From: Halolamina pelagica
GTDB taxonomy: Archaea > Halobacteriota > Halobacteria > Halobacteriales > Haloferacaceae
Reading direction: 5' to 3'
Assembly: GCF_001307315.1 (NCBI RefSeq)
Contig: NZ_LGUC01000001.1
Coordinates: 2,418,001-2,482,000 of the forward strand
Length of the DNA: 64,000 bases
Position numbers and translations under genes: made by a program
Shown: positions 1 to 64,000 of the stretch, one piece after another
Numbering within the stretch: position 1 is the stretch's first letter
Layout: each line of letters begins with the position of its first letter
Notes under the pieces: model-generated
What the model saw: the letters and a program-made list of their open reading frames with translations, nothing else
What the model was told of the DNA's origin: nothing
Database searches by the model: none

Positions 1-136
1 AGGCGTTCGCGTGGTGATCCCGGAGGCCCAGCCCCTCTTTACCGGCGAGCCGTTCTTCGGCGACCGACTGGACCGCGTGGCGGCGTCGATGGGATTCGAG
101 GCGAAGCCGGGGCGGGCGTACCACCCGTTCCCGTAA
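1..136 (+). CDS. C-terminal fragment of an unidentified protein
   Basis: An open frame enters from the left edge (codons from position 2) and ends at TAA 134-136, giving about 45 C-terminal residues that finish in RAYHPFP. Codon third positions are GC-rich, as in neighbouring genes, so I take it as the end of a real gene. Too little remains to identify the family. It is convergent with the amidohydrolase gene, and a cluster of palindromes lies between the two. Confidence 0.6.
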   Translation, partial: GVRVVIPEAQPLFTGEPFFGDRLDRVAASMGFEAKPGRAYHPFP

Positions 137-138
137 CC

Positions 139-200
139 AACCACGGCGCGCGACCTGTCGCGCGCTCCGCCGCGCGGCTACGGAGCGTGGTGCCGTGGTT
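139..200. repeat. Nested GC-rich palindromes between convergent genes
   Basis: A perfect 9-bp outer inverted repeat (AACCACGGC at 139-147 with GCCGTGGTT at 192-200) encloses a second 9-bp inverted repeat (146-154 with 157-165) and a CTCCG/CGGAG hairpin (165-169 with 181-185). The structure sits directly after a stop codon, so it could act as a terminator. A 20-bp piece of its core resembles, in opposite orientation, the core of the element at 47712-47775. Confidence 0.6.
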
Positions 201-294
201 GTGTGTAAAGAGACGTACTGCTCATGACCTGCCGCGCGCTCTACCGCCCGACAACGGAGCAAAATGCCGTGTTAATGTGTCACCCGAAGGATCG

Positions 295-1314
295 CTATAG
301 CATCACGCCCTTTACGTCACCCTCGCCGGCCCGTCGAACTACCGCTCGCACGGGATCCTCGGCGCCGGCGAGGTTGTCCGAGTCACCGTCGAGCGTGAGC
401 AGTTTGGCCGGTCGCCCTTCCTCGATCAGCCCGTACTCCTTCCCCGCGAGTTCGGCGCCGTTGTGAGTCGCCATCCGGAGCACCTCGGTCGCGCTCACGT
501 CGGCGAGCTTGGCGGCGAACTCCATCTCCCGGAACATCGACGGCGAGTTGAGCATCACGTTGTCCGTGCCGAGCGCGACGGTCGTCCGCTCGACCAGTTC
601 GCGGATCGGCGCCACGCCGACGTCGGTTACGAGGTTCGATCTGGGGCAGACGACGACCGGCAGCTGCTCGTTCTCGATCCGGTCGAGGTGTTCGTCTCTG
701 GGGTGGACGACGTGGATCAGGAACGCCGGATCGAGATCCATCGCGGGTGTGAGATCGTGGGGATCGCGCTCACCGGCGTGGATGGCGAACGGTTTGCCCG
801 CCTCGCGGCAGGCCTCGCGGAGATCGCCGAACTCGCCGTCGCGGGCGCCGCTGGCGCCGAACCCGTCGGCGGCACGCATCGCCGCGGCGCTCTCGCGGCC
901 GAAGATCACGGGGTCGATGCGGCGGTCGGCCAGCGCGTCCCGGATCGCGTCGACGCCCTCCACGCCGCCCTCGCGGAACTCCAGGAACGCCGCGGTGCCG
1001 GAGTCCTCCATGAACTGGAGGCTGCGAGCCATCGCCCGCACCTTCTCCTCGCGGCTGGCCTGCCGGAGCAGGCGGTGTTTGAGCCCGTCCGGCGGCGCGA
1101 CGAGTTCGTCCAGCGAGAGGCCGCCGCCGGCCTCCTTCGCGATCGAGTCGCCGATGTGGGTGTGCGCGTTGACGAACGCCGGGAGCACGATGTCGGTCGA
1201 GTCGGTCGCCGTCTCCTCGACGGCGGCGATCTCGCCGTCCTCGACGACGACGCGGCCCTCGGCGGGGTCGAACGACTCGCCCCGGAGGATCGTCCCTTCG
1301 AGCGTGGTAGCCAT
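295..1314 (-). CDS. Amidohydrolase family protein (cytosine deaminase / chlorohydrolase-like)
   Basis: Predicted metal-dependent amidohydrolase of the TRZ/ATZ and cytosine-deaminase group, about 339 residues. The N-terminal beta-sandwich strands lead into PAFVNAHTHIGDS, whose HxH (about residues 51 and 53) is the first metal-binding motif. FAIHAGE, IHVVHPRDEH and VALGTDNVM supply the later His and Asp ligands. I chose the ATG at 1314 (MATTLEGTIL) because the 47 upstream residues of the longer frame are low-complexity and lie outside the domain. The substrate cannot be told from sequence. The gene stands alone next to the heliorhodopsin. Confidence 0.85.
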   Translation of the reverse strand: MATTLEGTILRGESFDPAEGRVVVEDGEIAAVEETATDSTDIVLPAFVNAHTHIGDSIAKEAGGGLSLDELVAPPDGLKHRLLRQASREEKVRAMARSLQFMEDSGTAAFLEFREGGVEGVDAIRDALADRRIDPVIFGRESAAAMRAADGFGASGARDGEFGDLREACREAGKPFAIHAGERDPHDLTPAMDLDPAFLIHVVHPRDEHLDRIENEQLPVVVCPRSNLVTDVGVAPIRELVERTTVALGTDNVMLNSPSMFREMEFAAKLADVSATEVLRMATHNGAELAGKEYGLIEEGRPAKLLTLDGDSDNLAGAEDPVRAVVRRAGEGDVKGVML

Positions 1315-1504
1315 AGGCGAGCGTGGGGTCCGGGGGCCCATGAACGCGACGCCACGCGGTCGGCGCCCGGGGGCGAAGGGTAACGGCCTTCCGGACAGGG
1401 CGGCTACGGTCAGGTGGCCGATGACGACGGCACCGGGCCGAGCCGGACTCGGCATCCGGCGACGACGAGCCCTATGAGTGCCGAGGCCGACCGATTACCG
1501 ACCC

Positions 1505-2284
1505 TTAGACAGGGGCGTTGAGGGCGCCGAAGAACACCTGCCAGGCGAGCAGTGACTTCGCGACGAGGCTGAGGACGATGTAGGTCTTCTCGCCGAACAG
1601 GTAGTCCTGCCACTTCCAACTCTCACGGTACTGCAGCACCATGTTGATCGCGAACAGGTTGAAGAACACGAACAAGCTGGCGTAGATCGCCAGCACGAAG
1701 TCCGGCGGGCCGCCGCCGTCGCTCCCGAGTACGGTGGCCACGATGGTGATGGCGATGACGACCCAGGGGACGAGGCCCGCAAAGGAGCCGATAACGTAGG
1801 CCGTCCAGTCGGTCGTCCCCGTGGTCTGGTTGTGCAGCTCCATCATGAGCCCCATCAGGTTCATCACGGCGACGAGCGAGAACAGCGCCAGGAGGGTCCC
1901 GAGGTCCCAGACGCCCGCGAGCATCGCGATGACGACGATCATCACCGACGCGCTGATCGAGTACTCGTACCAGCGATACGGGTTCATCCCGCGTTCCAGA
2001 TACGCCACGTAGGAGTCGTACAGCACCGTCGCGATGAGGAGATGTGCGAGCGCCGACAGCAGCAGGAAGGCGGCGACGAGGTACGACAGTTGGACCGTGG
2101 TCCACGGTTCGAGGACGGGTGTGAGACGCTGGCTGCCTGCCTGGAACTCGAGGCTGGTGACGGTGACGGTCCACTTGAGCGGGGTGCTCAGGTAGATCAT
2201 CAGCGCACCCTGAACGAAGTGCAGGAGGGCCATCACGGCGTTGAACTGGCGGAGCCGTCGATACTGTGTGGCGGATGTGGCCAT
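1505..2284 (-). CDS. Heliorhodopsin
   Basis: Seven-helix retinal protein of the heliorhodopsin family, 259 residues. Visible hallmarks are His22 in helix A (ALLHFVQG), His81 in helix B (ALAHLLIA), Glu107 in helix C (RWYEYSISAS), which is the expected Schiff-base counterion, and Lys243 in the last helix (LSLVAKSLLAWQVF), the expected retinal lysine, with Ser239 four residues before it. In the characterised protein 48C12 the matching residues are H23, H80, E107, S237 and K241. There is no Asp-x-x-x-x-x-x-Lys helix G as in pump rhodopsins. Heliorhodopsins are inverted in the membrane relative to type-1 rhodopsins and are thought to be sensory or enzyme-regulating. No carotenoid or retinal synthesis gene is adjacent. 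The start ATG (MATSATQYRR) leaves almost no leader. Confidence 0.93.
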   Translation of the reverse strand: MATSATQYRRLRQFNAVMALLHFVQGALMIYLSTPLKWTVTVTSLEFQAGSQRLTPVLEPWTTVQLSYLVAAFLLLSALAHLLIATVLYDSYVAYLERGMNPYRWYEYSISASVMIVVIAMLAGVWDLGTLLALFSLVAVMNLMGLMMELHNQTTGTTDWTAYVIGSFAGLVPWVVIAITIVATVLGSDGGGPPDFVLAIYASLFVFFNLFAINMVLQYRESWKWQDYLFGEKTYIVLSLVAKSLLAWQVFFGALNAPV

Positions 2285-2439
2285 ACCCCATATTCGTCCC
2301 GGGTCGTTATGAGGATATGTTCTCTACCGACAGTTTCGCCGGAGCAATATCCGGAACCGGCCCTCGAACGGCGGTGTGGTGAGAGCGATCGGCCGAGTCG
2401 ACGACCGGGGGTCAGTGCGTGCCCGGCCGCCGGGCGCCG

Positions 2440-2817
2440 TTACTGACGACGCCGCCCGGCCGCGAGGGCCCCGGCCCAGGCCGCCGAAACCGGGCCACAG
2501 AGCCTGATCTCTGCGGGATCAAGCCCGAACTGGTGTGCCAGCGGTCCCGGCGTGGCGCCGACGCCCAACACAGCCAGCGTCCGGTTTCGGGCCCGGATTT
2601 CGAATGCGAGATCGGCCGCCGTCAGCGCGCCGTGTAGGTGCCGGCGCTCGGTCCCCGGGACGCTCCGGAACGCCCGCACCGCGGCGACGAGCGACGGGAA
2701 CTCGAGGAACAGTCGCTCGCCGGTCGACCGGAGAGTTGCCTCCACGCCGCCGACGGTCAGCGTGAGATCGGCGGCGACGGTGAGCGGTGGTGTCCCGCGA
2801 TCGGCGCCGTCAGTCAC
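2440..2817 (-). CDS. Conserved hypothetical protein, 125 aa
   Basis: Soluble 125-residue protein with haloarchaeal codon use. The segments LTLTVGGVEATLRSTGERLFL and HLHGALTAADLAFEIRARNR look like beta-rich, lipid-carrier-like strands, but I recognise no family. Its ATG overlaps the end of the upstream 72-aa gene by 8 bp, so the pair is probably co-translated. It ends in a basic GRRRQ tail. No catalytic motif is seen. Confidence 0.65.
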   Translation of the reverse strand: MTDGADRGTPPLTVAADLTLTVGGVEATLRSTGERLFLEFPSLVAAVRAFRSVPGTERRHLHGALTAADLAFEIRARNRTLAVLGVGATPGPLAHQFGLDPAEIRLCGPVSAAWAGALAAGRRRQ

Positions 2818-3028
2818 GCTCGCGGGTGCTGATGCGGAGGGTGCCGTCGACCCGCCAGCGGGCGTGCTCGGCGTCGTCGCCGACCTTGCTGGGGACGTCG
2901 ACCGCCATCTCCTCGAACTCGTACGTTATCTCGGCGCCGCGGCCAGTCAGTTTGTCGTAGAGCCCGACGGCGAGCTCCGGCCACGTCGACGTTTCCATCT
3001 CCTCGTCCGCGATTGTTGACTCGGACAT
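2810..3028 (-). CDS. Conserved hypothetical acidic protein, 72 aa
   Basis: Small acidic soluble protein. The core reads WPELAVGLYDKLTGRGAEI, followed by an EFEEMAVDVPSK strand and a C-terminal RWRVDGTLRI strand. It forms a two-gene unit with the 125-aa protein downstream (8-bp overlap). An AT-rich stretch upstream (about 3030-3065) fits a leaderless promoter. Function is unknown. Confidence 0.65.
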   Translation of the reverse strand: MSESTIADEEMETSTWPELAVGLYDKLTGRGAEITYEFEEMAVDVPSKVGDDAEHARWRVDGTLRISTRERD

Positions 3029-3119
3029 ACCTAACCTATCACTGCGCAGTAAAAATCAGTATTTTCCAGTTGTCGATCGGGTGGCAACTGTTGTGGACAC
3101 GCTGGGGACCCGGCTGGAC

Positions 3120-4409
3120 CTATTTCGCGTCGGCGCCAGCGGCCGTCGACGGCGCCTCCACTGTGCGGGCTGTCGCGGTGAACCCGGCGTCGCGGAGCCG
3201 GTCGACGAGCGGGGCGCCGATGCCCGAGGCGGGCGTGAGCACGCCGCCATCCAGCGGCGAGTCGACGTGGCCGCGGACGAGACAGACAGCGGACTCGCCG
3301 AGCATCCGTGCGGCCGCGCCGTAGCCCGGGTCGAGGTCGGTGCCGAACTCGGCCACGACGCTGAACGAGCCGTCCCGGGCCGTCCCACGGCCGTGAACGG
3401 ACACCGTGAAGTGGCCGTTCTCGATCTGTTCGGTGCTCGGGCCCTCGCCGGGGGCAGGGAACAGGAACCGACGGACGGCCCGCCGCGCCGGACCTACGGA
3501 CATCGCCGCCGTGAACAGCCCCAGACCGCCGGCGAGGAGCGTCGCACCCGCCGCGCCGCGCAGCCCGGATCCGGTGGCGACGACCTCCGTACAGCGGAAC
3601 TCTCGGCCCCAAGGGTAGCCAAGCAGGGCGTTACTGCGCCGAACGACGCGTTCGTTCACCTGCGCCATCGGCGACGGCGCGGTCCAGACCGACCGGGTCG
3701 AGTCGTGCCGCGGCAAGCGGTCGCCGCCGGTGTCGACGCCGTCGCGCTCGCCGGCCGGCGCCAGCGAGTAGGGGTTCCGGAGCGTCTCCCGAGCCAGCGG
3801 ATCGTTCGACGCGGCCTCGAACACCGCGGCCATGCTCGCCAGGGTGCCGCCGCTCACGCCGCCGCTGGCGTCGTCGACGGAGATGCGAACCGTCTCGCAC
3901 GGCGCGTCGAACGCCTCGAGCGCGTAGGACTGTGCGAGCAGGGTGCCGATGTCCGCGGGCACGGAGTCGAACCCACAGCTGTGGACGATCCGCGTCCCGG
4001 CGTCGACCGCCGCCTCGTGGTAGCGGTCGATCATCTCGCGGATCCAGTTCACTTCCCCAGTCAGGTCGCAGTAGTCGGTTCCGGCTTCGACGCATGCCGC
4101 GACCAGAGGCGTGCCGTATCGCGTGTACGGCCCGACGGTCGTGCAGACGACCCGGGTACTGCGGGCGATTTCCTGGAGGCTCTCGGGCTCCGTCGCATCG
4201 CCGACGACCGTCGGGATCGCCTCCCACGCCTCGCTTTCGTCGGTGAGGTCGGCGGCGACCGACGCCAACCGGTTGGGATCTCGCCCGCCGAGCGCCAGCG
4301 AGAGCGTCTCCGGCCTGTACTGCTCCGTGAGGTATGCGGCCGTCAAGCGGCCGGCGAACCCAGTGGCACCCCACACGACGAGGTCGTACTGTCGGGCATC
4401 CGCTCCCAT
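3120..4409 (-). CDS. Saccharopine dehydrogenase-like oxidoreductase (trans-acting enoyl reductase type)
   Basis: 429-residue protein that begins with a Rossmann NAD(P)-binding motif (VVWGATGFAG, residues 11-20), followed by LALGGRDPNRL and VVCTTVGPYTRYG. The catalytic-domain signatures CDLTGEVNW and SCGFDSVPADIGT are typical of the saccharopine-dehydrogenase-like family, which includes mycobacterial trans-acting enoyl reductases and archaeal homologues. One or two hydrophobic segments near residues 290-320 may associate with the membrane. Family members act on lipids or amino-acid adducts, and the substrate here is unknown. It lies downstream of the ATP-grasp gene on the same strand. Confidence 0.85.
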   Translation of the reverse strand: MGADARQYDLVVWGATGFAGRLTAAYLTEQYRPETLSLALGGRDPNRLASVAADLTDESEAWEAIPTVVGDATEPESLQEIARSTRVVCTTVGPYTRYGTPLVAACVEAGTDYCDLTGEVNWIREMIDRYHEAAVDAGTRIVHSCGFDSVPADIGTLLAQSYALEAFDAPCETVRISVDDASGGVSGGTLASMAAVFEAASNDPLARETLRNPYSLAPAGERDGVDTGGDRLPRHDSTRSVWTAPSPMAQVNERVVRRSNALLGYPWGREFRCTEVVATGSGLRGAAGATLLAGGLGLFTAAMSVGPARRAVRRFLFPAPGEGPSTEQIENGHFTVSVHGRGTARDGSFSVVAEFGTDLDPGYGAAARMLGESAVCLVRGHVDSPLDGGVLTPASGIGAPLVDRLRDAGFTATARTVEAPSTAAGADAK

Positions 4410-4522
4410 TCGTCACCGTTGGGTCCCCGGGAGCAAAACAGGCAGGGGCCCTTCGGAGTGAGCTGTCGCCGGTCGGTCCAGCAGGCGGCCGGCTATCGAC
4501 GCCGGCGGTGGGGCGGGCAGCC

Positions 4523-5743
4523 CTACGGGAGTCGGTCGTCGACGCCGTCGGGGAGCACTTTCCGGAGGCCGGCGATGAACGGTCCGGGGTCGTCGAGCGC
4601 GAGGTAGTCGAAGCGCGGCTCGCGGGCGATCGAGGACGCGATCTCCCAGACGGTGCCGGGGACCGACGGTCGCTCGACGTGTGGCGACTCCTCGGTGAGC
4701 ACGCTCGCGAGATACCCCATCTCGCCGCGGAGCATGTGGGTGCCGACGCCGACGTCGTACTCGCAGTCGATCTCGTCGGCACGGCCGGTCGCCGCCAGCC
4801 AGTAGTAGTACGGGTAGTCCGCCCCCGCCCACACCGTCGAGGGCAGCGACTGCCACATCCGAGGGTTGATCTCCGTGAGAACGTACTCGCCGGTGTCGGC
4901 GTCCCGCATGTACTCGATACAGGCGAGGCCGTGCCAGTCGAGTTCCGCCAGCAGCGCCCGGCCCACCCGTTCCAACTCGGGATCGGCAGTCGAGCGCCGG
5001 TAGACGCCGCCGCCGCCGGTGTAGGAGTTGCCCCGGATCTGTCGGTGCTGGAACGTCGCCAGGGGCTCGCCGTGGTCGTACAGCCCGGTGAACATGAACT
5101 CCTCGTCGTAGTGGACGAACTCCTGCACGATCGGGTCGTGGCCCATCGAGCGCCGGAGTTCGTCGGGATCCGGAGGGTCCTCGCGGACGACATGGTGGAT
5201 CTCTTTCACCACGTCGATGTCGTCGGGCGTCAGGCCGTCGATGAAGGCGTCCGTCAGGACGTTGTACCGGGACTTGATCAGCAGATCGTCGTCCCAGTCG
5301 TCCACGTCGGCCAGCAGCCGGGTCTCGGGGACGGGCACGCCAGCCGACTCGGCGACGGCAGCCAGCTCGAGTCGGTCCTGGACGGTCGTCAGCTGGGCCA
5401 TCGACGGCACCACCAGCGAGACGTGCTCGGCGAACGCGTCCTCGTAGCGCGAGAGCACGTAGCAGTCCTCCGGTCGGACCGGGATCACCGTCCGCACGTC
5501 CTCGCGTGCCGCGAGTTCGAGGAGTGCGTCGCGGTACGCCACCAGCCCCTCGCGAGGCGGCGGGAGCGACACGAACTCGTCACAGTAGCGGGAGGCAGCG
5601 GCGGGCACGCCCGACTTCTCGGAGGCGACGATCGAGCCGACCCCCTGCCGGGCGAGAGACCGGACACAGACGTAACTCGCCGCGTCGTGCCCCGTCGGAA
5701 TCAGGGCACGTAGGCGGGTCCGGTGGCTGTCGGATAGCTCCAT
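4523..5743 (-). CDS. ATP-grasp carboxylate-amine ligase-like protein
   Basis: 406-residue protein with the ATP-grasp arrangement: a pre-ATP-grasp N-terminal domain (ALIPTGHDAASYVCVRSLAR), a central nucleotide-binding lobe (LLIKSRYNVLTDAF) and a metal-binding C-terminal lobe (CIEYMRDADTGEYVLTEINP, where the EINPR motif is the Mg ligand region). Homologues ligate a carboxylate to an amine using ATP. The substrate is unknown. I chose the ATG at 5743 (MELSDSHRTR) over the longer frame because the extra 27 residues are not conserved-looking. An AT-rich promoter lies just upstream (tagtatacac). Confidence 0.85.
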   Translation of the reverse strand: MELSDSHRTRLRALIPTGHDAASYVCVRSLARQGVGSIVASEKSGVPAAASRYCDEFVSLPPPREGLVAYRDALLELAAREDVRTVIPVRPEDCYVLSRYEDAFAEHVSLVVPSMAQLTTVQDRLELAAVAESAGVPVPETRLLADVDDWDDDLLIKSRYNVLTDAFIDGLTPDDIDVVKEIHHVVREDPPDPDELRRSMGHDPIVQEFVHYDEEFMFTGLYDHGEPLATFQHRQIRGNSYTGGGGVYRRSTADPELERVGRALLAELDWHGLACIEYMRDADTGEYVLTEINPRMWQSLPSTVWAGADYPYYYWLAATGRADEIDCEYDVGVGTHMLRGEMGYLASVLTEESPHVERPSVPGTVWEIASSIAREPRFDYLALDDPGPFIAGLRKVLPDGVDDRLP

Positions 5744-5927
5744 AGCGGCGGTCTTGCAGCCCCCGGCGATTAGTATACACGCACAACCAACCGAATGGAC
5801 AGCATAACCTCGATCCAACCCCAATCAGCGAGCCGCGTCTCCCCGCAGATCACGAGACGGGTCGCCGAGAGCCGTCGACGCCGCCGGGGGCCGAGCGATC
5901 GCGCCCACCGCACGCCGCGCTGTCCGG

Positions 5928-6260
5928 GTGGGTAGTCGGCTGCGACTGCAAGGACCGCACGCCGACGGCCGCCGGGACGGGAAGCTGGCGACCGTTCCGG
6001 TGCCCGCCGGGGCGGTGGATACCGTGCTCGCGGCGCTGTACGGCGCCGGCCTCGACGAGACCACCTCCACCGTCGTCACGGACGTGCAGCGGGCCACCGT
6101 CCCGAACGTCGAAGAGATAACGGACCGGTACGTCGAGGGGCCGAGCGGCGACCGCGGCGTCTCGAACGATCAAGTCCGCGAGCGAGCGATCTGACGCCGG
6201 ACACGGTGACGTATCTCGCCTTCGCTATCGCCAGCGCGGTCGTCGCCAGCGCAACGTCGA
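5928..6260 (+). pseudogene. Truncated DUF389 (TIGR00341) membrane protein remnant
   Basis: The first frame (to 6194) encodes LATVPVPAGAVDTVLAALYG and a linker ending GVSNDQVRERA, matching the soluble N-terminal domain of haloarchaeal DUF389 proteins. After a one-base shift near 6188, the next frame continues DLTPDTVTYLAFAIASAVV, the expected start of DUF389 helix 1. The similarity stops near 6260, so the remaining membrane helices are absent, and no credible start is visible. It is therefore a decayed fragment even if the shift is a sequencing error. The opposite strand carries an overlapping hydrophobic ORF (6076-6330) with good codon bias only in its first 30 codons. Confidence 0.55.
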
Positions 6261-6405
6261 CGACGAACAGCAACACCCACCCGAACGTGACGATCTCGAC
6301 GAACGGTGGCCACCAGCGTTCGGCATCCATTTACGGCGCATCGGCGCTAGCGACCCAAAACGGTGCGTCCGGCGAACGTCGCCCTGAAAAAGCGCGCTGG
6401 CTACG

Positions 6406-7098
6406 TTACTGGCTCGGCGTCGCCGTCGCGGTGTCCTCTGTCGTCTCCGAGTAGGAGACCTCGGTGCCGGATGCGACCGGCTGGAGGAGGTACGAGCCCG
6501 TCTGGCCGCGTTTCACCGGCGTGAAGTCGGCGGTGAACGTCGTCCGCTGGTTCTCGCGGATCTCGAACGGCTCCTTGAACTGCAGCGGCGCCTCGCCGGG
6601 CGTCCCCACGTCGGCGTCACCGCCGTCGGAGAGCGTGGCGTCGACGCCCGACACGTCGAGCTGGAGGTACGCGTACGTGCCCGTCTCGAGTTCGCGTTCG
6701 TCGATGAGCGCGGTGTTGCCGTCCTGCAGCTGGACGAGGTCGGCCTCCTGGGGCTCGTCGTACTCGTAGTACGTACGTTCGTCGCTCCGGTCGATGTCCT
6801 CCTCGTCCTGCTGTTCGACCGCCTCGGTCGACTCGGTACTCTCGCTCGTGTCGGTGCCCTCGGGTGTATCAGTAGTCCCCTCGGTCTCTGTCCCCTCGCT
6901 CTCCTTCACCCAGAACCCCTGGACGGTGACGACGCAGCGCTCGAAGTCCGAGATGTCTCCCGGTGCGTCCTTCACTTTGGTCGCGAGCGTCCCCGTCGCC
7001 GACCCTCCCGAACAGCCGGCGAGCGCCGTCATGCCGGCGAGGCCGACTGCGGCCGCCGCTCGGAGGTAGGTTCGTCGTGATGTCGTTGTGTCGTGCAT
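6406..7098 (-). CDS. DUF4382 domain lipoprotein with twin-arginine signal
   Basis: 230-residue secreted lipoprotein. Twin Arg at residues 8-9, a hydrophobic stretch and the lipobox ALAGC (Cys29) predict Tat export and lipid anchoring outside the cell. The mature part starts VKDAPGDISDFERC, has an acidic Thr/Ser/Glu-rich insertion (about residues 66-105) and then strands such as DLVQLQDGNTALIDERELE, characteristic of DUF4382 beta-sandwich proteins. Function is unknown. The start at 7098 places the RR motif correctly, and the longer frame adds twelve unlikely residues. Confidence 0.85.
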   Translation of the reverse strand: MHDTTTSRRTYLRAAAAVGLAGMTALAGCSGGSATGTLATKVKDAPGDISDFERCVVTVQGFWVKESEGTETEGTTDTPEGTDTSESTESTEAVEQQDEEDIDRSDERTYYEYDEPQEADLVQLQDGNTALIDERELETGTYAYLQLDVSGVDATLSDGGDADVGTPGEAPLQFKEPFEIRENQRTTFTADFTPVKRGQTGSYLLQPVASGTEVSYSETTEDTATATPSQ

Positions 7099-7299
7099 GC
7101 AGGCTGGACGAGTGGCCGGGGAGGGGTAAACCATCGAGATACTCGGCCGGGGTTTGGGGCGCGTTTAGCCCAGTTAACCACGGATTAAGCCGCAGAAACC
7201 GCCAGCAGCCGGGCGGGCCGACTGAACACACCGGTCGTCGCGGTTCGGCCCGCCTCGCACGCGCAGTTCGAGGCCGCGGTCGGTGGGCTCGGACCGCGT

Positions 7300-8454
7300 T
7301 CAGTACCCCTCGCCGAGCAGTTCGCGGGCGACGATGTTCTTCTGGATCTCGGTGGTCCCCTCGTAGATCTGGGTGATTTTCGCGTCGCGGTAGAGCCGCT
7401 CCACGTCGAAGTCGTCGACGAAGCCGGCGCCGCCGTGGATCTGGACCGCCTCGTCGGCGGCGTCGGTCGCCACGTCGGAGGCGAACTCCTTGGCCATCGA
7501 CGCCAGCATGGTGAGGTCGTCCTCAGCGTGGTCGACGCTCCAGGCCGACTTGTACGTGAGCTGGCGGGCGGCTTCGGTTCGGGTGTGCATCTCCGAGAGC
7601 TTGTGCCGGATCGCCTGGAACTCCGAGATCGGGCGGCCGAACTGCTCGCGTTCCTCGGCGTAGGAGAGCGCCCGTTCGTTGGCGCCCTTGGCGATGCCGA
7701 CCGCCTGGGCGGCGACCATCGTTCGGGTCTCGTCGAAGAACTGCATCAGCTGGGGGAACCCCATCCCGCGCTGGCCCACGAGGTTCTCCTCGGGCACGCG
7801 CACGTCGTCGAACCGGAGCTCCGCGGTGTCGCTCGCGCGGATCCCCAGCTTCCCGGTGATCTTCTCGCTCTCGAACCCGTCGCGGTCGCGCTCGATCAGG
7901 ATCTGGGAGAAGCCGGTGTAGCGGTCGCCCACGTCGGGGTCGGTCTCGCACATCACGACGAAGTAGTCGCCGATCGAGCCGTTGGTGATCCACATCTTCG
8001 AGCCGTTCACCACCCACTCGTCGCCGTCCTTCTCGGCCCGCGTCGACAGCGAACTCACGTCCGACCCGGCGTGGGGCTCGCTGATCGCCGCGCCCATCAC
8101 CGCCTCGCCCTGGGCAATCGGCGGGAGGTACTGCTCCTTCTGCTCCTCGGTGCCGAACTCCATGATCGCCTCGGCGCCGAAGCCCGCGCTGGTGACACAG
8201 AGCCCGATCCCGGGGTCGACCGCGAACAGCTCCTCGGTCACCAGCGCCATATCCAGCGTCGAGTAGCCGACGCCGCCGTACTCCATCGGGAAGTGGGCGC
8301 CCGTCAGCCCCATCTCGGCGGCTTTCTCGACGATCTCGGCGGGGTACTTCTCCTCGCGGTCGTACTCGTCGGCGACGGGCCTGATCTCGTTCTCGGCGAA
8401 CCGGCGCACTTCCTCGCGAAGCTGCTCCTGCTCCTGGGTCAGTCCGTAGTCCAT
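7300..8454 (-). CDS. Acyl-CoA dehydrogenase
   Basis: 384-residue FAD enzyme that introduces the alpha-beta double bond in acyl-CoA and passes electrons to ETF. Signatures are [14 protein letters not shown] (FAD/substrate loop), [11 protein letters not shown], and the C-terminal [19 protein letters not shown] followed by YEGTTEIQ, whose Glu (about residue 365) is the expected catalytic base of short/medium-chain enzymes. Full length for the family (about 380). The gene is monocistronic here, with an AT-containing leader upstream of the ATG. Confidence 0.95.
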
Positions 8455-8658
8455 GCCCTATACAACGAGAAACACGTGAAGAATTTTTCGGCGAGCACGG
8501 CCGCCGAGCCGATATCCGGGACGGCAGCTCCCGACCGGGGCTCGGGTTGTGAGTCCGGTAAACCGGGGAAGGGCGAGCCACAGGAAATGTTTAGATGCGA
8601 CAAAACAATTGATTCACCGAAGCTATTTTGAGTGTTCAGTTCCCCTCTCTACTCGACA

Positions 8659-9713
8659 ATGAGTAACACGAACCGATCGTCGACGACGACACGACTCTCG
8701 CGACGAGCGGTCCTCGCCGCCGGCGCCGGAGCGTTCTCGGTCGGTCTCGCCGGCTGTACGAGCAGTGCGGGGAGCACCGCGGCGGCGGACGGGCCGGTCG
8801 TGACGGCGTCGTTTTTCAGCTTCTACGACTTCGCACGCGTCGTCGCCGACGGCACCCCGATCCAGGTCGAGAACCTCGTGCCGACGGGGCTCCACGGCCA
8901 CGGCTGGCAGCCCAACGCGAGCATCACGCGAGAGATCATCGAGTCCGACGCGTTCCTCCACGTCGGCGAGGGGTTCCAGCCCTGGGCCGACCGGGCCATC
9001 CAGACGATGGACGACGACGGCGTCGACACGGCACTCATCAACGCCCGCGAAGGGGTGGAGCTGCTCGATCTCGCAGCCAGCCTCGACAGCGAGGAGGAGG
9101 GCGTCGGCGAACAGCAGGGGAAAGACCCCCACTTCTGGCTGGACCCCCAGCGCGCCAAGCGGGCGATCGACAACATCACCGAGGGGCTGGTCGACCTGCT
9201 GCCGGACGCCGAAGCCACGCTCCGGGAGAACGCCCAGCGCTACAAATCCGAGACCATCGACGACATCGACGCGTCCTACCAGGCGATCTTCGACGCCGCC
9301 GACCGGGACGTGGTCCAACTGGCGGCGCACAACGCGTTCCAGTACATCGGCGCGCGCTACGACGTGAGGATGCGGCCGATCGTGACGAACCTCGCCGCCA
9401 GCGGCGAAGTCGCCCCGAGGACATGCGGCAGGCCCAGGCGGTCATCGCCGAGAACGACATCCGCTACGTCGCCAACGGCGTGTTCGAGTCCCGCCGTCCC
9501 GCGAGACAGTTGATCGAGGAGACCCAGGCGGAGGCGTACTTCCCCGTCACTCCCTACGCCGGCGTCCGCGAGGGCTGGGTCGAGCAGAACTGGGGGTACG
9601 CGGAGATCGCGTACAACATCAACATGCCCACGTTCGAGGTCGTCCTCGGCAACAAATCGCCCGCGGAGGCCGGCCCCGATGGCTGGGCCGACCAGTGGAG
9701 GAACTTCGAATGA
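8659..9713 (+). CDS. Zinc/manganese-type ABC transporter substrate-binding lipoprotein (frameshifted)
   Basis: Cluster A-I metal-binding protein (ZnuA/MntC/PsaA family). Twin Arg at 15-16 and lipobox GLAGC (Cys33) predict Tat export and anchoring. Metal ligands are expected in [21 protein letters not shown] and the later [10 protein letters not shown]. The His-rich loop common in Zn-specific ZnuA is missing and is replaced by a short acidic stretch. A one-base deficit in the C run 9413-9416 moves the frame. One added C restores [10 protein letters not shown] and the rest of the protein to the stop at 9713, about 351 residues. The stop overlaps the ATPase start (ATGA). First gene of a three-gene importer operon. 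Confidence 0.88.
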
Positions 9714-10452
9714 CCGACGACACGGTCGTCGATCTCTCGGGCGTCGCGTTCGGCTACACGGCGACGCCGGTGGTCCGGGACATCTCACTCCAAATCGAGG
9801 CCGGCGAGTACGTCGCCATCGTGGGCCCGAACGGCTCGGGCAAGTCGACGTTGATGAAGCTGATGCTCGGCCTGCTCCAGCCCGATACGGGGACTGCTCG
9901 CCTGTTCGGCGAGCCGTCCCACGAGTTCGACGACGGCTCGCGGCTGGGCTACGTCGCCCAGCACGCCAGCGCGTCGAAGGAGATGCCCATCACCGTCAGA
10001 GAGGTCGTCAAGATGGGGCGGTTCCCGCACGTCGGCTTCGGCCTGCTCTCTGATTCGGACTGGGAACGCGTCGACAGGGCACTCGACACCGTGGGATGAC
10101 TGCGTTCGCCGACCGCCGAGTGACCCAACTCTCCGGCGGGCAGCGCCAGCGGGCGTTCATCGCCCGGGCGCTGGCGAGCGAGGCCGACCTGCTCGTGCTC
10201 GACGAGCCGACCGTCGGCGTCGACGCCGAGTCCGTCGAGGCGTTCTACGACCTACTGAACGGGCTGAACGAGCAGGGGATCACCATCCTGCTGATCGAAC
10301 ACGACCTGAGCGCCGTCACGAACCACGCCGAGCGGGTGGTCTGTCTGAACAAGGAGGTGTACTTCGACGGCCCGACGAGTGCGTTCGTCGACAGCGACGC
10401 ACTCACCCGGGCGTTCGGCCGTGCCGCCGGCGTCGTCGGGGGGCAAGAATGA
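9710..10452 (+). CDS. Metal ABC transporter ATP-binding protein (frameshifted)
   Basis: ATPase subunit of the metal importer, about 247 residues. Walker [10 protein letters not shown], signature QLSGGQRQR and Walker [13 protein letters not shown] are all present, with the H-loop in [12 protein letters not shown] one-base deficit in the G run 10093-10095 breaks the frame between LDTVG and MTAFADRRV. One added G restores a continuous protein. It starts at ATG 9710 overlapping the binding-protein stop, and its own stop overlaps the permease start at 10449, so the three genes are translationally coupled. Confidence 0.9.
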
Positions 10453-11483
10453 CCGCGGCCGCGCTACAGGCAGGGGCGCTCGACGCGCTGCTCTCGCCGC
10501 TGTACTGGTTCCTCGACGCCTGGTCGACGCTCCTGTCGTGGGTGGGGGAGCTGACCGGACTGGGGCTGCTCCAGTACGGCTTCATGCATCGTGCGATCCT
10601 CGTCGGCCTCTGTGTCGGGATCATCGCGCCGCTGATCGGGACGTTCCTCGTCCACCGCCAGCTGGCGCTGATCGGCGACGCGCTCGCACACACCGCGTTC
10701 GCGGGCGTCGCCGTCGGCCTGTTCCTCAACGCGGTCATCGATCTCGGGGTGAGCCCCTACCTGACGGCGGTCGTCGTGGCGATGATCGCGGCGTTGCTGA
10801 TCGAGCTCATCTCGGAGACGACCGACGCGTACAACGACGTGTCGATGGCCATCGTGCTCTCGACGGGGTTCGCGCTGGGGACGACGCTCATCAGCATCAA
10901 CGCCGGCGGCCTGACCGTCAGCGTCGATCAGTACCTGTTCGGCAACCTCTCGACGGTGACCAGCCAGAGCGCCGCGATCCTGCTGGTGCTGTTCGCCGTC
11001 GTCGTGGGTGTCGTCGCGGTGACCCGGAACCAACTCCTCTACGTCACGTTCGACGAGACCGCCGCCGAGGTGTCGGGGCTCTCCGTGAGTTGGTACAACC
11101 GAATCATGGTGATGCTGACCGCGCTGGTCGTCGTCGGCGCCATGCAGATCATGGGCGTGATCCTCGTCGCCGCGATGTTGGTCGTGCCCGTCGCCGGTGC
11201 GGCGCAGATCTCCCGGAGCTTCACCGAGTCGCTCCTGGTTTCGGTGGTGCTGGCGGAGCTGGCGGTGTTACTGGGGATCGCGATCTCCTACTACGCCGGT
11301 GCGACGGCTGGCGGCGTGGTGGTGCTCGCCGCAGTCGGGATCTACGTCCTCGCCGTGGTCGCCGGAAAGCTCCAGACCGCGGTCGGCGAGGAGGCGACCC
11401 CCGAGATGGGGAGCATCGACGCCGGCGCCGCCGCGGAACGGAGCCCGTCCGGCGGGCAGGTGCCGACTGACGACGCGGACTGA
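10449..11483 (+). CDS. Metal ABC transporter permease (ABC-3 family)
   Basis: 344-residue membrane permease of the ZnuB/MntB family, with about eight hydrophobic helices. Recognisable segments are RAILVGLCVGIIAPLIGTFL, ALIGDALAHTAFAGVAVG (the coupling region seen in the family) and MQIMGVILVAAMLVVPVAGA. It starts with a 4-bp overlap with the ATPase gene. The C-terminus is a soluble acidic tail. With the binding protein and ATPase it forms a complete Zn/Mn-type uptake system. The exact metal is not decidable from sequence. Confidence 0.92.
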   Translation: MTAAALQAGALDALLSPLYWFLDAWSTLLSWVGELTGLGLLQYGFMHRAILVGLCVGIIAPLIGTFLVHRQLALIGDALAHTAFAGVAVGLFLNAVIDLGVSPYLTAVVVAMIAALLIELISETTDAYNDVSMAIVLSTGFALGTTLISINAGGLTVSVDQYLFGNLSTVTSQSAAILLVLFAVVVGVVAVTRNQLLYVTFDETAAEVSGLSVSWYNRIMVMLTALVVVGAMQIMGVILVAAMLVVPVAGAAQISRSFTESLLVSVVLAELAVLLGIAISYYAGATAGGVVVLAAVGIYVLAVVAGKLQTAVGEEATPEMGSIDAGAAAERSPSGGQVPTDDAD

Positions 11484-11511
11484 CGATCGGGGTGCGCACG
11501 GCGATCCGCCC

Positions 11512-12687
11512 CTACCAGAAAAAGCGGAACAGGATGGTGAACGTGACGTAGGCGCCGACAGTCGACAGCACGGGCACCACGTTCTGCATGATCAGCACCC
11601 GGCCGGTCGTCGACGGGTCGAACAGGTCCGACGCCGCCGGGATGTCCTTCGGTTCCTCCTCGCCGATCCCGGGCACTTCCTCGCCCGCCTCCTCCGCGGC
11701 CAGTGCGCCGACGGAGACGCTGGGCGACTCCTCGCCGCGCACCCCGCCGGAGAGCGTGGCCGTCCGGGTCGCACGCCCCCAGCCGAGGCCGACGATGGAG
11801 GTGGTGGCGATGATGACGAACGAGGCCGGGATGCCGATCGCCGAGAGCCCGATCACGATGGTCGAGGAGACGATCGCGACGACGATCGCCGCCGTCAGCG
11901 GCAGGTCCGTGATGTCGTTGCCCAGCGTGTCGAGCGTTCGTCGTGCGATCGTGAACGCCCCCACGGCGACGGCGCCACAGCCGAGCAGGATCATCATCTC
12001 CATCTCGACGCCCGCGCCGACCAGCGGCGCGATAGCGTTGGCGATGTTCGACGTGCCCGAGGAGAACGCCATCAGACAGCCGATGAGGATGACGACGATC
12101 CCGCCGAACATCTCCCGTCGGGTCGTGTTGGGGCCGGGGACGGGGCGTGGAACGACGCCCGAGCGGTCGAGCTCCATCAGCGCGCCGTCGCTGCTGTCGA
12201 TGGCGACCCACTGGTTGATCCGCGGGTAGAGGTAGCGACCGATCATCCCCGAGACCCAGAAGCCGACGATGGGCGCGACGATCCACCAGACGGCGATCTC
12301 ACCCATGATGACCCAGTCGAGCGAGTCGGTCGCGACGCCGAGGCCGGCGATGGAGCCGACGGCCGTCATCGACGTCGACGCCGGGACGCCGAAGTAGTTG
12401 CCGACGAACAGCGCGCCCCCGATGAAAAAGAGGACGACGATGCTCGTCTCGATCGTGAACACGCTGGCGCTGGTAATGAGCTCCTCGCCCAGCTTGTCGA
12501 CGACGCGGCGCCCGATCGTCCACGCGCCGACGAAGAAGAAGACCGCCATCAGCGCCGCGGCGCCGGTTTTGGAGATGGCGTCGGAGCCGACCGCCGGACC
12601 GAACGCTGGCCCGGTCGTCGAGCCGCCGATGTTGAATCCGACGAACAACGCGACCACGATACCGACGAGGAGAAGAACGCCGACCAT
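11512..12687 (-). CDS. Inorganic phosphate transporter, PiT family
   Basis: 391-residue permease with two homologous halves: an N-terminal GFNIGGSTTGPAFGPAVG and an internal AFSSGTSNIANAIAPLVG, the paired signature of PiT/PHO-4 cation-phosphate symporters. A hydrophilic acidic loop (about residues 310-360) precedes the last helix. It is convergent with the metal importer operon. No PhoU homologue is adjacent. Confidence 0.92.
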   Translation of the reverse strand: MVGVLLLVGIVVALFVGFNIGGSTTGPAFGPAVGSDAISKTGAAALMAVFFFVGAWTIGRRVVDKLGEELITSASVFTIETSIVVLFFIGGALFVGNYFGVPASTSMTAVGSIAGLGVATDSLDWVIMGEIAVWWIVAPIVGFWVSGMIGRYLYPRINQWVAIDSSDGALMELDRSGVVPRPVPGPNTTRREMFGGIVVILIGCLMAFSSGTSNIANAIAPLVGAGVEMEMMILLGCGAVAVGAFTIARRTLDTLGNDITDLPLTAAIVVAIVSSTIVIGLSAIGIPASFVIIATTSIVGLGWGRATRTATLSGGVRGEESPSVSVGALAAEEAGEEVPGIGEEEPKDIPAASDLFDPSTTGRVLIMQNVVPVLSTVGAYVTFTILFRFFW

Positions 12688-12854
12688 ACAGAGGGATATC
12701 GCGCCCCGCTCTTAAGCCGTTGGACCGAGCCACCAACGCGACGCCGCTCCGTGGGCGGTCAGCCCGATCGGGAGAGATGGGTATACCCGTCTGGAACTCG
12801 GGTACCAAGTATGTACGAAATCCGATCCCGCTGTCCTAGCCCGGGGTGGCGTCG

Positions 12855-13505
12855 ATGAAACCGGCCCGCGTCGACTTCGTCGTCGACTTGGCCTACGGCG
12901 TGTCGATCTTCGTGGCCATCCTCCTGATACTCGAGCTCGGGACCGCCGTCGGGGTGGCGTTCGGGCTCGGCGTCCTGGTCTCCTACCTCATCCACATCGG
13001 CTGGAAGATGGCGCGGTTCGACCCCGACTGGATGACCCAAGAAGTGACCGAGAAAGTCAGCGACACCGTCACCGAGACCGTGAGCCAGGAAGTCGAGGAG
13101 ACCGTCAGCAAGGAGGTCGACCAGGTGAGCGAGGAGGTCTCCGAGACTGTCACCGACACGGTGAGCGAGGAAGTGTCCGAGAAAGTCAGCGAAGAGGTCT
13201 CCGAGAAGGTGACCGAAGAGGTGACCGAGGAGGTCAGCCAGAAAGTGAGCGAGGAGGTCGAACAGACCGTCAGCAAGGAGGTCGACGAGGTCGCCGACAA
13301 AGTCTCCGAAGAGGTGACCGAGGAAGTGTCCGAGAAAGTCAGTGAGGAGGTCGAACAGACCGTCAGCAAGGAGGTCGACGAGGTCGCCGACAAGGTCTCC
13401 GAAGAGGTGACCGAGGAAGTGTCCGAGAAAGTCAGCCAGACGGTCGAGGAGGCCGACGAGGAAGCTGATGAGGAGAAGAACGGCGACCCGGACGACGAGG
13501 AGTAA
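12855..13505 (+). CDS. Membrane-anchored Val/Ser/Glu four-residue-repeat coiled-coil protein
   Basis: 216-residue protein with two N-terminal hydrophobic helices (about residues 8-50) and a long charged tail in which Val recurs almost every fourth residue (units such as EEVS, EKVS, EEVT, QTVS) from about residue 58 to 200, ending in an acidic EEADEEKNGDPDDEE segment. A 93-bp, 31-residue block is tandemly duplicated (13251-13343 and 13344-13436) with only two base differences. No known family is recognised. The period of four is not the heptad of ordinary coiled coils. The start at ATG 12855 is preferred over GTG 12846. It faces the phosphate-transporter gene across a shared promoter region. 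Confidence 0.8.
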   Translation: MKPARVDFVVDLAYGVSIFVAILLILELGTAVGVAFGLGVLVSYLIHIGWKMARFDPDWMTQEVTEKVSDTVTETVSQEVEETVSKEVDQVSEEVSETVTDTVSEEVSEKVSEEVSEKVTEEVTEEVSQKVSEEVEQTVSKEVDEVADKVSEEVTEEVSEKVSEEVEQTVSKEVDEVADKVSEEVTEEVSEKVSQTVEEADEEADEEKNGDPDDEE

Positions 13506-13657
13506 AGTCACCGCGACTGCATCAACCCCCACCGCCGGCGGCCCCGAGGGGGCCGCCAGCGCGTGTTTTCTCGTTTCAAGGGGTTCGTCTCGGACATGAT
13601 TAATAATCTTCATTATTTCGCGTGGATAATCTCCACCTGCAGTCGAGGTGAGCAACC

Positions 13658-14029
13658 ATGGCGCTGCCAGAGAACCTGACCAGTTCCTGGACGCAAGGGC
13701 TCGATCTCCCGAGTCGACTGTTCGAAACCGGTAGCACCGACTACGAACTGTTCGAGGAGGACGGGGAGTTCGTCCTCAGCGTCGAGATGCCCGGGTTCGA
13801 TCCCGAGAGCATCACCGTCTCCTGGGACGAGGGTGTGCTGAACATCGCCGCGGAGCACGAGGACACCCAGCGTGGCCGGCGTCGCACCTACCACCGTCGG
13901 TTCCGCTTCCCCAAGTCCATCGACGACGAGGAGATCGCTGCCGAGTACAACAACGGCATCCTCGAAGTTCGGCTGCCGATCCTGGCGGATGCGGCCGTCA
14001 GCGGCACCGAGATCGAGGTGCAGAGCTGA
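13658..14029 (+). CDS. Small heat-shock protein, Hsp20/alpha-crystallin family
   Basis: 123-residue chaperone with the alpha-crystallin domain (about residues 27-115): YELFEEDGEFVLSVEMPGF, GVLNIAAEHED and NNGILEVRLPI, the last being the conserved A-x-x-x-n-G-I-L motif. The C-terminus contains EIEVQS, resembling the I-x-V/I oligomer contact. It is expected to bind unfolded cytosolic proteins. A GAGGTG ribosome-binding-like stretch lies about 8 bp before the ATG, and an AT-rich region at 13597-13630 probably holds the promoter. Confidence 0.92.
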   Translation: MALPENLTSSWTQGLDLPSRLFETGSTDYELFEEDGEFVLSVEMPGFDPESITVSWDEGVLNIAAEHEDTQRGRRRTYHRRFRFPKSIDDEEIAAEYNNGILEVRLPILADAAVSGTEIEVQS

Positions 14030-14177
14030 GGTCGGTCGTCGCGGTTCCGGTTCGCGGTCCGTTTTTTGATGTACGGCGCCACAGTCGTGACGGTGGCGGT
14101 CGACGTCCCCGGTACCGAACTGTGCGACTGAGACACACGACAGTTTCATAGGTATCTGTCCGATAGAGAAGGACACG

Positions 14178-14818
14178 ATGATGCTCCCGACCCACGCGCT
14201 GTTCGGGATGCTCCTCGCGCTGCCAGTCGCCGTGCTCTCGCCCGAGCACGGGCCTGTCGCGCTGGGAGCCGGACTTGCCGGCGGGATACTGCCGGATCTG
14301 GACCTGTACGTGGGCCACCGGAAGACGCTGCACTACCCGGTCGGCTACAGCCTGCTCGCCGGCGTCGCCGGAGTGGCCGCGGTCGTCAGCCCCACGGCGG
14401 CGACGGTCGGCGTCGCGCTGCTGCTCGCGGCGGCGGCGAGTCACAGCCTCGTCGACGTGTTCGGCGGCGGGCTGGAGCTCCGCCCGTGGGAGGCGACCTC
14501 CGAGCGCGCCGTCTACGACCACTATCGCGGGCGCTGGATCGCCCCCGGCGGTGGGTTCGCTACGACGGGGCCCCCGAGGATCTGCTGCTCTCGGTCGGGC
14601 TCGCCGTCCCGCTCTGGCTCCACGTCGGCTCGCCGTTCCGGCCAGTCGTGATCGCCGCCCTCGGCGTCGGCGCCGTCTACGTCGTCTCGCGCCGGGTGCT
14701 CCCGCAGATCGCCTCCCGGCTCGTGACCGAGGTGCTCCCCGGCCGCGTGTCGCCGTCGCTGCTGGCCCGTGTGCCGGAACGGTACCTCGAGGACGCCGAC
14801 CGCGACGCCGGGACGTGA
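14178..14818 (+). CDS. Membrane-bound metal-dependent hydrolase, YdjM/DUF457-like (frameshifted)
   Basis: About 213 residues, multi-helix membrane protein. The N-terminal THALFGMLLALP, then LPDLDLYVGHRKTLHY and ASHSLVDVFGGG carry the His/Asp pattern of YdjM-type putative hydrolases. A one-base deficit, most likely in the C run 14542-14546, separates RWIAP from the following WVRYDGAPEDLLLSVGLAV. Repair gives one continuous protein that ends at TGA 14818. The start could be ATG 14178 or 14181. The next gene on the same strand is another membrane protein. Confidence 0.8.
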
Positions 14819-14866
14819 CGGTTCAGAAGTTACTTCCCGCTGGTGTGACCGCACTCTGGTAGATCG

Positions 14867-15442
14867 ATGGGCTCCCTGATCGTCGGCGTCGTCCTCGTCG
14901 TCGCAGCGCTGGTCGCGGCCCTCTACGTTGGCTACCGGCAGGAGAACACGGCCGCTGTCGTCAACACCGCTGCCGCCGTCGCACTCGTGTTCGTTTCTGC
15001 CGGGGCGCCGGTCGCGCTCGGCGACGGCCAACCGAGCCGGGTCGCGGCGCTCACGCTCTGGGTCGCGGTTGCCGGGTTCCTCCACGCGCTCGGCATGCTG
15101 GGACGCTACGACTCCGTCTGGTGGTGGGACCACCTCACGCACACGTTCTCGGCGGCGCTGGCGGCGGCACTGCTGTACGCGGCGCTGCTCGTGATCGGCT
15201 GGCACAACGCAGTCGCCCTGACGCTGCTCGGCATACTCTTCCTCGGCGTGCTCTGGGAGGTCGGCGAACTGGTCGCCCGCGAAGTCGCCGACTGGTACGA
15301 CATCGAACCGGTGCTGGTCCACTACGGCTGGCGGGACACGGCGCTCGATCTCGTGTTCGACGTGGTCGGTGCGGCGCTGGTCGTCGCACTCGACCTGCGG
15401 CTGTTCGTCCCGCTCGTCGAGTGGCTGGCGAGTGCCGGCTGA
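14867..15442 (+). CDS. Uncharacterised five/six-helix membrane protein
   Basis: 191-residue integral membrane protein. Hydrophobic helices alternate with conserved-looking motifs SVWWWDHLTHTFSAAL, WEVGELVAREVADWYD and GWRDTALDLVFDVVGA. The DH-x-x-H and W-E-x-x-E patterns recall DUF2238/YjdF-type membrane proteins, but I am not sure of the assignment. It lies 48 bp after the YdjM-like gene and may be in the same transcript. Confidence 0.75.
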   Translation: MGSLIVGVVLVVAALVAALYVGYRQENTAAVVNTAAAVALVFVSAGAPVALGDGQPSRVAALTLWVAVAGFLHALGMLGRYDSVWWWDHLTHTFSAALAAALLYAALLVIGWHNAVALTLLGILFLGVLWEVGELVAREVADWYDIEPVLVHYGWRDTALDLVFDVVGAALVVALDLRLFVPLVEWLASAG

Positions 15443-15554
15443 GTCGACCGATTGCCGGGATTCGTCGATACCGGTCACGCGGATCGTCGAACACGACGAC
15501 GAAAGGGGGTCCGTTATCCGTCCGGAGTGCGAGCCTGCGAGTAACGCCTAAATT

Positions 15555-16894
15555 ATGTCCGGAGAGTACGATCTCGTTATCGTCGGGGCGGCATCAGTGG
15601 GGCGTCGTTGTTGTACACGACCGCGAAGTTCACCGACATCGACTCGATCGCGCTGATCGAGAAGGAACCGGAGATCGGCGCGATCAACACCCACCACACG
15701 AACAACTCCCAGACGCTGCACTTCGGCGACATCGAGACGAACTACACCCTCGAGAAGGCCGAGGAGGTCAAGGAGGGTGCCGAACTGCTCGCGGGCTACC
15801 TAGAGAACCACGACCCCGACCGCGAGATGCACGCAAAGCGCAGCAAGATGGTGCTCGGCGTCGGCGACGAGGAGGTCGAGAGCCTCGAACAGCGCTACGA
15901 GGAGGAGGGGTTCGGCGACCTGTTCCCCAAGCTCCGACCGATCGAGCGCGAGGAGATCGCCGAACTCGAACCCAAAGTCGTCGAGGGGCGCGACCCCGAC
16001 ACCGAGATGCTCGCGCTGCAGACGCCGGACGGCTACGTCGTCGACTACGGCGCGACCGCGGGGTCGTTCGTCGAGGCCGTCGAAGACGACGCCGGCGTCG
16101 ACGTGTACACCGGGACGGAAGTCACCGACATCACCCCCACGCTCGAGGGGCACACGATCGCGACCGACAGCGCCGGCCGCTTCGACACCGACGCCACCGT
16201 CGTCGCCGCCGGCTCCCACAGCCTCCAGATGGCCAAGGAGCTTGGCTACGGCCAGGACAAGGTGCTGCTGCCCGTCGCGGGTAGCTTCTTCCTCGCGGAC
16301 GACCTACTGAACGGGAAGGTGTACACCCTCCAGATGAAGAAGCTCCCCTTCGCCGCGGTCCACGGCGACGCCGACGTGCACGACGGCTCCGTCACCCGGT
16401 TCGGCCCGACGGCGAAGCTCGTCCCGGCGCTCGAACGCGGCCGGATCTCCACGGTCGGCGACTTTCTCGACGTGTTCGGCCTGAACGTGGCGTCGTTCCT
16501 GAGCTACGCCAACATCCTCGCCGACCGCATCCTCCTCCCCTACGTCCTGCGCAACCTCGTGTACGACGTGCCCGAGATCGGCCCGCGACAGTTCCTGCCC
16601 CACGTCCAGAAAGTCGTCCCCAGCGTCGAACTCGACGACATCGAGCGCGCGAAAGGGTACGGCGGCGTGCGCCCCCAGATCGTGGACACGAAGAACAAGT
16701 CACTGGACATGGGCGAGGCCAAGATCGTCGGCGACGACGTGATCTTCAACATCACGCCCTCGCCCGGCGCCTCGACCTGCCTGAAGAACGCGATGCGCGA
16801 CACGCACACGATCGTCGACTTCCTCGGCGACGCCGAGTTCGACGAGGACGCGTTCCGCGAGGACACGATCGGCGAGTTCCCGCGGGCCGAGTAG
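15555..16894 (+). CDS. FAD-dependent malate:quinone oxidoreductase-like enzyme (frameshifted)
   Basis: About 446 residues. The N-terminal EYDLVIVG followed by SGASLLYTTAKF forms the FAD dinucleotide-binding motif once a one-base deficit in the G run 15585-15588 is repaired (restoring GGGISGAS). Downstream RFGPTAKLVPALERG, FLPHVQKVVPS and FNITPSPGASTCLKNAM match the membrane-associated Mqo family, which oxidises malate and reduces quinone. An L-2-hydroxyglutarate oxidase or related 2-hydroxyacid oxidase is the main alternative. Convergent with the K+ channel gene. Confidence 0.82.
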
Positions 16895-18579
16895 CTACCC
16901 CGTCCGGCTGTTCTCCGCCGGCGTCACGTCGTACCGCTTCAGGAACTGTTGGACCGACTCGTCGGTGCCGACGAGCGTGAGCTCCTCCGCCCCCGAGAGC
17001 TCGCGCCCGGGGTCCACGCCGGTTGTCTCGCCGGCCGCGTTCTCGACGGCGACCACCCGGCAGCCCGTGTCCGCGATCCCCGAGTCGGCGATCGTCGAGC
17101 CCGCGAACGGCGTCGCCGGCACGCGGATCAGCCGCACCTGGCCCCCGGGTTCGAGCACCTCCTCGCCACGGAGCGCCTGTGCTACCATCCGGGCGCTCAC
17201 CCGCGGCACCGAGAGCACGTAGTCGGCGCCCGCGCTCAGCGCCTTCCGGGTCGCGTCGGTGTCGGTTACCCGGACCAGGATCTCGATGTCGGTGTTCATC
17301 TCCTGTGCGAGCACCGCCGAAAGCAGCGCGTCAGAGTCGTCGGGCAGGCCGATCACGATCGCGTCGGCGTCGTCGATGCCCGCCGCCCGCAGCGTGTCGC
17401 GGGTGCTCGCGTCGCCGACCACGTCGACGCCGTCGCGCTCGGCCACGTCGACGGTGACCGTCTCGATCCCGGCGGCCGTGACCAGGTCGTCGACGGCCTG
17501 GCCGACTTCGCCGAACCCGGCGATGACGATCCGGTCGTGGCTGCCGAACTGCCGGGGGTCCGAGTGAACTCGCTCAGTTTCTCCAGGCTCTCCGTGCGAC
17601 CCGAGACCAGCAGGACGGTGTTATCTCGGATCACCGCGTCGGGATCCGGCGGCAGCTGGAGCTCGCCGTCGATCCACGCGCCGATGATGGTGACGCCGGT
17701 CCGCTCGCGCAGCCGCGAGTCGCGGATGCGGTTCCCGACCAGTTCGCTCCCGTGGGAGACCGGGAGCTCGGCCACCTCGATGTCGCCGCCGACCTCGACG
17801 GAGTCCCGGATCTCGGCGGTGAACGACTCGACGGCTTTCTCCGCGAGCCGCCGGCCGAGCACGGCGTGGGGCGAGAGCACGGTGTCGGCGCCCGTCGAGC
17901 GCAGCACGCGCTCCATCTCGCTGTCGTCGGTCAGCGCGATCACGTCGACGTCGTCGCGGACCGACCGGACCGTCAGGATCGTGTTCACGGTCGCGTCGCC
18001 GGCGTCGGTGATCACCGCCCGGGCGGTGTCGATGCTCGCCCGCTCGAACGCCTCGGCGTCCTGCGGCGAGCCGTGGATCGCCGCGTAGCCGTCGTCGGCG
18101 AGCGCCTTCGCCTCGGCCTCGTCGGAGGAGATGAGCACGTAGTCTACGTCCAACTCCCGGAGCTCGTCCAGCAGCACCGCCGAATCACGGCTGTACTCGC
18201 AGATGATCACGTGGTCGCGCTTGGGCGAGAGCCGGCTGTCGAGGTCGACCTCCGCGCCCGTGAACAGCGGGATGATCACCAGCCGGAGCGTGAAGAAGCC
18301 GACCGCGATCCCGCTCAGTTGGATGAACACGACGAAAAGGTTCATCAGGGGGTGCGTCCACGGCGAGTCGGCGCCGTACCCCGTCGTCGTCATCGTCTCG
18401 ACGACCGTCGTCAACGCGTTGAACACCGTGTACTCCGGCCCCTCGCCCTCCAGGGTCCGCATCCCGTAGAAGTAGACGACCGTGAGGAACAGCACCATCC
18501 CCACCAGCCCCAGCGCGTAGTAGGCGACGAGCCGGTGGCGCCGCGAGAGATCCGAGAACGAGTCCGGGAGCGAGACCAT
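16895..18579 (-). CDS. Two-TM potassium channel with tandem RCK (TrkA) domains (frameshifted)
   Basis: About 561 residues. Two hydrophobic helices flank a pore loop with TTTGYGADSP, the K+ selectivity-filter motif. A first TrkA-N/TrkA-C unit follows (HVIICEYSRDSAVLLDEL, then GGDIEVAELPV), and a second one after the frameshift (ending VTPAENSRTG). The break is a one-base deficit in the G run 17554-17558 (C run on the coding strand). One added base joins FTRTP to RQFGSHDR and restores the Rossmann motif IVIAGFGEVG. A ligand-gated K+ channel (Kch/MthK-like). Haloarchaea keep molar cytosolic K+, so such channels matter for osmoregulation. Confidence 0.88.
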
Positions 18580-18701
18580 TCAGATGCTGACTCACGTCGC
18601 CTTGCGTGAAAAAGGGTCGCTCGTGTCGACCCCTCTCATCGCCCGGTGGACCGCGGGCCGGCCTCGCGGCGTTTAACTCCGGCCGGCCACAACCCCCGGC
18701 G

Positions 18702-19253
18702 ATGGCAGACGACTACGGCGGCATCCTCGGCGCCTTCCCCTACGCGTTCCGGCGGAGCGACTCGCGGCTGTTCCGGTCGTACGTCGTCGTCGCGGGGCTC
18801 GCGACGCTGCTGCTCGCGCTGACCTGTGTGCTCGCGATCGTCGTCGTGTTCGGACAGACCGCGGGTGCTCGCGGCGGGAGCTTCACGCTCTCGCGGTCGT
18901 TCATCGCGCTGCTGGGGCTGCTCGCGGTGCTGCCCGTGGTCGCGCCCGTGCTGCTGGCCGCGCGGACGCGCCGCCGCGGGCTGGCCGACGACGACGGGTT
19001 CGAGCCGCCGCGGAACTACGAGCCGCTGCTTTCGGTCGCCGGCTACCTGTTCCTGCTCGCGCTGTATCTCGGGCTGATCGCGTCGATGCCGGAGACGTTC
19101 ACGCTCGACGGCGAGACGGTTACCCGGCCCTCGCCCTCGGGGCTGTTCGCCCCCGTCGTCGCCGCGCTCTACGCGATCCCGTCGGCGGCCTCGCCGCTGC
19201 TCCCGGCCGCCGCCGCAGCGGCGATCCTCGTCGTCCACCGGTGGCTGCGCTGA
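18702..19253 (+). CDS. Uncharacterised four-helix membrane protein
   Basis: 183-residue membrane protein beginning MADDYGGILGAFPYAFRRSD, with about four hydrophobic helices (near residues 28-50, 63-82, 106-127 and 155-178) and a short cytosolic acidic loop. I recognise no family. The start at 18702 is preferred over the longer frame because it sits close behind the expected leaderless promoter. The gene is followed 72 bp later by the DUF5812 gene on the same strand. Confidence 0.75.
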   Translation: MADDYGGILGAFPYAFRRSDSRLFRSYVVVAGLATLLLALTCVLAIVVVFGQTAGARGGSFTLSRSFIALLGLLAVLPVVAPVLLAARTRRRGLADDDGFEPPRNYEPLLSVAGYLFLLALYLGLIASMPETFTLDGETVTRPSPSGLFAPVVAALYAIPSAASPLLPAAAAAAILVVHRWLR

Positions 19254-19325
19254 GCCGGCCCCTCGACCGCACCAGCCGCCGGCCCGGGACGAAATCCGGA
19301 AATGGCTCGGGCGCCCAGTCGGGGT

Positions 19326-19811
19326 ATGAGCGACGCCGAGATCGACGGCGAGACCGAGGGGACGTTCCTCGTCACCCACGCCGACGACGACAGCGCAGTG
19401 TTGCGGGACGTCGAGCGCGGACAGGTGCACACGCTCTCCTCGAACCCCGGGCTCTCGGAGGACGACGCCGTCGAGGGCGTCGTCGCCCCGGAGCCGCCGC
19501 TGGAGGTGACCGTGGAGCTGATCGAGGTCGAGGAGCGCCGGCAGCTCTCCATCGGCGAGAGCCGCGAGCCGCCGACCCAGCACGAGCGGGAGATCGCCGC
19601 CGCGCAGTCGGTCGGCGAGCTCACCAGGGAGGAACGGGCGGGGATCGGCGAACTCCACGTCATCACCGTTCCCGAAGACGAGACCGAGGCGGCCGTCGAT
19701 GATGTGCTCGAGGACCGCGAGACGACGCTGAGCCGCGCCGCCCGCCTCGGCGTGAACCGCGTCGAGATCCGCTCGGAGCCGGGCGTCGTCAGCGTGCGCT
19801 ACCTGCCGTAG
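19326..19811 (+). CDS. DUF5812 family protein
   Basis: 161-residue acidic soluble protein. GTFLVTHADDDSAVLRDVE and QVHTLSSNPGLSEDD match what I recall of haloarchaeal DUF5812. The C-terminal half (ELHVITVPEDETEAAVDDVL, then RLGVNRVEIRSEPG) looks like a separate alpha/beta region. Function unknown. The ATG at 19326 is used rather than 19302, which would add eight residues. Convergent with the hydroxyacid dehydrogenase gene. Confidence 0.8.
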   Translation: MSDAEIDGETEGTFLVTHADDDSAVLRDVERGQVHTLSSNPGLSEDDAVEGVVAPEPPLEVTVELIEVEERRQLSIGESREPPTQHEREIAAAQSVGELTREERAGIGELHVITVPEDETEAAVDDVLEDRETTLSRAARLGVNRVEIRSEPGVVSVRYLP

Positions 19812-19829
19812 CCGCACGCCCGCTGTCCG

Positions 19830-20774
19830 TCAGCAGATCCGGTTGACTAACGCCTCGTCGGCGCCGAACCGGCGGTAGTTCTCCCCGATTATTCCCGCCC
19901 AGCGCTCGGCCTTCTTCGGTGTCGAGCCGGCCATGTGGGGCGTGAGCAGCACGTTCGAGAGGTTCCACAGCGGCGAGTCAGCGGGCAACGGTTCGGTCTC
20001 GAACACGTCCAGCGCGGCGCCGCGGATCCAGCCGTACTGCAGCGCCCGGACCAGCGCGTCCTCGTCGACGACCTCGCCGCGGGCGACGTTCACGAGCACG
20101 GCGTCGCCGTCGAGCAGGCGGAGTTCGTCGGCGCCGATGAGGCCCTCGGTCTCCGGAGTCAGCGGGCAGGCGAGCACGAGGTGGTCCGCGCGCCGACAGA
20201 GTTCGGTGTGGCCGTCCGGGCCGAAACACTCGTCAACCGCCTCGGGCGCTGTATCGGGGTCGCGCTTGGTCCCGAGCACCTCCATCCCGAACGCCGAGCC
20301 GAGTTTGGCGACGCGGGTCCCGATGGCGCCGACGCCGACGATGCCGAGGGTCTTGCCGTGGAGTTCCCCACCCTCGACGCGCTCCCAGCTGGTTCGCTCC
20401 TTCTGTGCCATCGCGTCGAGGAAGCCGCGCTCGAACGCCAGCATCCCGCCGAGCACCTGCTCGCCGATGGGCTCCGCGTGAACCCCGGAGGCGTTAGTGA
20501 GCGCGATGCCGCGCTCCTGCAGCGCCTCCTGTGGGTAGCTGTCGACGCCGGCCGAGAGCGCCTGCACCCACTCGATGTCGGCGTCGGCGAGCAGGTCGGC
20601 GTCGAGGCGCCCGGTGATCAACGCGTCGGCCGCGGGCAACAGATCCGCGGTCTCCTCGGGCGTCGCCGCCGTCAGGAGGTCGGCGTCCGGAATCTCCGCC
20701 CGCAGCGCGTCGAGGAGCGCCTCACTGGTCTCCGGTGGCACAGTGTGGGTCAACAGAAGCGTCGGGTCGGTCAT
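19830..20774 (-). CDS. D-2-hydroxyacid dehydrogenase
   Basis: 314-residue NAD(P)-dependent oxidoreductase that interconverts 2-oxoacids and D-2-hydroxyacids. The nucleotide-binding motif is LGIVGVGAIGTRVAKL. The catalytic Arg is expected in VLVNVARGEVVDEDALV, Glu in ALDVFETEPLP and His in LLTPHMAGSTP. Full length for the family. The substrate is uncertain (glyoxylate/hydroxypyruvate type enzymes look similar). The gene is monocistronic, with msrB upstream on the same strand. Confidence 0.92.
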   Translation of the reverse strand: MTDPTLLLTHTVPPETSEALLDALRAEIPDADLLTAATPEETADLLPAADALITGRLDADLLADADIEWVQALSAGVDSYPQEALQERGIALTNASGVHAEPIGEQVLGGMLAFERGFLDAMAQKERTSWERVEGGELHGKTLGIVGVGAIGTRVAKLGSAFGMEVLGTKRDPDTAPEAVDECFGPDGHTELCRRADHLVLACPLTPETEGLIGADELRLLDGDAVLVNVARGEVVDEDALVRALQYGWIRGAALDVFETEPLPADSPLWNLSNVLLTPHMAGSTPKKAERWAGIIGENYRRFGADEALVNRIC

Positions 20775-20828
20775 ACGCGGCAGTTCCGACGGCCGGGAGA
20801 AAAGCGCTCGCCTCGGGGCAGTCGAAGT

Positions 20829-20982
20829 TACGCCTCGTCCTCGAACGCCAGCGCCACCGAGTTGATGCAGAACCGCTTCCCGGTCGGCTCCGGGCCACCG
20901 TCAGACCGGCTTCGCCGGCCTGACTGGGTCACGCTCGCGTTCGCTCGCGTGACCGTCGTCGAACACGTGGCCCAGGTGGCCC
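20829..20982. repeat. Duplicated 3' end of msrB with a 55-bp palindromic insertion
   Basis: The last 99 bp (33 codons) of msrB are repeated directly after its stop codon, beginning at 20829 with a few substitutions. The copy is split at 20903-20957 by 55 bp bounded by ACCGTC direct repeats. The insert contains two hairpins: an 11-bp arm (one mismatch) around a TTC loop (GTCAGACCGGC with GCCGGCCTGAC), and a GTCACGC/GCGTGAC hairpin. The copy, read on the minus strand, still encodes the MsrB tail ending FEDEA. Confidence 0.8.
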
Positions 20983-21386
20983 TACGCCTCGTCCTCGAAC
21001 TCCAGCGCCACCGAGTTGATGCAGAACCGCTTCCCGGTCGGCTCGGGACCGTCGTCGAACACGTGGCCGAGGTGGCCCTCACAGTTGGCACAGACGACCT
21101 CGGTCCGGGTCATCCCGTGGCGGGTGTCCTGCTGTGTCTCGACGGCGTCGTCCTCGGCGGCGTAGAAGCTCGGCCAGCCACAGCCGGCGTCGAACTTGGT
21201 GCCCGAGTCGAACAGCACCTCGCCACAGCCCTTGCAGCGGTAGACGCCGTCGTCGTCGCGGTCGACGTGCTCGCCGCTGAACCGGGCCTCGGTGCCCCGT
21301 TCCCGGAGGATCTCGTACTCCTCGTCGGTGAGTTCCTCGCGCCACTCCGCGTCGGACTTCTCCGTAACCGGGTCGCTCTCGCTCAT
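20982..21386 (-). CDS. msrB: Peptide-methionine (R)-S-oxide reductase
   Basis: 134-residue enzyme that reduces methionine-R-sulfoxide in proteins. Zn-binding pairs CKGC and CANC, the core AGCGWPSFYA and the catalytic GKRFCINS (nucleophilic Cys) are all present. The family's usual length is 130-145. The 3' end is followed by a partial tandem copy of itself. It is likely cytosolic oxidative-damage repair. No msrA is adjacent. Confidence 0.95.
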   Translation of the reverse strand: MSESDPVTEKSDAEWREELTDEEYEILRERGTEARFSGEHVDRDDDGVYRCKGCGEVLFDSGTKFDAGCGWPSFYAAEDDAVETQQDTRHGMTRTEVVCANCEGHLGHVFDDGPEPTGKRFCINSVALEFEDEA

Positions 21387-21454
21387 ACGTCGTGTTGGGG
21401 CTGGACGGGGCTAACGCTTCCGCCGCTTTCGGCCGCATCAAACGCCCGGGAGAC

Positions 21455-22111
21455 CTATCGACAGAGCGCCCGCACGTCGTGGAGGTCGTCGACGACGTGG
21501 TCGGGCTGGACCGACAGTTCGTGGTGGCGACGGTGCGGTCGGCGGATGAACGCCGAGTCGACCCCGGCGTTGAACGCCGCCGTCACGTCGCTCTCCCGGT
21601 CGCCGACGTACAGTGCGTTCTCGGCGTCCAGATCCGACAGCGCCTGCTCGAGGAAATGTGGGTCGGGCTTCTTCCGCCGGAGATCGGCGATCGTCGGCTT
21701 GCGCCCGTAGGCGGTGTCGAACAGCCCCGACACGCCGTAGTGATCGAGCAGGAAGTCGACCGTCTCCTGTTGGTTGGAACTCACCACCCCCATCGGGAGG
21801 TCCAGATCCGACAGCGTCGACACGTCGTCGAACAGCGGCTTCCCGCCGGCGTGGACGTGCTCGCGCTGGGCCTCGTGGGAGGCCCGATCGCGAACCCGCC
21901 AGAACTCCTCGACGGAGAGGTTGTACAGCGAACAGATCTCCGACAGCGATTCCGGGGTCACACCGACGACGACCTCCTCCACGTGCTCGGGGTCGGGGTC
22001 GTCGACGCCTGCCTGCTCGAACGCACGCCAGGCCGCCTCCTGCAGCACGTCGTAGTCGGTGGTGTCCACCAGAACGCCGTCGTTGTCGAACACGACCGCG
22101 TCGTAGCTCAT
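21455..22111 (-). CDS. HAD-superfamily hydrolase (phosphoglycolate-phosphatase-like)
   Basis: 218-residue phosphatase. Motif I is VFDNDGVLVDT (nucleophile Asp), motif II PMGVVSSNQQ (Ser), the Lys-bearing segment is DLRRKKPDPHFLEQAL, and motif IV YVGDRESDVTAAFNAG. The helical cap (residues 20-90) is of type C1, as in Gph/beta-phosphoglucomutase. The substrate is unknown. It lies upstream of msrB, on the same strand. Confidence 0.9.
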   Translation of the reverse strand: MSYDAVVFDNDGVLVDTTDYDVLQEAAWRAFEQAGVDDPDPEHVEEVVVGVTPESLSEICSLYNLSVEEFWRVRDRASHEAQREHVHAGGKPLFDDVSTLSDLDLPMGVVSSNQQETVDFLLDHYGVSGLFDTAYGRKPTIADLRRKKPDPHFLEQALSDLDAENALYVGDRESDVTAAFNAGVDSAFIRRPHRRHHELSVQPDHVVDDLHDVRALCR

Positions 22112-22163
22112 ACGTATCAGAGGCGCACGCGCCTGAAAAAGGTTGTGCGCCGGGAAATCGGTC

Positions 22164-22246
22164 GCGCTCAGTCGTCACACCCCGCGCTTGCCCGCCAGCG
22201 CTCAGTCGTCACATCCCCGCGCTTGCCCGCCAGCGCTCAGTCGTCG
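22164..22246. repeat. Tandem 34/35-bp repeats at the 3' end of the Rieske fusion gene
   Basis: Two copies of a unit starting GCGCTCAGTCGTCACA (22164-22197 and 22198-22232) are followed by a partial third copy (22233-22246) that contains the stop codon of the Rieske gene. On the minus strand the sequence GACGACTGA therefore appears three times in a row after the coding region. It looks like tandem duplication of the gene's terminal bases plus its 3' flank. Confidence 0.75.
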
Positions 22247-24018
22247 GCGGCCGCCTCCGCCTCGCCGTCCTCGTGAATCCGTTCGCCCTCGTGAAGCCGC
22301 GACGCGATGGAGTACGTCTGCTCGCGCTCGCGCCGGGTCGGGTAGTGCGCCGCGAGGTAGCGCGCGACGGCCGTCGCGAGCACGCGACGCTCGGCCGGAT
22401 CCTCGCGCAGGTCGAACTGCCGGAGCCCGGCCTCCAGCGCCTGGAACGTGTGGAATCCGGTGTCCTCCTGTAGCAGCGCGTTGCCGAGTTCGGCCTTCAG
22501 GCGCTCGGGGTCGCCGCCGGCGTCCAGGAAGTTCGCGGCATGGGTCCCCGCCGCGTTCACCTCGCCCTCCATCTCGAAGCAGTGGCGGAGCTCCTGGAGC
22601 TCCGTCTCCGGATCGGCGTCGGCGTCGACGGCCGGCTCGGGCGCCGGCGGCGTGTTGAGGAACCGGTCGAGGTAGACGTTCGTCGCCGCGTCGTACACGC
22701 CGCGGTAGAGTTCGGTCGTGGGCGCGCGCTGGGCCGCGCGGTGGACCGCGTTGGCGAACGTGAACGTGTGATGGACGGTGTTCCAGTCGTTGAACTCGTT
22801 GGCCGTCGAGAACTGCGCGACGCGCTTGCCCGCGGCGAACGTGACGGCACGAGCCAGTTGCTCGACGGTCGCGCCGTTTCGGATCGCGTCGTCGAGAGCG
22901 CGGTACACCGGTTCCGGCTCCTCACTGTGGAGTCGGTCGGTGAAGTCCTCGGGTTCGGTCCACTCCTCGCCCGTCCCTTCGGCGACCATCTCGTCGAGGC
23001 GGTCGAACGACTCGGCGCTGCGGCCCGCCAAGTCGTCGGGCTGGCGCCACGAGGAGAGCTCCTCGCTGCGCTGGGCGGTGGCGAGCCCGCGCACCAGCGA
23101 CGCCAACACGTCGGCGCTCTCGGGGTGGTCCCAGCCGACGTGGTCCAGCGCCTCGGTCGCCTTGTTCAGGTGGTCGAAGCGGTGGCCGGTGTCGAGGTAG
23201 CGGTGGTCCGTCGCCGCCGCAGTCAGCATCTCCGTGAGCTGTTCGGGCGAACAGCCGCTGGCGACCGCCGTCCGGAGCACGCGCTCGGCGCCGTCGGCGT
23301 CCCGGACCTCGACGTTCTCCCGGAACCAGGACTTCAGCCGGCTGTAGGGCACGTCCGTCGCCTCGAACGCCTCCTGATCGAACTTCGGCGGCTGGTCGGC
23401 ACAGTCGCTGGCGACCTGCACGAGCCCCTGGTACAGCGCGCGCTCCCGGTCGGCATCGTCGAGGTCGGGCAGTCGGTTCAGCAGCGCCGTCAGGATCGTC
23501 AGGCCGGAGCTCCAGCCACCCTCGCGGTACTTCGTGCCGAAGACGACCGCCGTCTCGAACGGGGCCTCTGGGTCGACGCCGGCCCGGTGCAGCCCGATCG
23601 CGGACTTCGCCAGCACCAGCCGGAGGTTCTGTTCGAGCCCGTCCTCCAGTCGCTCGGCCCAGTGGACCGCCGCCGGCTCGTCGCGTTGGGGGTCCGGGTC
23701 GACGTACACCGAGCCGTCGACGACCCTGACGGGGTAGCTCTCCACGTCGTCGGCCCACGGGTCGAACGTGTCGCCACAGGTGAGTTCGAAGCGTGCGTGG
23801 TGCCACTCACAGGTCAGCACGCCCTCGTCGACGCTCCCCTCCGAGAGGGGAAACCCCATGTGCGGACAGCGGTTGTTGACCGCGCGGAACTCGCCCTCGT
23901 GGTGGAACACGACGATGGGAATTCCGTCGGCGCTGGCGACAGTGCGGCCCTCCTCCCGGAGAGTGGCTGCGTCGGCGACCTCGACGTACTCGTCGGGGAT
24001 CGTGTCAACGTTGGACAT
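22237..24018 (-). CDS. Rieske [2Fe-2S] protein fused to a large helical domain
   Basis: 593-residue protein. Residues 1-105 are a Rieske ferredoxin domain with cluster ligands Cys51-x-His53 (CPHMG) and Cys70-x-x-His73 (CEWHH). The remaining roughly 490 residues are alpha-helical, with many His and aromatic residues (RYLDTGHRFDHLNKATE, DWNTVHHTFTFANAVHRA, EDTGFHTFQALE) and no recognised catalytic motif. The pattern loosely recalls questin-oxidase-like domains, but I cannot confirm that. No oxygenase mononuclear iron triad is evident. No signal peptide, so cytosolic. The start ATG 24018 (MSNVDTIPDEY) is preferred to 24024. Confidence 0.8.
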   Translation of the reverse strand: MSNVDTIPDEYVEVADAATLREEGRTVASADGIPIVVFHHEGEFRAVNNRCPHMGFPLSEGSVDEGVLTCEWHHARFELTCGDTFDPWADDVESYPVRVVDGSVYVDPDPQRDEPAAVHWAERLEDGLEQNLRLVLAKSAIGLHRAGVDPEAPFETAVVFGTKYREGGWSSGLTILTALLNRLPDLDDADRERALYQGLVQVASDCADQPPKFDQEAFEATDVPYSRLKSWFRENVEVRDADGAERVLRTAVASGCSPEQLTEMLTAAATDHRYLDTGHRFDHLNKATEALDHVGWDHPESADVLASLVRGLATAQRSEELSSWRQPDDLAGRSAESFDRLDEMVAEGTGEEWTEPEDFTDRLHSEEPEPVYRALDDAIRNGATVEQLARAVTFAAGKRVAQFSTANEFNDWNTVHHTFTFANAVHRAAQRAPTTELYRGVYDAATNVYLDRFLNTPPAPEPAVDADADPETELQELRHCFEMEGEVNAAGTHAANFLDAGGDPERLKAELGNALLQEDTGFHTFQALEAGLRQFDLREDPAERRVLATAVARYLAAHYPTRREREQTYSIASRLHEGERIHEDGEAEAAADD

Positions 24019-24163
24019 ACACACACGTTGTGCCGAGAGCGACTAAAGCGTATGCTGAAGAATGTTTTACCGAGTCGGCGCGGCGGCGACACAACGGCGG
24101 CGTAGGGGCACGGCAACGCTCCGGCGTCGACGATCGCGGCGCGAAAACAGGTGCGAGATCGAC

Positions 24164-25222
24164 TCAGTCCGAGGCGACTGCCGGCGTTCGACAGTCGGCC
24201 ATGTCGAGCACGTCGTCGAAGAAGTCGAGGGAGTCGTGCGGGCCGGGGTTGGCCTCGGGGTGGTACTGGCGGGTGAGCACGTCGATGTCGACGCCCTCCA
24301 GCCCCTCCGCGGTGCCGTCGTTGACGTTGACCTGCGTGACCGCGAGCTCGCCCGGGTCGGCGACGCTGTAGCCGTGGTTCTGGGTCGTCATGATCACGCG
24401 GTCGGTTTCGAGGTCACGCACCGGCTGGTTCAGGCCGCGGTGGCCGAACTCCATCTTCTCGGTCTCGCCGCCCAGCGATCGGGCGACGACCTGCTGGCCG
24501 AGACAGATGCCCGCGATCGGCGTCTCGCCCGCGAACTCGTCGACGACCTCGCCGGCCGCTTCGAAGTTCGCCGGGTCGCCCGGGCCGTTCGAGACGAACA
24601 CCACGTCCGGCTCGCGCGCGGCGACCTCGCCGGGCGTCGAGTCGTACGGCATGACGTGCACCTCGGCGCCACGGGCGGTCAGCGAGTCGACGATGGACTG
24701 CTTGGCGCCGCAGTCGAGCAGGGCGACGCGGGGGCCAGTCCCCTCGTACACCTGCGTCTCGTCGACGCTGACCTGCGCGCCGATGTCGACGTGGTCGCTC
24801 ATCCCGACACACTGGTCAAGCTGCTCGCGGGCCTGTTCGGGCGTCGCGTCCGGGCCGGCGGCGACGCCACAGCGCATCGCCCCCTGCTCGCGGACCGCGG
24901 TCACCAGCTCCCGGGTGTCGACGGCGTCGACGGCCGGCACGCCCTCGCTGGCCAGCCAGTCGGCCACGTCGTCGGTGAACTCCCGGGCGACCGCGACCCG
25001 GGGCGTGACGCCGTCGGACTCGAAGCGCTCCTCGCGGACCCCGTAGTTCCCGATGAGGGGGTACGAGAACGTCAGTACTTGCTCGGTGTAGGAGGGGTCG
25101 GTCAGACTCTCCTCGTACCCGGTGTAGGCGGTGGTGAACACCAGCTCGCCCCGGCTCGTGCCGGGAGCACGCGAGCGTCCCTCCACGACACGACCGTCGG
25201 CCAGCGCGATGTACGCGCTCAT
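24164..25222 (-). CDS. carA: Carbamoyl-phosphate synthase small (glutaminase) subunit
   Basis: 352-residue class I glutamine amidotransferase subunit that hydrolyses glutamine and channels ammonia to CarB for arginine and pyrimidine synthesis. The N-terminal CarA domain includes GELVFTTAYTGYEESLTDPS. The glutaminase domain has the nucleophile in GICLGQQVVARSL and the His/Glu pair in RQYHPEANPGPHD. carB is not adjacent. The start ATG 25222 has a TATA-like ttattag about 30 bp upstream. Divergent from an Lrp/AsnC regulator gene. Confidence 0.96.
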   Translation of the reverse strand: MSAYIALADGRVVEGRSRAPGTSRGELVFTTAYTGYEESLTDPSYTEQVLTFSYPLIGNYGVREERFESDGVTPRVAVAREFTDDVADWLASEGVPAVDAVDTRELVTAVREQGAMRCGVAAGPDATPEQAREQLDQCVGMSDHVDIGAQVSVDETQVYEGTGPRVALLDCGAKQSIVDSLTARGAEVHVMPYDSTPGEVAAREPDVVFVSNGPGDPANFEAAGEVVDEFAGETPIAGICLGQQVVARSLGGETEKMEFGHRGLNQPVRDLETDRVIMTTQNHGYSVADPGELAVTQVNVNDGTAEGLEGVDIDVLTRQYHPEANPGPHDSLDFFDDVLDMADCRTPAVASD

Positions 25223-25272
25223 TACGAGAAACGTACTCATCTATCCTAATAACTGTGTCGTTCGAAGATTTC

Positions 25273-25287
25273 TTACGAAATTCGTAA
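25273..25287. promoter_or_regulatory. Perfect palindrome in the carA/Lrp divergent promoter region
   Basis: TTACGAA-A-TTCGTAA is a perfect 7-bp inverted repeat with a one-base centre. It ends 31 bp before the regulator's ATG, where the TATA/BRE region of a leaderless haloarchaeal gene would lie, and about 50 bp from the carA start. Lrp/AsnC proteins bind such short palindromes and often autoregulate, so an operator is a reasonable inference. Confidence 0.5.
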
Positions 25288-25318
25288 CCGGTATCCCGGA
25301 CGAGCGACACGGGCCTGT

Positions 25319-25735
25319 ATGGACGAACTCGATCGGGAGATCCTGAACATCCTCCGGCGGGACGCACGGACTCCCTACACCGAGATCGCCGAGCAGGTGG
25401 GGACGAGCGAGGGGACAGTGCGAAACCGCGTGGAGGGGATGGTCGAGGACGGCGTCATCGAACGGTTCACCGTCACCACCCGAACCGGCAACGTGAAGGC
25501 GATGATCGAGATCTCGGTCGCGATGGACGTGAACACCGACGAAGTGGGCAAGCGCCTCGCGGACTGGGAGGAGGTCGACTTCGTCTGGCAGGTCTCCGGC
25601 GAGGACGACATCGTGCTCGTCGTCGACTGCGTCGACACGCGCGCGGTGAACGAGCTCATCTCCCGCGCCCGCGAGCAGGAGGAGGTCGAGGAGAGCACGA
25701 CGCGGCTGATCCTGGACGAACGCCTCGGGACCTAA
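25319..25735 (+). CDS. Lrp/AsnC family transcriptional regulator
   Basis: 138-residue regulator. The N-terminal winged HTH is LDREILNILRRDARTPYTEI with recognition helix TSEGTVRNRVEGM, and the C-terminal alpha/beta RAM ligand domain ends in STTRLILDERL. Family members sense amino acids and act as dimers to octamers. Its divergent position next to carA, with a palindrome between them, suggests control of carA and/or itself. Probably leaderless. Confidence 0.93.
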   Translation: MDELDREILNILRRDARTPYTEIAEQVGTSEGTVRNRVEGMVEDGVIERFTVTTRTGNVKAMIEISVAMDVNTDEVGKRLADWEEVDFVWQVSGEDDIVLVVDCVDTRAVNELISRAREQEEVEESTTRLILDERLGT

Positions 25736-25806
25736 AACCCTCCGACGGGTCGAGAACGTGCCACGGCGGGAGGCCTTTTCCCGCCGAGTCCCCGAGCGGG
25801 GAGTGC

Positions 25807-26490
25807 ATGACCGACGCGCTATTCATCGTCAGCGAAGAGGGGTACTGGGCCGAGGAGTGTATCGAGCCGCTCACCACGCTCGGCGACGCCGGCGTCGACG
25901 TGACGGTCGCGACGCCGACGGGGAGTCCGCCGGTCGTCGACGAGCGCTCGCTCGACCCGGATGACCTCGGCGAAGACGAAGCCGACCGCCTCCGGGAGAT
26001 CCACGAGACCGACGAGCGACTCAACGACCCCATCGCGCTGGCCGACGCAGAGCCCGGGAGCTACGACGCGGTCGTGTTCCCCGGCGGCCACGGGACGGTG
26101 TGGGACATCAATCAGGACAGACACGCCCGCGCCGCGCTCCGGACGGCCGTCGAAGGCGAGACGGGCAAAGCGCTAGTCGTCTGCCACGCGGCGGGGCTCC
26201 TGGCGTTCACCCGCGACAGCGACGGCGAGATCCTGGCCGCGGGCCGCGACGTGACTGGCTTCCCGAACGCGTGGGAGGAGGGGATCGTCGACGAACAGGA
26301 CCTCTTCGAGGGGCGGAAACTCCCCTACTGGGTCGAGGACGAGGTGACGGCCGTCGGCGCCAACTGGGACGCCGAACTCGACGCCGACACCTCCGTCACC
26401 GTCGACGGCGATCTGGTCACCGCCCGGGGGCCGGGCTCCTCGGCCGCGGCGGCGACGACGCTGCTCGACGAACTGGGGATCGAGGCGTAA
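25807..26490 (+). CDS. DJ-1/PfpI family protein (type 1 glutamine amidotransferase-like)
   Basis: 227-residue protein. VVFPGGHGTVWD and the nucleophile elbow ALVVCHAAGLLAF (Cys followed by His) mark the class I GATase-like fold of the Hsp31/YajL/ThiJ group. An internal linker with the Asp/Glu-rich DPDDLGEDEADRLREIHE is typical of haloarchaeal acidity. Likely a chaperone, glyoxalase III or deglycase-type stress protein; the exact activity is unknown. It is followed by idi on the same strand. Confidence 0.9.
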   Translation: MTDALFIVSEEGYWAEECIEPLTTLGDAGVDVTVATPTGSPPVVDERSLDPDDLGEDEADRLREIHETDERLNDPIALADAEPGSYDAVVFPGGHGTVWDINQDRHARAALRTAVEGETGKALVVCHAAGLLAFTRDSDGEILAAGRDVTGFPNAWEEGIVDEQDLFEGRKLPYWVEDEVTAVGANWDAELDADTSVTVDGDLVTARGPGSSAAAATTLLDELGIEA

Positions 26491-26558
26491 CTTCGGTGCC
26501 GCCCGGATAGCCCGCTCAGCATCGAAGCGACCTTACCCCGGTGGCCGATGAGTCGCGT

Positions 26559-27173
26559 ATGAGCACCGAGGACGCCAACGCGGGCGGCGGCACCGAGCCC
26601 CACCCCAACGCAGCGCAGGACGTCGTCGCCGTCGACGGGGACGACGAACAGACCGGACTCGTCAACCGCCTCGACGCCCACACGGGCGAGGGGCAGCGCC
26701 ACCGCGCCTTCACCGCCCTCGTGTTCGACGAGGACGGGCGGATCCTGCTCGCTCAGCGCGCGTCGAACAAGCGCCTCTGGGACACCTCCTGGGACGGCAC
26801 TGTCGCCTCCCACCCCGTCGAGGGGCAGAGTCAGGTCGACGCGACCGAGCAGCGACTGGAGGAGGAACTGGGCATCACGCCCGACCAGTACGACGACCTC
26901 CGCGTCACCGACCGCTTCGAGTACAAGCAGCGCTACGAGCGCCAGGGGCTGGAGTGGGAGGTCTGTGCCGTGCTCAAGGTCACGCTGACCGACACGGAGC
27001 TCGATCCCGACACCGAGGAGATCGAGGGACTGCTCTGGGCGGACTACGACCTGCTGTACGAGAACCCCGAGTGGTACCGCCAGCTGCGGCTCTGTCCGTG
27101 GTTCGAGATCGCGATGCGCCGGGATCAGGAAGGCAACACGGTTGCGGACGGGAGCGTCGGGTTCGAGCGGTAA
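26559..27173 (+). CDS. idi: Isopentenyl-diphosphate delta-isomerase, type 1
   Basis: 204-residue NUDIX-fold isomerase that converts IPP to DMAPP for archaeal lipids and carotenoids. Signatures are HRAFTALVFDEDGRILLAQR, WDTSWDGTVASHPVEGQS (active-site region), the NUDIX-like EQRLEEELGI, and WEVCAVLKVTL with the catalytic Glu region. An N-terminal acidic extension of about 30 residues is common in haloarchaea. The start at 26559 (MSTEDANAGG) is chosen over 26541. Type 1 enzymes are the usual isomerase in this class. Confidence 0.94.
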   Translation: MSTEDANAGGGTEPHPNAAQDVVAVDGDDEQTGLVNRLDAHTGEGQRHRAFTALVFDEDGRILLAQRASNKRLWDTSWDGTVASHPVEGQSQVDATEQRLEEELGITPDQYDDLRVTDRFEYKQRYERQGLEWEVCAVLKVTLTDTELDPDTEEIEGLLWADYDLLYENPEWYRQLRLCPWFEIAMRRDQEGNTVADGSVGFER

Positions 27174-27181
27174 GTGAGCCG

Positions 27182-27292
27182 CGGCGCGCGGCCGGCGCCG
27201 ACGACGGTCGGCGCCACGGCACCTCATGCCGCGGCCCTCTGGGAAGTCATCCACGGCGCGCGGCCGGCGCCGACGACGGTCGGCGCCACGGC
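27182..27292. repeat. Direct duplication of a hairpin-bearing GC-rich unit
   Basis: A 39-bp sequence starting CGGCGCGCGGCCGGCGCC occurs at 27182-27220 and again, identical, at 27254-27292 (period 72 bp). The similarity extends about 17 bp further at lower identity. Each copy contains a perfect hairpin with 9-bp arms (GGCGCCGAC with GTCGGCGCC). It sits between the convergent idi and small membrane protein genes, so it may terminate transcription from both sides. Confidence 0.75.
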
Positions 27293-27325
27293 GCCTCTTG
27301 CCGCCGCGATCCGAGAACCGACTGC

Positions 27326-27604
27326 CTACTCCTTCATCGCCCACACACCGACGACTCCCAGCAACAGCGCCGGGATGAAGGGCAGCGCCAGCATCGCCAC
27401 CAGGAACGGGACGTGGTCCGCGAGCAGCGTCGGGTAGACGTAGATCACCCCCGGGATCACCAGCGTCGCCAGCGTAATGGCGCCGACGAGGATCCAACCG
27501 GTCGGGCCGTCCGCCTCGCTTTCCGCGTCGTCGGCCGCGTCGACGCCGTCGACGCCTCCGGGCGTGTGCACGTACCCGCCGTCGTCGCCGCTCTCAGAGC
27601 TCAC
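27326..27604 (-). CDS. Small two-helix membrane protein, 92 aa
   Basis: The acidic N-terminal half (MSSESGDDGGYVHTPGG and following) is cytosolic-looking. Two hydrophobic helices follow (WILVGAITLATLVIPGVIYV and VPFLVAMLALPFIPALLLGV). Family unknown, but the layout is common in haloarchaeal genomes. Its start overlaps the end of the upstream zinc-binding dehydrogenase gene by 11 bp, so the two are co-transcribed and probably co-translated. Confidence 0.78.
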   Translation of the reverse strand: MSSESGDDGGYVHTPGGVDGVDAADDAESEADGPTGWILVGAITLATLVIPGVIYVYPTLLADHVPFLVAMLALPFIPALLLGVVGVWAMKE

Positions 27605-28634
27605 TATCGGGCTTTAGCACCACTTTCCCAAAGCCCTCTCGATCCTCGAGCATCGCGTGGCCCCGGGCGGCCTCGGACATCGGCACCACCTGGCGGATCC
27701 GCGGCTCGAACGTCCCGTCCCAGACGAGCGAGAGCACGTCGTCCACCTCGCCCGGCGTGGCCATCGTCGACCCCAGCACGGAGAGCTGGTTCCAGAAGAT
27801 CCGGTTCACGTTCGTGTGGGGCTGCCCGCCCGCGGTGGCGCCGCAGGTGACCAGCTTCCCGCCTTTCGCCAGCGACGCCAGCGAGTCCGACCACGACTCG
27901 CCGGCGACGTGGTCGACCACCACGTCGACGCCGCGCTTACCCGTCAGCTCCCGGATCTCGTCAGCGTAGTTCTTCTCGGTGTAGTCGATCACGTGGTCGG
28001 CGCCGCAGTCCGCCGCGTAGCCGAGTTTCTCCTCACTGGAGGCGGTCGCGTACACCTCGCCGCCGACGTGGTCGGCGATCTGGACCGCGGCGTGACCGAC
28101 GCCGCCGGAGGCGCCGAGCACGAGCACCGAGTCGGTCGGCGACAGGTCGGCCCGGCTGACGAGCATCCGCCACGCGGTCTGGAACACCAGCGCCGACGAG
28201 CCGGCGACCTCCCACGCAACATCCTCGGGCACGGGGACGAGGTTGTCCGCGGGTACGGTGGCGTACTCGGCGTGGACGCCGGGGCGGTGCTCGCCGATGA
28301 TCTGGTAGCGCACGCACATCGACGGCTCGCCGTCGCGGCAGAACTCGCAGTGTCCGCAGGCGACGCCCGCCGAGACGGCCACGCGGTCGTTGCGCTCGAA
28401 GCGGTCGACGTTCTCGCCCACGTCGACGACGACGCCCGCCGCGTCGCTGCCGGGCGTGTGGGGCATCTCGAGGTCGACGCCGGGCATCCCGCGCCGCGTC
28501 CACACGTCGAGATGGTTCAGCGCCGCCGCCTTCACGTCGATCGTGACCTCGTCCGGGCCGGGGTCCGGATCGGCCACCTCGTCGTACGCGATCACGTCGT
28601 GGCCGCCGTGGCCGTGGAACTTGACTGCCTTCAT
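27594..28634 (-). CDS. Zinc-binding dehydrogenase / quinone oxidoreductase-like (MDR family)
   Basis: 346-residue medium-chain dehydrogenase. It has a GroES-like N-terminus (MPHTPGSDAAGVVVDVGENV), a structural-zinc-like loop CGHCEFCRDGEPSMC and an NAD(P)-binding VLVLGASGGVGHAAVQIA. It probably reduces or oxidises an alcohol, aldehyde or quinone; the substrate is unknown. It is the first gene of a pair with the two-helix membrane protein. Confidence 0.92.
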   Translation of the reverse strand: MKAVKFHGHGGHDVIAYDEVADPDPGPDEVTIDVKAAALNHLDVWTRRGMPGVDLEMPHTPGSDAAGVVVDVGENVDRFERNDRVAVSAGVACGHCEFCRDGEPSMCVRYQIIGEHRPGVHAEYATVPADNLVPVPEDVAWEVAGSSALVFQTAWRMLVSRADLSPTDSVLVLGASGGVGHAAVQIADHVGGEVYATASSEEKLGYAADCGADHVIDYTEKNYADEIRELTGKRGVDVVVDHVAGESWSDSLASLAKGGKLVTCGATAGGQPHTNVNRIFWNQLSVLGSTMATPGEVDDVLSLVWDGTFEPRIRQVVPMSEAARGHAMLEDREGFGKVVLKPDSEL

Positions 28635-28702
28635 GGCCCCAGTTGGTGGGGGCCGACAAAACGGTGGCTGGTCACGGGGGCCGAATCGGGATCGTCGGCA
28701 CC

Positions 28703-30650
28703 TCAGCGGAACAGCACAGTCGGCCCGCGTTCGACCGATTCGACCGACTCCCCCTCCTCGATCGCGGGCAGCCGAACCGTCGCGGCCGTCCCGTCGCCGC
28801 CGTCGCGGGACGAGATCTTGAACGAACCGCCGTACTGCGTGACGATCCAGTTGACGAGCCAGAGCCCGAGCCCGGAGCCGTGTTCGAGCGCCGTCTCGCT
28901 GCCCGTCGTGACCACGCGCTGCTCCATCTCCTCGATCCCGGGGCCGTCGTCCGTGATGCCGATCTCGATCCAGCCGTCGTCGTCGCGGACCGTCACGTCG
29001 ACGTGGGGCGTCGATCCGGGGTTGTGCTTGACGGCGTTGGTCAGCAGCTCCGCGATCGCGACGTCGAGTTCAGTGCCGGCACAGACCCACCGGTCGGTCT
29101 CGATGCGGGCGTCGAACGCCGCGTCGGGGTACTCCTTGCGGTGGGTGGCTATCACGTCCATCACCATCTCTCCCGGGGCGAGCCGTTCGGGATCGCGGGG
29201 TGCCGGACGTACCGCTCGAGTTCACGGGCGTGTTCGCTGAGGTCACTCAGTTCTCGGGAGATGCGTTCGATCCGGGCGCCGGCGTCGCGAGCGCCGTCGG
29301 CGTCGCCGTCGCGGATCGCGGTCGCCCAGCCCCGGATCGCGTTCATGTCGTTGCGCAGGTTGTGCCGGAGCACGCGGTTGAGCAGCTCGATCAGCTTCTC
29401 GGTGCGCCGGCGCTCGGTAACGTCACTCTGGAAGCCGAGGTAGTGGGTCAAATCGCCCGCCTCGTCGAACACGGGGTTGATCTGGACGCGGTTCCAGAAC
29501 GGGGTGCCGTCGCGACGGTAGTTGACGAGTTCGACAGTCGCCGCCGCCTCGGCGTCGATCGCCGCCCGGAACTGTTCGACCGCCGCCGGGTCCGTCGCCG
29601 GCCCCTGCAGCATCCGACAGTTCCGGCCGAGCACCGTCTCGGCGTCGTAGCCAGTGACCCGTTCGAACCCCTTGTTGACGTAGACGAGCGGCTGCGCTGG
29701 CTGCGCCATGTCGGCGATAGAGATGCCGACCACCGCCTCGTTCATCGCCCGGTCTTTGATGCGGAGCTCCCGTTCCCGCTCTTTCCGGTCCGTGATGTCC
29801 CGTCCGACGCCTTGGATACCGACGACCTCGCCGCCCTCGGTGATCGGCGTGGCGTTGACCTCCAACACCACCACGTCCCCGTCGTGGTCGACGAAGTCTA
29901 ACTCCACTCGCCGCCGATCCACGCCGTCGAGCAGGTCGGCGTACGCCGAGAGCGCCACCGACGCGGCCGGCCCCGTCACGAACTCGTAGAAGGGCTCCCC
30001 GTCAGGTCCGCGGGTGCGTACCCGAGGGTGGGCTCGACGGCCGAGGAGACGTAGGTGAACTCGGCGTCGTGGCCGACTCTGAACAGGATGTCGAAGCTGT
30101 TCTCGGCGATACCCTCGAACCGCTGTTTCTCCCGTCGGAGATGGTCGTTCCGGGCTTCGATCTCCTGGTCGTGTCGGCGGCGCTGGATCGCAGTGCTCAC
30201 GAGCGTGGACAGGAGTTCGAGGAACAGCTCGTCGGCCTCGGGAAACGGCTGGGCCCGCTCGGCCTCGTCCGCGAAGCAGACCGTCCCGTAGAGCTCTTCG
30301 TCGACGACGACTTTCGCGCCGATGTACGTGCCGAGATCGAACACGTCGATCGCGCGCTCGGAGATCGAGGAGTCGTTCGCGTCCTGTACGGCCAGCACGC
30401 CCTCCACGTCGACGGTCCGCCGGCAGTACGCGTCCTCGAGGGGACAGGTCTCTCCGGGCTGGATGAGTTCGTGATCGCCGACGGCTTGCACGATCTCCTG
30501 GCTGCCGTCGTCGATCCGAGTCAGAAACCCCAACGGTAGATCGAAGTACTCAGTCCCGATCTGCAGTGCGCGGTCGACCTTCGTCTCGACGTCCGTGTCG
30601 AGATCGGTGAAGACCTCATAGAGCCGCTCGCGCGGCGAGGTCGAATCCAT
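28703..30650 (-). CDS. GAF/PAS sensor histidine kinase (two frameshifts)
   Basis: About 649 residues after repair. The order is an N-terminal GAF domain (about 1-175, with CPLEDAYCRRT), a first PAS (GIAENSFDILFRVGHDAEFT), a second PAS/PAC with an LOV-like GRNCRMLQGPATDPAAVEQF, the phosphoacceptor helix NRVLRHNLRNDMNAIRGW, and an HATPase domain with ELLTNAVKHN, DDGPGIEEM and GSGLGLWLVNW. One-base deficits in the C run 29997-30000 and the G run 29197-29200 break the frame. Adding one base to each rejoins LTGEPFYEFV and HPRDPERLAPGEMV. No transmembrane helix, so a cytosolic sensor. No response regulator is adjacent. Confidence 0.87.
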
Positions 30651-30823
30651 ATACTGAGTTAGTGTGCGCGCAATTAACTTAACGGATTGTGTACCGTCAG
30701 CGGCGACAGCCGGGGGCGAGTGCGCGCCGACGAAGGCGGGTCGCGCGAATGCTGGCTCACGGTGTCGGCCGTCGACTGCCGCGAGCGACCGGAGTTTTGT
30801 AGCCCGCGACCTGACGGATGCAC

Positions 30824-31501
30824 ATGAGCGACGAGCACTCTCACGACGACACGGACCACGAACACGGCGACCACCACCAGCCCGGCACGCACGACCACCA
30901 CAGCCACGACCGCGACGAGCTCGGGGTCGCCGTCCTCACCGTCTCCTCCTCCCGGACGCTCGACGACGACGCCGGCGGCGACCGGATCGTCGACGCGATG
31001 GAGACCGCGGGCCACGAGGTCACCACCCGCGACCTCGTCCCGGACGACTACGACAAAGTGCAGGCCACCGTCCAGCGGTTCGTCGACCGCGGCGACGTGG
31101 ACATCGTGATCACCACCGGCGGTACCGGCGTCACTCCCGACGACGTGACCGTCGAAGCCATCGACCCGCTGCTGGCGAAGGAACTGCCCGGCTTCGGCGA
31201 GCTGTTCCGCCGGCGCTCCTACGAGGAGATCGGCACGATGGTCGTCGCGACGCGGGCGACCGCCGGCGTCGCCGACGGCGTCCCCGTCTTCGCCATCCCG
31301 GGCAGCGAAAACGCCGCCGCGCTGGGCGCCGAACTGATCGTCTCGAGTGCGGGCCACCTCGCGGGGTTGGCGGGCCGGGACGACGAACACGATCACGAGG
31401 ACGACGGTGGGCACGACCACGAGAGCGACGGTGCGCACGGCCAGGGCGGTGAGCACACCCACGACCACGGCGACGACGCGGGCAACCACCACGACCACTG
31501 A
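30824..31501 (+). CDS. MoaB/Mog-type molybdopterin biosynthesis protein with His-rich ends
   Basis: 225-residue protein whose core (about residues 33-180) is a MoCF-binding domain: [18 protein letters not shown], the nucleotide/pterin loop [17 protein letters not shown] and [15 protein letters not shown]. MoaB/Mog enzymes adenylate molybdopterin before metal insertion. Unusually, both ends are His/Asp-rich ([20 protein letters not shown] at the start, repeated HDH/HEH at the end), which suggests metal binding or storage. ATG 30824 is used; 30818 is possible. Divergent from the sensor kinase, with AT-rich promoter elements between them. Confidence 0.9.
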
Positions 31502-31557
31502 CCTGCTCGGGACGGACCGACAGAATCACGTTCCATCTAAGAGAATCCCCTCCAAGA

Positions 31558-33418
31558 ATGTTCGATAAGGTGCTCGTCGCGAACCGCGGCGAAATCGCGG
31601 TGCGAGTCATGCGCGCCTGCGAGGAACTGGGCGTCGACACAGTCGCCGTCTACTCCGAGGCGGACAAACACGGCGGTCACGTGCGCTACGCCGACGAGGC
31701 GTACAACGTCGGCCCCGCCCGCGCGGCCGACTCCTACCTCGACCACGAGGCGGTCATCGAGGCCGCCGAGAAAGCCGGCGCCGACGCGATCCACCCCGGC
31801 TACGGCTTCCTCGCGGAGAACGCCGAGTTCGCGGGCAAGGTCGAAGCCCACGACGAGATCACGTGGGTCGGCCCGGCCGCGGACGCGATGGAGCAGCTCG
31901 GCGAGAAGACCAAGGCCCGGAAGACGATGCGCGAGGCGGACGTGCCGATCGTCCCCGGGACGACCGACCCCGCCGAGAGCGCCGAGGAAGTGAAGGCGTT
32001 CGGCGAGGAGTACGGCTACCCCATCGCGATCAAGGCCGAGGGCGGCGGCGGCGGCCGCGGGATGAAGATCGTCGAAGGGCCGGAGGAGGCCGAAGACCAG
32101 CTCGAGAGCGCGAAACGCGAGGGCGAGGCGTACTTCGACAACGCCAACGTCTACCTCGAGCGCTACCTCGAGAACCCCGGCACATCGAGGTGCAGATCCT
32201 CGCCGACGAGCACGGCAACGTCCGCCACCTCGGCGAGCGTGACTGCTCGCTCCAGCGCCGCCACCAGAAGGTGATCGAGGAAGGCCCGAGCCCCGCACTC
32301 ACCGACGAGCTCCGCGAGGAGATCGGCGCGGCCGCCCGCCGCGGCGCCGACGCCGCCGGCTACTACAACGCCGGCACCTTCGAGTTCCTCGTCGAGGAGG
32401 AGGACCGCGACGCCGAGAGCGGCGAACTGCTCGGCCCCGACGCGAACTTCTACTTCCTCGAGGTCAACACCCGGATTCAGGTCGAACACACCGTCACCGA
32501 GGAGCTCACCGGCATCGACATCGTGAAGTGGCAGCTCCGGGTCGCCGCCGGCGAGGAGCTCACGTTCGAGCAGGAGGACGTGGATCTCTCGGGCCACGCG
32601 ATGGAGTTCCGGATCAACGCCGAGCACGCCGACGAGGAGTTCCAGCCCGCAAGCGGCGGGACGCTCACCACCTACGACCCGCCGGGCGGTATCGGCGTCC
32701 GCCTCGACGACGCGCTCTCGGAGGGCGACGAGCTGGTGACCGACTACGACTCGATGATCGCGAAGCTGATCGTCCACGCGGGTGACCGCGAGGAGTGTAT
32801 CGCCCGGTCGCAGCGAGCGTTCGCGGAGTACGACATCGAGGGCGTCGTCACCATCTCCCCGTTCCACCGCCTGATGCTCGAGGACGACGCGTTCGTCGCC
32901 GGAACGCACACGACGAAGTATCTCGACGAGGAGCTCGACCCCACCCGGATCGACGACGCCGTCGAGACGTGGGGCACCGAGGAGACGAGCGGCGACGCCG
33001 AGGACGGCGAGACCACCGAGCGGCAGTTCACCGTCGAAGTCAACGGCAAGCGCTTCGAGGTGAACCTCGAGGAGGAGGGCGCCCCGCGATCCCGACGCCC
33101 CAGACGAGCAGCGGCGGCCAGGATCGACCCCCACAAGCCGGCAGCAGCGGCGGCAGCAGCGACGACGGCGGGTCCGGCGGCGACGCCCCCGAGGTGCCGG
33201 AGGGCGGCGAGTCCGTCGCCGTCGACATGCAGGGGACCGTCCTGTCGGTCGAGGTCGAGGAGGGCGACGAGGTCGCGCCGGGCGACACCGTCGCGGTGCT
33301 GGAGGCGATGAAGATGGAGAACGACATCGACGCCGAGCGCGGCGGCACCGTCTCGCAGGTGCTCGTCTCCGAGGGCGAGAGCGTCGATATGGGCGACGTG
33401 CTGGTCGTATTGGAGTAA
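31558..33418 (+). CDS. Acyl-CoA carboxylase alpha subunit: biotin carboxylase + biotin carrier (two frameshifts)
   Basis: About 620 residues after repair. Biotin carboxylase N-domain [23 protein letters not shown]-grasp [18 protein letters not shown], and catalytic region [17 protein letters not shown] Gly/Ser linker leads to the biotinyl domain with the biotinylated Lys in [10 protein letters not shown]. It supplies carboxybiotin for acetyl/propionyl-CoA carboxylation (PccA/AccC type). One-base deficits in C runs 32175-32178 and 33082-33085 break the frame; adding one C to each restores [10 protein letters not shown] and [10 protein letters not shown]. The carboxyltransferase gene is not adjacent. 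Confidence 0.93.
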
Positions 33419-33441
33419 CACCTCGCCCAAAAGCCGTCGTC

Positions 33442-33562
33442 GCCCCCTCTGGGGGCTCCTCGGCCTCGCCTTCGGCGAGTGAATCGGCGACCTTCCGGGT
33501 CCTTCGGACCGTCACCAGAAATCGAAGATTTCTGGTTGGCGAACGAGAGCAGAGCTCTCGTT
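33442..33562. repeat. Five consecutive perfect hairpins, each with a three-nucleotide loop
   Basis: In 121 bp after the carboxylase stop there are five inverted repeats: GCCCCC-tct-GGGGGC (33442-33456), CTCGCC-ttc-GGCGAG (33465-33479), GGTCC-ttc-GGACC (33498-33510), CCAGAAATC-gaa-GATTTCTGG (33515-33535) and AACGAGAGC-aga-GCTCTCGTT (33542-33562). All arms are perfect and all loops are exactly three bases. The rest of the 243-bp gap is AT-richer and holds no ORF. They could be bidirectional terminators for the two convergent genes or a mobile palindromic repeat array. Confidence 0.85.
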
Positions 33563-33661
33563 AACGCTCGGTCGCCGAACGTTTGTTGTAAGTAGTCTAC
33601 CTATTTGTAACACGCGTCCAGCGAACCGGCTAAGTGATTAAATAATTGATCTATCGGTCAA

Positions 33662-34111
33662 CTACTGCTCGTTCGGCGCCAGTTCGACCTGCGTCAGCGT
33701 CCGATCCAGCGCACACGTCTCGTGGGGCGGGTCGCCGACGACCTCCTCGATCTGGTACTCTTCGTCGAAATCGGCACCCAGTGGCTCACAGAGCGGGTGC
33801 GAGGGGCAGTCCGAGTGCGGACACGCCCCCGCCAGCTTGGCCTTGCTCCCGGAGTAGGCCGACTTCGAGGGGACGTTCGCGGGGACGCTGGTCGGTTCGA
33901 CTTCGACGGCCCGGACGCCGCCGTCGTGGACCGCACAGTCGAGTACCTGCGTGTTCTCCCGCACGCCGGTCACCTCGTAGCGAGTCCCCGTTTCGAGGTT
34001 GAGACACTGGCTGCGGTAGGGGCAGCCCTCGCAGGCTGAGGACTCGCCCTGGTAGACGAACTCCGCTCCCGGGTCGGCAAGCCGGGCGCCGACGAGCGTA
34101 ACGGTAGTCAT
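33662..34111 (-). CDS. UPF0179 family protein
   Basis: 149-residue archaeal conserved protein. Cys clusters CEGCPYRSQC, GACPHSDCPSHPLC and a further Cys in HETCALD suggest a bound metal (Zn or Fe-S). The overall pattern, including TLVGARLADPGAEFVYQG at the N-terminus and a C-terminal beta-rich part, fits UPF0179, which is found in most archaea. Function unknown. Convergent with the carboxylase gene. Confidence 0.88.
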   Translation of the reverse strand: MTTVTLVGARLADPGAEFVYQGESSACEGCPYRSQCLNLETGTRYEVTGVRENTQVLDCAVHDGGVRAVEVEPTSVPANVPSKSAYSGSKAKLAGACPHSDCPSHPLCEPLGADFDEEYQIEEVVGDPPHETCALDRTLTQVELAPNEQ

Positions 34112-34170
34112 ACGTGAACGTAGCCTCGCGGCGGGGTTAAGGCTCCCGCCCCGTCAGCCCGGGGGCCGGC

Positions 34171-34554
34171 TCAGGCCCCGCCAGTCCGCTCGTCCAGTTC
34201 CGCGAGGTACCGCTCCCGGGGCTCCTGGTACGCGCCGCGGTAGTCGATCTCGCCGGCCGCGAACCGTTCGGCCACGTCGACGGCGGCGGCGACGGCGGCG
34301 TCGCGGCTCTCGCGCGTCTCGTTCGTCAGTTCGATCTCGGGTTCGGCGAACAGCGTGGCGTGCCACTCCTCGGTCGCGTACTGGCCGGCGCCGGGGCGGT
34401 TGGCCCGCGACCCGTTCGTGACGTAGATCGTCGGGAGACACGCCGCGGGGAACTCGTCGGCGTCGAACACGTCCGGCCGGTACGCGAGGATGATCCGCCC
34501 GTCGCGCTGTTCGGTCCAGACGGTCCACGACTCCGGGAGGTCCTCCAGGCCCAT
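34171..34554 (-). CDS. DUF5820 family protein
   Basis: 127-residue soluble protein. LPESWTVWTEQRDGRIILAY, then FPAACLPTIYVTNG and the C-terminal GEIDYRGAYQEPRERYL match what I recall of the haloarchaeal DUF5820 family. Function unknown. The ATG at 34554 (MGLEDLPESW) is chosen over the longer frame starting at 34602. It is divergent from the photolyase gene, with starts only about 90 bp apart. Confidence 0.82.
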   Translation of the reverse strand: MGLEDLPESWTVWTEQRDGRIILAYRPDVFDADEFPAACLPTIYVTNGSRANRPGAGQYATEEWHATLFAEPEIELTNETRESRDAAVAAAVDVAERFAAGEIDYRGAYQEPRERYLAELDERTGGA

Positions 34555-34645
34555 GCCCGACTGTCGGGGCGCAGGGTGGATATGCCTCTCGCTCTCCGGC
34601 ACCCGCTACCCGAACTGCAAAGCGGCGACCGCCCCGAGAGCCGGC

Positions 34646-36121
34646 ATGGAGACAGCGATCTGGTGGGTGCGCGAGGACGCCCGCCTGCACGACAACGCCG
34701 CGCTCGTCGCCGCGGCCGAGGCCGACGCACTCCTCCCGGTGGTCGTCGTCGACCCCCGGCAGTACGGGACCCAGCCCTACGGCGGTCCGCAGTCGTTCAC
34801 CTTCGAGAAGACCGGCGCCTACCGCGCGCAGTTCCAGCGGGAGACGGTCGCGGATCTTCGGCAGTCGCTCGACGAACGGGGCTCGGGGCTCCTCGTCCGC
34901 GAGGGCCGTCCGGGCGAGGTGGTGCCCGAAATCGCCACGGCGGTCGACGCCGACACGGTCCACTTCCAGGCGCTCCCGGCGCCGGAGGAACGGGACGCCG
35001 CGGCCGCGGTCGTGAGCGCGCTCGCCGACGCGGGGGTGCAGACGGCGAGTCACTGGACGACCACACTCCACCACGTCGCCGACCTTCCCGACGGCGTTGA
35101 CGGCATCGACGACACGTTCACGCCGTTCCGACAGTCAGTCGAACAGGAGAGCCGCGTCCGGGAGCCGCTCCCCGAACCGGCGCTCCCGCCCACGCCCGCG
35201 CTCGACCGACTCGACGGGGGTTACGGCTCGCTCCCGACGCTCGCGGAGCTCGGGCTCGAACCGCCCGCGTACGACGACCGCGGCGTGCTCGCGTTCGAGG
35301 GCGGCGAGACTGCGGCGCTCGACCGAGTTCAGGAGTACGTCTGGGAGGGCGACCACCTCCGGGCGTACAAACAGACCAGAAACGGCCTGCTCGGGCCGAA
35401 CTACTCCTCCAAGTTCTCGCCGTGGCTCGCAGCCGGCTGCCTCTCCCCGCGGTACGTGAAGCGGGAGGTGGACCGGTACGAGGCCGAGCGCGTCTCGAAC
35501 GACTCGACGTACTGGCTCGTGTTCGAGCTCCGCTGGCGGGACTTCATGGCGTTCCAGACCGCCAAACACGGCGCGACGTTCTTCACCCGGGGCGGGATCA
35601 GGGAGCGCGAGGACGTCGACTGGGCCGACCCCGGAAGTGATCCGACAGCCCGCGAGCAGTTCGAGCGCTGGACGGCCGGCGAGACCGGGATCCCGTTCGT
35701 CGACGCCACCATGCGCGAACTGAACGAGACGGGCTACATGAGCAACCGCGGCCGGCAGAACGCCGCCTCCTTCCTCGCGAACAGCCTCCGGATCGACTGG
35801 CGCCGCGGCGCGGCGTACTTCGAAACGAAGCTGGTCGACTACGACGCCGGCTCGAACTACGGGAACTGGGCGTACGTCGCCGGCGTCGGCAACGACAGCC
35901 GGAACAGCTACTTCGACATCGTCGAACAGGCCCGAAACTACGACGGCGACGGCGAGTACGTCCGCCACTGGCTCCCCGAACTCCAGGGGCTGCCGCCCGG
36001 CTACGTCCACGAGCCGTGGGAGATGGACCGCGGGGAGCAGCGCGCCTACGGCGTGGTGCTCGGCGAGGACTACCCCGAGCCGATGGTCGATCTCGCGGCG
36101 AGCTACGAGGAGTTCCGCTAG
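34646..36121 (+). CDS. Cryptochrome DASH / photolyase family protein
   Basis: 491-residue flavoprotein with an N-terminal antenna-binding alpha/beta domain (AIWWVREDARLHDNAAL) and a C-terminal FAD domain. The signatures FELRWRDFMAFQ, GYMSNRGRQNAASFLA and GNDSRNSYFDIVEQ point to the CRY-DASH clade, which repairs cyclobutane pyrimidine dimers chiefly in single-stranded DNA using light. The start at 34646 (METAIWWV) is preferred over the long upstream extension. Single gene, divergent from the DUF5820 gene. Confidence 0.93.
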   Translation: METAIWWVREDARLHDNAALVAAAEADALLPVVVVDPRQYGTQPYGGPQSFTFEKTGAYRAQFQRETVADLRQSLDERGSGLLVREGRPGEVVPEIATAVDADTVHFQALPAPEERDAAAAVVSALADAGVQTASHWTTTLHHVADLPDGVDGIDDTFTPFRQSVEQESRVREPLPEPALPPTPALDRLDGGYGSLPTLAELGLEPPAYDDRGVLAFEGGETAALDRVQEYVWEGDHLRAYKQTRNGLLGPNYSSKFSPWLAAGCLSPRYVKREVDRYEAERVSNDSTYWLVFELRWRDFMAFQTAKHGATFFTRGGIREREDVDWADPGSDPTAREQFERWTAGETGIPFVDATMRELNETGYMSNRGRQNAASFLANSLRIDWRRGAAYFETKLVDYDAGSNYGNWAYVAGVGNDSRNSYFDIVEQARNYDGDGEYVRHWLPELQGLPPGYVHEPWEMDRGEQRAYGVVLGEDYPEPMVDLAASYEEFR

Positions 36122-36317
36122 CCCGCGTCGCCGCCACGAGACGAGCGCGAGCCCCAGCGTGAAACGCCACGCGACGGTGCCAAGGGATCGCGCCTCGGCC
36201 CGGGTTGTCCGCGTGAGAACCGCTCGGCCGCGGAGTGAACGACGGTGGGTCCAGATCGCTCCACGTCCCGATTCAGCATCCGCTTGTGACTGTTCGGTTC
36301 GTCAGTTCGCGCAGAAA

Positions 36318-36392
36318 TGCTCGGTCGGGGATTTGAACCCCGGTCATCGGCTCGAAAGGCCGAAATGATTGGCCGGACTACACCAACCGAGC
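36318..36392 (-). tRNA. tRNA-Glu (anticodon UUC)
   Basis: 75-nt cloverleaf on the minus strand: acceptor GCTCGGT pairs with ACCGAGC and is followed by discriminator A. Anticodon stem CGGCC/GGCCG-type around loop CTTTCGA, with anticodon TTC. T arm CCGGG-TTCAAAT-CCCCG. No CCA is encoded and no intron is visible. A TATA-like GTTTATAC lies about 27 bp upstream (36417-36424). Confidence 0.95.
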
Positions 36393-36464
36393 GCATTCGA
36401 ATATGCTCGGTCGGGTCGTATAAACCCTACTCTTTCTACCGCCCGAGGGAGAGGCTGTCGTGAT

Positions 36465-38441
36465 CTACTTGCCTTCGAACTCCGGCTCCTCGTCACCCAT
36501 GAACGCGGTGACGCCCTCCATCAGGTCGTCGGTGTTCATCAGGTGGCCGAACGCCTGGCTCTCGACTTCGAGACCGGCGTCGGTGTCGTCGCGCCCCGCG
36601 AGCATCGCGCGCTTGGTGTAGCGCTGCGCGATCGGCGGACCGGCCGCGAGGTCGCGGGCCAGCTCCCAGCCGCGGTCGAGCAGCTCCTCGCCGTCGGTGA
36701 CCTCGTTGATGAAGCCGTACTCCGCGAGCTCCTCGGCGTCGTAGCGCTCGGCGGTGAAGATGATCTCCTTCGCCCGCCCCTCGCCGACGATGTGGCGCAG
36801 GCGCTGGGTGCCGCCCCACCCCGGCAGGAGGCCGAGGTTGTGTTCCGGCTGGCCGAGCTCGCTCCGGCGGCTGGCGATCCGGAGGTCCGCGCCGGTCGCG
36901 AGCTCCATCCCGCCGCCGAGGCAGTAGCCGTCGATGGCGGCGACGACCGGCGCGTCGAGCGACTCCAGCTTGCCGAACGTCTCCTGGCCGAGCTTCGAGA
37001 GTTCGACCGCGTGCAGCGGGTCGCCGCCGCCGGCGGCCATCGACTGCACGTCGGCGCCGGCGGAGAACGCGCGGTCGCCCTCGCCCGTGAGCAGCACCGC
37101 GCGCACGTCCCCGTGGGCGTCGAGCTCGTCGATGGCGGTGTCGAGCTCGTGGAGCAGCTCCTCGCTGATCGTGTTCATCCGGTGGGGGCGGGCGAGTTCG
37201 ATGTGCCCCACGTGGCCGTCGACGGCGACGTTCAGGGACTCGTACTCCGTCCCGTCGTCACCGTTCTCGGCGCTCCCGTAGAACCCCTCGCCGGCGTCGG
37301 CGAGCTCACGCAGCGTTTCCTCGGCCTCGTAGCGCTCCTCGCCGGTCGCCTCGTGGAGGTCGTCCAGCGTCTCGACCAGCGCGTCGAGCCCGTACTCGTC
37401 GGCCATCTTCGCGGGGCCGTCGGGCCAGCCGCCGCCGAGCTTGACCGCCTCGTCGATGGCGTCGGGGTCGGCGACGTCGCCGCCGACGAGCCCGGCGACC
37501 TCGTTGGCCAGCAGGGCGAGCAGGCGCTCCTGGATACCCTCGCTGACCGCGTCCGTCGGGATCTGGGCGCCGTCGCCGTCCTCGTAGTCGTAGAAGCCCC
37601 GGCCGGTTTTCTTCCCCAGCTCCTCGGCCTCGACTTTCTCGGCCAGCAGCGGGCAGGGTCGGTACGCGTCGCCGAGCTCCTGGTGCATGTACTCGAGCAC
37701 GTGGTAGCCCACGTCGATGCCGACCTGGTCGGCGAGCTCGAACGAGCCCATCGGCAGCCCGATACCGTACTTCGTGGTGGAGTCGACCGCCTCGATGGTG
37801 GCGTCGCCGGACTCGACCAGCCACGCGGCCTCGTTCATCAGCGGCACGAGCACGCGGTTGACGATGAAGCCGGGCGAGTCCTTCCGGACCCGAACGGGGG
37901 TCTTGCCCATCGACTCCGCCAGTTCCTCGATCGTGTCGAGGGTGTCGTCGGCGGTGTCGGCGCCGGAGATGACCTCGACCAGCTGCATCCGCACCGGCGG
38001 GTTGAAGAAATGCATCCCGCAGAACTGCTCGGGGCGGTCGCTGACCTCCGCCAGGTCCGTGATCGAGAGGCTCGAGGTGTTCGTCGCGAAGATCGCCTCC
38101 GGCGGCGCGTACTCGACGACCTCGCGGTACACCTCCTTCTTGATGTCCATCTTCTCGGGGACGGCCTCGATCACTACGTCGGCGTCGCCGACGGCCGCCT
38201 CGAGTTCGACGACCGGCGTCACGCGATCGAGCGCGCCGTCGGCCTCGTCCCGACTGATCTGGTCTTTCTCGGCCAGTTTGTCGAGGCTCCACTCGATCTG
38301 TTCGTAGCCGTTCTGGACGAACTCCTCGTTGATGTCCCGCATCGTCACGTGGTAGCCCGCCAGCGCGGCGACCTCGGCGATACCGTGGCCCATGTTGCCT
38401 GCGCCGAGCACCGCGATCCGTTCGATTTCGTCGGGATCCAT
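36465..38441 (-). CDS. 3-hydroxyacyl-CoA dehydrogenase / enoyl-CoA hydratase fusion
   Basis: 658-residue bifunctional beta-oxidation protein. The N-terminal dehydrogenase has the Rossmann motif IAVLGAGNMGHGIAEVA, then IFATNTSSLSITDLAEV, HFFNPPVRMQLVEVI and the C-domain GYHVLEYMHQELGD. The C-terminal crotonase domain (about 400-658) has SAGADVQSM (oxyanion hole) and ELGQPEHNLGLLPGWGGTQR. The order, dehydrogenase first, is the archaeal arrangement and the reverse of bacterial FadB. It hydrates enoyl-CoA and oxidises 3-hydroxyacyl-CoA. It may work with acyl-CoA dehydrogenases such as the one at 7300. Confidence 0.95.
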   Translation of the reverse strand: MDPDEIERIAVLGAGNMGHGIAEVAALAGYHVTMRDINEEFVQNGYEQIEWSLDKLAEKDQISRDEADGALDRVTPVVELEAAVGDADVVIEAVPEKMDIKKEVYREVVEYAPPEAIFATNTSSLSITDLAEVSDRPEQFCGMHFFNPPVRMQLVEVISGADTADDTLDTIEELAESMGKTPVRVRKDSPGFIVNRVLVPLMNEAAWLVESGDATIEAVDSTTKYGIGLPMGSFELADQVGIDVGYHVLEYMHQELGDAYRPCPLLAEKVEAEELGKKTGRGFYDYEDGDGAQIPTDAVSEGIQERLLALLANEVAGLVGGDVADPDAIDEAVKLGGGWPDGPAKMADEYGLDALVETLDDLHEATGEERYEAEETLRELADAGEGFYGSAENGDDGTEYESLNVAVDGHVGHIELARPHRMNTISEELLHELDTAIDELDAHGDVRAVLLTGEGDRAFSAGADVQSMAAGGGDPLHAVELSKLGQETFGKLESLDAPVVAAIDGYCLGGGMELATGADLRIASRRSELGQPEHNLGLLPGWGGTQRLRHIVGEGRAKEIIFTAERYDAEELAEYGFINEVTDGEELLDRGWELARDLAAGPPIAQRYTKRAMLAGRDDTDAGLEVESQAFGHLMNTDDLMEGVTAFMGDEEPEFEGK

Positions 38442-38567
38442 GCGCGATTGGTCGGCCGGACGGCGGTTGAACGTTTCCCTCTCCCGTGTCAGGAACGGGC
38501 TCGGAGTTGCTCCGCGTGGTCACCGCGGCCGATACCTCTTACCACCCGAGGACGGACGTACGAACGG

Positions 38568-39047
38568 ATGGAGATCGAGGCGCCGACGATGGACGACGCC
38601 GACAGGCTGGCGGAGCTGTGGGTAGATCTCGCGCGCAGCCAGCGCGCACACGGCTCACACCTGCTGGCCGAGCCCAACCGCGAGACGGTGCGGGAGGGGT
38701 TGGCTCGCGCGATCGTCACCCAGAACGTGCTGGTCGCCCGGACCGACGACGACCTCGCGGGGTTCGTCGAGTTCGCGCCCGAGACCGACAGCTACCGCCA
38801 GGACGTCGCGCGTGGCGTGATCGAGAACATCTACGTGCGGCCGTCCCACCGGGACACCGGACTCGGCGCCGACCTGCTCGCGGCCGCCGAAGCCCGCCTG
38901 CTCGACGCCGGCATCGATCGCGTCACGCTGGAGGTGCTCGCGGACAACGAGGCGGCCCGGCGCTTCTACGCGCGCCAGGGCTACGAACCCCACCGCGTGG
39001 AGTTGGAGAAGGCGCCCGAAAGCGACACGCACTCAAAGGAGGACTGA
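38568..39047 (+). CDS. GNAT family N-acetyltransferase
   Basis: 159-residue acetyltransferase. The acetyl-CoA motif is ENIYVRPSHRDTGLGADLLA, followed by the typical C-terminal VTLEVLADNEAARRFYARQGYE. The N-terminal helix (TMDDADRLAELWVDLARSQR) forms the substrate side. The substrate is unknown. The start at ATG 38568 follows a haloarchaeal-type promoter. It ends only 14 bp before tRNA-Thr, so read-through is likely. Confidence 0.9.
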   Translation: MEIEAPTMDDADRLAELWVDLARSQRAHGSHLLAEPNRETVREGLARAIVTQNVLVARTDDDLAGFVEFAPETDSYRQDVARGVIENIYVRPSHRDTGLGADLLAAAEARLLDAGIDRVTLEVLADNEAARRFYARQGYEPHRVELEKAPESDTHSKED

Positions 39048-39061
39048 GTAGCGTCGGCTGC

Positions 39062-39135
39062 GCCTGGAGAGCATGGGTGGTTCATGCACTCGACTTGTAA
39101 TCGAGACTTCCCGGGTTCGACTCCCGGTCCAGGCT
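39062..39135 (+). tRNA. tRNA-Thr (anticodon UGU)
   Basis: 74-nt cloverleaf. Acceptor GCCTGGA (39062-39068) pairs with TCCAGGC (39128-39134), discriminator T. D arm GCAT...ATGC, anticodon stem CTCGA/TCGAG around loop CTTGTAA with TGT at 39096-39098. T arm CCGGG-TTCGACT-CCCGG. No intron and no encoded CCA. Its T arm plus acceptor are repeated downstream. Confidence 0.95.
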
Positions 39136-39251
39136 TCCTGCGAGGAGCGAACGCGACGAGCGGAAGCCGTTCGGGAGTCGAAGCCTGCAGGTGGCGCACA
39201 GCGAGGAACGAGCGAGCACCTCCTGCTCTGGTTCGACTCCCGGTCCAGGCT
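39114..39251 (+). repeat. Duplicated tRNA-Thr 3' end with paired downstream hairpins
   Basis: The last 22 bases of tRNA-Thr (39114-39135: T loop, T stem and acceptor strand) recur exactly at 39230-39251. Each copy is followed at once by a hairpin of similar design: CTTCC...GGAAG after copy 1 and GGCTCTTC...GAAGAGCC after copy 2, with a similar GAGCGAA/GCGA loop region. No integrase or other ORF lies between the copies. The remainder of the 199-bp gap to 39334 holds no recognised feature. Confidence 0.8.
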
Positions 39252-39334
39252 CTTCTCGTCGAGCGAAGCGAGACGTGAAGAGCCGTCGCCGCCGTCGGAA
39301 CGCATTTCCACGACCAGCGAGAATCCCCGCCTGA

Positions 39335-39558
39335 ATGGCCTACGAACCGTGGCAAGCGCTGTTCGCCGGCACGTTCCTCCTCCTCTCCGGGGGATTCACG
39401 TGGTCGCCCCGTATCAGTCCGCCCGGAAGGCGGCGATGGAGGACGGCAACGAGGACGCAGTCGCCGACGAGTGGGAGATCGACGCGACCCAGATCATCGG
39501 CGGGATCACCGCGCTGGTCGGACTGGCGATCCTGGTCCGCGCGGTAGTGCCGTTCTGA
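39335..39558 (+). CDS. Small two-helix membrane protein A, paralogue of 40628-40821 (frameshifted)
   Basis: About 74 residues after repair. MAYEPWQALFAGTFLLLSGG, then IHVVAPYQSARKAAMEDGNE and a second helix IIGGITALVGLAILVRAVVP. A one-base deficit in the G run 39389-39393 shifts the frame right after SGG; one added G restores it. It resembles the protein at 40628 (shared MAY-x-x-W-Q-x-x-x-A-G-x-F-L and G-G-I-x-V-V-x-P). It precedes the formate/nitrite-type transporter gene by 51 bp. Function unknown. Confidence 0.7.
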
Positions 39559-39609
39559 GTCGGGGTGGGAGCCACAGGAGTTACTTACTAGGCTCCGTAG
39601 TGGCCGCCA

Positions 39610-40563
39610 ATGCCGGATGGCGATTCTGCCGACGAGAGCGTTCGGGAGGCGATCGACCAGTCCGAGCACGGAGCCCCCGCAGCGGGGGCGGTGCTCCGCG
39701 ACCAGTTCGAGACCCACGAGGTGTTCCAGCGGATCATCGCCGCCGCCGACGAGGAGGCGACCACGGGGCAGCGCGAACTGTTCTTCAGTAGCCTCGCCGC
39801 GGGGTTCTCGATCACCGTCACGTTCATGCTGTACGCGTCGCTGACGGCGTCGACGGACAGCCACCCGATCCTCAGCGCGCTGCTGTACCCGCTGGGGTTC
39901 GTGTTCATCATCCTCGGCGGCTACCAGCTGTACACCGAGAACACGCTACCGCCGGTGGTGCTGGTGCTGGAGCGACTGATGAGCCTGCCGCGGCTGCTGA
40001 AGATCTGGGGGATCGTCATCGTCGGGAACTTCGCCGGCGGCGGGTTCGGCGCGCTCGTGCTCGCCCGCACCGGTGTCCTCTCGCCGGACGCGGTGGACGC
40101 CGCGACGTACATCGCGAAGAAAGGCGTCAACACCGACTTCTGGCCGCTGTTTTTCAAGGCCGCGTTCGCCGGCCTGATCGTCGCCGGCGTCGTCTGGCTG
40201 GTGTACGCCGTCCGCGACAGTTTCACGCGGCTGGTGATCGTCTACCTCGCCTTCCTCGCGGTGCCCCTGGGGAACCTGTATCACTCCGTCGTCTCCTTCA
40301 CCGAGCTGGCGTTTCTGGTGTTTTCGGGCGAGCCCGTCTTCCTCTCGGGGCTCGTCTGGTTCGTGTTCCCCGTGCTGCTCGGCAACACCGTCGGCGGCGT
40401 GCTGCTGGTCACGGTGGTCAACTACTTCCAGACCACCGAGGAGCGGCTGGATATCGCCCGCCGCGACGGGTTCGACCGGGAGCTCACCGCCCGCGAACTG
40501 CTGCTCGGAGGGATGGCCGGGCGCTCCTACGTCCACAAGATGATCCACGAGGAACGAGAGTAG
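39610..40563 (+). CDS. Formate/nitrite transporter family protein (YfdC-like)
   Basis: 317-residue membrane protein with six predicted helices and the FNT half-site motifs VGNFAGGGFGALVLA and LLGNTVGGVLLVTVVNYF (pore-lining G-N-x-x-G). The soluble N-terminal segment of about 60 residues and C-terminal HKMIHEERE resemble the YfdC branch more than FocA/NirC. FNT proteins conduct small monovalent anions such as formate, nitrite or hydrosulfide; the substrate here is unknown. It is flanked by two small paralogous membrane proteins. Confidence 0.88.
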   Translation: MPDGDSADESVREAIDQSEHGAPAAGAVLRDQFETHEVFQRIIAAADEEATTGQRELFFSSLAAGFSITVTFMLYASLTASTDSHPILSALLYPLGFVFIILGGYQLYTENTLPPVVLVLERLMSLPRLLKIWGIVIVGNFAGGGFGALVLARTGVLSPDAVDAATYIAKKGVNTDFWPLFFKAAFAGLIVAGVVWLVYAVRDSFTRLVIVYLAFLAVPLGNLYHSVVSFTELAFLVFSGEPVFLSGLVWFVFPVLLGNTVGGVLLVTVVNYFQTTEERLDIARRDGFDRELTARELLLGGMAGRSYVHKMIHEERE

Positions 40564-40627
40564 CGCGCAGCACCGAACCAATCAGTGCGGGACAACGATT
40601 ATCCCGGGTGCGTGAGAGCGTGTCAGT

Positions 40628-41161
<534 letters not shown>

Positions 41162-41230
41162 CCTCCTGTGCCGGCCTGGTTCTCTCGTCGCGGGACGGGG
41201 AACTATGTCGGATCCACACTGAGTAGCACT

Positions 41231-43197
41231 GTGTTCAGAGCCGCGGCTGTCGCGTTCGTCCTCTTGCTCGTCGGCGCGCAGCCGGCGGTGGCTGTCGCCG
41301 GCGCGCCGGCCGTCGACGGCCCCGTCGCCGACGCCAGCGCCGCCGACACCGCGTCGGCGACGCTCGCGATCGACACCGCCCTCTCGTTGACCCCCGAGCA
41401 GCCGGGTTCGGTCGGCGTCGTCCAGACGTTCGACACGCCCGAGGCGCTGACCGAACTCCGGGTCACGCTCGACGCCCGGTCGACGGTGACGGCGGCCGAG
41501 GGGTTCAGCAAGGCCGGGGGCGACACCTGGGAGTGGGACGGTGAGACCGCCGAGCCGCGGCTCCGCTACGACCTGGCAGTCAACCGAACGACCGACCGCG
41601 AGGGGCCGATGGCGGGGAGCGGGTCGTACCTCTACGCCGACGTGGGCGAGTGGGCGCTGATCCAGCAGCCGAACACCGGGCTCGAGTGGCGCACCACCGC
41701 CTCGATCAACCTCGACCGGACGACTCGCGTCGACGGCGCGGGCGCCGTCGGCAGCGCCACCGCCTTCCTCGGCCCCCACGAGGAGTACACGCGCGAGGTC
41801 GCGGGGCAGGAGATCCGGCTGATCGTCCCCGCGGCCGCCGATCTCGCGGACCCCCCGAAGCGATCCTCGACGGCCTCGGGAACGCCTCCCGCGAACTCAA
41901 CGTCGGCGACCGGGACGCGATGGTGTTCGCCGTCGCGGCGCCGACCGACAAGGTCGGCTGGGCGGTACAGGGGGTCCAGGTCGGCGACACCGACTTCTGG
42001 GCCCGGGCGAACCGACCGATCGACAGCGCCGGGAGCACGTGGCTCCACGAGTACGTCCACACCCGGCAGTCGTTCCAAACCACCGAGAGCGGGCAGTGGA
42101 TCACCGAGGCCACCGCGACGTGGTACGCCGCGCTGCTGAGTCACCAGCAGGAGGGCGTCGGCTTCCCGGGCCTCTCGGAGTATCTGGAGCGCGGCACTCG
42201 GAGCCCGCAGGCGGAGTCAGTGCTCGCCGAGCCGAGCGACTGGGCGAACAACGCCCACTACTGGAAGGGGGCGCTGGTCAGCGGCGAGCTCGACCGGCGG
42301 CTCAGGCTGGCGACCGACGGCGGCGCCACGCTCCAGCGCGTGCTCGCGGCGCTGAACGACCACGGCAGCGTCAGCAACGAGGACATCCTCGCGGCCGTGG
42401 CCGAGGCGGGCACGGCGGCCGAACGCGACGCCGCCGAGCGACTGACCACCACCAGCGACGCGCCGGCCGTGTGGGACAGCGAGGCCCACCGCGACGCGTT
42501 CGGCGGCGACGCGGCGCTTCTGCGCGTCGGCTTCGACCCGGCGACGGACCTGCGGGCAACCGGCCCGTACCGCAACGCGACGACCGCCGCACCCGTCACG
42601 CTCGCAGCCGGCGAGCGGCTCTCGGTCCGCACCGCCGTCGAGAACCTCGGCGGCGCGACCGGCGAGTACACCGTCACACTCCGGGTCGGCGACGCCGTCG
42701 TCGCGACCACGAACGGGACGCTCGCCCCGGACGGCCGGACGAACGCGTCGCTCGCCCACCGGTTCGCGGAGCCGGGGCGGTACACCGTCTCGATCGCCGG
42801 CGAGCGCTTCACCGTCAGGGTTCGCCAGCCGGCGACCCCGAGCGTGACCGACCTCAGCGTCGAGCCAACGACGGTGGCACGTGGCGACGAGGTGACGGTG
42901 ACCGCAACGGTGACCAACGACGACTCGGTGCCCGGCAACACGACGGTCGCGTTCACCCGCGGCGGCGAGACGGTGGCGACCCGGACCGTCGCAGTCGGGC
43001 CGAACGATCGCGAGACGGTCAGCGCGACGGTCGAGCTGACCGAGCCCGGACAGCAGCGCGTCGGCGCCAACGGGGAGTCCCTCGCGGTGTCGGTCGAGTC
43101 GACCAGTCGAACGAGCGTCCCCGGCTTCGGCGTGCCGGCCGCCGTCGGCGCGATCGCCGGTGTGCTCGCCGTGGGACGGCTGCGCTCGGGTCGGTAG
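41231..43197 (+). CDS. Secreted HExxH metallopeptidase-like protein with PGF-CTERM anchor (frameshifted)
   Basis: About 655 residues after repair. The Sec-type signal FRAAAVAFVLLLVGAQPAVA is followed by a beta-rich N-domain, then WLHEYVHTRQSF and WITEATATWYAAL, the Zn-ligand HExxH plus a downstream Glu of gluzincin peptidases. A CARDB-like beta-sandwich domain (VTDLSVEPTTVARGDEVTVT) precedes the terminal VPGFGVPAAVGAIAGVLAVG and a basic end, the PGF-CTERM signal processed by archaeosortase. A one-base deficit in the C run 41851-41856 splits DLADPPEAILDG. GTG 41231 is my preferred start; 41168 is possible. Probably a surface protease; substrates unknown. Confidence 0.78.
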
Positions 43198-43212
43198 GCG
43201 AACGACCGCGAC

Positions 43213-43572
43213 TCAGAACGGCGCCGGCCCCTCGTCCGGCTCCGACCCGCCGCTGTCGTCGCCGGACTCGATCGGCCCCTCCCACGCGCTCAGCCCGCCA
43301 GCCATGCTCTCGACGGTGGCGTCGGCGGTCCCCTCGTAGGACTCGATGAGCTTCGCGGCCTGTACGCTGGATTTCCCGTGCGGGCAGACCGTCACCACGT
43401 GGTCGGCGTCGGCGAGTTCGGCGACGCGGTCGGGGAGCTGTTGGAACGGGACGTTCAGGCTGCCGGGGATGTGGCCCCGCTGGAACGCCGCCGGGTTGCG
43501 GATGTCGACGACCGTCGGCGACGCGCCGTCGGCCAGCAGTTCGGCGACCGTCTCGGGCGAAATCTCGTCCAT
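43213..43572 (-). CDS. Rhodanese-like domain protein
   Basis: 119-residue single rhodanese domain. TVVDIRNPAAFQRGHIPGSL is the CH2A-type motif, and the active-site loop VCPHGKSSVQAA holds the catalytic Cys. It ends with SMAGGLSAWEGPI and an acidic tail. It probably transfers or carries sulfur, or acts as a sulfur-trafficking partner. The start at 43572 (MDEISPETV) is chosen since the longer frame has a non-domain leader. It lies downstream of the NUDIX gene on the same strand. Confidence 0.92.
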   Translation of the reverse strand: MDEISPETVAELLADGASPTVVDIRNPAAFQRGHIPGSLNVPFQQLPDRVAELADADHVVTVCPHGKSSVQAAKLIESYEGTADATVESMAGGLSAWEGPIESGDDSGGSEPDEGPAPF

Positions 43573-43644
43573 ACACGCGGTAACGGAGCTGGTGGGTTGA
43601 AGCCCACGAACCGTCGTCGGCCCGACCCGCATCCAGAGAACAGC

Positions 43645-44225
43645 CTACAGCAGCCCCTTGGCGTCGGCCAGCGACAGCCCCTGGAGTGTGGCGTCGTTGA
43701 TCGCCCCAGAGCGAACCGTCGACATCGCCTCCTCGATCGGCACCGCCCGCGGCGTGAGGAACTCGTTGGCGTCGAGGTTCTGCTCGGTGGGTTCGAGCCC
43801 CTCCGCGAACACGTACGCCCGCTTGTGTCTGAGCAGCCCGGTCGCGACCCAGACCTCCTCCAGCACCGACAGCGAGTCCGCGCGGAACCCGGTCTCCTCC
43901 TCCAGTTCGCGCTCGGCCGCGGCGGTGTAGGACTCGCCGGCCTCGACGACGCCGGCGGGGAGTTCGAGCTGTTCGTGCCGGATCGTCGGCCGGTACTGCT
44001 CGACGAACAGCACGTGATCGTCGGTGACGGCGGTGACCACCACCGCGGTCGGGAGTTCGGCCCAGTAGTAGCGCTTCCGGCTCCCGTCGGGCTGTTCGAC
44101 CAGGTCGTAGCCGCCGACGAACCAGCCGGTCTCGTACTCCGGGACGCTCTCGATCACCTGCCAGCCGGGGGCGACTCCGGGAGCGACTCGTGGCGGCGGC
44201 CGTCCTCGGGCGGGTACGCGGTCAT
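43645..44225 (-). CDS. NUDIX hydrolase, ADP-ribose pyrophosphatase-like (frameshifted)
   Basis: About 193 residues after repair. The NUDIX box GVVEAGESYTAAAERELEEETGF lacks no key residue (shown in two parts: GVVEAGESYTAAAER and ELEEETGF). EQYRPTIRHEQLELPAG is the typical ADP-ribose pyrophosphatase approach. The ATG at 44225 follows the TAG of the DUF5809 gene directly (TAGATG), a clear coupling signal. That frame breaks at the G run 44167-44171 (C run on the coding strand); one added base joins LPESPPGWQ to VIESVPEYETGW. It probably cleanses the cell of nucleoside-diphosphate-linked compounds. Confidence 0.85.
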
Positions 44226-44666
44226 CTACTCGCCCGCACCGTCCTCGAACAGCGGGCGGTAGATCCGGCCGAACGCCTGTCGCCGCAGGGTGGCGACGGC
44301 GGCGTCTTCCTCGGACTGGAACGTCGCCGCCACGGCCGTCCCTGTGGCGGGCGAGGCGTGCCAGACCACGCGGTCGACGTGCTCGGAACCGTTCACGTGG
44401 ACATCGTACTCGGGGTGGTCCTCGCGCCAGGTCTCCCAGGCCTCGCGGTCGCCGACGGTGACGGTCAACAGCGACGCGAACAGGGCGTCGCGGGCCGTCT
44501 CGACGACCTCGCCGGTGACGCGCTCGTCGTACTCCTCGCGGTCGAACGACATCGCCTTGGCCGTCTCGCGCACGACCGTCTGGGCGGCGGGGCCGACGGA
44601 GTCAAACGCCTCGGCGGCGTCAGCCTCGGTCTCGGGGAGAACACACCTTCCGTTCGCATACCGCAC
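44226..44666 (-). CDS. DUF5809 family protein
   Basis: 146-residue soluble haloarchaeal protein. It starts MRYANGRCVLPETEADAAEA. The middle KAMSFDREEYDERVTGEVVE is charged, and the C-terminal EDAAVATLRRQAFGRIYRPL follows a beta hairpin with HVDRVVWHASPATGTAV. I assign it to DUF5809 from memory and because the neighbouring gene is DUF5810, its usual partner. Its stop codon abuts the start of the NUDIX gene. Function unknown. Confidence 0.78.
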   Translation of the reverse strand: MRYANGRCVLPETEADAAEAFDSVGPAAQTVVRETAKAMSFDREEYDERVTGEVVETARDALFASLLTVTVGDREAWETWREDHPEYDVHVNGSEHVDRVVWHASPATGTAVAATFQSEEDAAVATLRRQAFGRIYRPLFEDGAGE

Positions 44667-44707
44667 TGTCCGAGCGGCGCCGGCTTACCGGTGGCGATGC
44701 GGCGCGA

Positions 44708-45157
44708 TCACGCGTCGTCGGCGGCGTCGGCGCCGTCGTCGGCATCGTCGCCGCTGTCTGCCAGGTTCTCACGGCGCTTCCGGGTCATTTCGCGGGCCTC
44801 CGCGACGGCCTGCTCGGCCGCCTCGTCGATGAACCCCGAGTCAGGAACCTCGCCGGGGTCGGCGAGCTCCTCGGTCGGGTGCGTGCCCGCGTGTTCGTGC
44901 TCGTGGTCGTCACCCGCCGCGGTCGGGATGTCGACCGCGGCGTCCTCGGCGGTCGCCTCGTCGTAGTCGATCGCCTCGGCGTCGTCGACGACCTCGGCCG
45001 CCAGCTCCGGCGGGGTGTACTCGCCCCACTCGGCGACGCGGTCGTCGAGCCAGGCCTCGTGGTCCTCGCCGTGGAGCATCGCGGTCATCGCGAGGTGGTT
45101 CGCCAAGTGTTCGTCGTCCTGCTGGGGCGAGCCACAGACCGGACAGCGGTATCCCAT
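44708..45157 (-). CDS. DUF5810 family zinc-finger-like protein
   Basis: 149-residue protein that starts MGYRCPVCGSPQQDDEHLAN, with CPVC plus His residues (HLANHLAMTAMLHG) forming a likely C2H2-type Zn site. An acidic low-complexity middle containing HEHEHAG and a C-terminal helix (EAAEQAVAEAREMTRKRREN) follow. Recognised as haloarchaeal DUF5810, commonly next to DUF5809 as here. Nucleic-acid or protein binding is possible. The ATG at 45157 is used. Confidence 0.82.
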   Translation of the reverse strand: MGYRCPVCGSPQQDDEHLANHLAMTAMLHGEDHEAWLDDRVAEWGEYTPPELAAEVVDDAEAIDYDEATAEDAAVDIPTAAGDDHEHEHAGTHPTEELADPGEVPDSGFIDEAAEQAVAEAREMTRKRRENLADSGDDADDGADAADDA

Positions 45158-45276
45158 ACCGGGGAGTCGACCCGGAGGGGCAAAACAGATGTGTTCACTG
45201 CCGCTCGGCGGCGGGGCGCCGGGCGTTTCGACGCTCGCACCAAATCGCCTAACCGAACAGCACGCCAACGACGCGT

Positions 45277-45951
45277 ATGGATCGACGGACGTTCATCAGA
45301 TCGACTGGCGCCGCCACCGCAATCGGTGCAACAGCAGGCTGTCTCGGCGCCGTCGGGTTGGGCGGCAACCCCGACGTGACGCTGTCCGAGCCCGACCGAC
45401 CGTTCGAGAGCGAGGACGTGCCCTACCCCGCGTGGGGCGAGCAGGTCGCCGACGTGACGCTTCCCGCACCGCTAGCCGGCGGCTCGCTGTCGCTTCAGGA
45501 CCCCGGGAAACCGACCCTGCTCACGTTTTTCTACTCCCACTGTCAGACGGTCTGTCCCGTCCTCATCAGCACGCTCCGGAACGTCCAGGCCCACGCACAG
45601 TCGAACGACTACGCCGACGACGTGACGTTCGCGCCGGTGACGTTCGACCCCGCGCGGGACACCGCCGACCGACTCGAGACGTACGCCGAGGAGATGAACG
45701 TCACCACCGCCGAGGACGGCTGGCAGTTCCTCCGGCCGGAGTCCAAATCGCGGGCGAAGACGGTCGTTCAGGAGGAGTTCGGCGTCGACTTCCGCCGCAC
45801 CGAGCCCGAGGACATGGATATGTACATGTTCGCCCACACCTCGCTGACGCTGCTCGTCAACGCCGACGGCTACGTCGAGCGGGCGTACCAGACCTCCTCC
45901 CCCGACCAACAGACGATCATCGACGACCTGACCACGCTGCGAGAGGCATGA
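45277..45951 (+). CDS. SCO1/SenC family copper chaperone lipoprotein
   Basis: 224-residue exported thioredoxin-fold protein. The N-terminal RR (residues 3-4) and AGC lipobox (Cys22) give a Tat lipoprotein. The copper site is CQTVCP (Cys-x-x-x-Cys) with the distal His in MYMFAHTSLTLL. SCO proteins deliver copper to, or reduce, the CuA site of cytochrome oxidase. The stop overlaps the start of the TlpA-like gene (ATGA at 45948). First gene of a three-gene redox/assembly operon. Confidence 0.92.
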   Translation: MDRRTFIRSTGAATAIGATAGCLGAVGLGGNPDVTLSEPDRPFESEDVPYPAWGEQVADVTLPAPLAGGSLSLQDPGKPTLLTFFYSHCQTVCPVLISTLRNVQAHAQSNDYADDVTFAPVTFDPARDTADRLETYAEEMNVTTAEDGWQFLRPESKSRAKTVVQEEFGVDFRRTEPEDMDMYMFAHTSLTLLVNADGYVERAYQTSSPDQQTIIDDLTTLREA

Positions 45952-46469
45952 ACCGACGGCGGGCACTCGCTGCACTCGCCGGCGTCGGCCTGACCGGGGG
46001 AGCCTCTGGGCCGCCAGCAGTGGCCTGCTGGGGGGACGACCGACGACCTGCCGATCCGCGTCGAGACGCTCGACGCCCCCGGCTCCGAGGCGGGGGCGAC
46101 GCTCGTGCCGACCCCGGAGCGCGTGACGGTCGTCGACCTGTTCGCGACCTGGTGTGCGCCCTGTGACGAGCAGGTCGACATCCTGGACTCGGTTCGCGGG
46201 GAGTACGACGGCGTCAGCTTCGTCTCCGTGACGAACGAGCGCCCCAGCGAGTCGCTGACGCGGGCGGACATCGCCGACTGGTGGGCCGAGAACGACGGCG
46301 CCTGGACGGTCGGGATCGACCCCGGGAGTGAGCTCATGGCCGCCTTCGGCGCCGACGGCCTGCCGTACGTCGCGATCGTCGACGCCGAGGGGCGGTGCAG
46401 TTCGAACACGGGGGACTCGTCGACGCCGACACGCTCCGGACCGAACTGGACGCCGTGACCGATGCTTGA
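45948..46469 (+). CDS. TlpA/ResA-like thiol:disulfide protein (three frameshifts)
   Basis: About 174 residues after repair. The N-terminal signal is MNRRRALAALAGVGLTGG with RR at 3-4. The thioredoxin motif is VVDLFATWCAPCDEQVDIL (CAPC), followed by LPYVAIVDAEG with the cis-Pro region. One-base deficits at G runs 45996-46000, 46030-46035 and 46389-46392 break it into pieces; adding one G to each gives a single frame from ATG 45948 to TGA 46469. The end overlaps the CcdA start at 46462. It probably reduces apocytochrome or SCO cysteines outside the membrane. Confidence 0.82.
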
Positions 46470-47121
46470 CCCGGGAACGATCGGCGTGCTCGGGTTCGCC
46501 GCCGGCGCTGGCGTCACGACGTTTTTCGCCCCCTGTGCGTTCCCGCTGCTCCCCGGCTACGTCGGCTACTACCTGCGCGAGAGCGACCAGCGCGTGGCCG
46601 CGGTCCCGGCCGCGGCGACGGCGTCGGCGGGGACGCTGGCCGCGCTCGCGCTCGTTGGCGGGCTCGTGCTCGCGCTCGGCCGGTCGCTGACGCGAGCACT
46701 CCCGCTGTTCGAGCCGGTCGTCGGGGTCGCGCTGGTGGTGTTCGGCGTCCTCACGCTGCGTGGCGGGGAGCTCGGCGTCGACGTTCGGCTGCCGAGCCGG
46801 CCGGACACACTGCTCGGGTTCGGCGTGTTCGGCGCGGTGTACGGGATCGCCGCCGCGGGCTGTGTCGTCCCGCTGTTCCTCGGCGTCGTCGCGCAGGCGC
46901 TCGCACTCGACGGCGCCGCGAGCGGGCTCGCACTCGGGACGTACGCCCTCGGCGTCGCCGCGCCGCTGGCTGGCGTGACGCTGCTCGCCGGTGCCGGCGT
47001 CGACGTCTGGCGCTCCGTCGGCGGGTACACCGGCCGCATCAAACAGGCTGCGGGCGTAGTGATGATCGTCGCCGGACTCGGCCAGCTCTATCTCGCCGCC
47101 GACCTGCTCGGCGTGCTCTAA
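46462..47121 (+). CDS. ccdA: Cytochrome c biogenesis protein CcdA (DsbD transmembrane domain)
   Basis: 219-residue, six-helix membrane protein. The paired redox cysteines lie in TTFFAPCAFPLLPGY (helix 1) and IAAAGCVVPLFLGV (helix 4), the CcdA hallmark. It carries electrons from cytosolic thioredoxin to extracytoplasmic thiols, here most likely the TlpA-like protein encoded immediately upstream with an 8-bp overlap. It converges on rimI with a 4-bp overlap of the 3' ends. Confidence 0.94.
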   Translation: MLDPGTIGVLGFAAGAGVTTFFAPCAFPLLPGYVGYYLRESDQRVAAVPAAATASAGTLAALALVGGLVLALGRSLTRALPLFEPVVGVALVVFGVLTLRGGELGVDVRLPSRPDTLLGFGVFGAVYGIAAAGCVVPLFLGVVAQALALDGAASGLALGTYALGVAAPLAGVTLLAGAGVDVWRSVGGYTGRIKQAAGVVMIVAGLGQLYLAADLLGVL

Positions 47122-47606
47122 CCCTGCCACGCCGCAAGATCGAGCACCATCACGAAGGCGTCCTCCCCGTCGTCGTAGTAGCCGGGCACCCGCCGGACGC
47201 GCTCGAACCCCACGTCTTCGTACAGCGACTGGGCAACGTCGTTGCGCTCCCGCACTTCGAGTTTGACGACGCTGGCGCCGTTGACGGCCATCGTGAACAG
47301 CACGCGCCGGAGCAGCGTCCGCCCGACTCCCTCGCCCTGTGCCTGGGGGTGGACGGCGATATCCTTCAGGTGGCCCAGATCCCGGCCCTGGGTCGAACTC
47401 ACGTCGGCGACCGCGTAGCCGACGACGGCGCCGTCCCGGAGCGCGACCAGGAAGCCGGGAGTGCCGAGGAACCGCTCGAAGGACGCGAACGGCCACGGCT
47501 GGGAGAACACCGCCTTCTCGATGCGGAACACCGCGAGCAGGTCCGCACGCTCCGCCTCGCGGACGACGAGGTCCCCAGCGTCCGACGCCTCCGGGGTGGA
47601 AGTCAC
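47118..47606 (-). CDS. rimI: Ribosomal-protein-alanine N-acetyltransferase
   Basis: 162-residue GNAT enzyme of the RimI/Ard1 type, the archaeal N-terminal acetyltransferase. Motif A LKDIAVHPQAQGEGVGRTLL is followed by the conserved LEVRERNDVAQSLYEDVGFE and RVPGYYDDGEDAFVMVLDL. I place the start at GTG 47606 because a TATA-like GTTTAT lies about 27 bp upstream; the longer ATG 47633 would overlap that promoter. Confidence 0.9.
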   Translation of the reverse strand: MTSTPEASDAGDLVVREAERADLLAVFRIEKAVFSQPWPFASFERFLGTPGFLVALRDGAVVGYAVADVSSTQGRDLGHLKDIAVHPQAQGEGVGRTLLRRVLFTMAVNGASVVKLEVRERNDVAQSLYEDVGFERVRRVPGYYDDGEDAFVMVLDLAAWQG

Positions 47607-47711
47607 GCGTCCGTGTAGGCCGGTTGGCGGCATAAACGCCGTGGCCGCAGGCGCCGTCGCTGGGGCGAAAAAGAACGGAGAACCGCAAGTCGCGAGCCGT
47701 GGGTGGCTACA

Positions 47712-47775
47712 CGATCACGGCATCACGCTCCCTGGCCGCGCGACGGAGCGCGCGGCAGGACGCGAGCCGTGATCG
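47712..47775. repeat. Nested palindrome downstream of aconitase
   Basis: A perfect 10-bp outer inverted repeat (CGATCACGGC at 47712-47721 with GCCGTGATCG at 47766-47775) encloses a 7-bp one (CCGCGCG...CGCGCGG). It lies two bases after the aconitase stop and about 106 bp upstream of the rimI start. The inner 20 bp match 18 of 20 bases of the reverse complement of the element core near 158-177. It may act as a terminator. Confidence 0.7.
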
Positions 47776-47777
47776 GT

Positions 47778-49751
47778 TCAGTCGTCAGCCGGCGCGGCGC
47801 CGCTGCCGTCCTGGGCCTGCTGCTTCGTCCACGAGAGCTTGCCACCGGCCGCGAGGATCTCGCGCTCGCGCTCGGAGGCGTCGAGGTGGGCGGTCCCCTC
47901 CCACTCGTCGTTGACGCGGAAGGTGAACTCGTCCTGGCCGGAGCGCACGCCGGCGCCGACGTCGTCGACGATCTCGACGTTGTCGCCCTGCTCGATGCGC
48001 TCGTAGTCGTCCTCGTCGATCGTCAGCGGGACGAGGCCGAAGTTGAACAGGTTCGCCTTGTGGATGCGGGCGAACGACTGCGCGAGGACGCCCTCGACGC
48101 CGAGGTACATCGGACAGAGGGCGGCGTGCTCACGCGAGGAGCCCTGGCCGTAGTTCTCGCCGGCGACGAGGAAGCCGCCGTCGGCGTCCAGCGCGCGCTG
48201 GGCGAAGCTCTCGTCGACACGCGAGAGCGTGAACTCCGAGAGCTTGGGCACGTTGGAGCGGAACTTCAGGATGTCCGACGTGGCCGGGATGATGTGGTCG
48301 GTCGTGATGTTGTCGTCCATCCGGAGCAGCACCTCACCCTCGAGGTTGGACTCGAGTGGGTCCTTCAGCGGCACGTCGCCGATGTTGGGGCCCTTGACGA
48401 GCTCGTCGTCGACGGCCTCGTCGGGGGCGATGAGGTCGACGTCGTGTCGGTCGTAGCCGCGACCGAGCTCGAAGCCGGGGTCCTCCATGTCGCCGAGTTC
48501 GTCGGCGAGGTCACGCGGGTCGACGATCTCGCCCTTGATCGCCGCGGCGGTGGCGACCTCCGGCGAGCAGAGGAAGACGGAGTCGTCCTCGATCCCCGAG
48601 CGGCCCTCGAAGTTGCGGTTGAAGGTGCGCAGCGAGACGGTGTCGCTGCCGGGGACGTGGCCGATCCCGATACAGGCACCACAGGTCGCCTCGGAGAAGT
48701 TCACGCCGGCGGCCATCAGCTCGGCCGTCCAGCCCTCGCGAGCCAGCATCTCGGAGGCCTGCTTCGAGGCGGGCGCGATGATCATCTCGGTCTTCTTGTT
48801 GACCTCGCGGCCCTCGAGCATCTTCGCGGCGGGGAGGATGTCCTCGTAGGCGCCGTTGGTACAGGAGCCGATCATGACCTGCTCGACGGACTGGCCCGCG
48901 GCCTCGCGGACCGGCACGACGTTGTCGGGCATCGACGGCTCGGCGATCATGGGCTCGATCTCCGAGAGGTCGACGACGATCTCGTCGGCGTACTCCGCGT
49001 CGTCGTCGGGCTGGAGGTCGACGTAGTCCTCGGGGCGGTCGACCTCTTCGAGCCACTCCTTCGTGCGCTCGTCGGTCGGGAAGATGGAGGAGGTAGCGCC
49101 GAGCTCGGTCCCCATGTTGGTGATCGTCGTTCGCTCCGGCACGGAGAGCGTCTCGACGCCGGGGCCGGTGTACTCGAACACTTTGCCGACCCCGCCCTTG
49201 ACGCTCAGGCGTCGCAGCAGCTCGAGGATGACGTCCTTCGCGGTGGCCCACTCGCCGAGTTCGCCCTCGAGTCGGATGTTGACGACTTCGGGCATCTCGA
49301 CGTAGTAGGCGCCCCCGCCCATCGCGACGGTGATGTCGAGGCCACCCGCACCGATGGCGAGCTGGCCGAGGCCGCCGGGCGTCGGCGTGTGGGAGTCCGA
49401 GCCGAGCAGCGTCTTGCCGGGCGCGGCGAAGTTCTCCTTGTGGACGTTGTGACAGATACCGTTACCGGGCCGGGAGAAGTGGGCGCCGTAGGTGCCCGCC
49501 GCCGAGCGCAGGAAGCGGTGGTCGTCGGTGTTCTTGAAGTCGAACTGGTACGTCTGGTGGTCGCAGTACTGCGCGGCGAGTTCGGTCTGGACTTCGTCGA
49601 GACCCAGCGCCTCGAACTGCAGCCACACCATCGTACCGGTGGTGTCCTGCGTCAGCACCTGATCGATCTCGATCCCGATCTCCTCACCGGGGGTCAGCTC
49701 GCCCTCGACGAGGTGATCGTCCAGGACTTTCTCCGTGATTGTCTTTCCCAT
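47778..49751 (-). CDS. acn: Aconitate hydratase
   Basis: 657-residue [4Fe-4S] enzyme of the TCA cycle, converting citrate to isocitrate. Cluster ligands lie in MIGSCTNGAYED (first Cys) and ATCGACIGIGHVPG (second and third). The N-terminal SDSHTPTPGGLGQLAIGAGG and C-terminal swivel domain ENYGQGSSREHAALCP are full family signatures. Length and arrangement match the archaeal/AcnX-like mitochondrial type. The start ATG 49751 (MGKTITEKVL) is preferred to the 73-residue longer frame. Confidence 0.96.
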   Translation of the reverse strand: MGKTITEKVLDDHLVEGELTPGEEIGIEIDQVLTQDTTGTMVWLQFEALGLDEVQTELAAQYCDHQTYQFDFKNTDDHRFLRSAAGTYGAHFSRPGNGICHNVHKENFAAPGKTLLGSDSHTPTPGGLGQLAIGAGGLDITVAMGGGAYYVEMPEVVNIRLEGELGEWATAKDVILELLRRLSVKGGVGKVFEYTGPGVETLSVPERTTITNMGTELGATSSIFPTDERTKEWLEEVDRPEDYVDLQPDDDAEYADEIVVDLSEIEPMIAEPSMPDNVVPVREAAGQSVEQVMIGSCTNGAYEDILPAAKMLEGREVNKKTEMIIAPASKQASEMLAREGWTAELMAAGVNFSEATCGACIGIGHVPGSDTVSLRTFNRNFEGRSGIEDDSVFLCSPEVATAAAIKGEIVDPRDLADELGDMEDPGFELGRGYDRHDVDLIAPDEAVDDELVKGPNIGDVPLKDPLESNLEGEVLLRMDDNITTDHIIPATSDILKFRSNVPKLSEFTLSRVDESFAQRALDADGGFLVAGENYGQGSSREHAALCPMYLGVEGVLAQSFARIHKANLFNFGLVPLTIDEDDYERIEQGDNVEIVDDVGAGVRSGQDEFTFRVNDEWEGTAHLDASEREREILAAGGKLSWTKQQAQDGSGAAPADD

Positions 49752-49887
49752 ATCGTTCCAAGATGGGCTTGGTACGGTGATAAATCCGGCGAGAACGAAG
49801 TGCGGCCGCCACACCCGCACGACGGCGGGCGAGAGGCGCTCACGACGGGTTCGGCAGGGTTTTGACGCCGGGGCCGAACCGCCGACC

Positions 49888-50355
49888 ATGTTCCGCTCCG
49901 GAGCCAGCCTCGCCGCCGGCATCGACGGCGTCGCCGACGACGCAGTCCAACCGAACGGCGTCGACCTCACCGTCGCAGCGGTGTTCGAACAGACCAGCCC
50001 CGGCTACGTGGGCCGCGACGGGAAATCCGTCGGCGACCGCACGGAGGTCGACCCACACGGCGGCGACCCGCCGATCTACCGGCTCGAACCGGGCGACTAC
50101 GTGGTTCGCTACGGCGAGCGACTGGCGGTACCCGAGGACAGTGTTGGGTTCGTGCTCCCGCGCTCGACGCTGCTGCGAAACACCTGCTCGCTCGATACGG
50201 CGGTCTGGGACGCCGGGTACGAGGGCCGCGGCGAGGGGCTGTTGCAGGTCGGCCGGGCGATCGAGATCGAGCAGGGGGCCCGGATCGGGCAGTTCGTCGT
50301 CGCGGATGCGGACCACGAGGGGACGTACGACGGGACCTATCAGGGCGAGAACTGA
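49888..50355 (+). CDS. dUTPase / dCTP deaminase family protein (deoxyuridine triphosphatase type)
   Basis: 155-residue protein of the trimeric dUTPase fold. VQPNGVDLTVAAVFEQ is motif 1 (Asp), the central VGFVLPRSTLLRNTCSLDTA holds the Arg/Ser motif, AVWDAGYEGRGEGLLQVG is motif 3, and a Gln-rich IGQFVVADAD ends the core. Archaeal versions hydrolyse dUTP, some also deaminate dCTP. It keeps uracil out of DNA. The start at ATG 49888 is chosen because the upstream frame overlaps the aconitase promoter. Confidence 0.88.
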   Translation: MFRSGASLAAGIDGVADDAVQPNGVDLTVAAVFEQTSPGYVGRDGKSVGDRTEVDPHGGDPPIYRLEPGDYVVRYGERLAVPEDSVGFVLPRSTLLRNTCSLDTAVWDAGYEGRGEGLLQVGRAIEIEQGARIGQFVVADADHEGTYDGTYQGEN

Positions 50356-50393
50356 GGCGTCGACGGCGCTCGCGGGTCGGTTGGTCGGAGAAA

Positions 50394-50467
50394 CGGGCTG
50401 AGAGGGACTTGAACCCCCGACCGTCTGGTTAAAAGCCAGACGCTCTCCCAAACTGAGCTATCAGCCC
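50394..50467 (-). tRNA. tRNA-Lys (anticodon UUU)
   Basis: 74-nt cloverleaf on the minus strand. Acceptor GGGCTGA pairs with TCAGCCC, discriminator G. Anticodon stem GTCTGG/CCAGAC around loop CTTTTAA, with TTT. T arm CGGGG-TTCAAGT-CCCTC-like. No intron, no CCA. It lies between the dUTPase gene and the M20 peptidase gene, on the opposite strand. Confidence 0.95.
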
Positions 50468-50546
50468 TCACCCCAACCCAGTAGGAGCACCGGGTAAGCG
50501 TTTACGGTTCCCTCGAAGCTAAGCCCCCGCCGACCGACCCCCCGTC

Positions 50547-51796
50547 ATGGACATCCGGACGTTCACCGAACGGCTCATCGAGTCCCGGACCGTCGACGGC
50601 GGGGAGGCCGATGCCGCGGCGTGGGCCCGGGAGCAACTCGACGCGCTCGGGTTCGAAACGTACGAGTGGCTCGCCGACGCCGAGGCGCTGGCGAATCACT
50701 CCTCGTTCCCGGACGACCCGGACCTGATCGACACGGCCGACCGACCGAGCGTGGCGGGCGTACTGGAGTTCGGCGATCCCGACGCCGGCCCGACGCTCGT
50801 CCTGAACGGCCACCTCGACGTGGTGCCGGCCGACGAGGACGCGTGGTCGTCGGACCCGTTCAAGCCCGTCTGGGGCGAGACCGACGACGGCGCGGAGACG
50901 CTCACCGCCCGCGGCGCCGTCGACATGAAGGCGCCCGTCGCCGCCTGCGTGTTCGCGGCGCTGGACGCCGCCGAGCGCGCGGACTCGGCCGACCTGAACG
51001 GCCGACTCGTCGTCGAAGCCGTCGCCGGCGAGGAGGAGGGCGGCATCGGCGCCGCCGCGGCCGCGCTGTCGAACCCCTACCCCTTCGACCGCGACGCCGC
51101 GATCGTCGCCGAGCCGACCGAGCTGACCCCCGTCACGGCCGTCGAGGGAACCGTGATGAAGCGCCTGGAGATCCAGGGCCGGGCAGCCCACGCCGCCTCG
51201 CGCTGGCGCGGCGAGGACGTGCTCCCCCACTTCGAGCGCATCCGCGCGGCGTTCAAAGCGCTCGAAGCCGAGCGCGGGGAGACGGTCACGCACCCGCTGT
51301 ACGAGGAGTACCCCGTCCCGTGGCCGATCGTGATCGGGATCGTCGAGGCCGGTAACTGGGCCTCCTCGGTGCCGAGTTCGCTCACGGCCGAGATGCGCTT
51401 CGGCGTCGCCCCGGGCGAGACCGTCGACGAGGTGGAAGCGCAGTACGAGGCGGCGCTGCAGACCGTCGTCGACGGCGACGACTGGCTCTCGTCGCACCCC
51501 CCAGTTTCGAGCGGTTCAGCATCCAGTTCGAGCCCGCCGAAACCGACGCCGACGAGCCGATCGTGCGGACGCTCCAGGCGGCGATGAAAGCGACGAGCGT
51601 TCCCGACACCGAGCCCCGGGGCGCGACCTACGGCGCCGACTCCCGACACTACGTCGCCGCCGGGATTCCGACGGTGCTGTTCGGCCCCGGAAGCATCGAG
51701 CAGGCCCACTTCCCCGACGAGACGATCGAGTGGGCCGACGTGGAGCAGGCCAGAGAAACGATCGCCGAGACCGCCGTCCGCTTCCTTCAGTCGTAG
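50547..51796 (+). CDS. M20 family metallopeptidase / deacylase (ArgE/DapE-like) (frameshifted)
   Basis: About 416 residues after repair. Zn-ligand motifs are LVLNGHLDVVPADED (His-x-Asp) and ARGAVDMKAPVAA, then AGEEEGGIGAAAAAL (Glu-Glu) and a final DSRHYVAAGIPTVLFGPG with the last His. A small dimerisation domain begins EIQGRAAHAAS-like. A one-base deficit in the C run 51497-51502 breaks the frame between WLSSHPP and SFERFSIQFEP. Family members remove acyl groups from amino acids (acetylornithine, succinyl-diaminopimelate). The substrate is not certain. Confidence 0.87.
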
Positions 51797-52451
51797 CGCT
51801 CGGCGAGCGCCTCGGCGACGACGTCGCCCGGCTGCTCGTTGCGCATCGACGCCTCGCGCCGGAGTTCGCGGTACTGCTCGACCGGCAGCGAGAGCGCGAT
51901 GTCGCCGAGTTCGATCCCCCGCTCACGCAGCGCTTCCTGTGCCGACGCGCCGTCGGTGATCTCACTCGCCAGCGAGCGCACCTCCCGGACGGTGAGGTCG
52001 TGGTCGAGGGTCGCCCACGCCAGATCCAGCCGGGCGGTGCCGCCGACGCGCGCGAGATGTTTCGCTGTCGACGGGGCGATGTTGCCCCGGGCGACGTGGC
52101 GCCGGACCGACTGCGGCAGGTCGTGAACCCGGGCCCACGTCCGGAGGAACGAGACGGAGACGCCGTCGGCGCGCTCGGCGGCCTCGCGGTAGGAGCCGAC
52201 GCCCCGGACCAGCGCCGCACACGCCGCCGCCCCGCGGAGCATGTCGAGGTAGTCGCCCGGCCCGTCGCCGTCGGCGAACGCGGCGAGCACCTCGGCGGCG
52301 TGCTCGACGCTCTCGGGGTCGTCGGGGTCGAAGTCGATCGCCTCCGCTGCACGCTCGCCGGTGATCTCCGGATCGGCGCGGACGACCGGCTCGCCGACCC
52401 GCGAGCGGCGGTCGGTCGAGGGCGTCGGCTTCTCGCCGTCGTCGGGGGCAT
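51787..52451 (-). CDS. Haloarchaeal HTH protein, DUF7119-like (frameshifted at the N-terminus)
   Basis: About 221 residues after repair. The central part SYREAAERADGVSVSFLRTW, then LPQSVRRHVARGNIAPSTAK and the C-terminal LTVREVRSLASEITDGA form helix-turn-helix-like segments reminiscent of ParB/KorB domains. The acidic N-terminus is RSRVGEPVVRADPEITGERA. The frame from GTG 52290 extends upstream without an ATG. One added C in the run complementary to 52444-52448 connects it to ATG 52451. It converges with the M20 gene with a 10-bp overlap. Probably DNA-binding; role unknown. Confidence 0.68.
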
Positions 52452-52530
52452 CACGGGGCAGTTCGAGCCCGGTCCCGAAAAGCCCCCGGCGCTCGGGCGA
52501 TCGCTTGCCGTACTGGGACAGCTCGCATGG

Positions 52531-52887
52531 TCAGAACGTGATGATCTCGTAGTCGTCGTCGACCAGCGACCGGATGCTCGGGTGGCCGTCGTGGTCGTCG
52601 AGCTGGACGACGCCGGCGTCCTGGACGGCCTCATCGACGCCGAAGGCGCCCGAACAGTACTCACACGCCGACGCCTCGGGCTTCACGGCGGCGTAGAGGT
52701 CGTGGTAGTCGCTGTCCTCGTCTTCGAGTTCCGGGATCCACTGCGTGCCCGCGCCGTCGAAGATCAGTTCGAGCTCGTCGTCGTCGTTCCGGGCGAACTC
52801 CCGCGCGGTTTCGAGTCCGTTGACGAGTCGACCGAGGTTTGCGTGCCCGTCCGTCCCTGCGAGGATCACGACTGCCGCGTTCGTCAT
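52531..52887 (-). CDS. DsrE/F-like family protein
   Basis: 118-residue protein of the DsrE sulfur-relay fold: AVVILAGTDGHANLGRLVNG, the second strand ELELIFDGAGTQWI and the Cys-bearing VKPEASACEYCSGAFGVD. Two Cys (C-x-x-C) at that position could be redox or persulfide carriers. The end DDDYEIITF is the usual last strand. The gene is the first of a run of thiol-related genes and is on the same strand as the reductase upstream. Confidence 0.85.
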   Translation of the reverse strand: MTNAAVVILAGTDGHANLGRLVNGLETAREFARNDDDELELIFDGAGTQWIPELEDEDSDYHDLYAAVKPEASACEYCSGAFGVDEAVQDAGVVQLDDHDGHPSIRSLVDDDYEIITF

Positions 52888-52966
52888 GCGAGTACCGTAC
52901 CCAACCCAGCGGGAAAAGCGCGGGCGAACCGCGGGGTAACGGGGTTACGTCGGTGTTACCGAGGTG

Positions 52967-54412
52967 TCAGTGGTGATGCTGGTGGCCGGCGCCGCCGCCC
53001 CGCGTGAACTGCCCGGAGAAGGCGCGCTGGACCACCTCCGGCAGCGCCGGGTGGACGTGGATCGACTCGCGGATATCCCGGACGGTCCCGCTGCCCGCGG
53101 TCATCGCCGTCACGACCTCCTGAATCAGCGTCGAGGCGTCCGGGCCGACGATGTGACAGCCGAGGATCTCGCCGTCGAGATCGATGATGGCTTTCACGAA
53201 CCCGTCGGCGTGCATCGCCTTCCCGCGAGCGGTGTCGTCGTAGCGGTAGGTGTTGGTCGCGTATTCCGCACCGTCGGCCCGCAGCGCCTCCTCGGTCGCG
53301 CCGACGCCGGCGACCTCGGGCGAGCCGAACACCGCGAACGGCATCGCCGAGTAGTCGACCGGCTCGGGCTCGTCGCCGAAGAGGTTGCGCATCACCGCCC
53401 GGGCCTCGTGGTTCGCGCTGTGTTTCAGCAGGTACTCGCCGACGATGTCGCCCAGCGCCCAGACGCCGTCGGCGTCGGTCCGGAGGTGCTCGTCGGTCTC
53501 GACGAACCCGTCGTCGTCCGTCTCGACGGCGGTGTGCTCCAGATCGAGCGTGTCGGTGTTCGGCACCCGACCCGCCGCGACGAGCAGTTCGTCGCTGGTG
53601 ACGCTGAGCGTGTCACCGGCCTCGACGACGTGTCCGTCCTCGCCGTCGTCGTACTCGTACGGCAGCGCTTCGACGGTGATCTCGCCGCCCGTCTCGCGCA
53701 CGCTCGTCGCCGCGTGACCGGTGTGGACCGCGACCCGCTCGCCGTAGCGGTCGGTGAACGCCGCGGCGACCTCCTCGTCGGCGTTGGGGAGGAGGGTGGG
53801 CCGCCGGCCGAGGATCGTCACGTCGGTGCCGAACGTGCCGAAGAAGTGGCCGAGTTCGGCGGCGATGTAGCCGCCGCCGACGATGGTGAGCCGGTCCGGC
53901 GGCGTCTCCAACTGGAGCGCCTCGCGGCTCGTGAGGTACTCCACGTCCTCGATGCCGTCGATCGGCGGAATCGCCGGTCGGGTGCCCGCCGCGATCAGGA
54001 TGGTCTCCGCGCGGACGCGGGTGCTGTCTTCTTCCCCACCGTGGATCTCGATCGTGTGGTCGTCGACGAACCGAGCCTCGCCCTCGTAGAGGCGGTGCTG
54101 GTCCGACGAGCGCAGGCCACGGCGGATCGAGTCCGACGACTCCCCCACGTCCTCGTTGACCTCGCGGACGATCTCGGCGAACTCGACACCCGCGATCTCG
54201 GCGTCGATGTGGAACTCGTCCGCGCGCTCGATCGTCTCGTACACGTCGGCGTGGTAGAGCAACTGCTTCGAGGGGATGCAGCCGCGGTTGAGGCAAGTCC
54301 CACCGAGGGGTCCCTTCTCGACGACGGCGACGGATTGGCCCTGGTTCACGGCGGCGTTGGCCACGTCCAACCCGGAGCCGGAACCGATGACGAGGAAATC
54401 GTACTCTTCCAT
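52967..54412 (-). CDS. Pyridine nucleotide-disulfide oxidoreductase (GCR / dihydrolipoyl dehydrogenase / mycothione reductase-like)
   Basis: 481-residue flavoprotein disulfide reductase. FAD motif FLVIGSGSGLDVANAAVNQG, redox pair GGTCLNRGCIPSKQLLY, NAD(P)H motif LTIVGGGYIAAELGHFFGTF, second FAD motif VWALGDIVGEYLLKH and the C-terminal active-site HVHPALPEVVQRA. A protein of this type, once annotated merA, was shown in Halobacterium to be bis-gamma-glutamylcystine reductase (GCR); that is my preferred guess because haloarchaea use gamma-glutamylcysteine. A His-rich tail (GHQHHH) is unusual. No lipoate-pathway partner is adjacent. Confidence 0.85.
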   Translation of the reverse strand: MEEYDFLVIGSGSGLDVANAAVNQGQSVAVVEKGPLGGTCLNRGCIPSKQLLYHADVYETIERADEFHIDAEIAGVEFAEIVREVNEDVGESSDSIRRGLRSSDQHRLYEGEARFVDDHTIEIHGGEEDSTRVRAETILIAAGTRPAIPPIDGIEDVEYLTSREALQLETPPDRLTIVGGGYIAAELGHFFGTFGTDVTILGRRPTLLPNADEEVAAAFTDRYGERVAVHTGHAATSVRETGGEITVEALPYEYDDGEDGHVVEAGDTLSVTSDELLVAAGRVPNTDTLDLEHTAVETDDDGFVETDEHLRTDADGVWALGDIVGEYLLKHSANHEARAVMRNLFGDEPEPVDYSAMPFAVFGSPEVAGVGATEEALRADGAEYATNTYRYDDTARGKAMHADGFVKAIIDLDGEILGCHIVGPDASTLIQEVVTAMTAGSGTVRDIRESIHVHPALPEVVQRAFSGQFTRGGGAGHQHHH

Positions 54413-54512
54413 ACGCCGATGTGGGGCTCGCGGCTAATCAAACACCAGTAGCGTTCGGGTCGATACTGTTGAAACACGCACCATTACGTGGTTCGCGGTC
54501 GCCCGTCGAACG

Positions 54513-55946
54513 ATGAGTGATCCGTTCGTCGTCGTCGGCGGGGACGCCGCGGGGCTGAGTGCGGCGAGCAAATGCAAACGCGAGGATCCGGACCGCGAGG
54601 TGATCGTCTTCGAGAAGGGGGAGTGGGTCTCCTACGCCCACTGCGGGATGCCCTACTACGTGAAAGGCGAGGTCGAGTCGCTGAGCGACATGCTCTCGCT
54701 CACGCCCGCGGAGATCGAGGACCGCGGGATCGACCTGCGCCGGAACCACGAGGTCGTCGCCGTCGACCCCGACACGAACACCGTCACCGTCGAGCGCGAG
54801 GGCGAGCGGTTCCAGCAGCCCTACGGCGATCTGCTGGTCGCGACGGGCGCCCACGCGGTGTCCGACCCCATCGCCGGCGCCGACCTCGCGGGCGTGTTCA
54901 CGATCCACAGCATGGACGCCGCGGCGGCGCTGCGTGCGTTCCTGACGCCGCCGGCGGCGTTCGACCCCGACGCGTTCGACGGCGCCGGCGAGTTCGTCGA
55001 CTGGGAGCTCGTCGAGGCGTACGCCGCCCGCGACCCGCCCGAGTCGGCGGCGATCGTCGGCGGCGGCTACGTCGGCGTCGAGATGGCCGAGGCGTTCAGC
55101 GCTCACGACCTCGACGTCCACCTGTTCCAGCGACCCGAGCGCCTCCTCCCGCCGTTCGGTGCAGCGCCCGCCGAGCGTGTCGCCGAGACGCTGTGCGAGC
55201 ACGGCGTCACGCTCCACCTCGACACCGAGGTCGACGAGCTGGTCGCCGGCGCCGACGACACCGTCGCGGGCGTCGTCGTCGACGACGAGCGCGTTCCCGT
55301 GGACACCGCTGTCGTCGGGATCGGCATCGAGCCGAACACCGCGCTGGTCGACGGGGCCGGGATCGAGCTGGGCGTCGAAAGCGCGATCGCGATCGACGAC
55401 TACGGCCGAACCGACCGCGAGCGCGTCTACGCGGCCGGCGACTGCGCGGAGATGCGCCACGCCGTCACCGGCGAACCCGACTGGGTGCCGCTGGGGCTGA
55501 CGGCCAACCGTGCGGGCCGAGCGATCGGCCAGACCGTCGCCGGCACGCCGACGCCCGTCGGCGACATCGCGGGCACGGCGGTCGTGAAGGCGTTCGAGAT
55601 GGAGTGTGGCCGGACCGGTATTCTCGATCACGAGCGCGCCCGCGAGGCCGGTTTCGACCCGGTCTCCGAGACGATCACCGCCGGCTCTCGGTCGGGCTAC
55701 TACCCCGGCGGCGCCGAGACGACGGTCACGCTGACCGCCGACCGCCGGACGGGCCGCCTGCTCGGCGGCAGCATCGCCGGCGAGGACCGCGCCGCAATCC
55801 GGATCGACACGCTCGCGACGGCGCTCGAGGGCGACATGACCGTCGGCGAACTCGAACGGCTGGATCTGGCGTACGCGCCGCCGTTCAGCCCGGTCTGGGA
55901 CCCGATTCTCACGGCCGCGAAGGTGCTGAACGGGGAGCTCGCCTGA
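54513..55946 (+). CDS. CoA-disulfide reductase / NADH oxidase-like flavoprotein
   Basis: 477-residue FAD enzyme of the single-cysteine disulfide reductase group: FVVVGGDAAGLSAASKCKRE (FAD), the redox Cys in YAHCGMPYYVKG, SAAIVGGGYVGVEMAEAF (NAD(P)H), RVYAAGDCAEMRHAV (second FAD motif) and a C-terminal dimer domain ending APPFSPVWDPILTAAKVLN. Members reduce CoA disulfide, or reduce O2 or polysulfide with NADH. Divergent from the GCR-like gene, with about 100 bp holding both promoters, and convergent with an HxlR regulator. Confidence 0.88.
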   Translation: MSDPFVVVGGDAAGLSAASKCKREDPDREVIVFEKGEWVSYAHCGMPYYVKGEVESLSDMLSLTPAEIEDRGIDLRRNHEVVAVDPDTNTVTVEREGERFQQPYGDLLVATGAHAVSDPIAGADLAGVFTIHSMDAAAALRAFLTPPAAFDPDAFDGAGEFVDWELVEAYAARDPPESAAIVGGGYVGVEMAEAFSAHDLDVHLFQRPERLLPPFGAAPAERVAETLCEHGVTLHLDTEVDELVAGADDTVAGVVVDDERVPVDTAVVGIGIEPNTALVDGAGIELGVESAIAIDDYGRTDRERVYAAGDCAEMRHAVTGEPDWVPLGLTANRAGRAIGQTVAGTPTPVGDIAGTAVVKAFEMECGRTGILDHERAREAGFDPVSETITAGSRSGYYPGGAETTVTLTADRRTGRLLGGSIAGEDRAAIRIDTLATALEGDMTVGELERLDLAYAPPFSPVWDPILTAAKVLNGELA

Positions 55947-55947
55947 G

Positions 55948-56331
55948 TCAGGCGAGCGACGTGCTCGGGTCGTCGACTTCGACGAGGTGTTCCTCGCCCC
56001 ACTCGTGCATGGCGTCGATGACCGACTCGAGCGAGGCGCCGTGGTCGGTCAGCGAGTACTCGGTTCTGACTGGCTTCTCGTTCACGATCTCGCGGTCGAT
56101 CAGCTGCTTGCTCTCCAGATCGTCGAGCACGTCCGAGAGCACCTTACTGGAGATGCCGTCGACGCGTGCCTCGAGTTCGCTGAAGCCACAGGCGCCCTGC
56201 GCGAGCAGTCGATCGATCACCACCGGATGCCACTTCTTCCCCACGAGCATCGCCGTCGTCGTCACCGGACACCACTCCTCGCCCGCACACCACACCGGCA
56301 GTTTCTCCGGATCGTCTGGCTGACTAGTCAT
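55948..56331 (-). CDS. HxlR family transcriptional regulator
   Basis: 127-residue winged-HTH regulator: TAMLVGKKWHPVVIDRLLAQ, FSELEARVDGISSKVLSDVL (recognition helix) and RTEYSLTDHGASLESVIDAM. An N-terminal WCAGEEWCPV gives two Cys near the HTH, fitting thiol- or oxidant-sensing as in HypR/YodB-type HxlR proteins. It ends next to the CoA-disulfide-reductase-like gene, so a redox-response role is plausible. Own promoter upstream is AT-rich around 56345-56390. Confidence 0.9.
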   Translation of the reverse strand: MTSQPDDPEKLPVWCAGEEWCPVTTTAMLVGKKWHPVVIDRLLAQGACGFSELEARVDGISSKVLSDVLDDLESKQLIDREIVNEKPVRTEYSLTDHGASLESVIDAMHEWGEEHLVEVDDPSTSLA

Positions 56332-56412
56332 GGGTGGTTCTCACCCGACGACGACTTAGCAGTTACCCCCAGTTACTTGGTTACGGGAGGTATCCCTCAG
56401 TTGGTCGTCGTC

Positions 56413-56640
56413 ATGCAGGCGTTTTACGTCGATGGATCCGTACGCCCGCCTGTGGTCACCAGTAGCCAGCAAGCGCTCGCGGTCTGGGGTGTGCTCGTCG
56501 CCCCGTTCGCCCTGCTCGCACTGGTCCTGTGGACGCGGGATGCGCTCACCGTCCGGTTCGTCGGCGCCTACTGGTTCGCGCCGGTGGTGCTGACCCTCAT
56601 CGGCGTGCTCCCCGCGCCGTGGCACGCAGTTCCGGGCTGA
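56413..56640 (+). CDS. Small two-helix membrane protein, 75 aa
   Basis: 75-residue ORF with two hydrophobic helices (ALAVWGVLVAPFALLALVLW and WFAPVVLTLIGVLPAPW) separated by TRDALTVRFVGAY. The ATG at 56413 and the 5-kb-like codon bias support it, but the start could be later (GTG near 56452). No family recognised. Divergent from the HxlR gene and followed by the CGCGG precursor gene 77 bp downstream. Confidence 0.6.
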   Translation: MQAFYVDGSVRPPVVTSSQQALAVWGVLVAPFALLALVLWTRDALTVRFVGAYWFAPVVLTLIGVLPAPWHAVPG

Positions 56641-56716
56641 GTCGGCACAGCCCTCCGAAGGCGAACACGTTCGGGCGGCCGGACTAGGTCGTTTGGCCCG
56701 AACCTCGGGTAGAGCC

Positions 56717-57022
56717 ATGTCCCAACACGATCACGAGACCCCGGACCCCGTCACCGACCACGTTCACGACAACTCCTGGTCGGCGAACCTCGAAGGGCCC
56801 GAGCACGCCGCTGACCGCGAGCTGCTCGTCGAGCAGGGGATCGAGGCGGTCGCACACACCACCGCCGGAAACCACGTCAACCTCGTGACCCACGGCGAGC
56901 ACGGCCACCCCGAGACGTTCCTCTACGACGCGCTCGACCGCGAGTTCGGCGACGACGTGGACTGGGAGTACGTCGAACAGTGCGGCTGTGGCGGGCACGT
57001 CGTGCGCGTCCACGTGAACTGA
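56717..57022 (+). CDS. CGCGG-type candidate radical-SAM-modified RiPP precursor
   Basis: 101-residue protein. The N-terminus is His/Asp-rich (HDHETPDPVTDHVHDNSWSA), the middle holds AGNHVNLVTHGEHGHPETFL, and the C-terminus carries EYVEQCGCGGHVVRVHVN with the diagnostic C-G-C-G-G. Only two cysteines are present, both there. I recall this as the haloarchaeal CGCGG family of putative rSAM-modified peptides. Such families are named for co-occurrence with radical SAM/SPASM genes, but none lies in this window. A 100-aa protein of unknown function follows 25 bp downstream. Confidence 0.75.
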   Translation: MSQHDHETPDPVTDHVHDNSWSANLEGPEHAADRELLVEQGIEAVAHTTAGNHVNLVTHGEHGHPETFLYDALDREFGDDVDWEYVEQCGCGGHVVRVHVN

Positions 57023-57047
57023 CTGCCCACCCGACGATCGCTCCGCT

Positions 57048-57350
57048 ATGCCACCACACGGCCTACCTCGGCGGGGGGCGGGCCCCGAGCTGGTCGAGGA
57101 GTCGGCGTCGGCGATCCACGACGTGGCGGAACGGGAGTTCGCGGCGCTCACCGGCGTCGCGGCGACGGCCGTCGACGCTGCCCGGCTCCGACGGTGGATG
57201 CCCGCCTACGACGGGACGTGGGACGCGCTCGACGCCGTGGATCTCCCGGCCGGCGTCGATCTGTGTGCGAACTACGCGGCCCGGGCCGGGATCCCCGGGC
57301 GGCTCCGGTCGGCCGAGCGGCTGGCGACCCGGATCGCCGGCGGGGGCTGA
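57048..57350 (+). CDS. Hypothetical protein, 100 aa, downstream of the CGCGG precursor
   Basis: 100-residue soluble protein: GPELVEESASAIHDVAEREF, then RRWMPAYDGTWDALDAVDLP and the C-terminal AARAGIPGRLRSAERLATRI. One Cys (DLCANYAARAG). Coding bias is good, no family recognised. It starts 25 bp after the CGCGG gene, so the two share a transcript. A role as a modification partner or immunity factor is speculative. Confidence 0.6.
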   Translation: MPPHGLPRRGAGPELVEESASAIHDVAEREFAALTGVAATAVDAARLRRWMPAYDGTWDALDAVDLPAGVDLCANYAARAGIPGRLRSAERLATRIAGGG

Positions 57351-57406
57351 CTCACGCGGAGATGTTCGCACGGGGAGCTATCAGTCGGGCGGTCGTAGCC
57401 GAGGGT

Positions 57407-57832
57407 ATGAACTCGGTCAGTGTCTCGCGTGAGGTGGCGGCGCCGCCCGAGGCGGTACGGGCGCGGATGAACGACGTGGGGGCGTTCATGCGCGCCGCGG
57501 GGTTCGACGAAGTGACCACCGACGGCGACCGGATCACGATCACCAACGGCGTCGGCATCGCCACGGTCGAACTCGAACTCGAACTGATCGACCACCCGGA
57601 CGCGGCGCTGGCGTACCGCCAGCGCGACGGGATCTTCGAGGAGATGGTGACGCGGTACACGCTCGAACCGACCGACGACGGCACCGAGGTGACCGCCGAG
57701 ACCGAGTTCGCCGTCGACGTGGCGCTGGTCGGCAAACTGCTCGACGCGACCGTGATCAAGCGCCAGCGCCGCCGGGAGTTGGACCAGCAGTTCGACTGGC
57801 TGGAACGGGAGTTTGCCGGTCAGACTGAGTAG
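57407..57832 (+). CDS. SRPBCC (START-like) domain protein
   Basis: 141-residue single-domain protein. It begins MNSVSVSREVAAPPEAVRAR, typical of polyketide-cyclase/Bet-v-1-like SRPBCC proteins, with MVTRYTLEPTDDGTEVTAET as the central strands and DATVIKRQRRRELDQQFDWL as the long C-terminal helix. It should bind a hydrophobic ligand. Function unknown. ATG 57407 chosen. Its 3' end overlaps the convergent beta-CASP gene by 13 bp. Confidence 0.85.
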   Translation: MNSVSVSREVAAPPEAVRARMNDVGAFMRAAGFDEVTTDGDRITITNGVGIATVELELELIDHPDAALAYRQRDGIFEEMVTRYTLEPTDDGTEVTAETEFAVDVALVGKLLDATVIKRQRRRELDQQFDWLEREFAGQTE

Positions 57833-59105
57833 GTCGCGCCCAGTTCGGGCGCCGACGCGTCGTAGCCGTTCGTGCGGAGTTCCGCCGCGAACTCGCCACA
57901 GCGGTCGCCGTGGTTGACGAGGATCTCGGCGTCGTCGTACGCATCGAGAAACTGCCGCAGGCCGTCGTGGTCGGCGTGCGCGGAGAAGTCGTACCCCTCG
58001 ACCTGCGCGCTGACGGGCATCACGCGGCCGTCGATCTCGGCGCGGCCGGTTTCCAGCAGGTCGCGGCCGGGGTCCCCTCGACCTGGTACCCGGTCAGCGT
58101 CACCTTGTTCACGGGGTTCGCCCGGATCTCCGGGATGTACGTCATCGCCGGGCCGCCCGAGAGCATCCCGCTCGTGGTGACGATCGCCGCGGGCTGGTCG
58201 GCGATCCGTTTTCGCTGGCCGTCGCGACCCGTCACGAACCGGGCGTGTGATTTTGCGCGCCGCAGCGCGTCGGCGTCGCGGACGAACTCGGGGTGGCGCC
58301 GCAGCATCTCGGTCACCTCCTTCCCCATCCCGTCGACGTAGCAGGGGATGTCGTGGGCCGCACAGACGAGCAGCAGCTCCTGCGTGCGGCCGATGGCGAA
58401 CGCGGGGACGACGACGGTGCCGCCCTCCCACAGCGTCGTCTTGGCGCTCCGTGCGAACCGGTGTTCGACGCTCGCCCGCGGCTCGTGATCCACGTCCGAG
58501 TACGTGCTCTCGCAGAGCACCACGTCGGCGTCCGGGCGCGCGGTCGACCCCGCGACGAGGCGCTGGCCGGCCGGCGGGTCGCCGGCGTCGAACCCCGCGG
58601 GCGGGTCGGCGGCGGACTGCTCGTCGACGTGGAAGTCGCCGGTGTAGAGGAGGCGGGTGTCCCCATCGTCGACGAGCACGTGCGCGCTGCCGGGGATGTG
58701 GCCGGCGTTGTAGAACGTCACCTCGTAGCCGGCGGCCGTGAACGTCTCGCGGTAGCCGTGGGTCTCGGACACCTCAGTGACCCGCTTCACGTCGGTCTCG
58801 GTGAACGGGCAGTGCGGCGAGTGGCCGTGGAGTTTGAGCGTGTCGCGCGCGAGCGTCAGCGCGAGCTCGCGGGTCGGCGGCGTCCAGTGGATCGGCGGCC
58901 GGTTCGACCCCGAGAGCAGCGACGGGATCGCCCCCACGTGGTCGAGGTGGCCGTGGGAGACGACGACGGCGTCGGGCGCCGGCGTCGCCACGGGGTACTG
59001 CGGCGGCTCGGCGGTCAGCAGCCCGAAGTCGAGCAGCAGCGAGTCGTCGACGAGGACGGCGCTGCGGCCGACCTCGCCCGCGCCGCCGAGGAACCGAAGC
59101 TCCAT
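57820..59105 (-). CDS. Metallo-beta-lactamase / beta-CASP ribonuclease, archaeal CPSF-like (frameshifted)
   Basis: About 428 residues after repair. MBL motif SHGHLDHVGAIPSLL (H-x-H-x-D-H), AGHIPGSAHVLVDDG and LLYTGDFHVDEQ are metal ligands. The beta-CASP insert has VVVPAFAIGRTQELLLVC and TTSGMLSGGPAMTYIPE, and the end has YDFSAHADHDGLRQFL and VNHGD. No N-terminal KH domains, so it resembles aCPSF2 rather than aCPSF1. A one-base deficit in the G run 58069-58072 (C run on the coding strand) breaks VEGTPGRDLLETGR. It probably trims or cleaves RNA 3' ends. Confidence 0.9.
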
Positions 59106-59156
59106 GTGCGCCAGGGTAGCCGGGCGGCGGGTTTGACGCCGTCGGTCCGCGCCGGT

Positions 59157-60418
59157 TCAGTCGTCCGCCGGCGCGGGTGCCGGCGGCTCGTGGGTGCCGA
59201 ACTCGGGGTGGGTCTCCTCCATCCAGACGACCACGACGGCCCCGGAGAGGAACATCAGCCCGGCGGTGAGGTAGAACGCCGCCTCGGGCGACGCGAACTG
59301 CATCGTGACCCCGATCAGGATGGCGCCGACGCCGTAGCCGGAGTCGCGCCACATCCGGTAGACGCCCATCCCCGCCGAGCGCCAGGTCGGGTGGGCGGCG
59401 TCGCTGGGCACCGTCATCAGGTTCGGGTACAAAAGCGCCATCCCGAGGCCGGAGACCGCCGCCAGCACCGCCCACGGGAGGTAGCCGTCGACGAGCACCA
59501 TCCCGAGCACGCCCGCGCCGGCGAGGAACATCCCCGCGACCACCGGGGGTCGCCGGCCGATCCGGTCGGCGAGGCCGCCGGTCCCGATCTGGAGGAAGTA
59601 CATCGCGCTGTGGACCCCGACGACGACGCCGACGAGCTCGATCGCGAGCCCCTGACTCGTGAGGTACAGCGGCACCGCGATCCAGAACAGCGTGTCGACG
59701 AAGTTCTCGACGTGGCCGGCCTGTGCGGCCGCGAACAGCGTCCGGTCGCCATAGGTCGCCCGCTTGAGCACGTCGACGAACGGCAGGTTCGCGTCGTGGT
59801 GGTCGTCGTCGCCCTCGAGCTGGGCGAGCTGGACGGTCTCCTTGATGAGGAACACCGAGATGAGGAACGCCAGCAGGACGACGGCGCCGAGGAAGTAGAA
59901 CGGCTCGGGCCGGAGGTTCGTCTGGCCCGCGATGACGCCCGTGATCCACGCGCCGACGGCGACGCCCGTGTAGCCGAACGCCTCGTCGATACCGACCGCG
60001 AGCCCGCGCTGGTCGGGCCTCGCGAGGTCGATCTTGGCGTTGATCGCCATGCTCCAGGTCAACGCCTGGTTGACCCGAGCAGGACGTTCCCGACCGTGAT
60101 CCAGCTCCAACTCGGCGCGTAGATGAGGATGATCGGGATCGGCAGCGCGGTGAGCCAGCCGAGGACGAGCACCGGCTTCCGGCCGTACTCCTCGCCCCAC
60201 TTGCCGGCGTAGAGGTTGAGCAGCGCCTTGACGAAGCCGAAGGAGACGACGAACGAGCCGATGACGAGGAACGACTCGACGCCGAGCACCTCCTCGCCCA
60301 GCACGGGGACGACGGTTCGCTCGGAGCCGATCGTCAGCCCGGTCGCGAACACCAGCAGGACGTGCAGCGAGAACTGTCCGAGATGTTCGCGGATCCCCTG
60401 TCGATGCTGCCCCGCCAT
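59157..60418 (-). CDS. Major facilitator superfamily transporter (frameshifted)
   Basis: About 420 residues after repair, with twelve predicted helices. The cytosolic loop KWGEEYGRKPVLVLGW is the MFS G-x-x-x-D/E-R-x-G-R-K motif between helices 2 and 3, and the second-half equivalent is LADRIGRRPPVVAG. A one-base deficit in the C run 60074-60076 (G run on the coding strand) interrupts GNVLLGVNQALTW. The middle loop (ETVQLAQLEGDDDHH) is acidic. The substrate is unknown; it looks like a sugar- or drug-type MFS carrier. Confidence 0.88.
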
Positions 60419-60552
60419 TAGGTATCGCTGCCTCCCCCAGTTCGGAATCGCTGTCGGTCGCTCGGCATGGGAGCCGGTACGCCGTTGTCCGGGATATGGG
60501 TGGTGCCGGTCATGACCGGCACCGTTACGGGCGGCGACCGCCTACCCGGGGT

Positions 60553-61287
60553 ATGAGCCTCTACGAAGCCTCCTTTCGGGTGAAACACGAGTGCCCGTAC
60601 CGGGAGATCTCGGAGCGACACCCCGACCTCACGATCCGGGAGTGGTACCTGAGCGACTGTCAGGTGTTGGAGATCACCTCCGCGTCGGCGCCGACCGACG
60701 AACTGCTCGCCGAGATCGACGCCATGGGGACGGTGCTGCACCAGTCAGTCGACGACGACGGGCTCCACGTCGTCACGCAGGCGTGTCTCTGCTCGCTCGA
60801 GGAGTCGATCGTCGACCGCTTCGAGGCGCACAACTGCCTCTACCAGCCGCCGACGATCTACCGGCGGGGGTGGGAGCATTACACCGTGATCGCGTTCGAC
60901 GAGGGCGACGTGCGGGCGCTGTTCCGCGACCTCGAGGCCGACCGCGAGATCGACGTGCTCTCGAAGACCGCCATCGCCGAGCAGCAACTGCCCCACAGCA
61001 TGCTCGCGCCCGTCGATCGGCTGTTCGAGGCGCTCACCGACCGCCAGCTGGCCGCGCTGCGGTTCGCCCTCGAGCAGGGGTACTACGAACAGCCCCGGGG
61101 CACCTCGCTGCGGGAGTTGGCCGAGCAGACCGCTGTCGCGCGATCGACGTTCGAGGAGCACCTCCGCAAGGCCGAGAACAAGCTCCTGACCAACGCCGGC
61201 GAGTTCCTCCGGCTGGTGACCGCGTCGGCGACCGACGACCCGCTGGGCGTCGAGGAGTCCTCCCGGGCCGCCTCGATCGCCGACTGA
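60553..61287 (+). CDS. HTH_10 (bat-type) helix-turn-helix regulator
   Basis: 244-residue haloarchaeal regulator. The N-terminal ASFRVKHECPYREISERHPD is a sensory bacterioopsin-activator-like domain with several Cys/His, and the C-terminal HTH_10 is LTDRQLAALRFALEQGYYEQ with recognition helix VARSTFEEHLRKAENKLL. Such proteins are expanded in Halobacteria. The target is unknown. The ATG at 60553 follows a promoter-like stretch. Divergent from the MFS transporter gene about 135 bp away, which it could regulate. Confidence 0.9.
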   Translation: MSLYEASFRVKHECPYREISERHPDLTIREWYLSDCQVLEITSASAPTDELLAEIDAMGTVLHQSVDDDGLHVVTQACLCSLEESIVDRFEAHNCLYQPPTIYRRGWEHYTVIAFDEGDVRALFRDLEADREIDVLSKTAIAEQQLPHSMLAPVDRLFEALTDRQLAALRFALEQGYYEQPRGTSLRELAEQTAVARSTFEEHLRKAENKLLTNAGEFLRLVTASATDDPLGVEESSRAASIAD

Positions 61288-61290
61288 GCG

Positions 61291-62193
61291 CTACCAGATG
61301 CTGGGGCTGTACTCGAACTCGTACTCGTCGACGCGCTCCGCGGGCAGCCCCACGTTCTCGAACATCTCCCGGAACACGCCACGGTACTCCGACTCGGGCA
61401 GCTCCTCGCCCGCGGACAGTCGAACCTGCAGACGGAAGCCGCCCGCGCTGTCGAGTTTGATCTCGTAGCGATGCCCGGAGTCCCGGGTCGTGATCTCCGC
61501 GCTCGGGACGACGACCGCGAACGAGCCGAACGCCGTGCCGTTCTCGCTGAAGCCGAGGTTGATCCAGCCGTCGCCCTGGGTCTCCGGAACGGTCGTCTCG
61601 GTCGCCCGGTCGGCGAAGGCGGTGTGGGTGGCGGCCACGTCCGGCTCGGCGTCGACGCCGATACTGACCAACGAGTCGTCGGTCCGCGAGGCTTCCGTCT
61701 CGAGGTCGACGACCAGCGCGTCCGGGTCGGCGGCCGGAAACAGGAGCGAGATCTGCTCGCGGAGCCAGTCGTCCGGCGGGAGGTTCACGGGTCGGAACGG
61801 CTGCTCGAAACCGAGTTCGTCGTCGACGGCGCTCAGTTGCGGCGCCTCGGCGCCGGTGAACCGCGCTTCGAGGGATTTGGTCTCGGAGTACTGAAACTGC
61901 ACGTGGAGGATGCGGGCGTCGGCGCCGAACTGCTCCGTGAGCGCGGCCACCCCCAGCGGGCGCCCGATGCGCTCGTGTCCGTTGACGTAGAACGGTGCCT
62001 CGACGCCGTAGCCCGCCGAGCGCGCGCGGTCGAGAACGGCCTCGTAGTCGAGGCCGTCGACGCTGTCGCCGACCGTGCTGTAGCTGGCGAAGTTCGCTCC
62101 GGGCGTGCCGAGACAGCCCGCGAGACCGAGCGTCACACCGCCGCCCAGCGCCGCGAGAAATCGTCGTCGATGGGGCCGCGGATCCATACGCAT
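61291..62193 (-). CDS. Hypothetical Tat lipoprotein, 300 aa
   Basis: Secreted protein with HRRRFLAALGGGVTLGLAGC: Arg pair plus lipobox (LAGC, Cys near residue 27). The mature part is rich in beta strands and acidic turns (GFEQPFRPVNLPPDDWLREQ, VVPSAEITTRDSGHRYEIKL). No family recognised. ATG 62193 or 62187 are both possible. Its stop is four bases from the HTH_10 stop, so the two are tail-to-tail. Confidence 0.78.
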   Translation of the reverse strand: MRMDPRPHRRRFLAALGGGVTLGLAGCLGTPGANFASYSTVGDSVDGLDYEAVLDRARSAGYGVEAPFYVNGHERIGRPLGVAALTEQFGADARILHVQFQYSETKSLEARFTGAEAPQLSAVDDELGFEQPFRPVNLPPDDWLREQISLLFPAADPDALVVDLETEASRTDDSLVSIGVDAEPDVAATHTAFADRATETTVPETQGDGWINLGFSENGTAFGSFAVVVPSAEITTRDSGHRYEIKLDSAGGFRLQVRLSAGEELPESEYRGVFREMFENVGLPAERVDEYEFEYSPSIW

Positions 62194-62317
62194 GGGAGAA
62201 CTGTCGGGCGGAGAGAACATATCCGTTCCGGCGGCGCTCACCGACCGTATTCTCCTGGAGGGGCCGGAGAGACGCCCACTCACGGCTCGACGGCGATCAC
62301 CGCCACGTCGCCGCGGG

Positions 62318-62626
62318 CTACGCCTCCGATCCGGGGTAGCGTCCCACCGAGAACGCCTCGTAGCCGCCGTAAGCCAGCGAGAGCACGCCGATCCACCAGT
62401 TCCAGCGATCCGCGGGCGAGCCGTCCGGCGCGTCAGCGAGTTCGGCGACGATCAGGTCGACCGAGAGGTGGCGACCACTGTCGCGGCGGTACCGGCCGGA
62501 GTCCGCCAGATCGACGGCCTGTCGGGCGACGGTGCGCCGTTCGGGCTCGGTGCCGTCGAACCGGGCGAGTGCCGACACGAGCGCCTCGGGATCGAGGGCG
62601 CCTTCGGCCGCAGGCTCGTCGGTCAT
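62318..62626 (-). CDS. Hypothetical protein, 102 aa
   Basis: Acidic 102-residue protein: MTDEPAAEGALDPEALVSAL at the start, a helical centre RRTVARQAVDLADSGRYRRD, and an aromatic C-terminus RWNWWIGVLSLAYGGYEAFS, which may pack against a membrane or a partner. Overlaps by four bases (ATGA) with a tiny ORF upstream. Next to the RNase P RNA gene on the same strand, so it may be expressed with it. Function unknown. Confidence 0.7.
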   Translation of the reverse strand: MTDEPAAEGALDPEALVSALARFDGTEPERRTVARQAVDLADSGRYRRDSGRHLSVDLIVAELADAPDGSPADRWNWWIGVLSLAYGGYEAFSVGRYPGSEA

Positions 62627-62685
62627 CGTTCGTGCTCGATGCCGTCGTCGCCGGCGGCGAGCGGGACCGCACGATCGAGTGCCAT
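62623..62685 (-). CDS. Tiny 20-aa ORF overlapping the 102-aa gene
   Basis: ATG 62685 to TGA 62623 encodes MALDRAVPLAAGDDGIEHER. The stop overlaps the start of the following 102-aa gene (ATGA), the same coupling pattern seen between real genes here. It might be a leader peptide or a short protein. No homologue is recognised, and chance is possible at this length. Confidence 0.35.
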   Translation of the reverse strand: MALDRAVPLAAGDDGIEHER

Positions 62686-62753
62686 CGTCGGAACGACGGG
62701 GTCGCCGGGCAAAACCGTTCGGGCGGCCGGCGCCGCCGCTGTCGAGGCTGAGC

Positions 62754-63148
62754 GGCTGAGAGGAGTAAGCCCCTTCTGTTTCGACCCGGCATTCGGCTAA
62801 GCACCCGCGCCCTGCCGTCGCCGGCTGTCCGGACTACCTTCGGGCACGGGCTTGCACCGGCGAGGATTCGCCGTTCCATCCGTTCCCGTCCGTCGGCGCG
62901 CAGCTCTCGCCGCTCGCCCTACAACGTGCCGTTCCCGGGGGACCGGCACGCCGCCCTCTCTGGGTTAGCTCCCTCCCCTTGCGGGTCGGTTCGCGCAGAT
63001 CATCGGTCGGGACGGGGGTCTCGTTTCTGTTCCAGAGCCAGCCGTCTCCGGCTCCGGGCTTGCGCCCGGTCGCCCGTCCGGACGGTGGGGGACTTTCCTC
63101 ACGCCCCTTGCTCGCGGGCCGGGGCGCGGGAACCGGGCTCTCTCTGCC
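62754..63148 (-). ncRNA. rnpB: RNase P RNA
   Basis: About 395 nt on the minus strand. The 5' part contains the universal CR-I GAGGAAAGTCC (plus 63088-63098 region) and the 3' part contains GAAGGTAGTCCGGACAGCC-like CR-IV and ACAGAAGGGGCTTAC (CR-V). P1 can form between GGCAGAGAG (5' end 63148) and CTCTCAGCC (3' end 62754) with one mismatch. It is the catalytic RNA that matures tRNA 5' ends. A CTTAA TATA-like element sits about 27 bp upstream of 63148. The ends are my estimates. Confidence 0.9.
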
Positions 63149-63204
63149 GATTGAGAGTAGGCGAGTGGCGGGGTTAAGCGGTTCGGTGGGGTGGCGGGCG
63201 CGGC

Positions 63205-63350
63205 GTCAGCGGGGGATGCTGGAAGGGAGGCGGTCAGCGGGGGATGCTGGAAGGGAGGCGGTCAGCGGGGGATGCTGGAAGGGAGGCGGTCAGCGGGGGA
63301 TGCTGGAAGGGAGGCGGTCAGCGGGGGATGCTGGAAGGGAGGCGGTCAGC
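63205..63350. repeat. 28-bp perfect tandem repeat upstream of rnpB
   Basis: Five identical 28-bp units (beginning GTCAGCGGGGGATGCTGG) run head to tail from 63205 to 63344, followed by a partial sixth (GTCAGCGGGGG). There are no spacers. The unit length is not a multiple of three, so the ORFs across it are chance. It lies 57 bp upstream of the RNase P RNA 5' end, beyond the presumed promoter. The rest of the 307-bp gap 63149-63455 shows no gene. Confidence 0.93.
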
Positions 63351-63455
63351 GGGGGTGCTGGGGGAGACGGTGTTGGGGAGCACGGGGCGTCGGCAGGACG
63401 ACGACTCTCGTCGGCGTACTCGGCGTCGTCGTGCGCTGCCCAGGGCGTCGCCGGG

Positions 63456-64000
63456 TCAGCGCGCCGTGAGGCTGATGTCGCCGGTGCTCGTCTCGACGCG
63501 GAGCGTCGGCCCGCCGTCGCCGAGGGTGCCCGAGGCGGCACTGTCCGTCCGTGTGCTGTTGTTCAGTGTGAGCCCCTCGACGGTCACGTCGCCGACGCTC
63601 GCCTCCGCGACGAGTTCGGCGTCGAGCGCGGGGGCGAGCGCGACCTCGATGTCGCCCGTCGAGGTTTCGAACGTCGTGGCGCCGTCGATGGCCGCCACCG
63701 CGAGATCGAGATCGCCCACGTCCGCGCGCACGTCGCCGACCGCCGACGCGCCCTCGATCGCCACGTCGCCCGTGCTGGTCCGGGCACTGACCGCCCCGTC
63801 GACGTTCCGGATCGTCGTGTCGCCGACCGAGGAGTCGACGCTGAGGTCGCCGGTCACGTCCTCGACAGTCACGTCGCCGACGCTCGCCGACAGCGACGCC
63901 ACGCGGAACGAGCGCGGGACGCGGATCGTGAGGTCCATCGTCGGCGTCCCGCCGAGCAGGGAGCTGTCGCCCGTGTAGCGAGTCGCCAGGCTGAGCCGGT
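63456..64000 (-). CDS. DUF4097-like beta-helix protein, 5' end outside the window
   Basis: Frame open to the right edge, ending at 63456; about 181 residues are visible. The pattern SVGDVTVEDVTGDLSVDSSV repeats as short beta strands (STGDVAIEG, ADVGDLDLAV, STGDIEVAL, SVGDVTVEG, STGDISLTA), typical of DUF4097/putative adhesin beta-solenoids. The N-terminal signal or membrane part would be beyond the window. Function unknown. Confidence 0.8.
   Translation of the reverse strand, partial: RLSLATRYTGDSSLLGGTPTMDLTIRVPRSFRVASLSASVGDVTVEDVTGDLSVDSSVGDTTIRNVDGAVSARTSTGDVAIEGASAVGDVRADVGDLDLAVAAIDGATTFETSTGDIEVALAPALDAELVAEASVGDVTVEGLTLNNSTRTDSAASGTLGDGGPTLRVETSTGDISLTAR

Follow-up and report, generated by a model that had tools for sequence, protein, structure and literature searches.

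A CGCGG-family protein of Halolamina pelagica as a probable folded accessory of the denitrifying state, orphaned by a putative deletion

A 64,000-nucleotide stretch of Halolamina pelagica DNA (here called the window) contains a short gene with a CGCGG motif near its 3' end and, 25 bp downstream, an open reading frame (ORF) of 100 codons that runs from an ATG at 57048 to 57350. The original prediction, made from the sequence alone, took these to be an orphan CGCGG-type RiPP precursor and an unassigned partner, and supposed that the modifying radical SAM (rSAM) enzyme is encoded elsewhere, unless the function is not RiPP-like. The locus thus poses three questions: what the CGCGG protein is, where its enzyme is, and what the second frame encodes. 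The features discussed below are collected in Table 1.

Table 1. Features of the CGCGG locus, in window coordinates
Feature	Position	Strand	Remark
HxlR-type regulator, left flank	55948..56331	-	Syntenic in 4/5 sister loci
NarO-type palindrome CGAACACGTTCG (CGAA-N4-TTCG)	56662..56673	+	Starts 55 bp upstream of ATG
CGCGG-family protein, 101 aa (TIGR03995, target_X_rSAM)	56717..57022	+	Profile match, intact frame
CGCGG motif, residues 89-93	56981..56995	+	Intact in 67/68 distinct homologues; predicted hairpin turn
Putative rSAM gene start remnant, ATGCCACCAC	57048..57057	+	ATGCCACCACGCGACATC in H. pelagica and H. rubra
CCAC, 4-bp microhomology at putative deletion junction	57054..57057		rSAM side ends ATGCCACCAC; oxidase side begins CCACAC (57054)
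Protoporphyrinogen-oxidase-like FAD gene, putative C-terminal remnant (about 90 codons)	57054..57350	+	Read as 100-aa ORF
SRPBCC (Polyketide_cyc2) gene, right flank	57407..57832	+	Next intact gene; syntenic in 5/5 sister loci

The frame of the CGCGG gene opens with ATG at 56717 and closes with a stop at 57020-57022. As had been described, the 101-aa product carries the motif at residues 89 to 93, and C89 and C91 are its only cysteines. It matched the TIGR03995 profile over positions 1 to 83 of 83 (E = 7.1e-42; 141.7 bits against a cut-off of 70). This match supplies the name of the family that the prediction had described as rSAM modified; its NCBIfam label is "CGCGG family putative rSAM-modified RiPP protein." Across five sister Halolamina loci the protein is 84 to 95% identical, and this identity, together with the profile match over the cut-off, indicates at the sequence level that the 101-aa frame is a real gene. 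Its closest named relatives, among the best 80 of 183 confirmed relatives, are from H. pelagica (95%) and H. rubra (87%), and dN/dS against H. pelagica was about 0.12. In a sample of the phylum, the family was found in 9 of 13 Halobacteria and in 0 of 77 other genomes, in keeping with the haloarchaeal distribution that had been claimed. Literature searches yielded no paper with TIGR03995 or TIGR04053 and, among the matches listed for "CGCGG," no title on the family; the term is absent from the available part of PMC12144867.

Alignment of 68 distinct proteins revealed conservation along the whole length. The invariant positions (window numbering) are H17, S20, W21, S22, N24, E26, A44, T48, H53, V54, V57, H59, P65, L69, V95, and R97. 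Constancy of the core among homologues had been proposed as a check on the prediction, and the core proved near-invariant: it is intact in 67 of the 68 proteins, and the one homologue that deviates is an extra copy. The motif had also been called C terminal. It does lie near the C terminus but is not terminal, as it is followed by eight residues (HVVRVHVN) that make up the greater part of a predicted beta strand. An AlphaFold2 prediction from 66 sequences gave a mean pLDDT of 91.7 and a pTM of 0.83, with only residues 1 to 5 below 50. The predicted elements run E21-25, H28-32, H34-46, E53-58, H70-80, E81-88, and E94-100, and CGCGG sits between the last two strands, at the turn of a C-terminal beta hairpin. 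The protein is thus predicted to be a compact fold that includes the core, with no architecture of unstructured leader plus core. Conservation along the whole length and the predicted fold argue against a leader-plus-core peptide. The precursors of PQQ and mycofactocin, which are of the cofactor type, are likewise conserved, so conservation alone does not rule out a RiPP. When the model was compared with the PDB by Foldseek, no match at E ≤ 0.001 was among those listed; the weak matches were mostly to methyltransferases (best E 0.023, TM 0.52). A profile search of PDB sequences with the family gave nothing up to an E value of 1.

The original prediction proposed a search for rSAM/SPASM genes that co-occur with the family across Halobacteria. 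Such a gene was found. In 391 Halobacteria, TIGR03995 was over its cut-off in 257 genomes, and the rSAM family TIGR04053 was over its own in 267. A strong TIGR04053 match was present in 228 of the 257 CGCGG genomes and lacking in 29, so the complete absence of a co-occurring rSAM gene, named in advance as evidence against the prediction, was not what we observed. Among the 134 genomes without CGCGG, TIGR04053 was present in 42 and absent in 92 (Fisher odds ratio of 17 and P = 4e-31, uncorrected for kinship; counts were transcribed by hand, and presence was taken as E ≤ 1e-84, which 270 genomes reach). The two genes are linked without either depending on the other, as the 29 CGCGG-only and 42 TIGR04053-only genomes indicate. 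The SPASM model TIGR04085 had no match in 20 of the 29 CGCGG-only genomes and a match in 9; this model sees the SPASM region of TIGR04053 itself at just 25.9 bits against a cut-off of 27 (E = 1e-5), and weak SPASM domains could be missed. The main CGCGG copy was intact in all 12 of these 29 genomes from which loci were fetched, that of the window included. One of the 29 (G238, with locus L092 and others) has six CGCGG matches, one of them a copy without the first Cys-Gly. The nitrite reductase gene nirK was over its cut-off in 12 of the 29 CGCGG-only genomes, compared with 4 of 51 genomes with neither gene (P = 0.0008, uncorrected for kinship); all 29 were used, and the 51 were drawn from the 92 lacking both genes, thinned by hand and with four that have weak CGCGG matches omitted. 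Since the other 17 lack nirK over the cut-off, nirK does not account for every genome that has CGCGG without TIGR04053.

The rSAM protein of the sister loci scored 497 bits against TIGR04053, 333 against AhbD, 219 against NirJ2, 171 against the haloarchaeal pseudo-SAM protein, and 168 against NirJ; the mycofactocin and PqqE maturase profiles gave 135.7 and 127.5 bits. The best full-length solved relative of TIGR04053 was PqqE (6c8v; E = 2.5e-20). In five Haloferax loci (H. marisrubri, H. massiliensis, H. gibbonsii, H. denitrificans, and Haloferax sp. strain Q22), the gene order is nirK, DUF2249, TIGR04053, halocyanin, qNor, CGCGG, halocyanins, and an HTH-10 regulator, with names assigned from query proteins that pass the TIGR02376 (nirK), DUF2249, NorB/COX1, copper-binding, and HTH_10 models. 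In Haloferax volcanii the corresponding genes are given as nirK (HVO_2141), ahbD (HVO_2144), those for the blue copper proteins (HVO_2145 and HVO_2150), and norB (HVO_2147) (PMC5746218). The best match to the AhbD profile was the TIGR04053 locus in all five Haloferax-group genomes (330 to 340 bits; the next match reached 218 to 227), and no match in these five genomes passed the AhbD cut-off. Synteny and best profile hit together identify the TIGR04053 gene as the probable counterpart of H. volcanii ahbD (HVO_2144), the gene for the anaerobic heme synthase. Deletion of ahbD in H. volcanii strongly reduced anaerobic growth but not aerobic growth, and added heme restored growth to a similar level under DMSO respiration and in part under denitrification (PMC5746218). 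ahbD is reported from two-thirds of haloarchaea (PMC8305020), beside 267 of 391 genomes here with TIGR04053 over its cut-off. No protein that partners AhbD is mentioned in the available part of PMC10452713. The likeness has limits: AhbD (TIGR04545) is the second-best profile of the sister enzyme, whose 333 bits fall below the cut-off of 500, and AhbC was over its cut-off in none of the seven Halolamina genomes. The role of the TIGR04053 protein in Halolamina may for these reasons differ from that of AhbD. Although AhbC is thus missing over its cut-off, five of the seven genomes have the AhbD-like TIGR04053 gene beside a protoporphyrinogen-oxidase-like gene, a hint that Halolamina makes heme by a route other than the siroheme one. 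A pseudo-rSAM protein of the TIGR04347 type is encoded about 2.4 kb downstream of CGCGG in locus L105 (710 bits), and others are close to CGCGG in L102, L137, L140, L152, L163, and L175.

The sequence upstream of the CGCGG gene points to the denitrification regulon. Denitrification genes and ahbD are described as likely to be regulated through CGAA-N4-TTCG (PMC5746218), and a longer, closely similar motif, CGAAYATDKTYG, is given in PMC11218638. In Haloferax mediterranei, denitrification induces most of the genes in the nirK-nor region, and these carry repeats of the motif (PMC11218638); in the available main text of that article the terms CGCGG, RiPP, and radical SAM do not occur. The palindrome matches once in the 64-kb window, and since about 1.5 matches are expected by chance, the copy in the window is not significant alone. 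The family as a whole tells more. The palindrome was found at most 200 bp upstream in 53 of 80 CGCGG genes, where 0.044 per 200 bp would be expected, and in 49 of the 53 it lies at 49 to 55 bp; the exact palindrome is absent from the other 27. These counts cover the window and 79 further loci (L128 was dropped for want of an anchor), with start codons set by script. In the five Haloferax loci the CGCGG gene lies inside the nirK-nor cluster described in PMC5746218 and PMC11218638 and has the same palindrome upstream. The window differs, with no nirK or nor seen near CGCGG and the nirK of its genome at C1:1164214.

Neighbors were surveyed within about 10 kb in the best 80 of 183 confirmed relatives, a sample short of distant loci, with several that share a genus or genome. 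HTH-10 regulators were found at 40 of the 80 loci. DUF2249 genes were found at 36, 28, and 18 with three query types, which detect in part the same genes. Halocyanins were found at 26 loci, qNor at 17, nirK at 14, and the oxidase at 3. TIGR04053 (at least 50% identity) was found at 32 of these 80 loci, and in 19 it is directly downstream of CGCGG on the same strand. A protein of about 170 to 200 aa (FDDYDDFVPEHIPVPGAFL...), for which Pfam gave no match, lies beside CGCGG/DUF2249 in 28 of the 80 (e.g., L082 5340-5921), and 18 (e.g., L082 7404-8780) have beside CGCGG a gene for a membrane protein of about 460 aa that weakly matches COX1, a heme-copper oxidase.

From these data, we infer that the CGCGG protein is probably not the precursor of a secreted modified peptide but a folded accessory used by haloarchaea in the anaerobic (denitrifying) state that is likely to be under NarO control and to bind a metal or heme. 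Binding would most likely involve the CGCGG hairpin and the invariant H17, H53, and H59. In most haloarchaea with the family, the protein would act alongside TIGR04053, the probable counterpart of H. volcanii ahbD, whose product converts coproheme to heme b anaerobically; in the window genome it would have been orphaned by a deletion. Some results speak against the accessory reading: the strong co-occurrence and the direct adjacency at 19 of the best 80 loci are what a maturase and its substrate would display, 17 of the 29 CGCGG-only genomes lack nirK over the cut-off, 27 of 80 genes lack the exact palindrome, and no fold match in the PDB reached an E value of 0.001. If the accessory reading is right, the RiPP annotation carried by 257 of 391 haloarchaeal genomes points to the wrong biology. 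The supposed maturase would then be encoded by the gene that has an anaerobic-heme phenotype, and the denitrification genes are where the small protein would belong. The link to denitrification is testable in H. volcanii, for which an ahbD deletion strain exists (PMC5746218).

The prediction of a RiPP precursor survives in part. The full-length family match, the motif, and the haloarchaeal distribution agree with TIGR03995, whose name and co-occurring rSAM enzyme support that reading; the window genome differs from the family in having no detected TIGR04053. A true precursor of the cofactor type would have its CGCGG crosslinked or oxidized by TIGR04053, yielding a conserved redox cofactor or a modified protein of anaerobic respiration, and the window would hold a dead precursor. 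PqqA/PqqE and MftA/MftC, which yield peptide-derived cofactors, likewise place a small conserved protein beside a SPASM rSAM enzyme, and the co-occurrence, the adjacency, the scores against the mycofactocin and PqqE maturases, and the PqqE structure as best solved relative all fit such a pair. In contrast to those precursors, the CGCGG protein has about 100 aa, is predicted to be folded with its core included, and persists without the enzyme in 29 genomes (20 of them with no SPASM match, and one with six CGCGG matches), while 42 genomes have TIGR04053 with no CGCGG over the cut-off. The closest other profile of the enzyme is AhbD, its Haloferax orthologue by synteny has a heme phenotype (PMC5746218), and the CGCGG gene bears marks of the denitrification regulon. 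The balance makes a RiPP precursor doubtful, and we consider the cofactor type possible but unlikely.

A bolder form of the accessory reading would make the CGCGG protein a carrier or chaperone dedicated to the anaerobic heme pathway. The CGCGG hairpin and the invariant histidines would hold coproheme or heme, which would be offered to the AhbD-type rSAM enzyme, or the protein would hand the product on to nitric oxide reductase. The family, now classed with precursors of peptide natural products, would then serve in heme or metal trafficking in denitrification. We offer this as speculation and think it rather unlikely to hold in this specific form.

The sister genomes suggest how the window came to lack the enzyme. 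Five of the six other Halolamina genomes have the order CGCGG, TIGR04053 rSAM, oxidase, SRPBCC, and a gene resembling metallo-beta-lactamase; G191, the sixth, lacks both CGCGG and the TIGR04053 enzyme. The locus in the window has the same flanks as in the sisters, and homology to the two closest sisters stops at 57023 and restarts at 57050. The missing stretch measures 2,047 bp relative to G042 and G074, 3,380 bp relative to H. rubra, and 3,537 bp relative to H. pelagica; the last two carry an extra gene on the opposite strand there. In the proposed course of events, a deletion of 2.0 to 3.5 kb, joined at CCAC, would have removed nearly all of the rSAM gene and roughly the first four-fifths of the oxidase gene, leaving the CGCGG protein orphaned and the 100-aa ORF as a scar. 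The absence of a modifying rSAM partner from the locus, as predicted, extends to the whole assembly, which is rated 79.9% complete: none of its eight PF04055 (radical SAM) matches is of the TIGR04053 type, the SPASM model TIGR04085 has no match, and no cognate rSAM maturase was found. By eye, we take the eight to be MoaA, a MiaB-type protein, LipA, CofG, Elp3, a B12-domain protein, CofH, and the archaeosine enzyme. With the sister rSAM enzyme as the query, the best match in the 2.97-Mb assembly was one of 31% at the MoaA-like locus.

The missing genes could instead be a fault of the assembly, the strain having a complete cassette and the junction arising from an error-prone assembly. Six of 19 window genes have changed frames relative to G042 (32062-33415, 34360-36118, 36468-38830, 41064-43191, 50547-51790, and 57823-59105), compared with 1 of 47 comparisons among the six sister loci; the 19 were compared over 36 kb of one sister genome, and two pairs of the six sister loci are the same contigs. 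The nirK gene of the window genome is also split over two frames (G000:C1:1164214-1165130), and the assembly is incomplete. It looks indel-prone, and ORF-based gene calls in the window look unreliable. Against a fault of this kind, two genes meet at the junction in a clean microhomology join, the search of the 2.97 Mb gave no copy of the enzyme elsewhere, and small indels and a loss of 2 to 3.5 kb are different kinds of error. We regard an assembly fault as fairly improbable and infer that the deletion is probably real, short of proof, since a clean microhomology join of this length is unlike small indels.

In another rival reading, the CGCGG protein might be a divergent member of DUF2249, an accessory or sensor of denitrification clusters, whose last hairpin has turned into CGCGG. 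DUF2249 genes are frequent neighbors in the surveyed loci, the predicted order is beta-alpha-beta-alpha-beta-beta, and weak Pfam matches were obtained for 4 of 66 members (best E 0.06). Profile-profile comparison by hhalign was not significant (10 columns, E 0.1), the window protein scored 12.9 bits against the PF10006 gathering score of 29.5, other, unrelated Pfam families match more of the 66 members, and no SirA/TusA-like entry was among the 50 Foldseek matches listed. The homology, first suggested by eye and a Pfam E value of 0.1, thus found no support from hhalign or the 66-member scan, and we keep it as a rival of low probability.

The 100-aa ORF, which is present where it had been reported, is not the unassigned partner that it was taken for. 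Its ATG and the next seven bases (ATGCCACCAC) correspond to the start of the rSAM gene in H. pelagica and H. rubra (ATGCCACCACGCGAC). The oxidase takes over at 57054 (CCACAC), entered at HTAYLGGG, about 90 codons before the end of that gene, and the two sides overlap by CCAC. Five sister loci encode an oxidase of 419 to 425 aa, to whose C-terminal end the ORF is 58 to 81% identical; the 419-aa G042 copy passes the protoporphyrinogen oxidase model TIGR00562 (148 bits against 97.85). The ORF matches NF008841 over positions 365 to 448 of 453 alone (E = 4.9e-4, far below the cut-off), with the FAD-binding N terminus and the full length absent. The synteny of the sisters and the CCAC junction therefore indicate that the ORF is no gene in its own right but a deletion scar, the C-terminal end of the oxidase fused to the first codons of the deleted rSAM gene. 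The remnant is one base short relative to the sisters, just after HTAYLGGGR, and this loss happens to join the oxidase tail in frame to the rSAM ATG; because the assembly looks indel-prone, we attach no interpretation to it. That the ORF functions as a partner and is translated together with the CGCGG protein, as its open frame of 100 codons so close downstream might suggest, is given practically no credence, because it takes its start codon from another gene, is a base short, lacks the FAD-binding part, and has as its homologue in five sister loci the last part of the oxidase. The locus thus displays a scar that could be mistaken for a new partner gene. The extra gene between rSAM and oxidase in H. 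pelagica (L072 7098-8726) and H. rubra (L074), which lies on the opposite strand, encodes by reading a multi-pass membrane protein.
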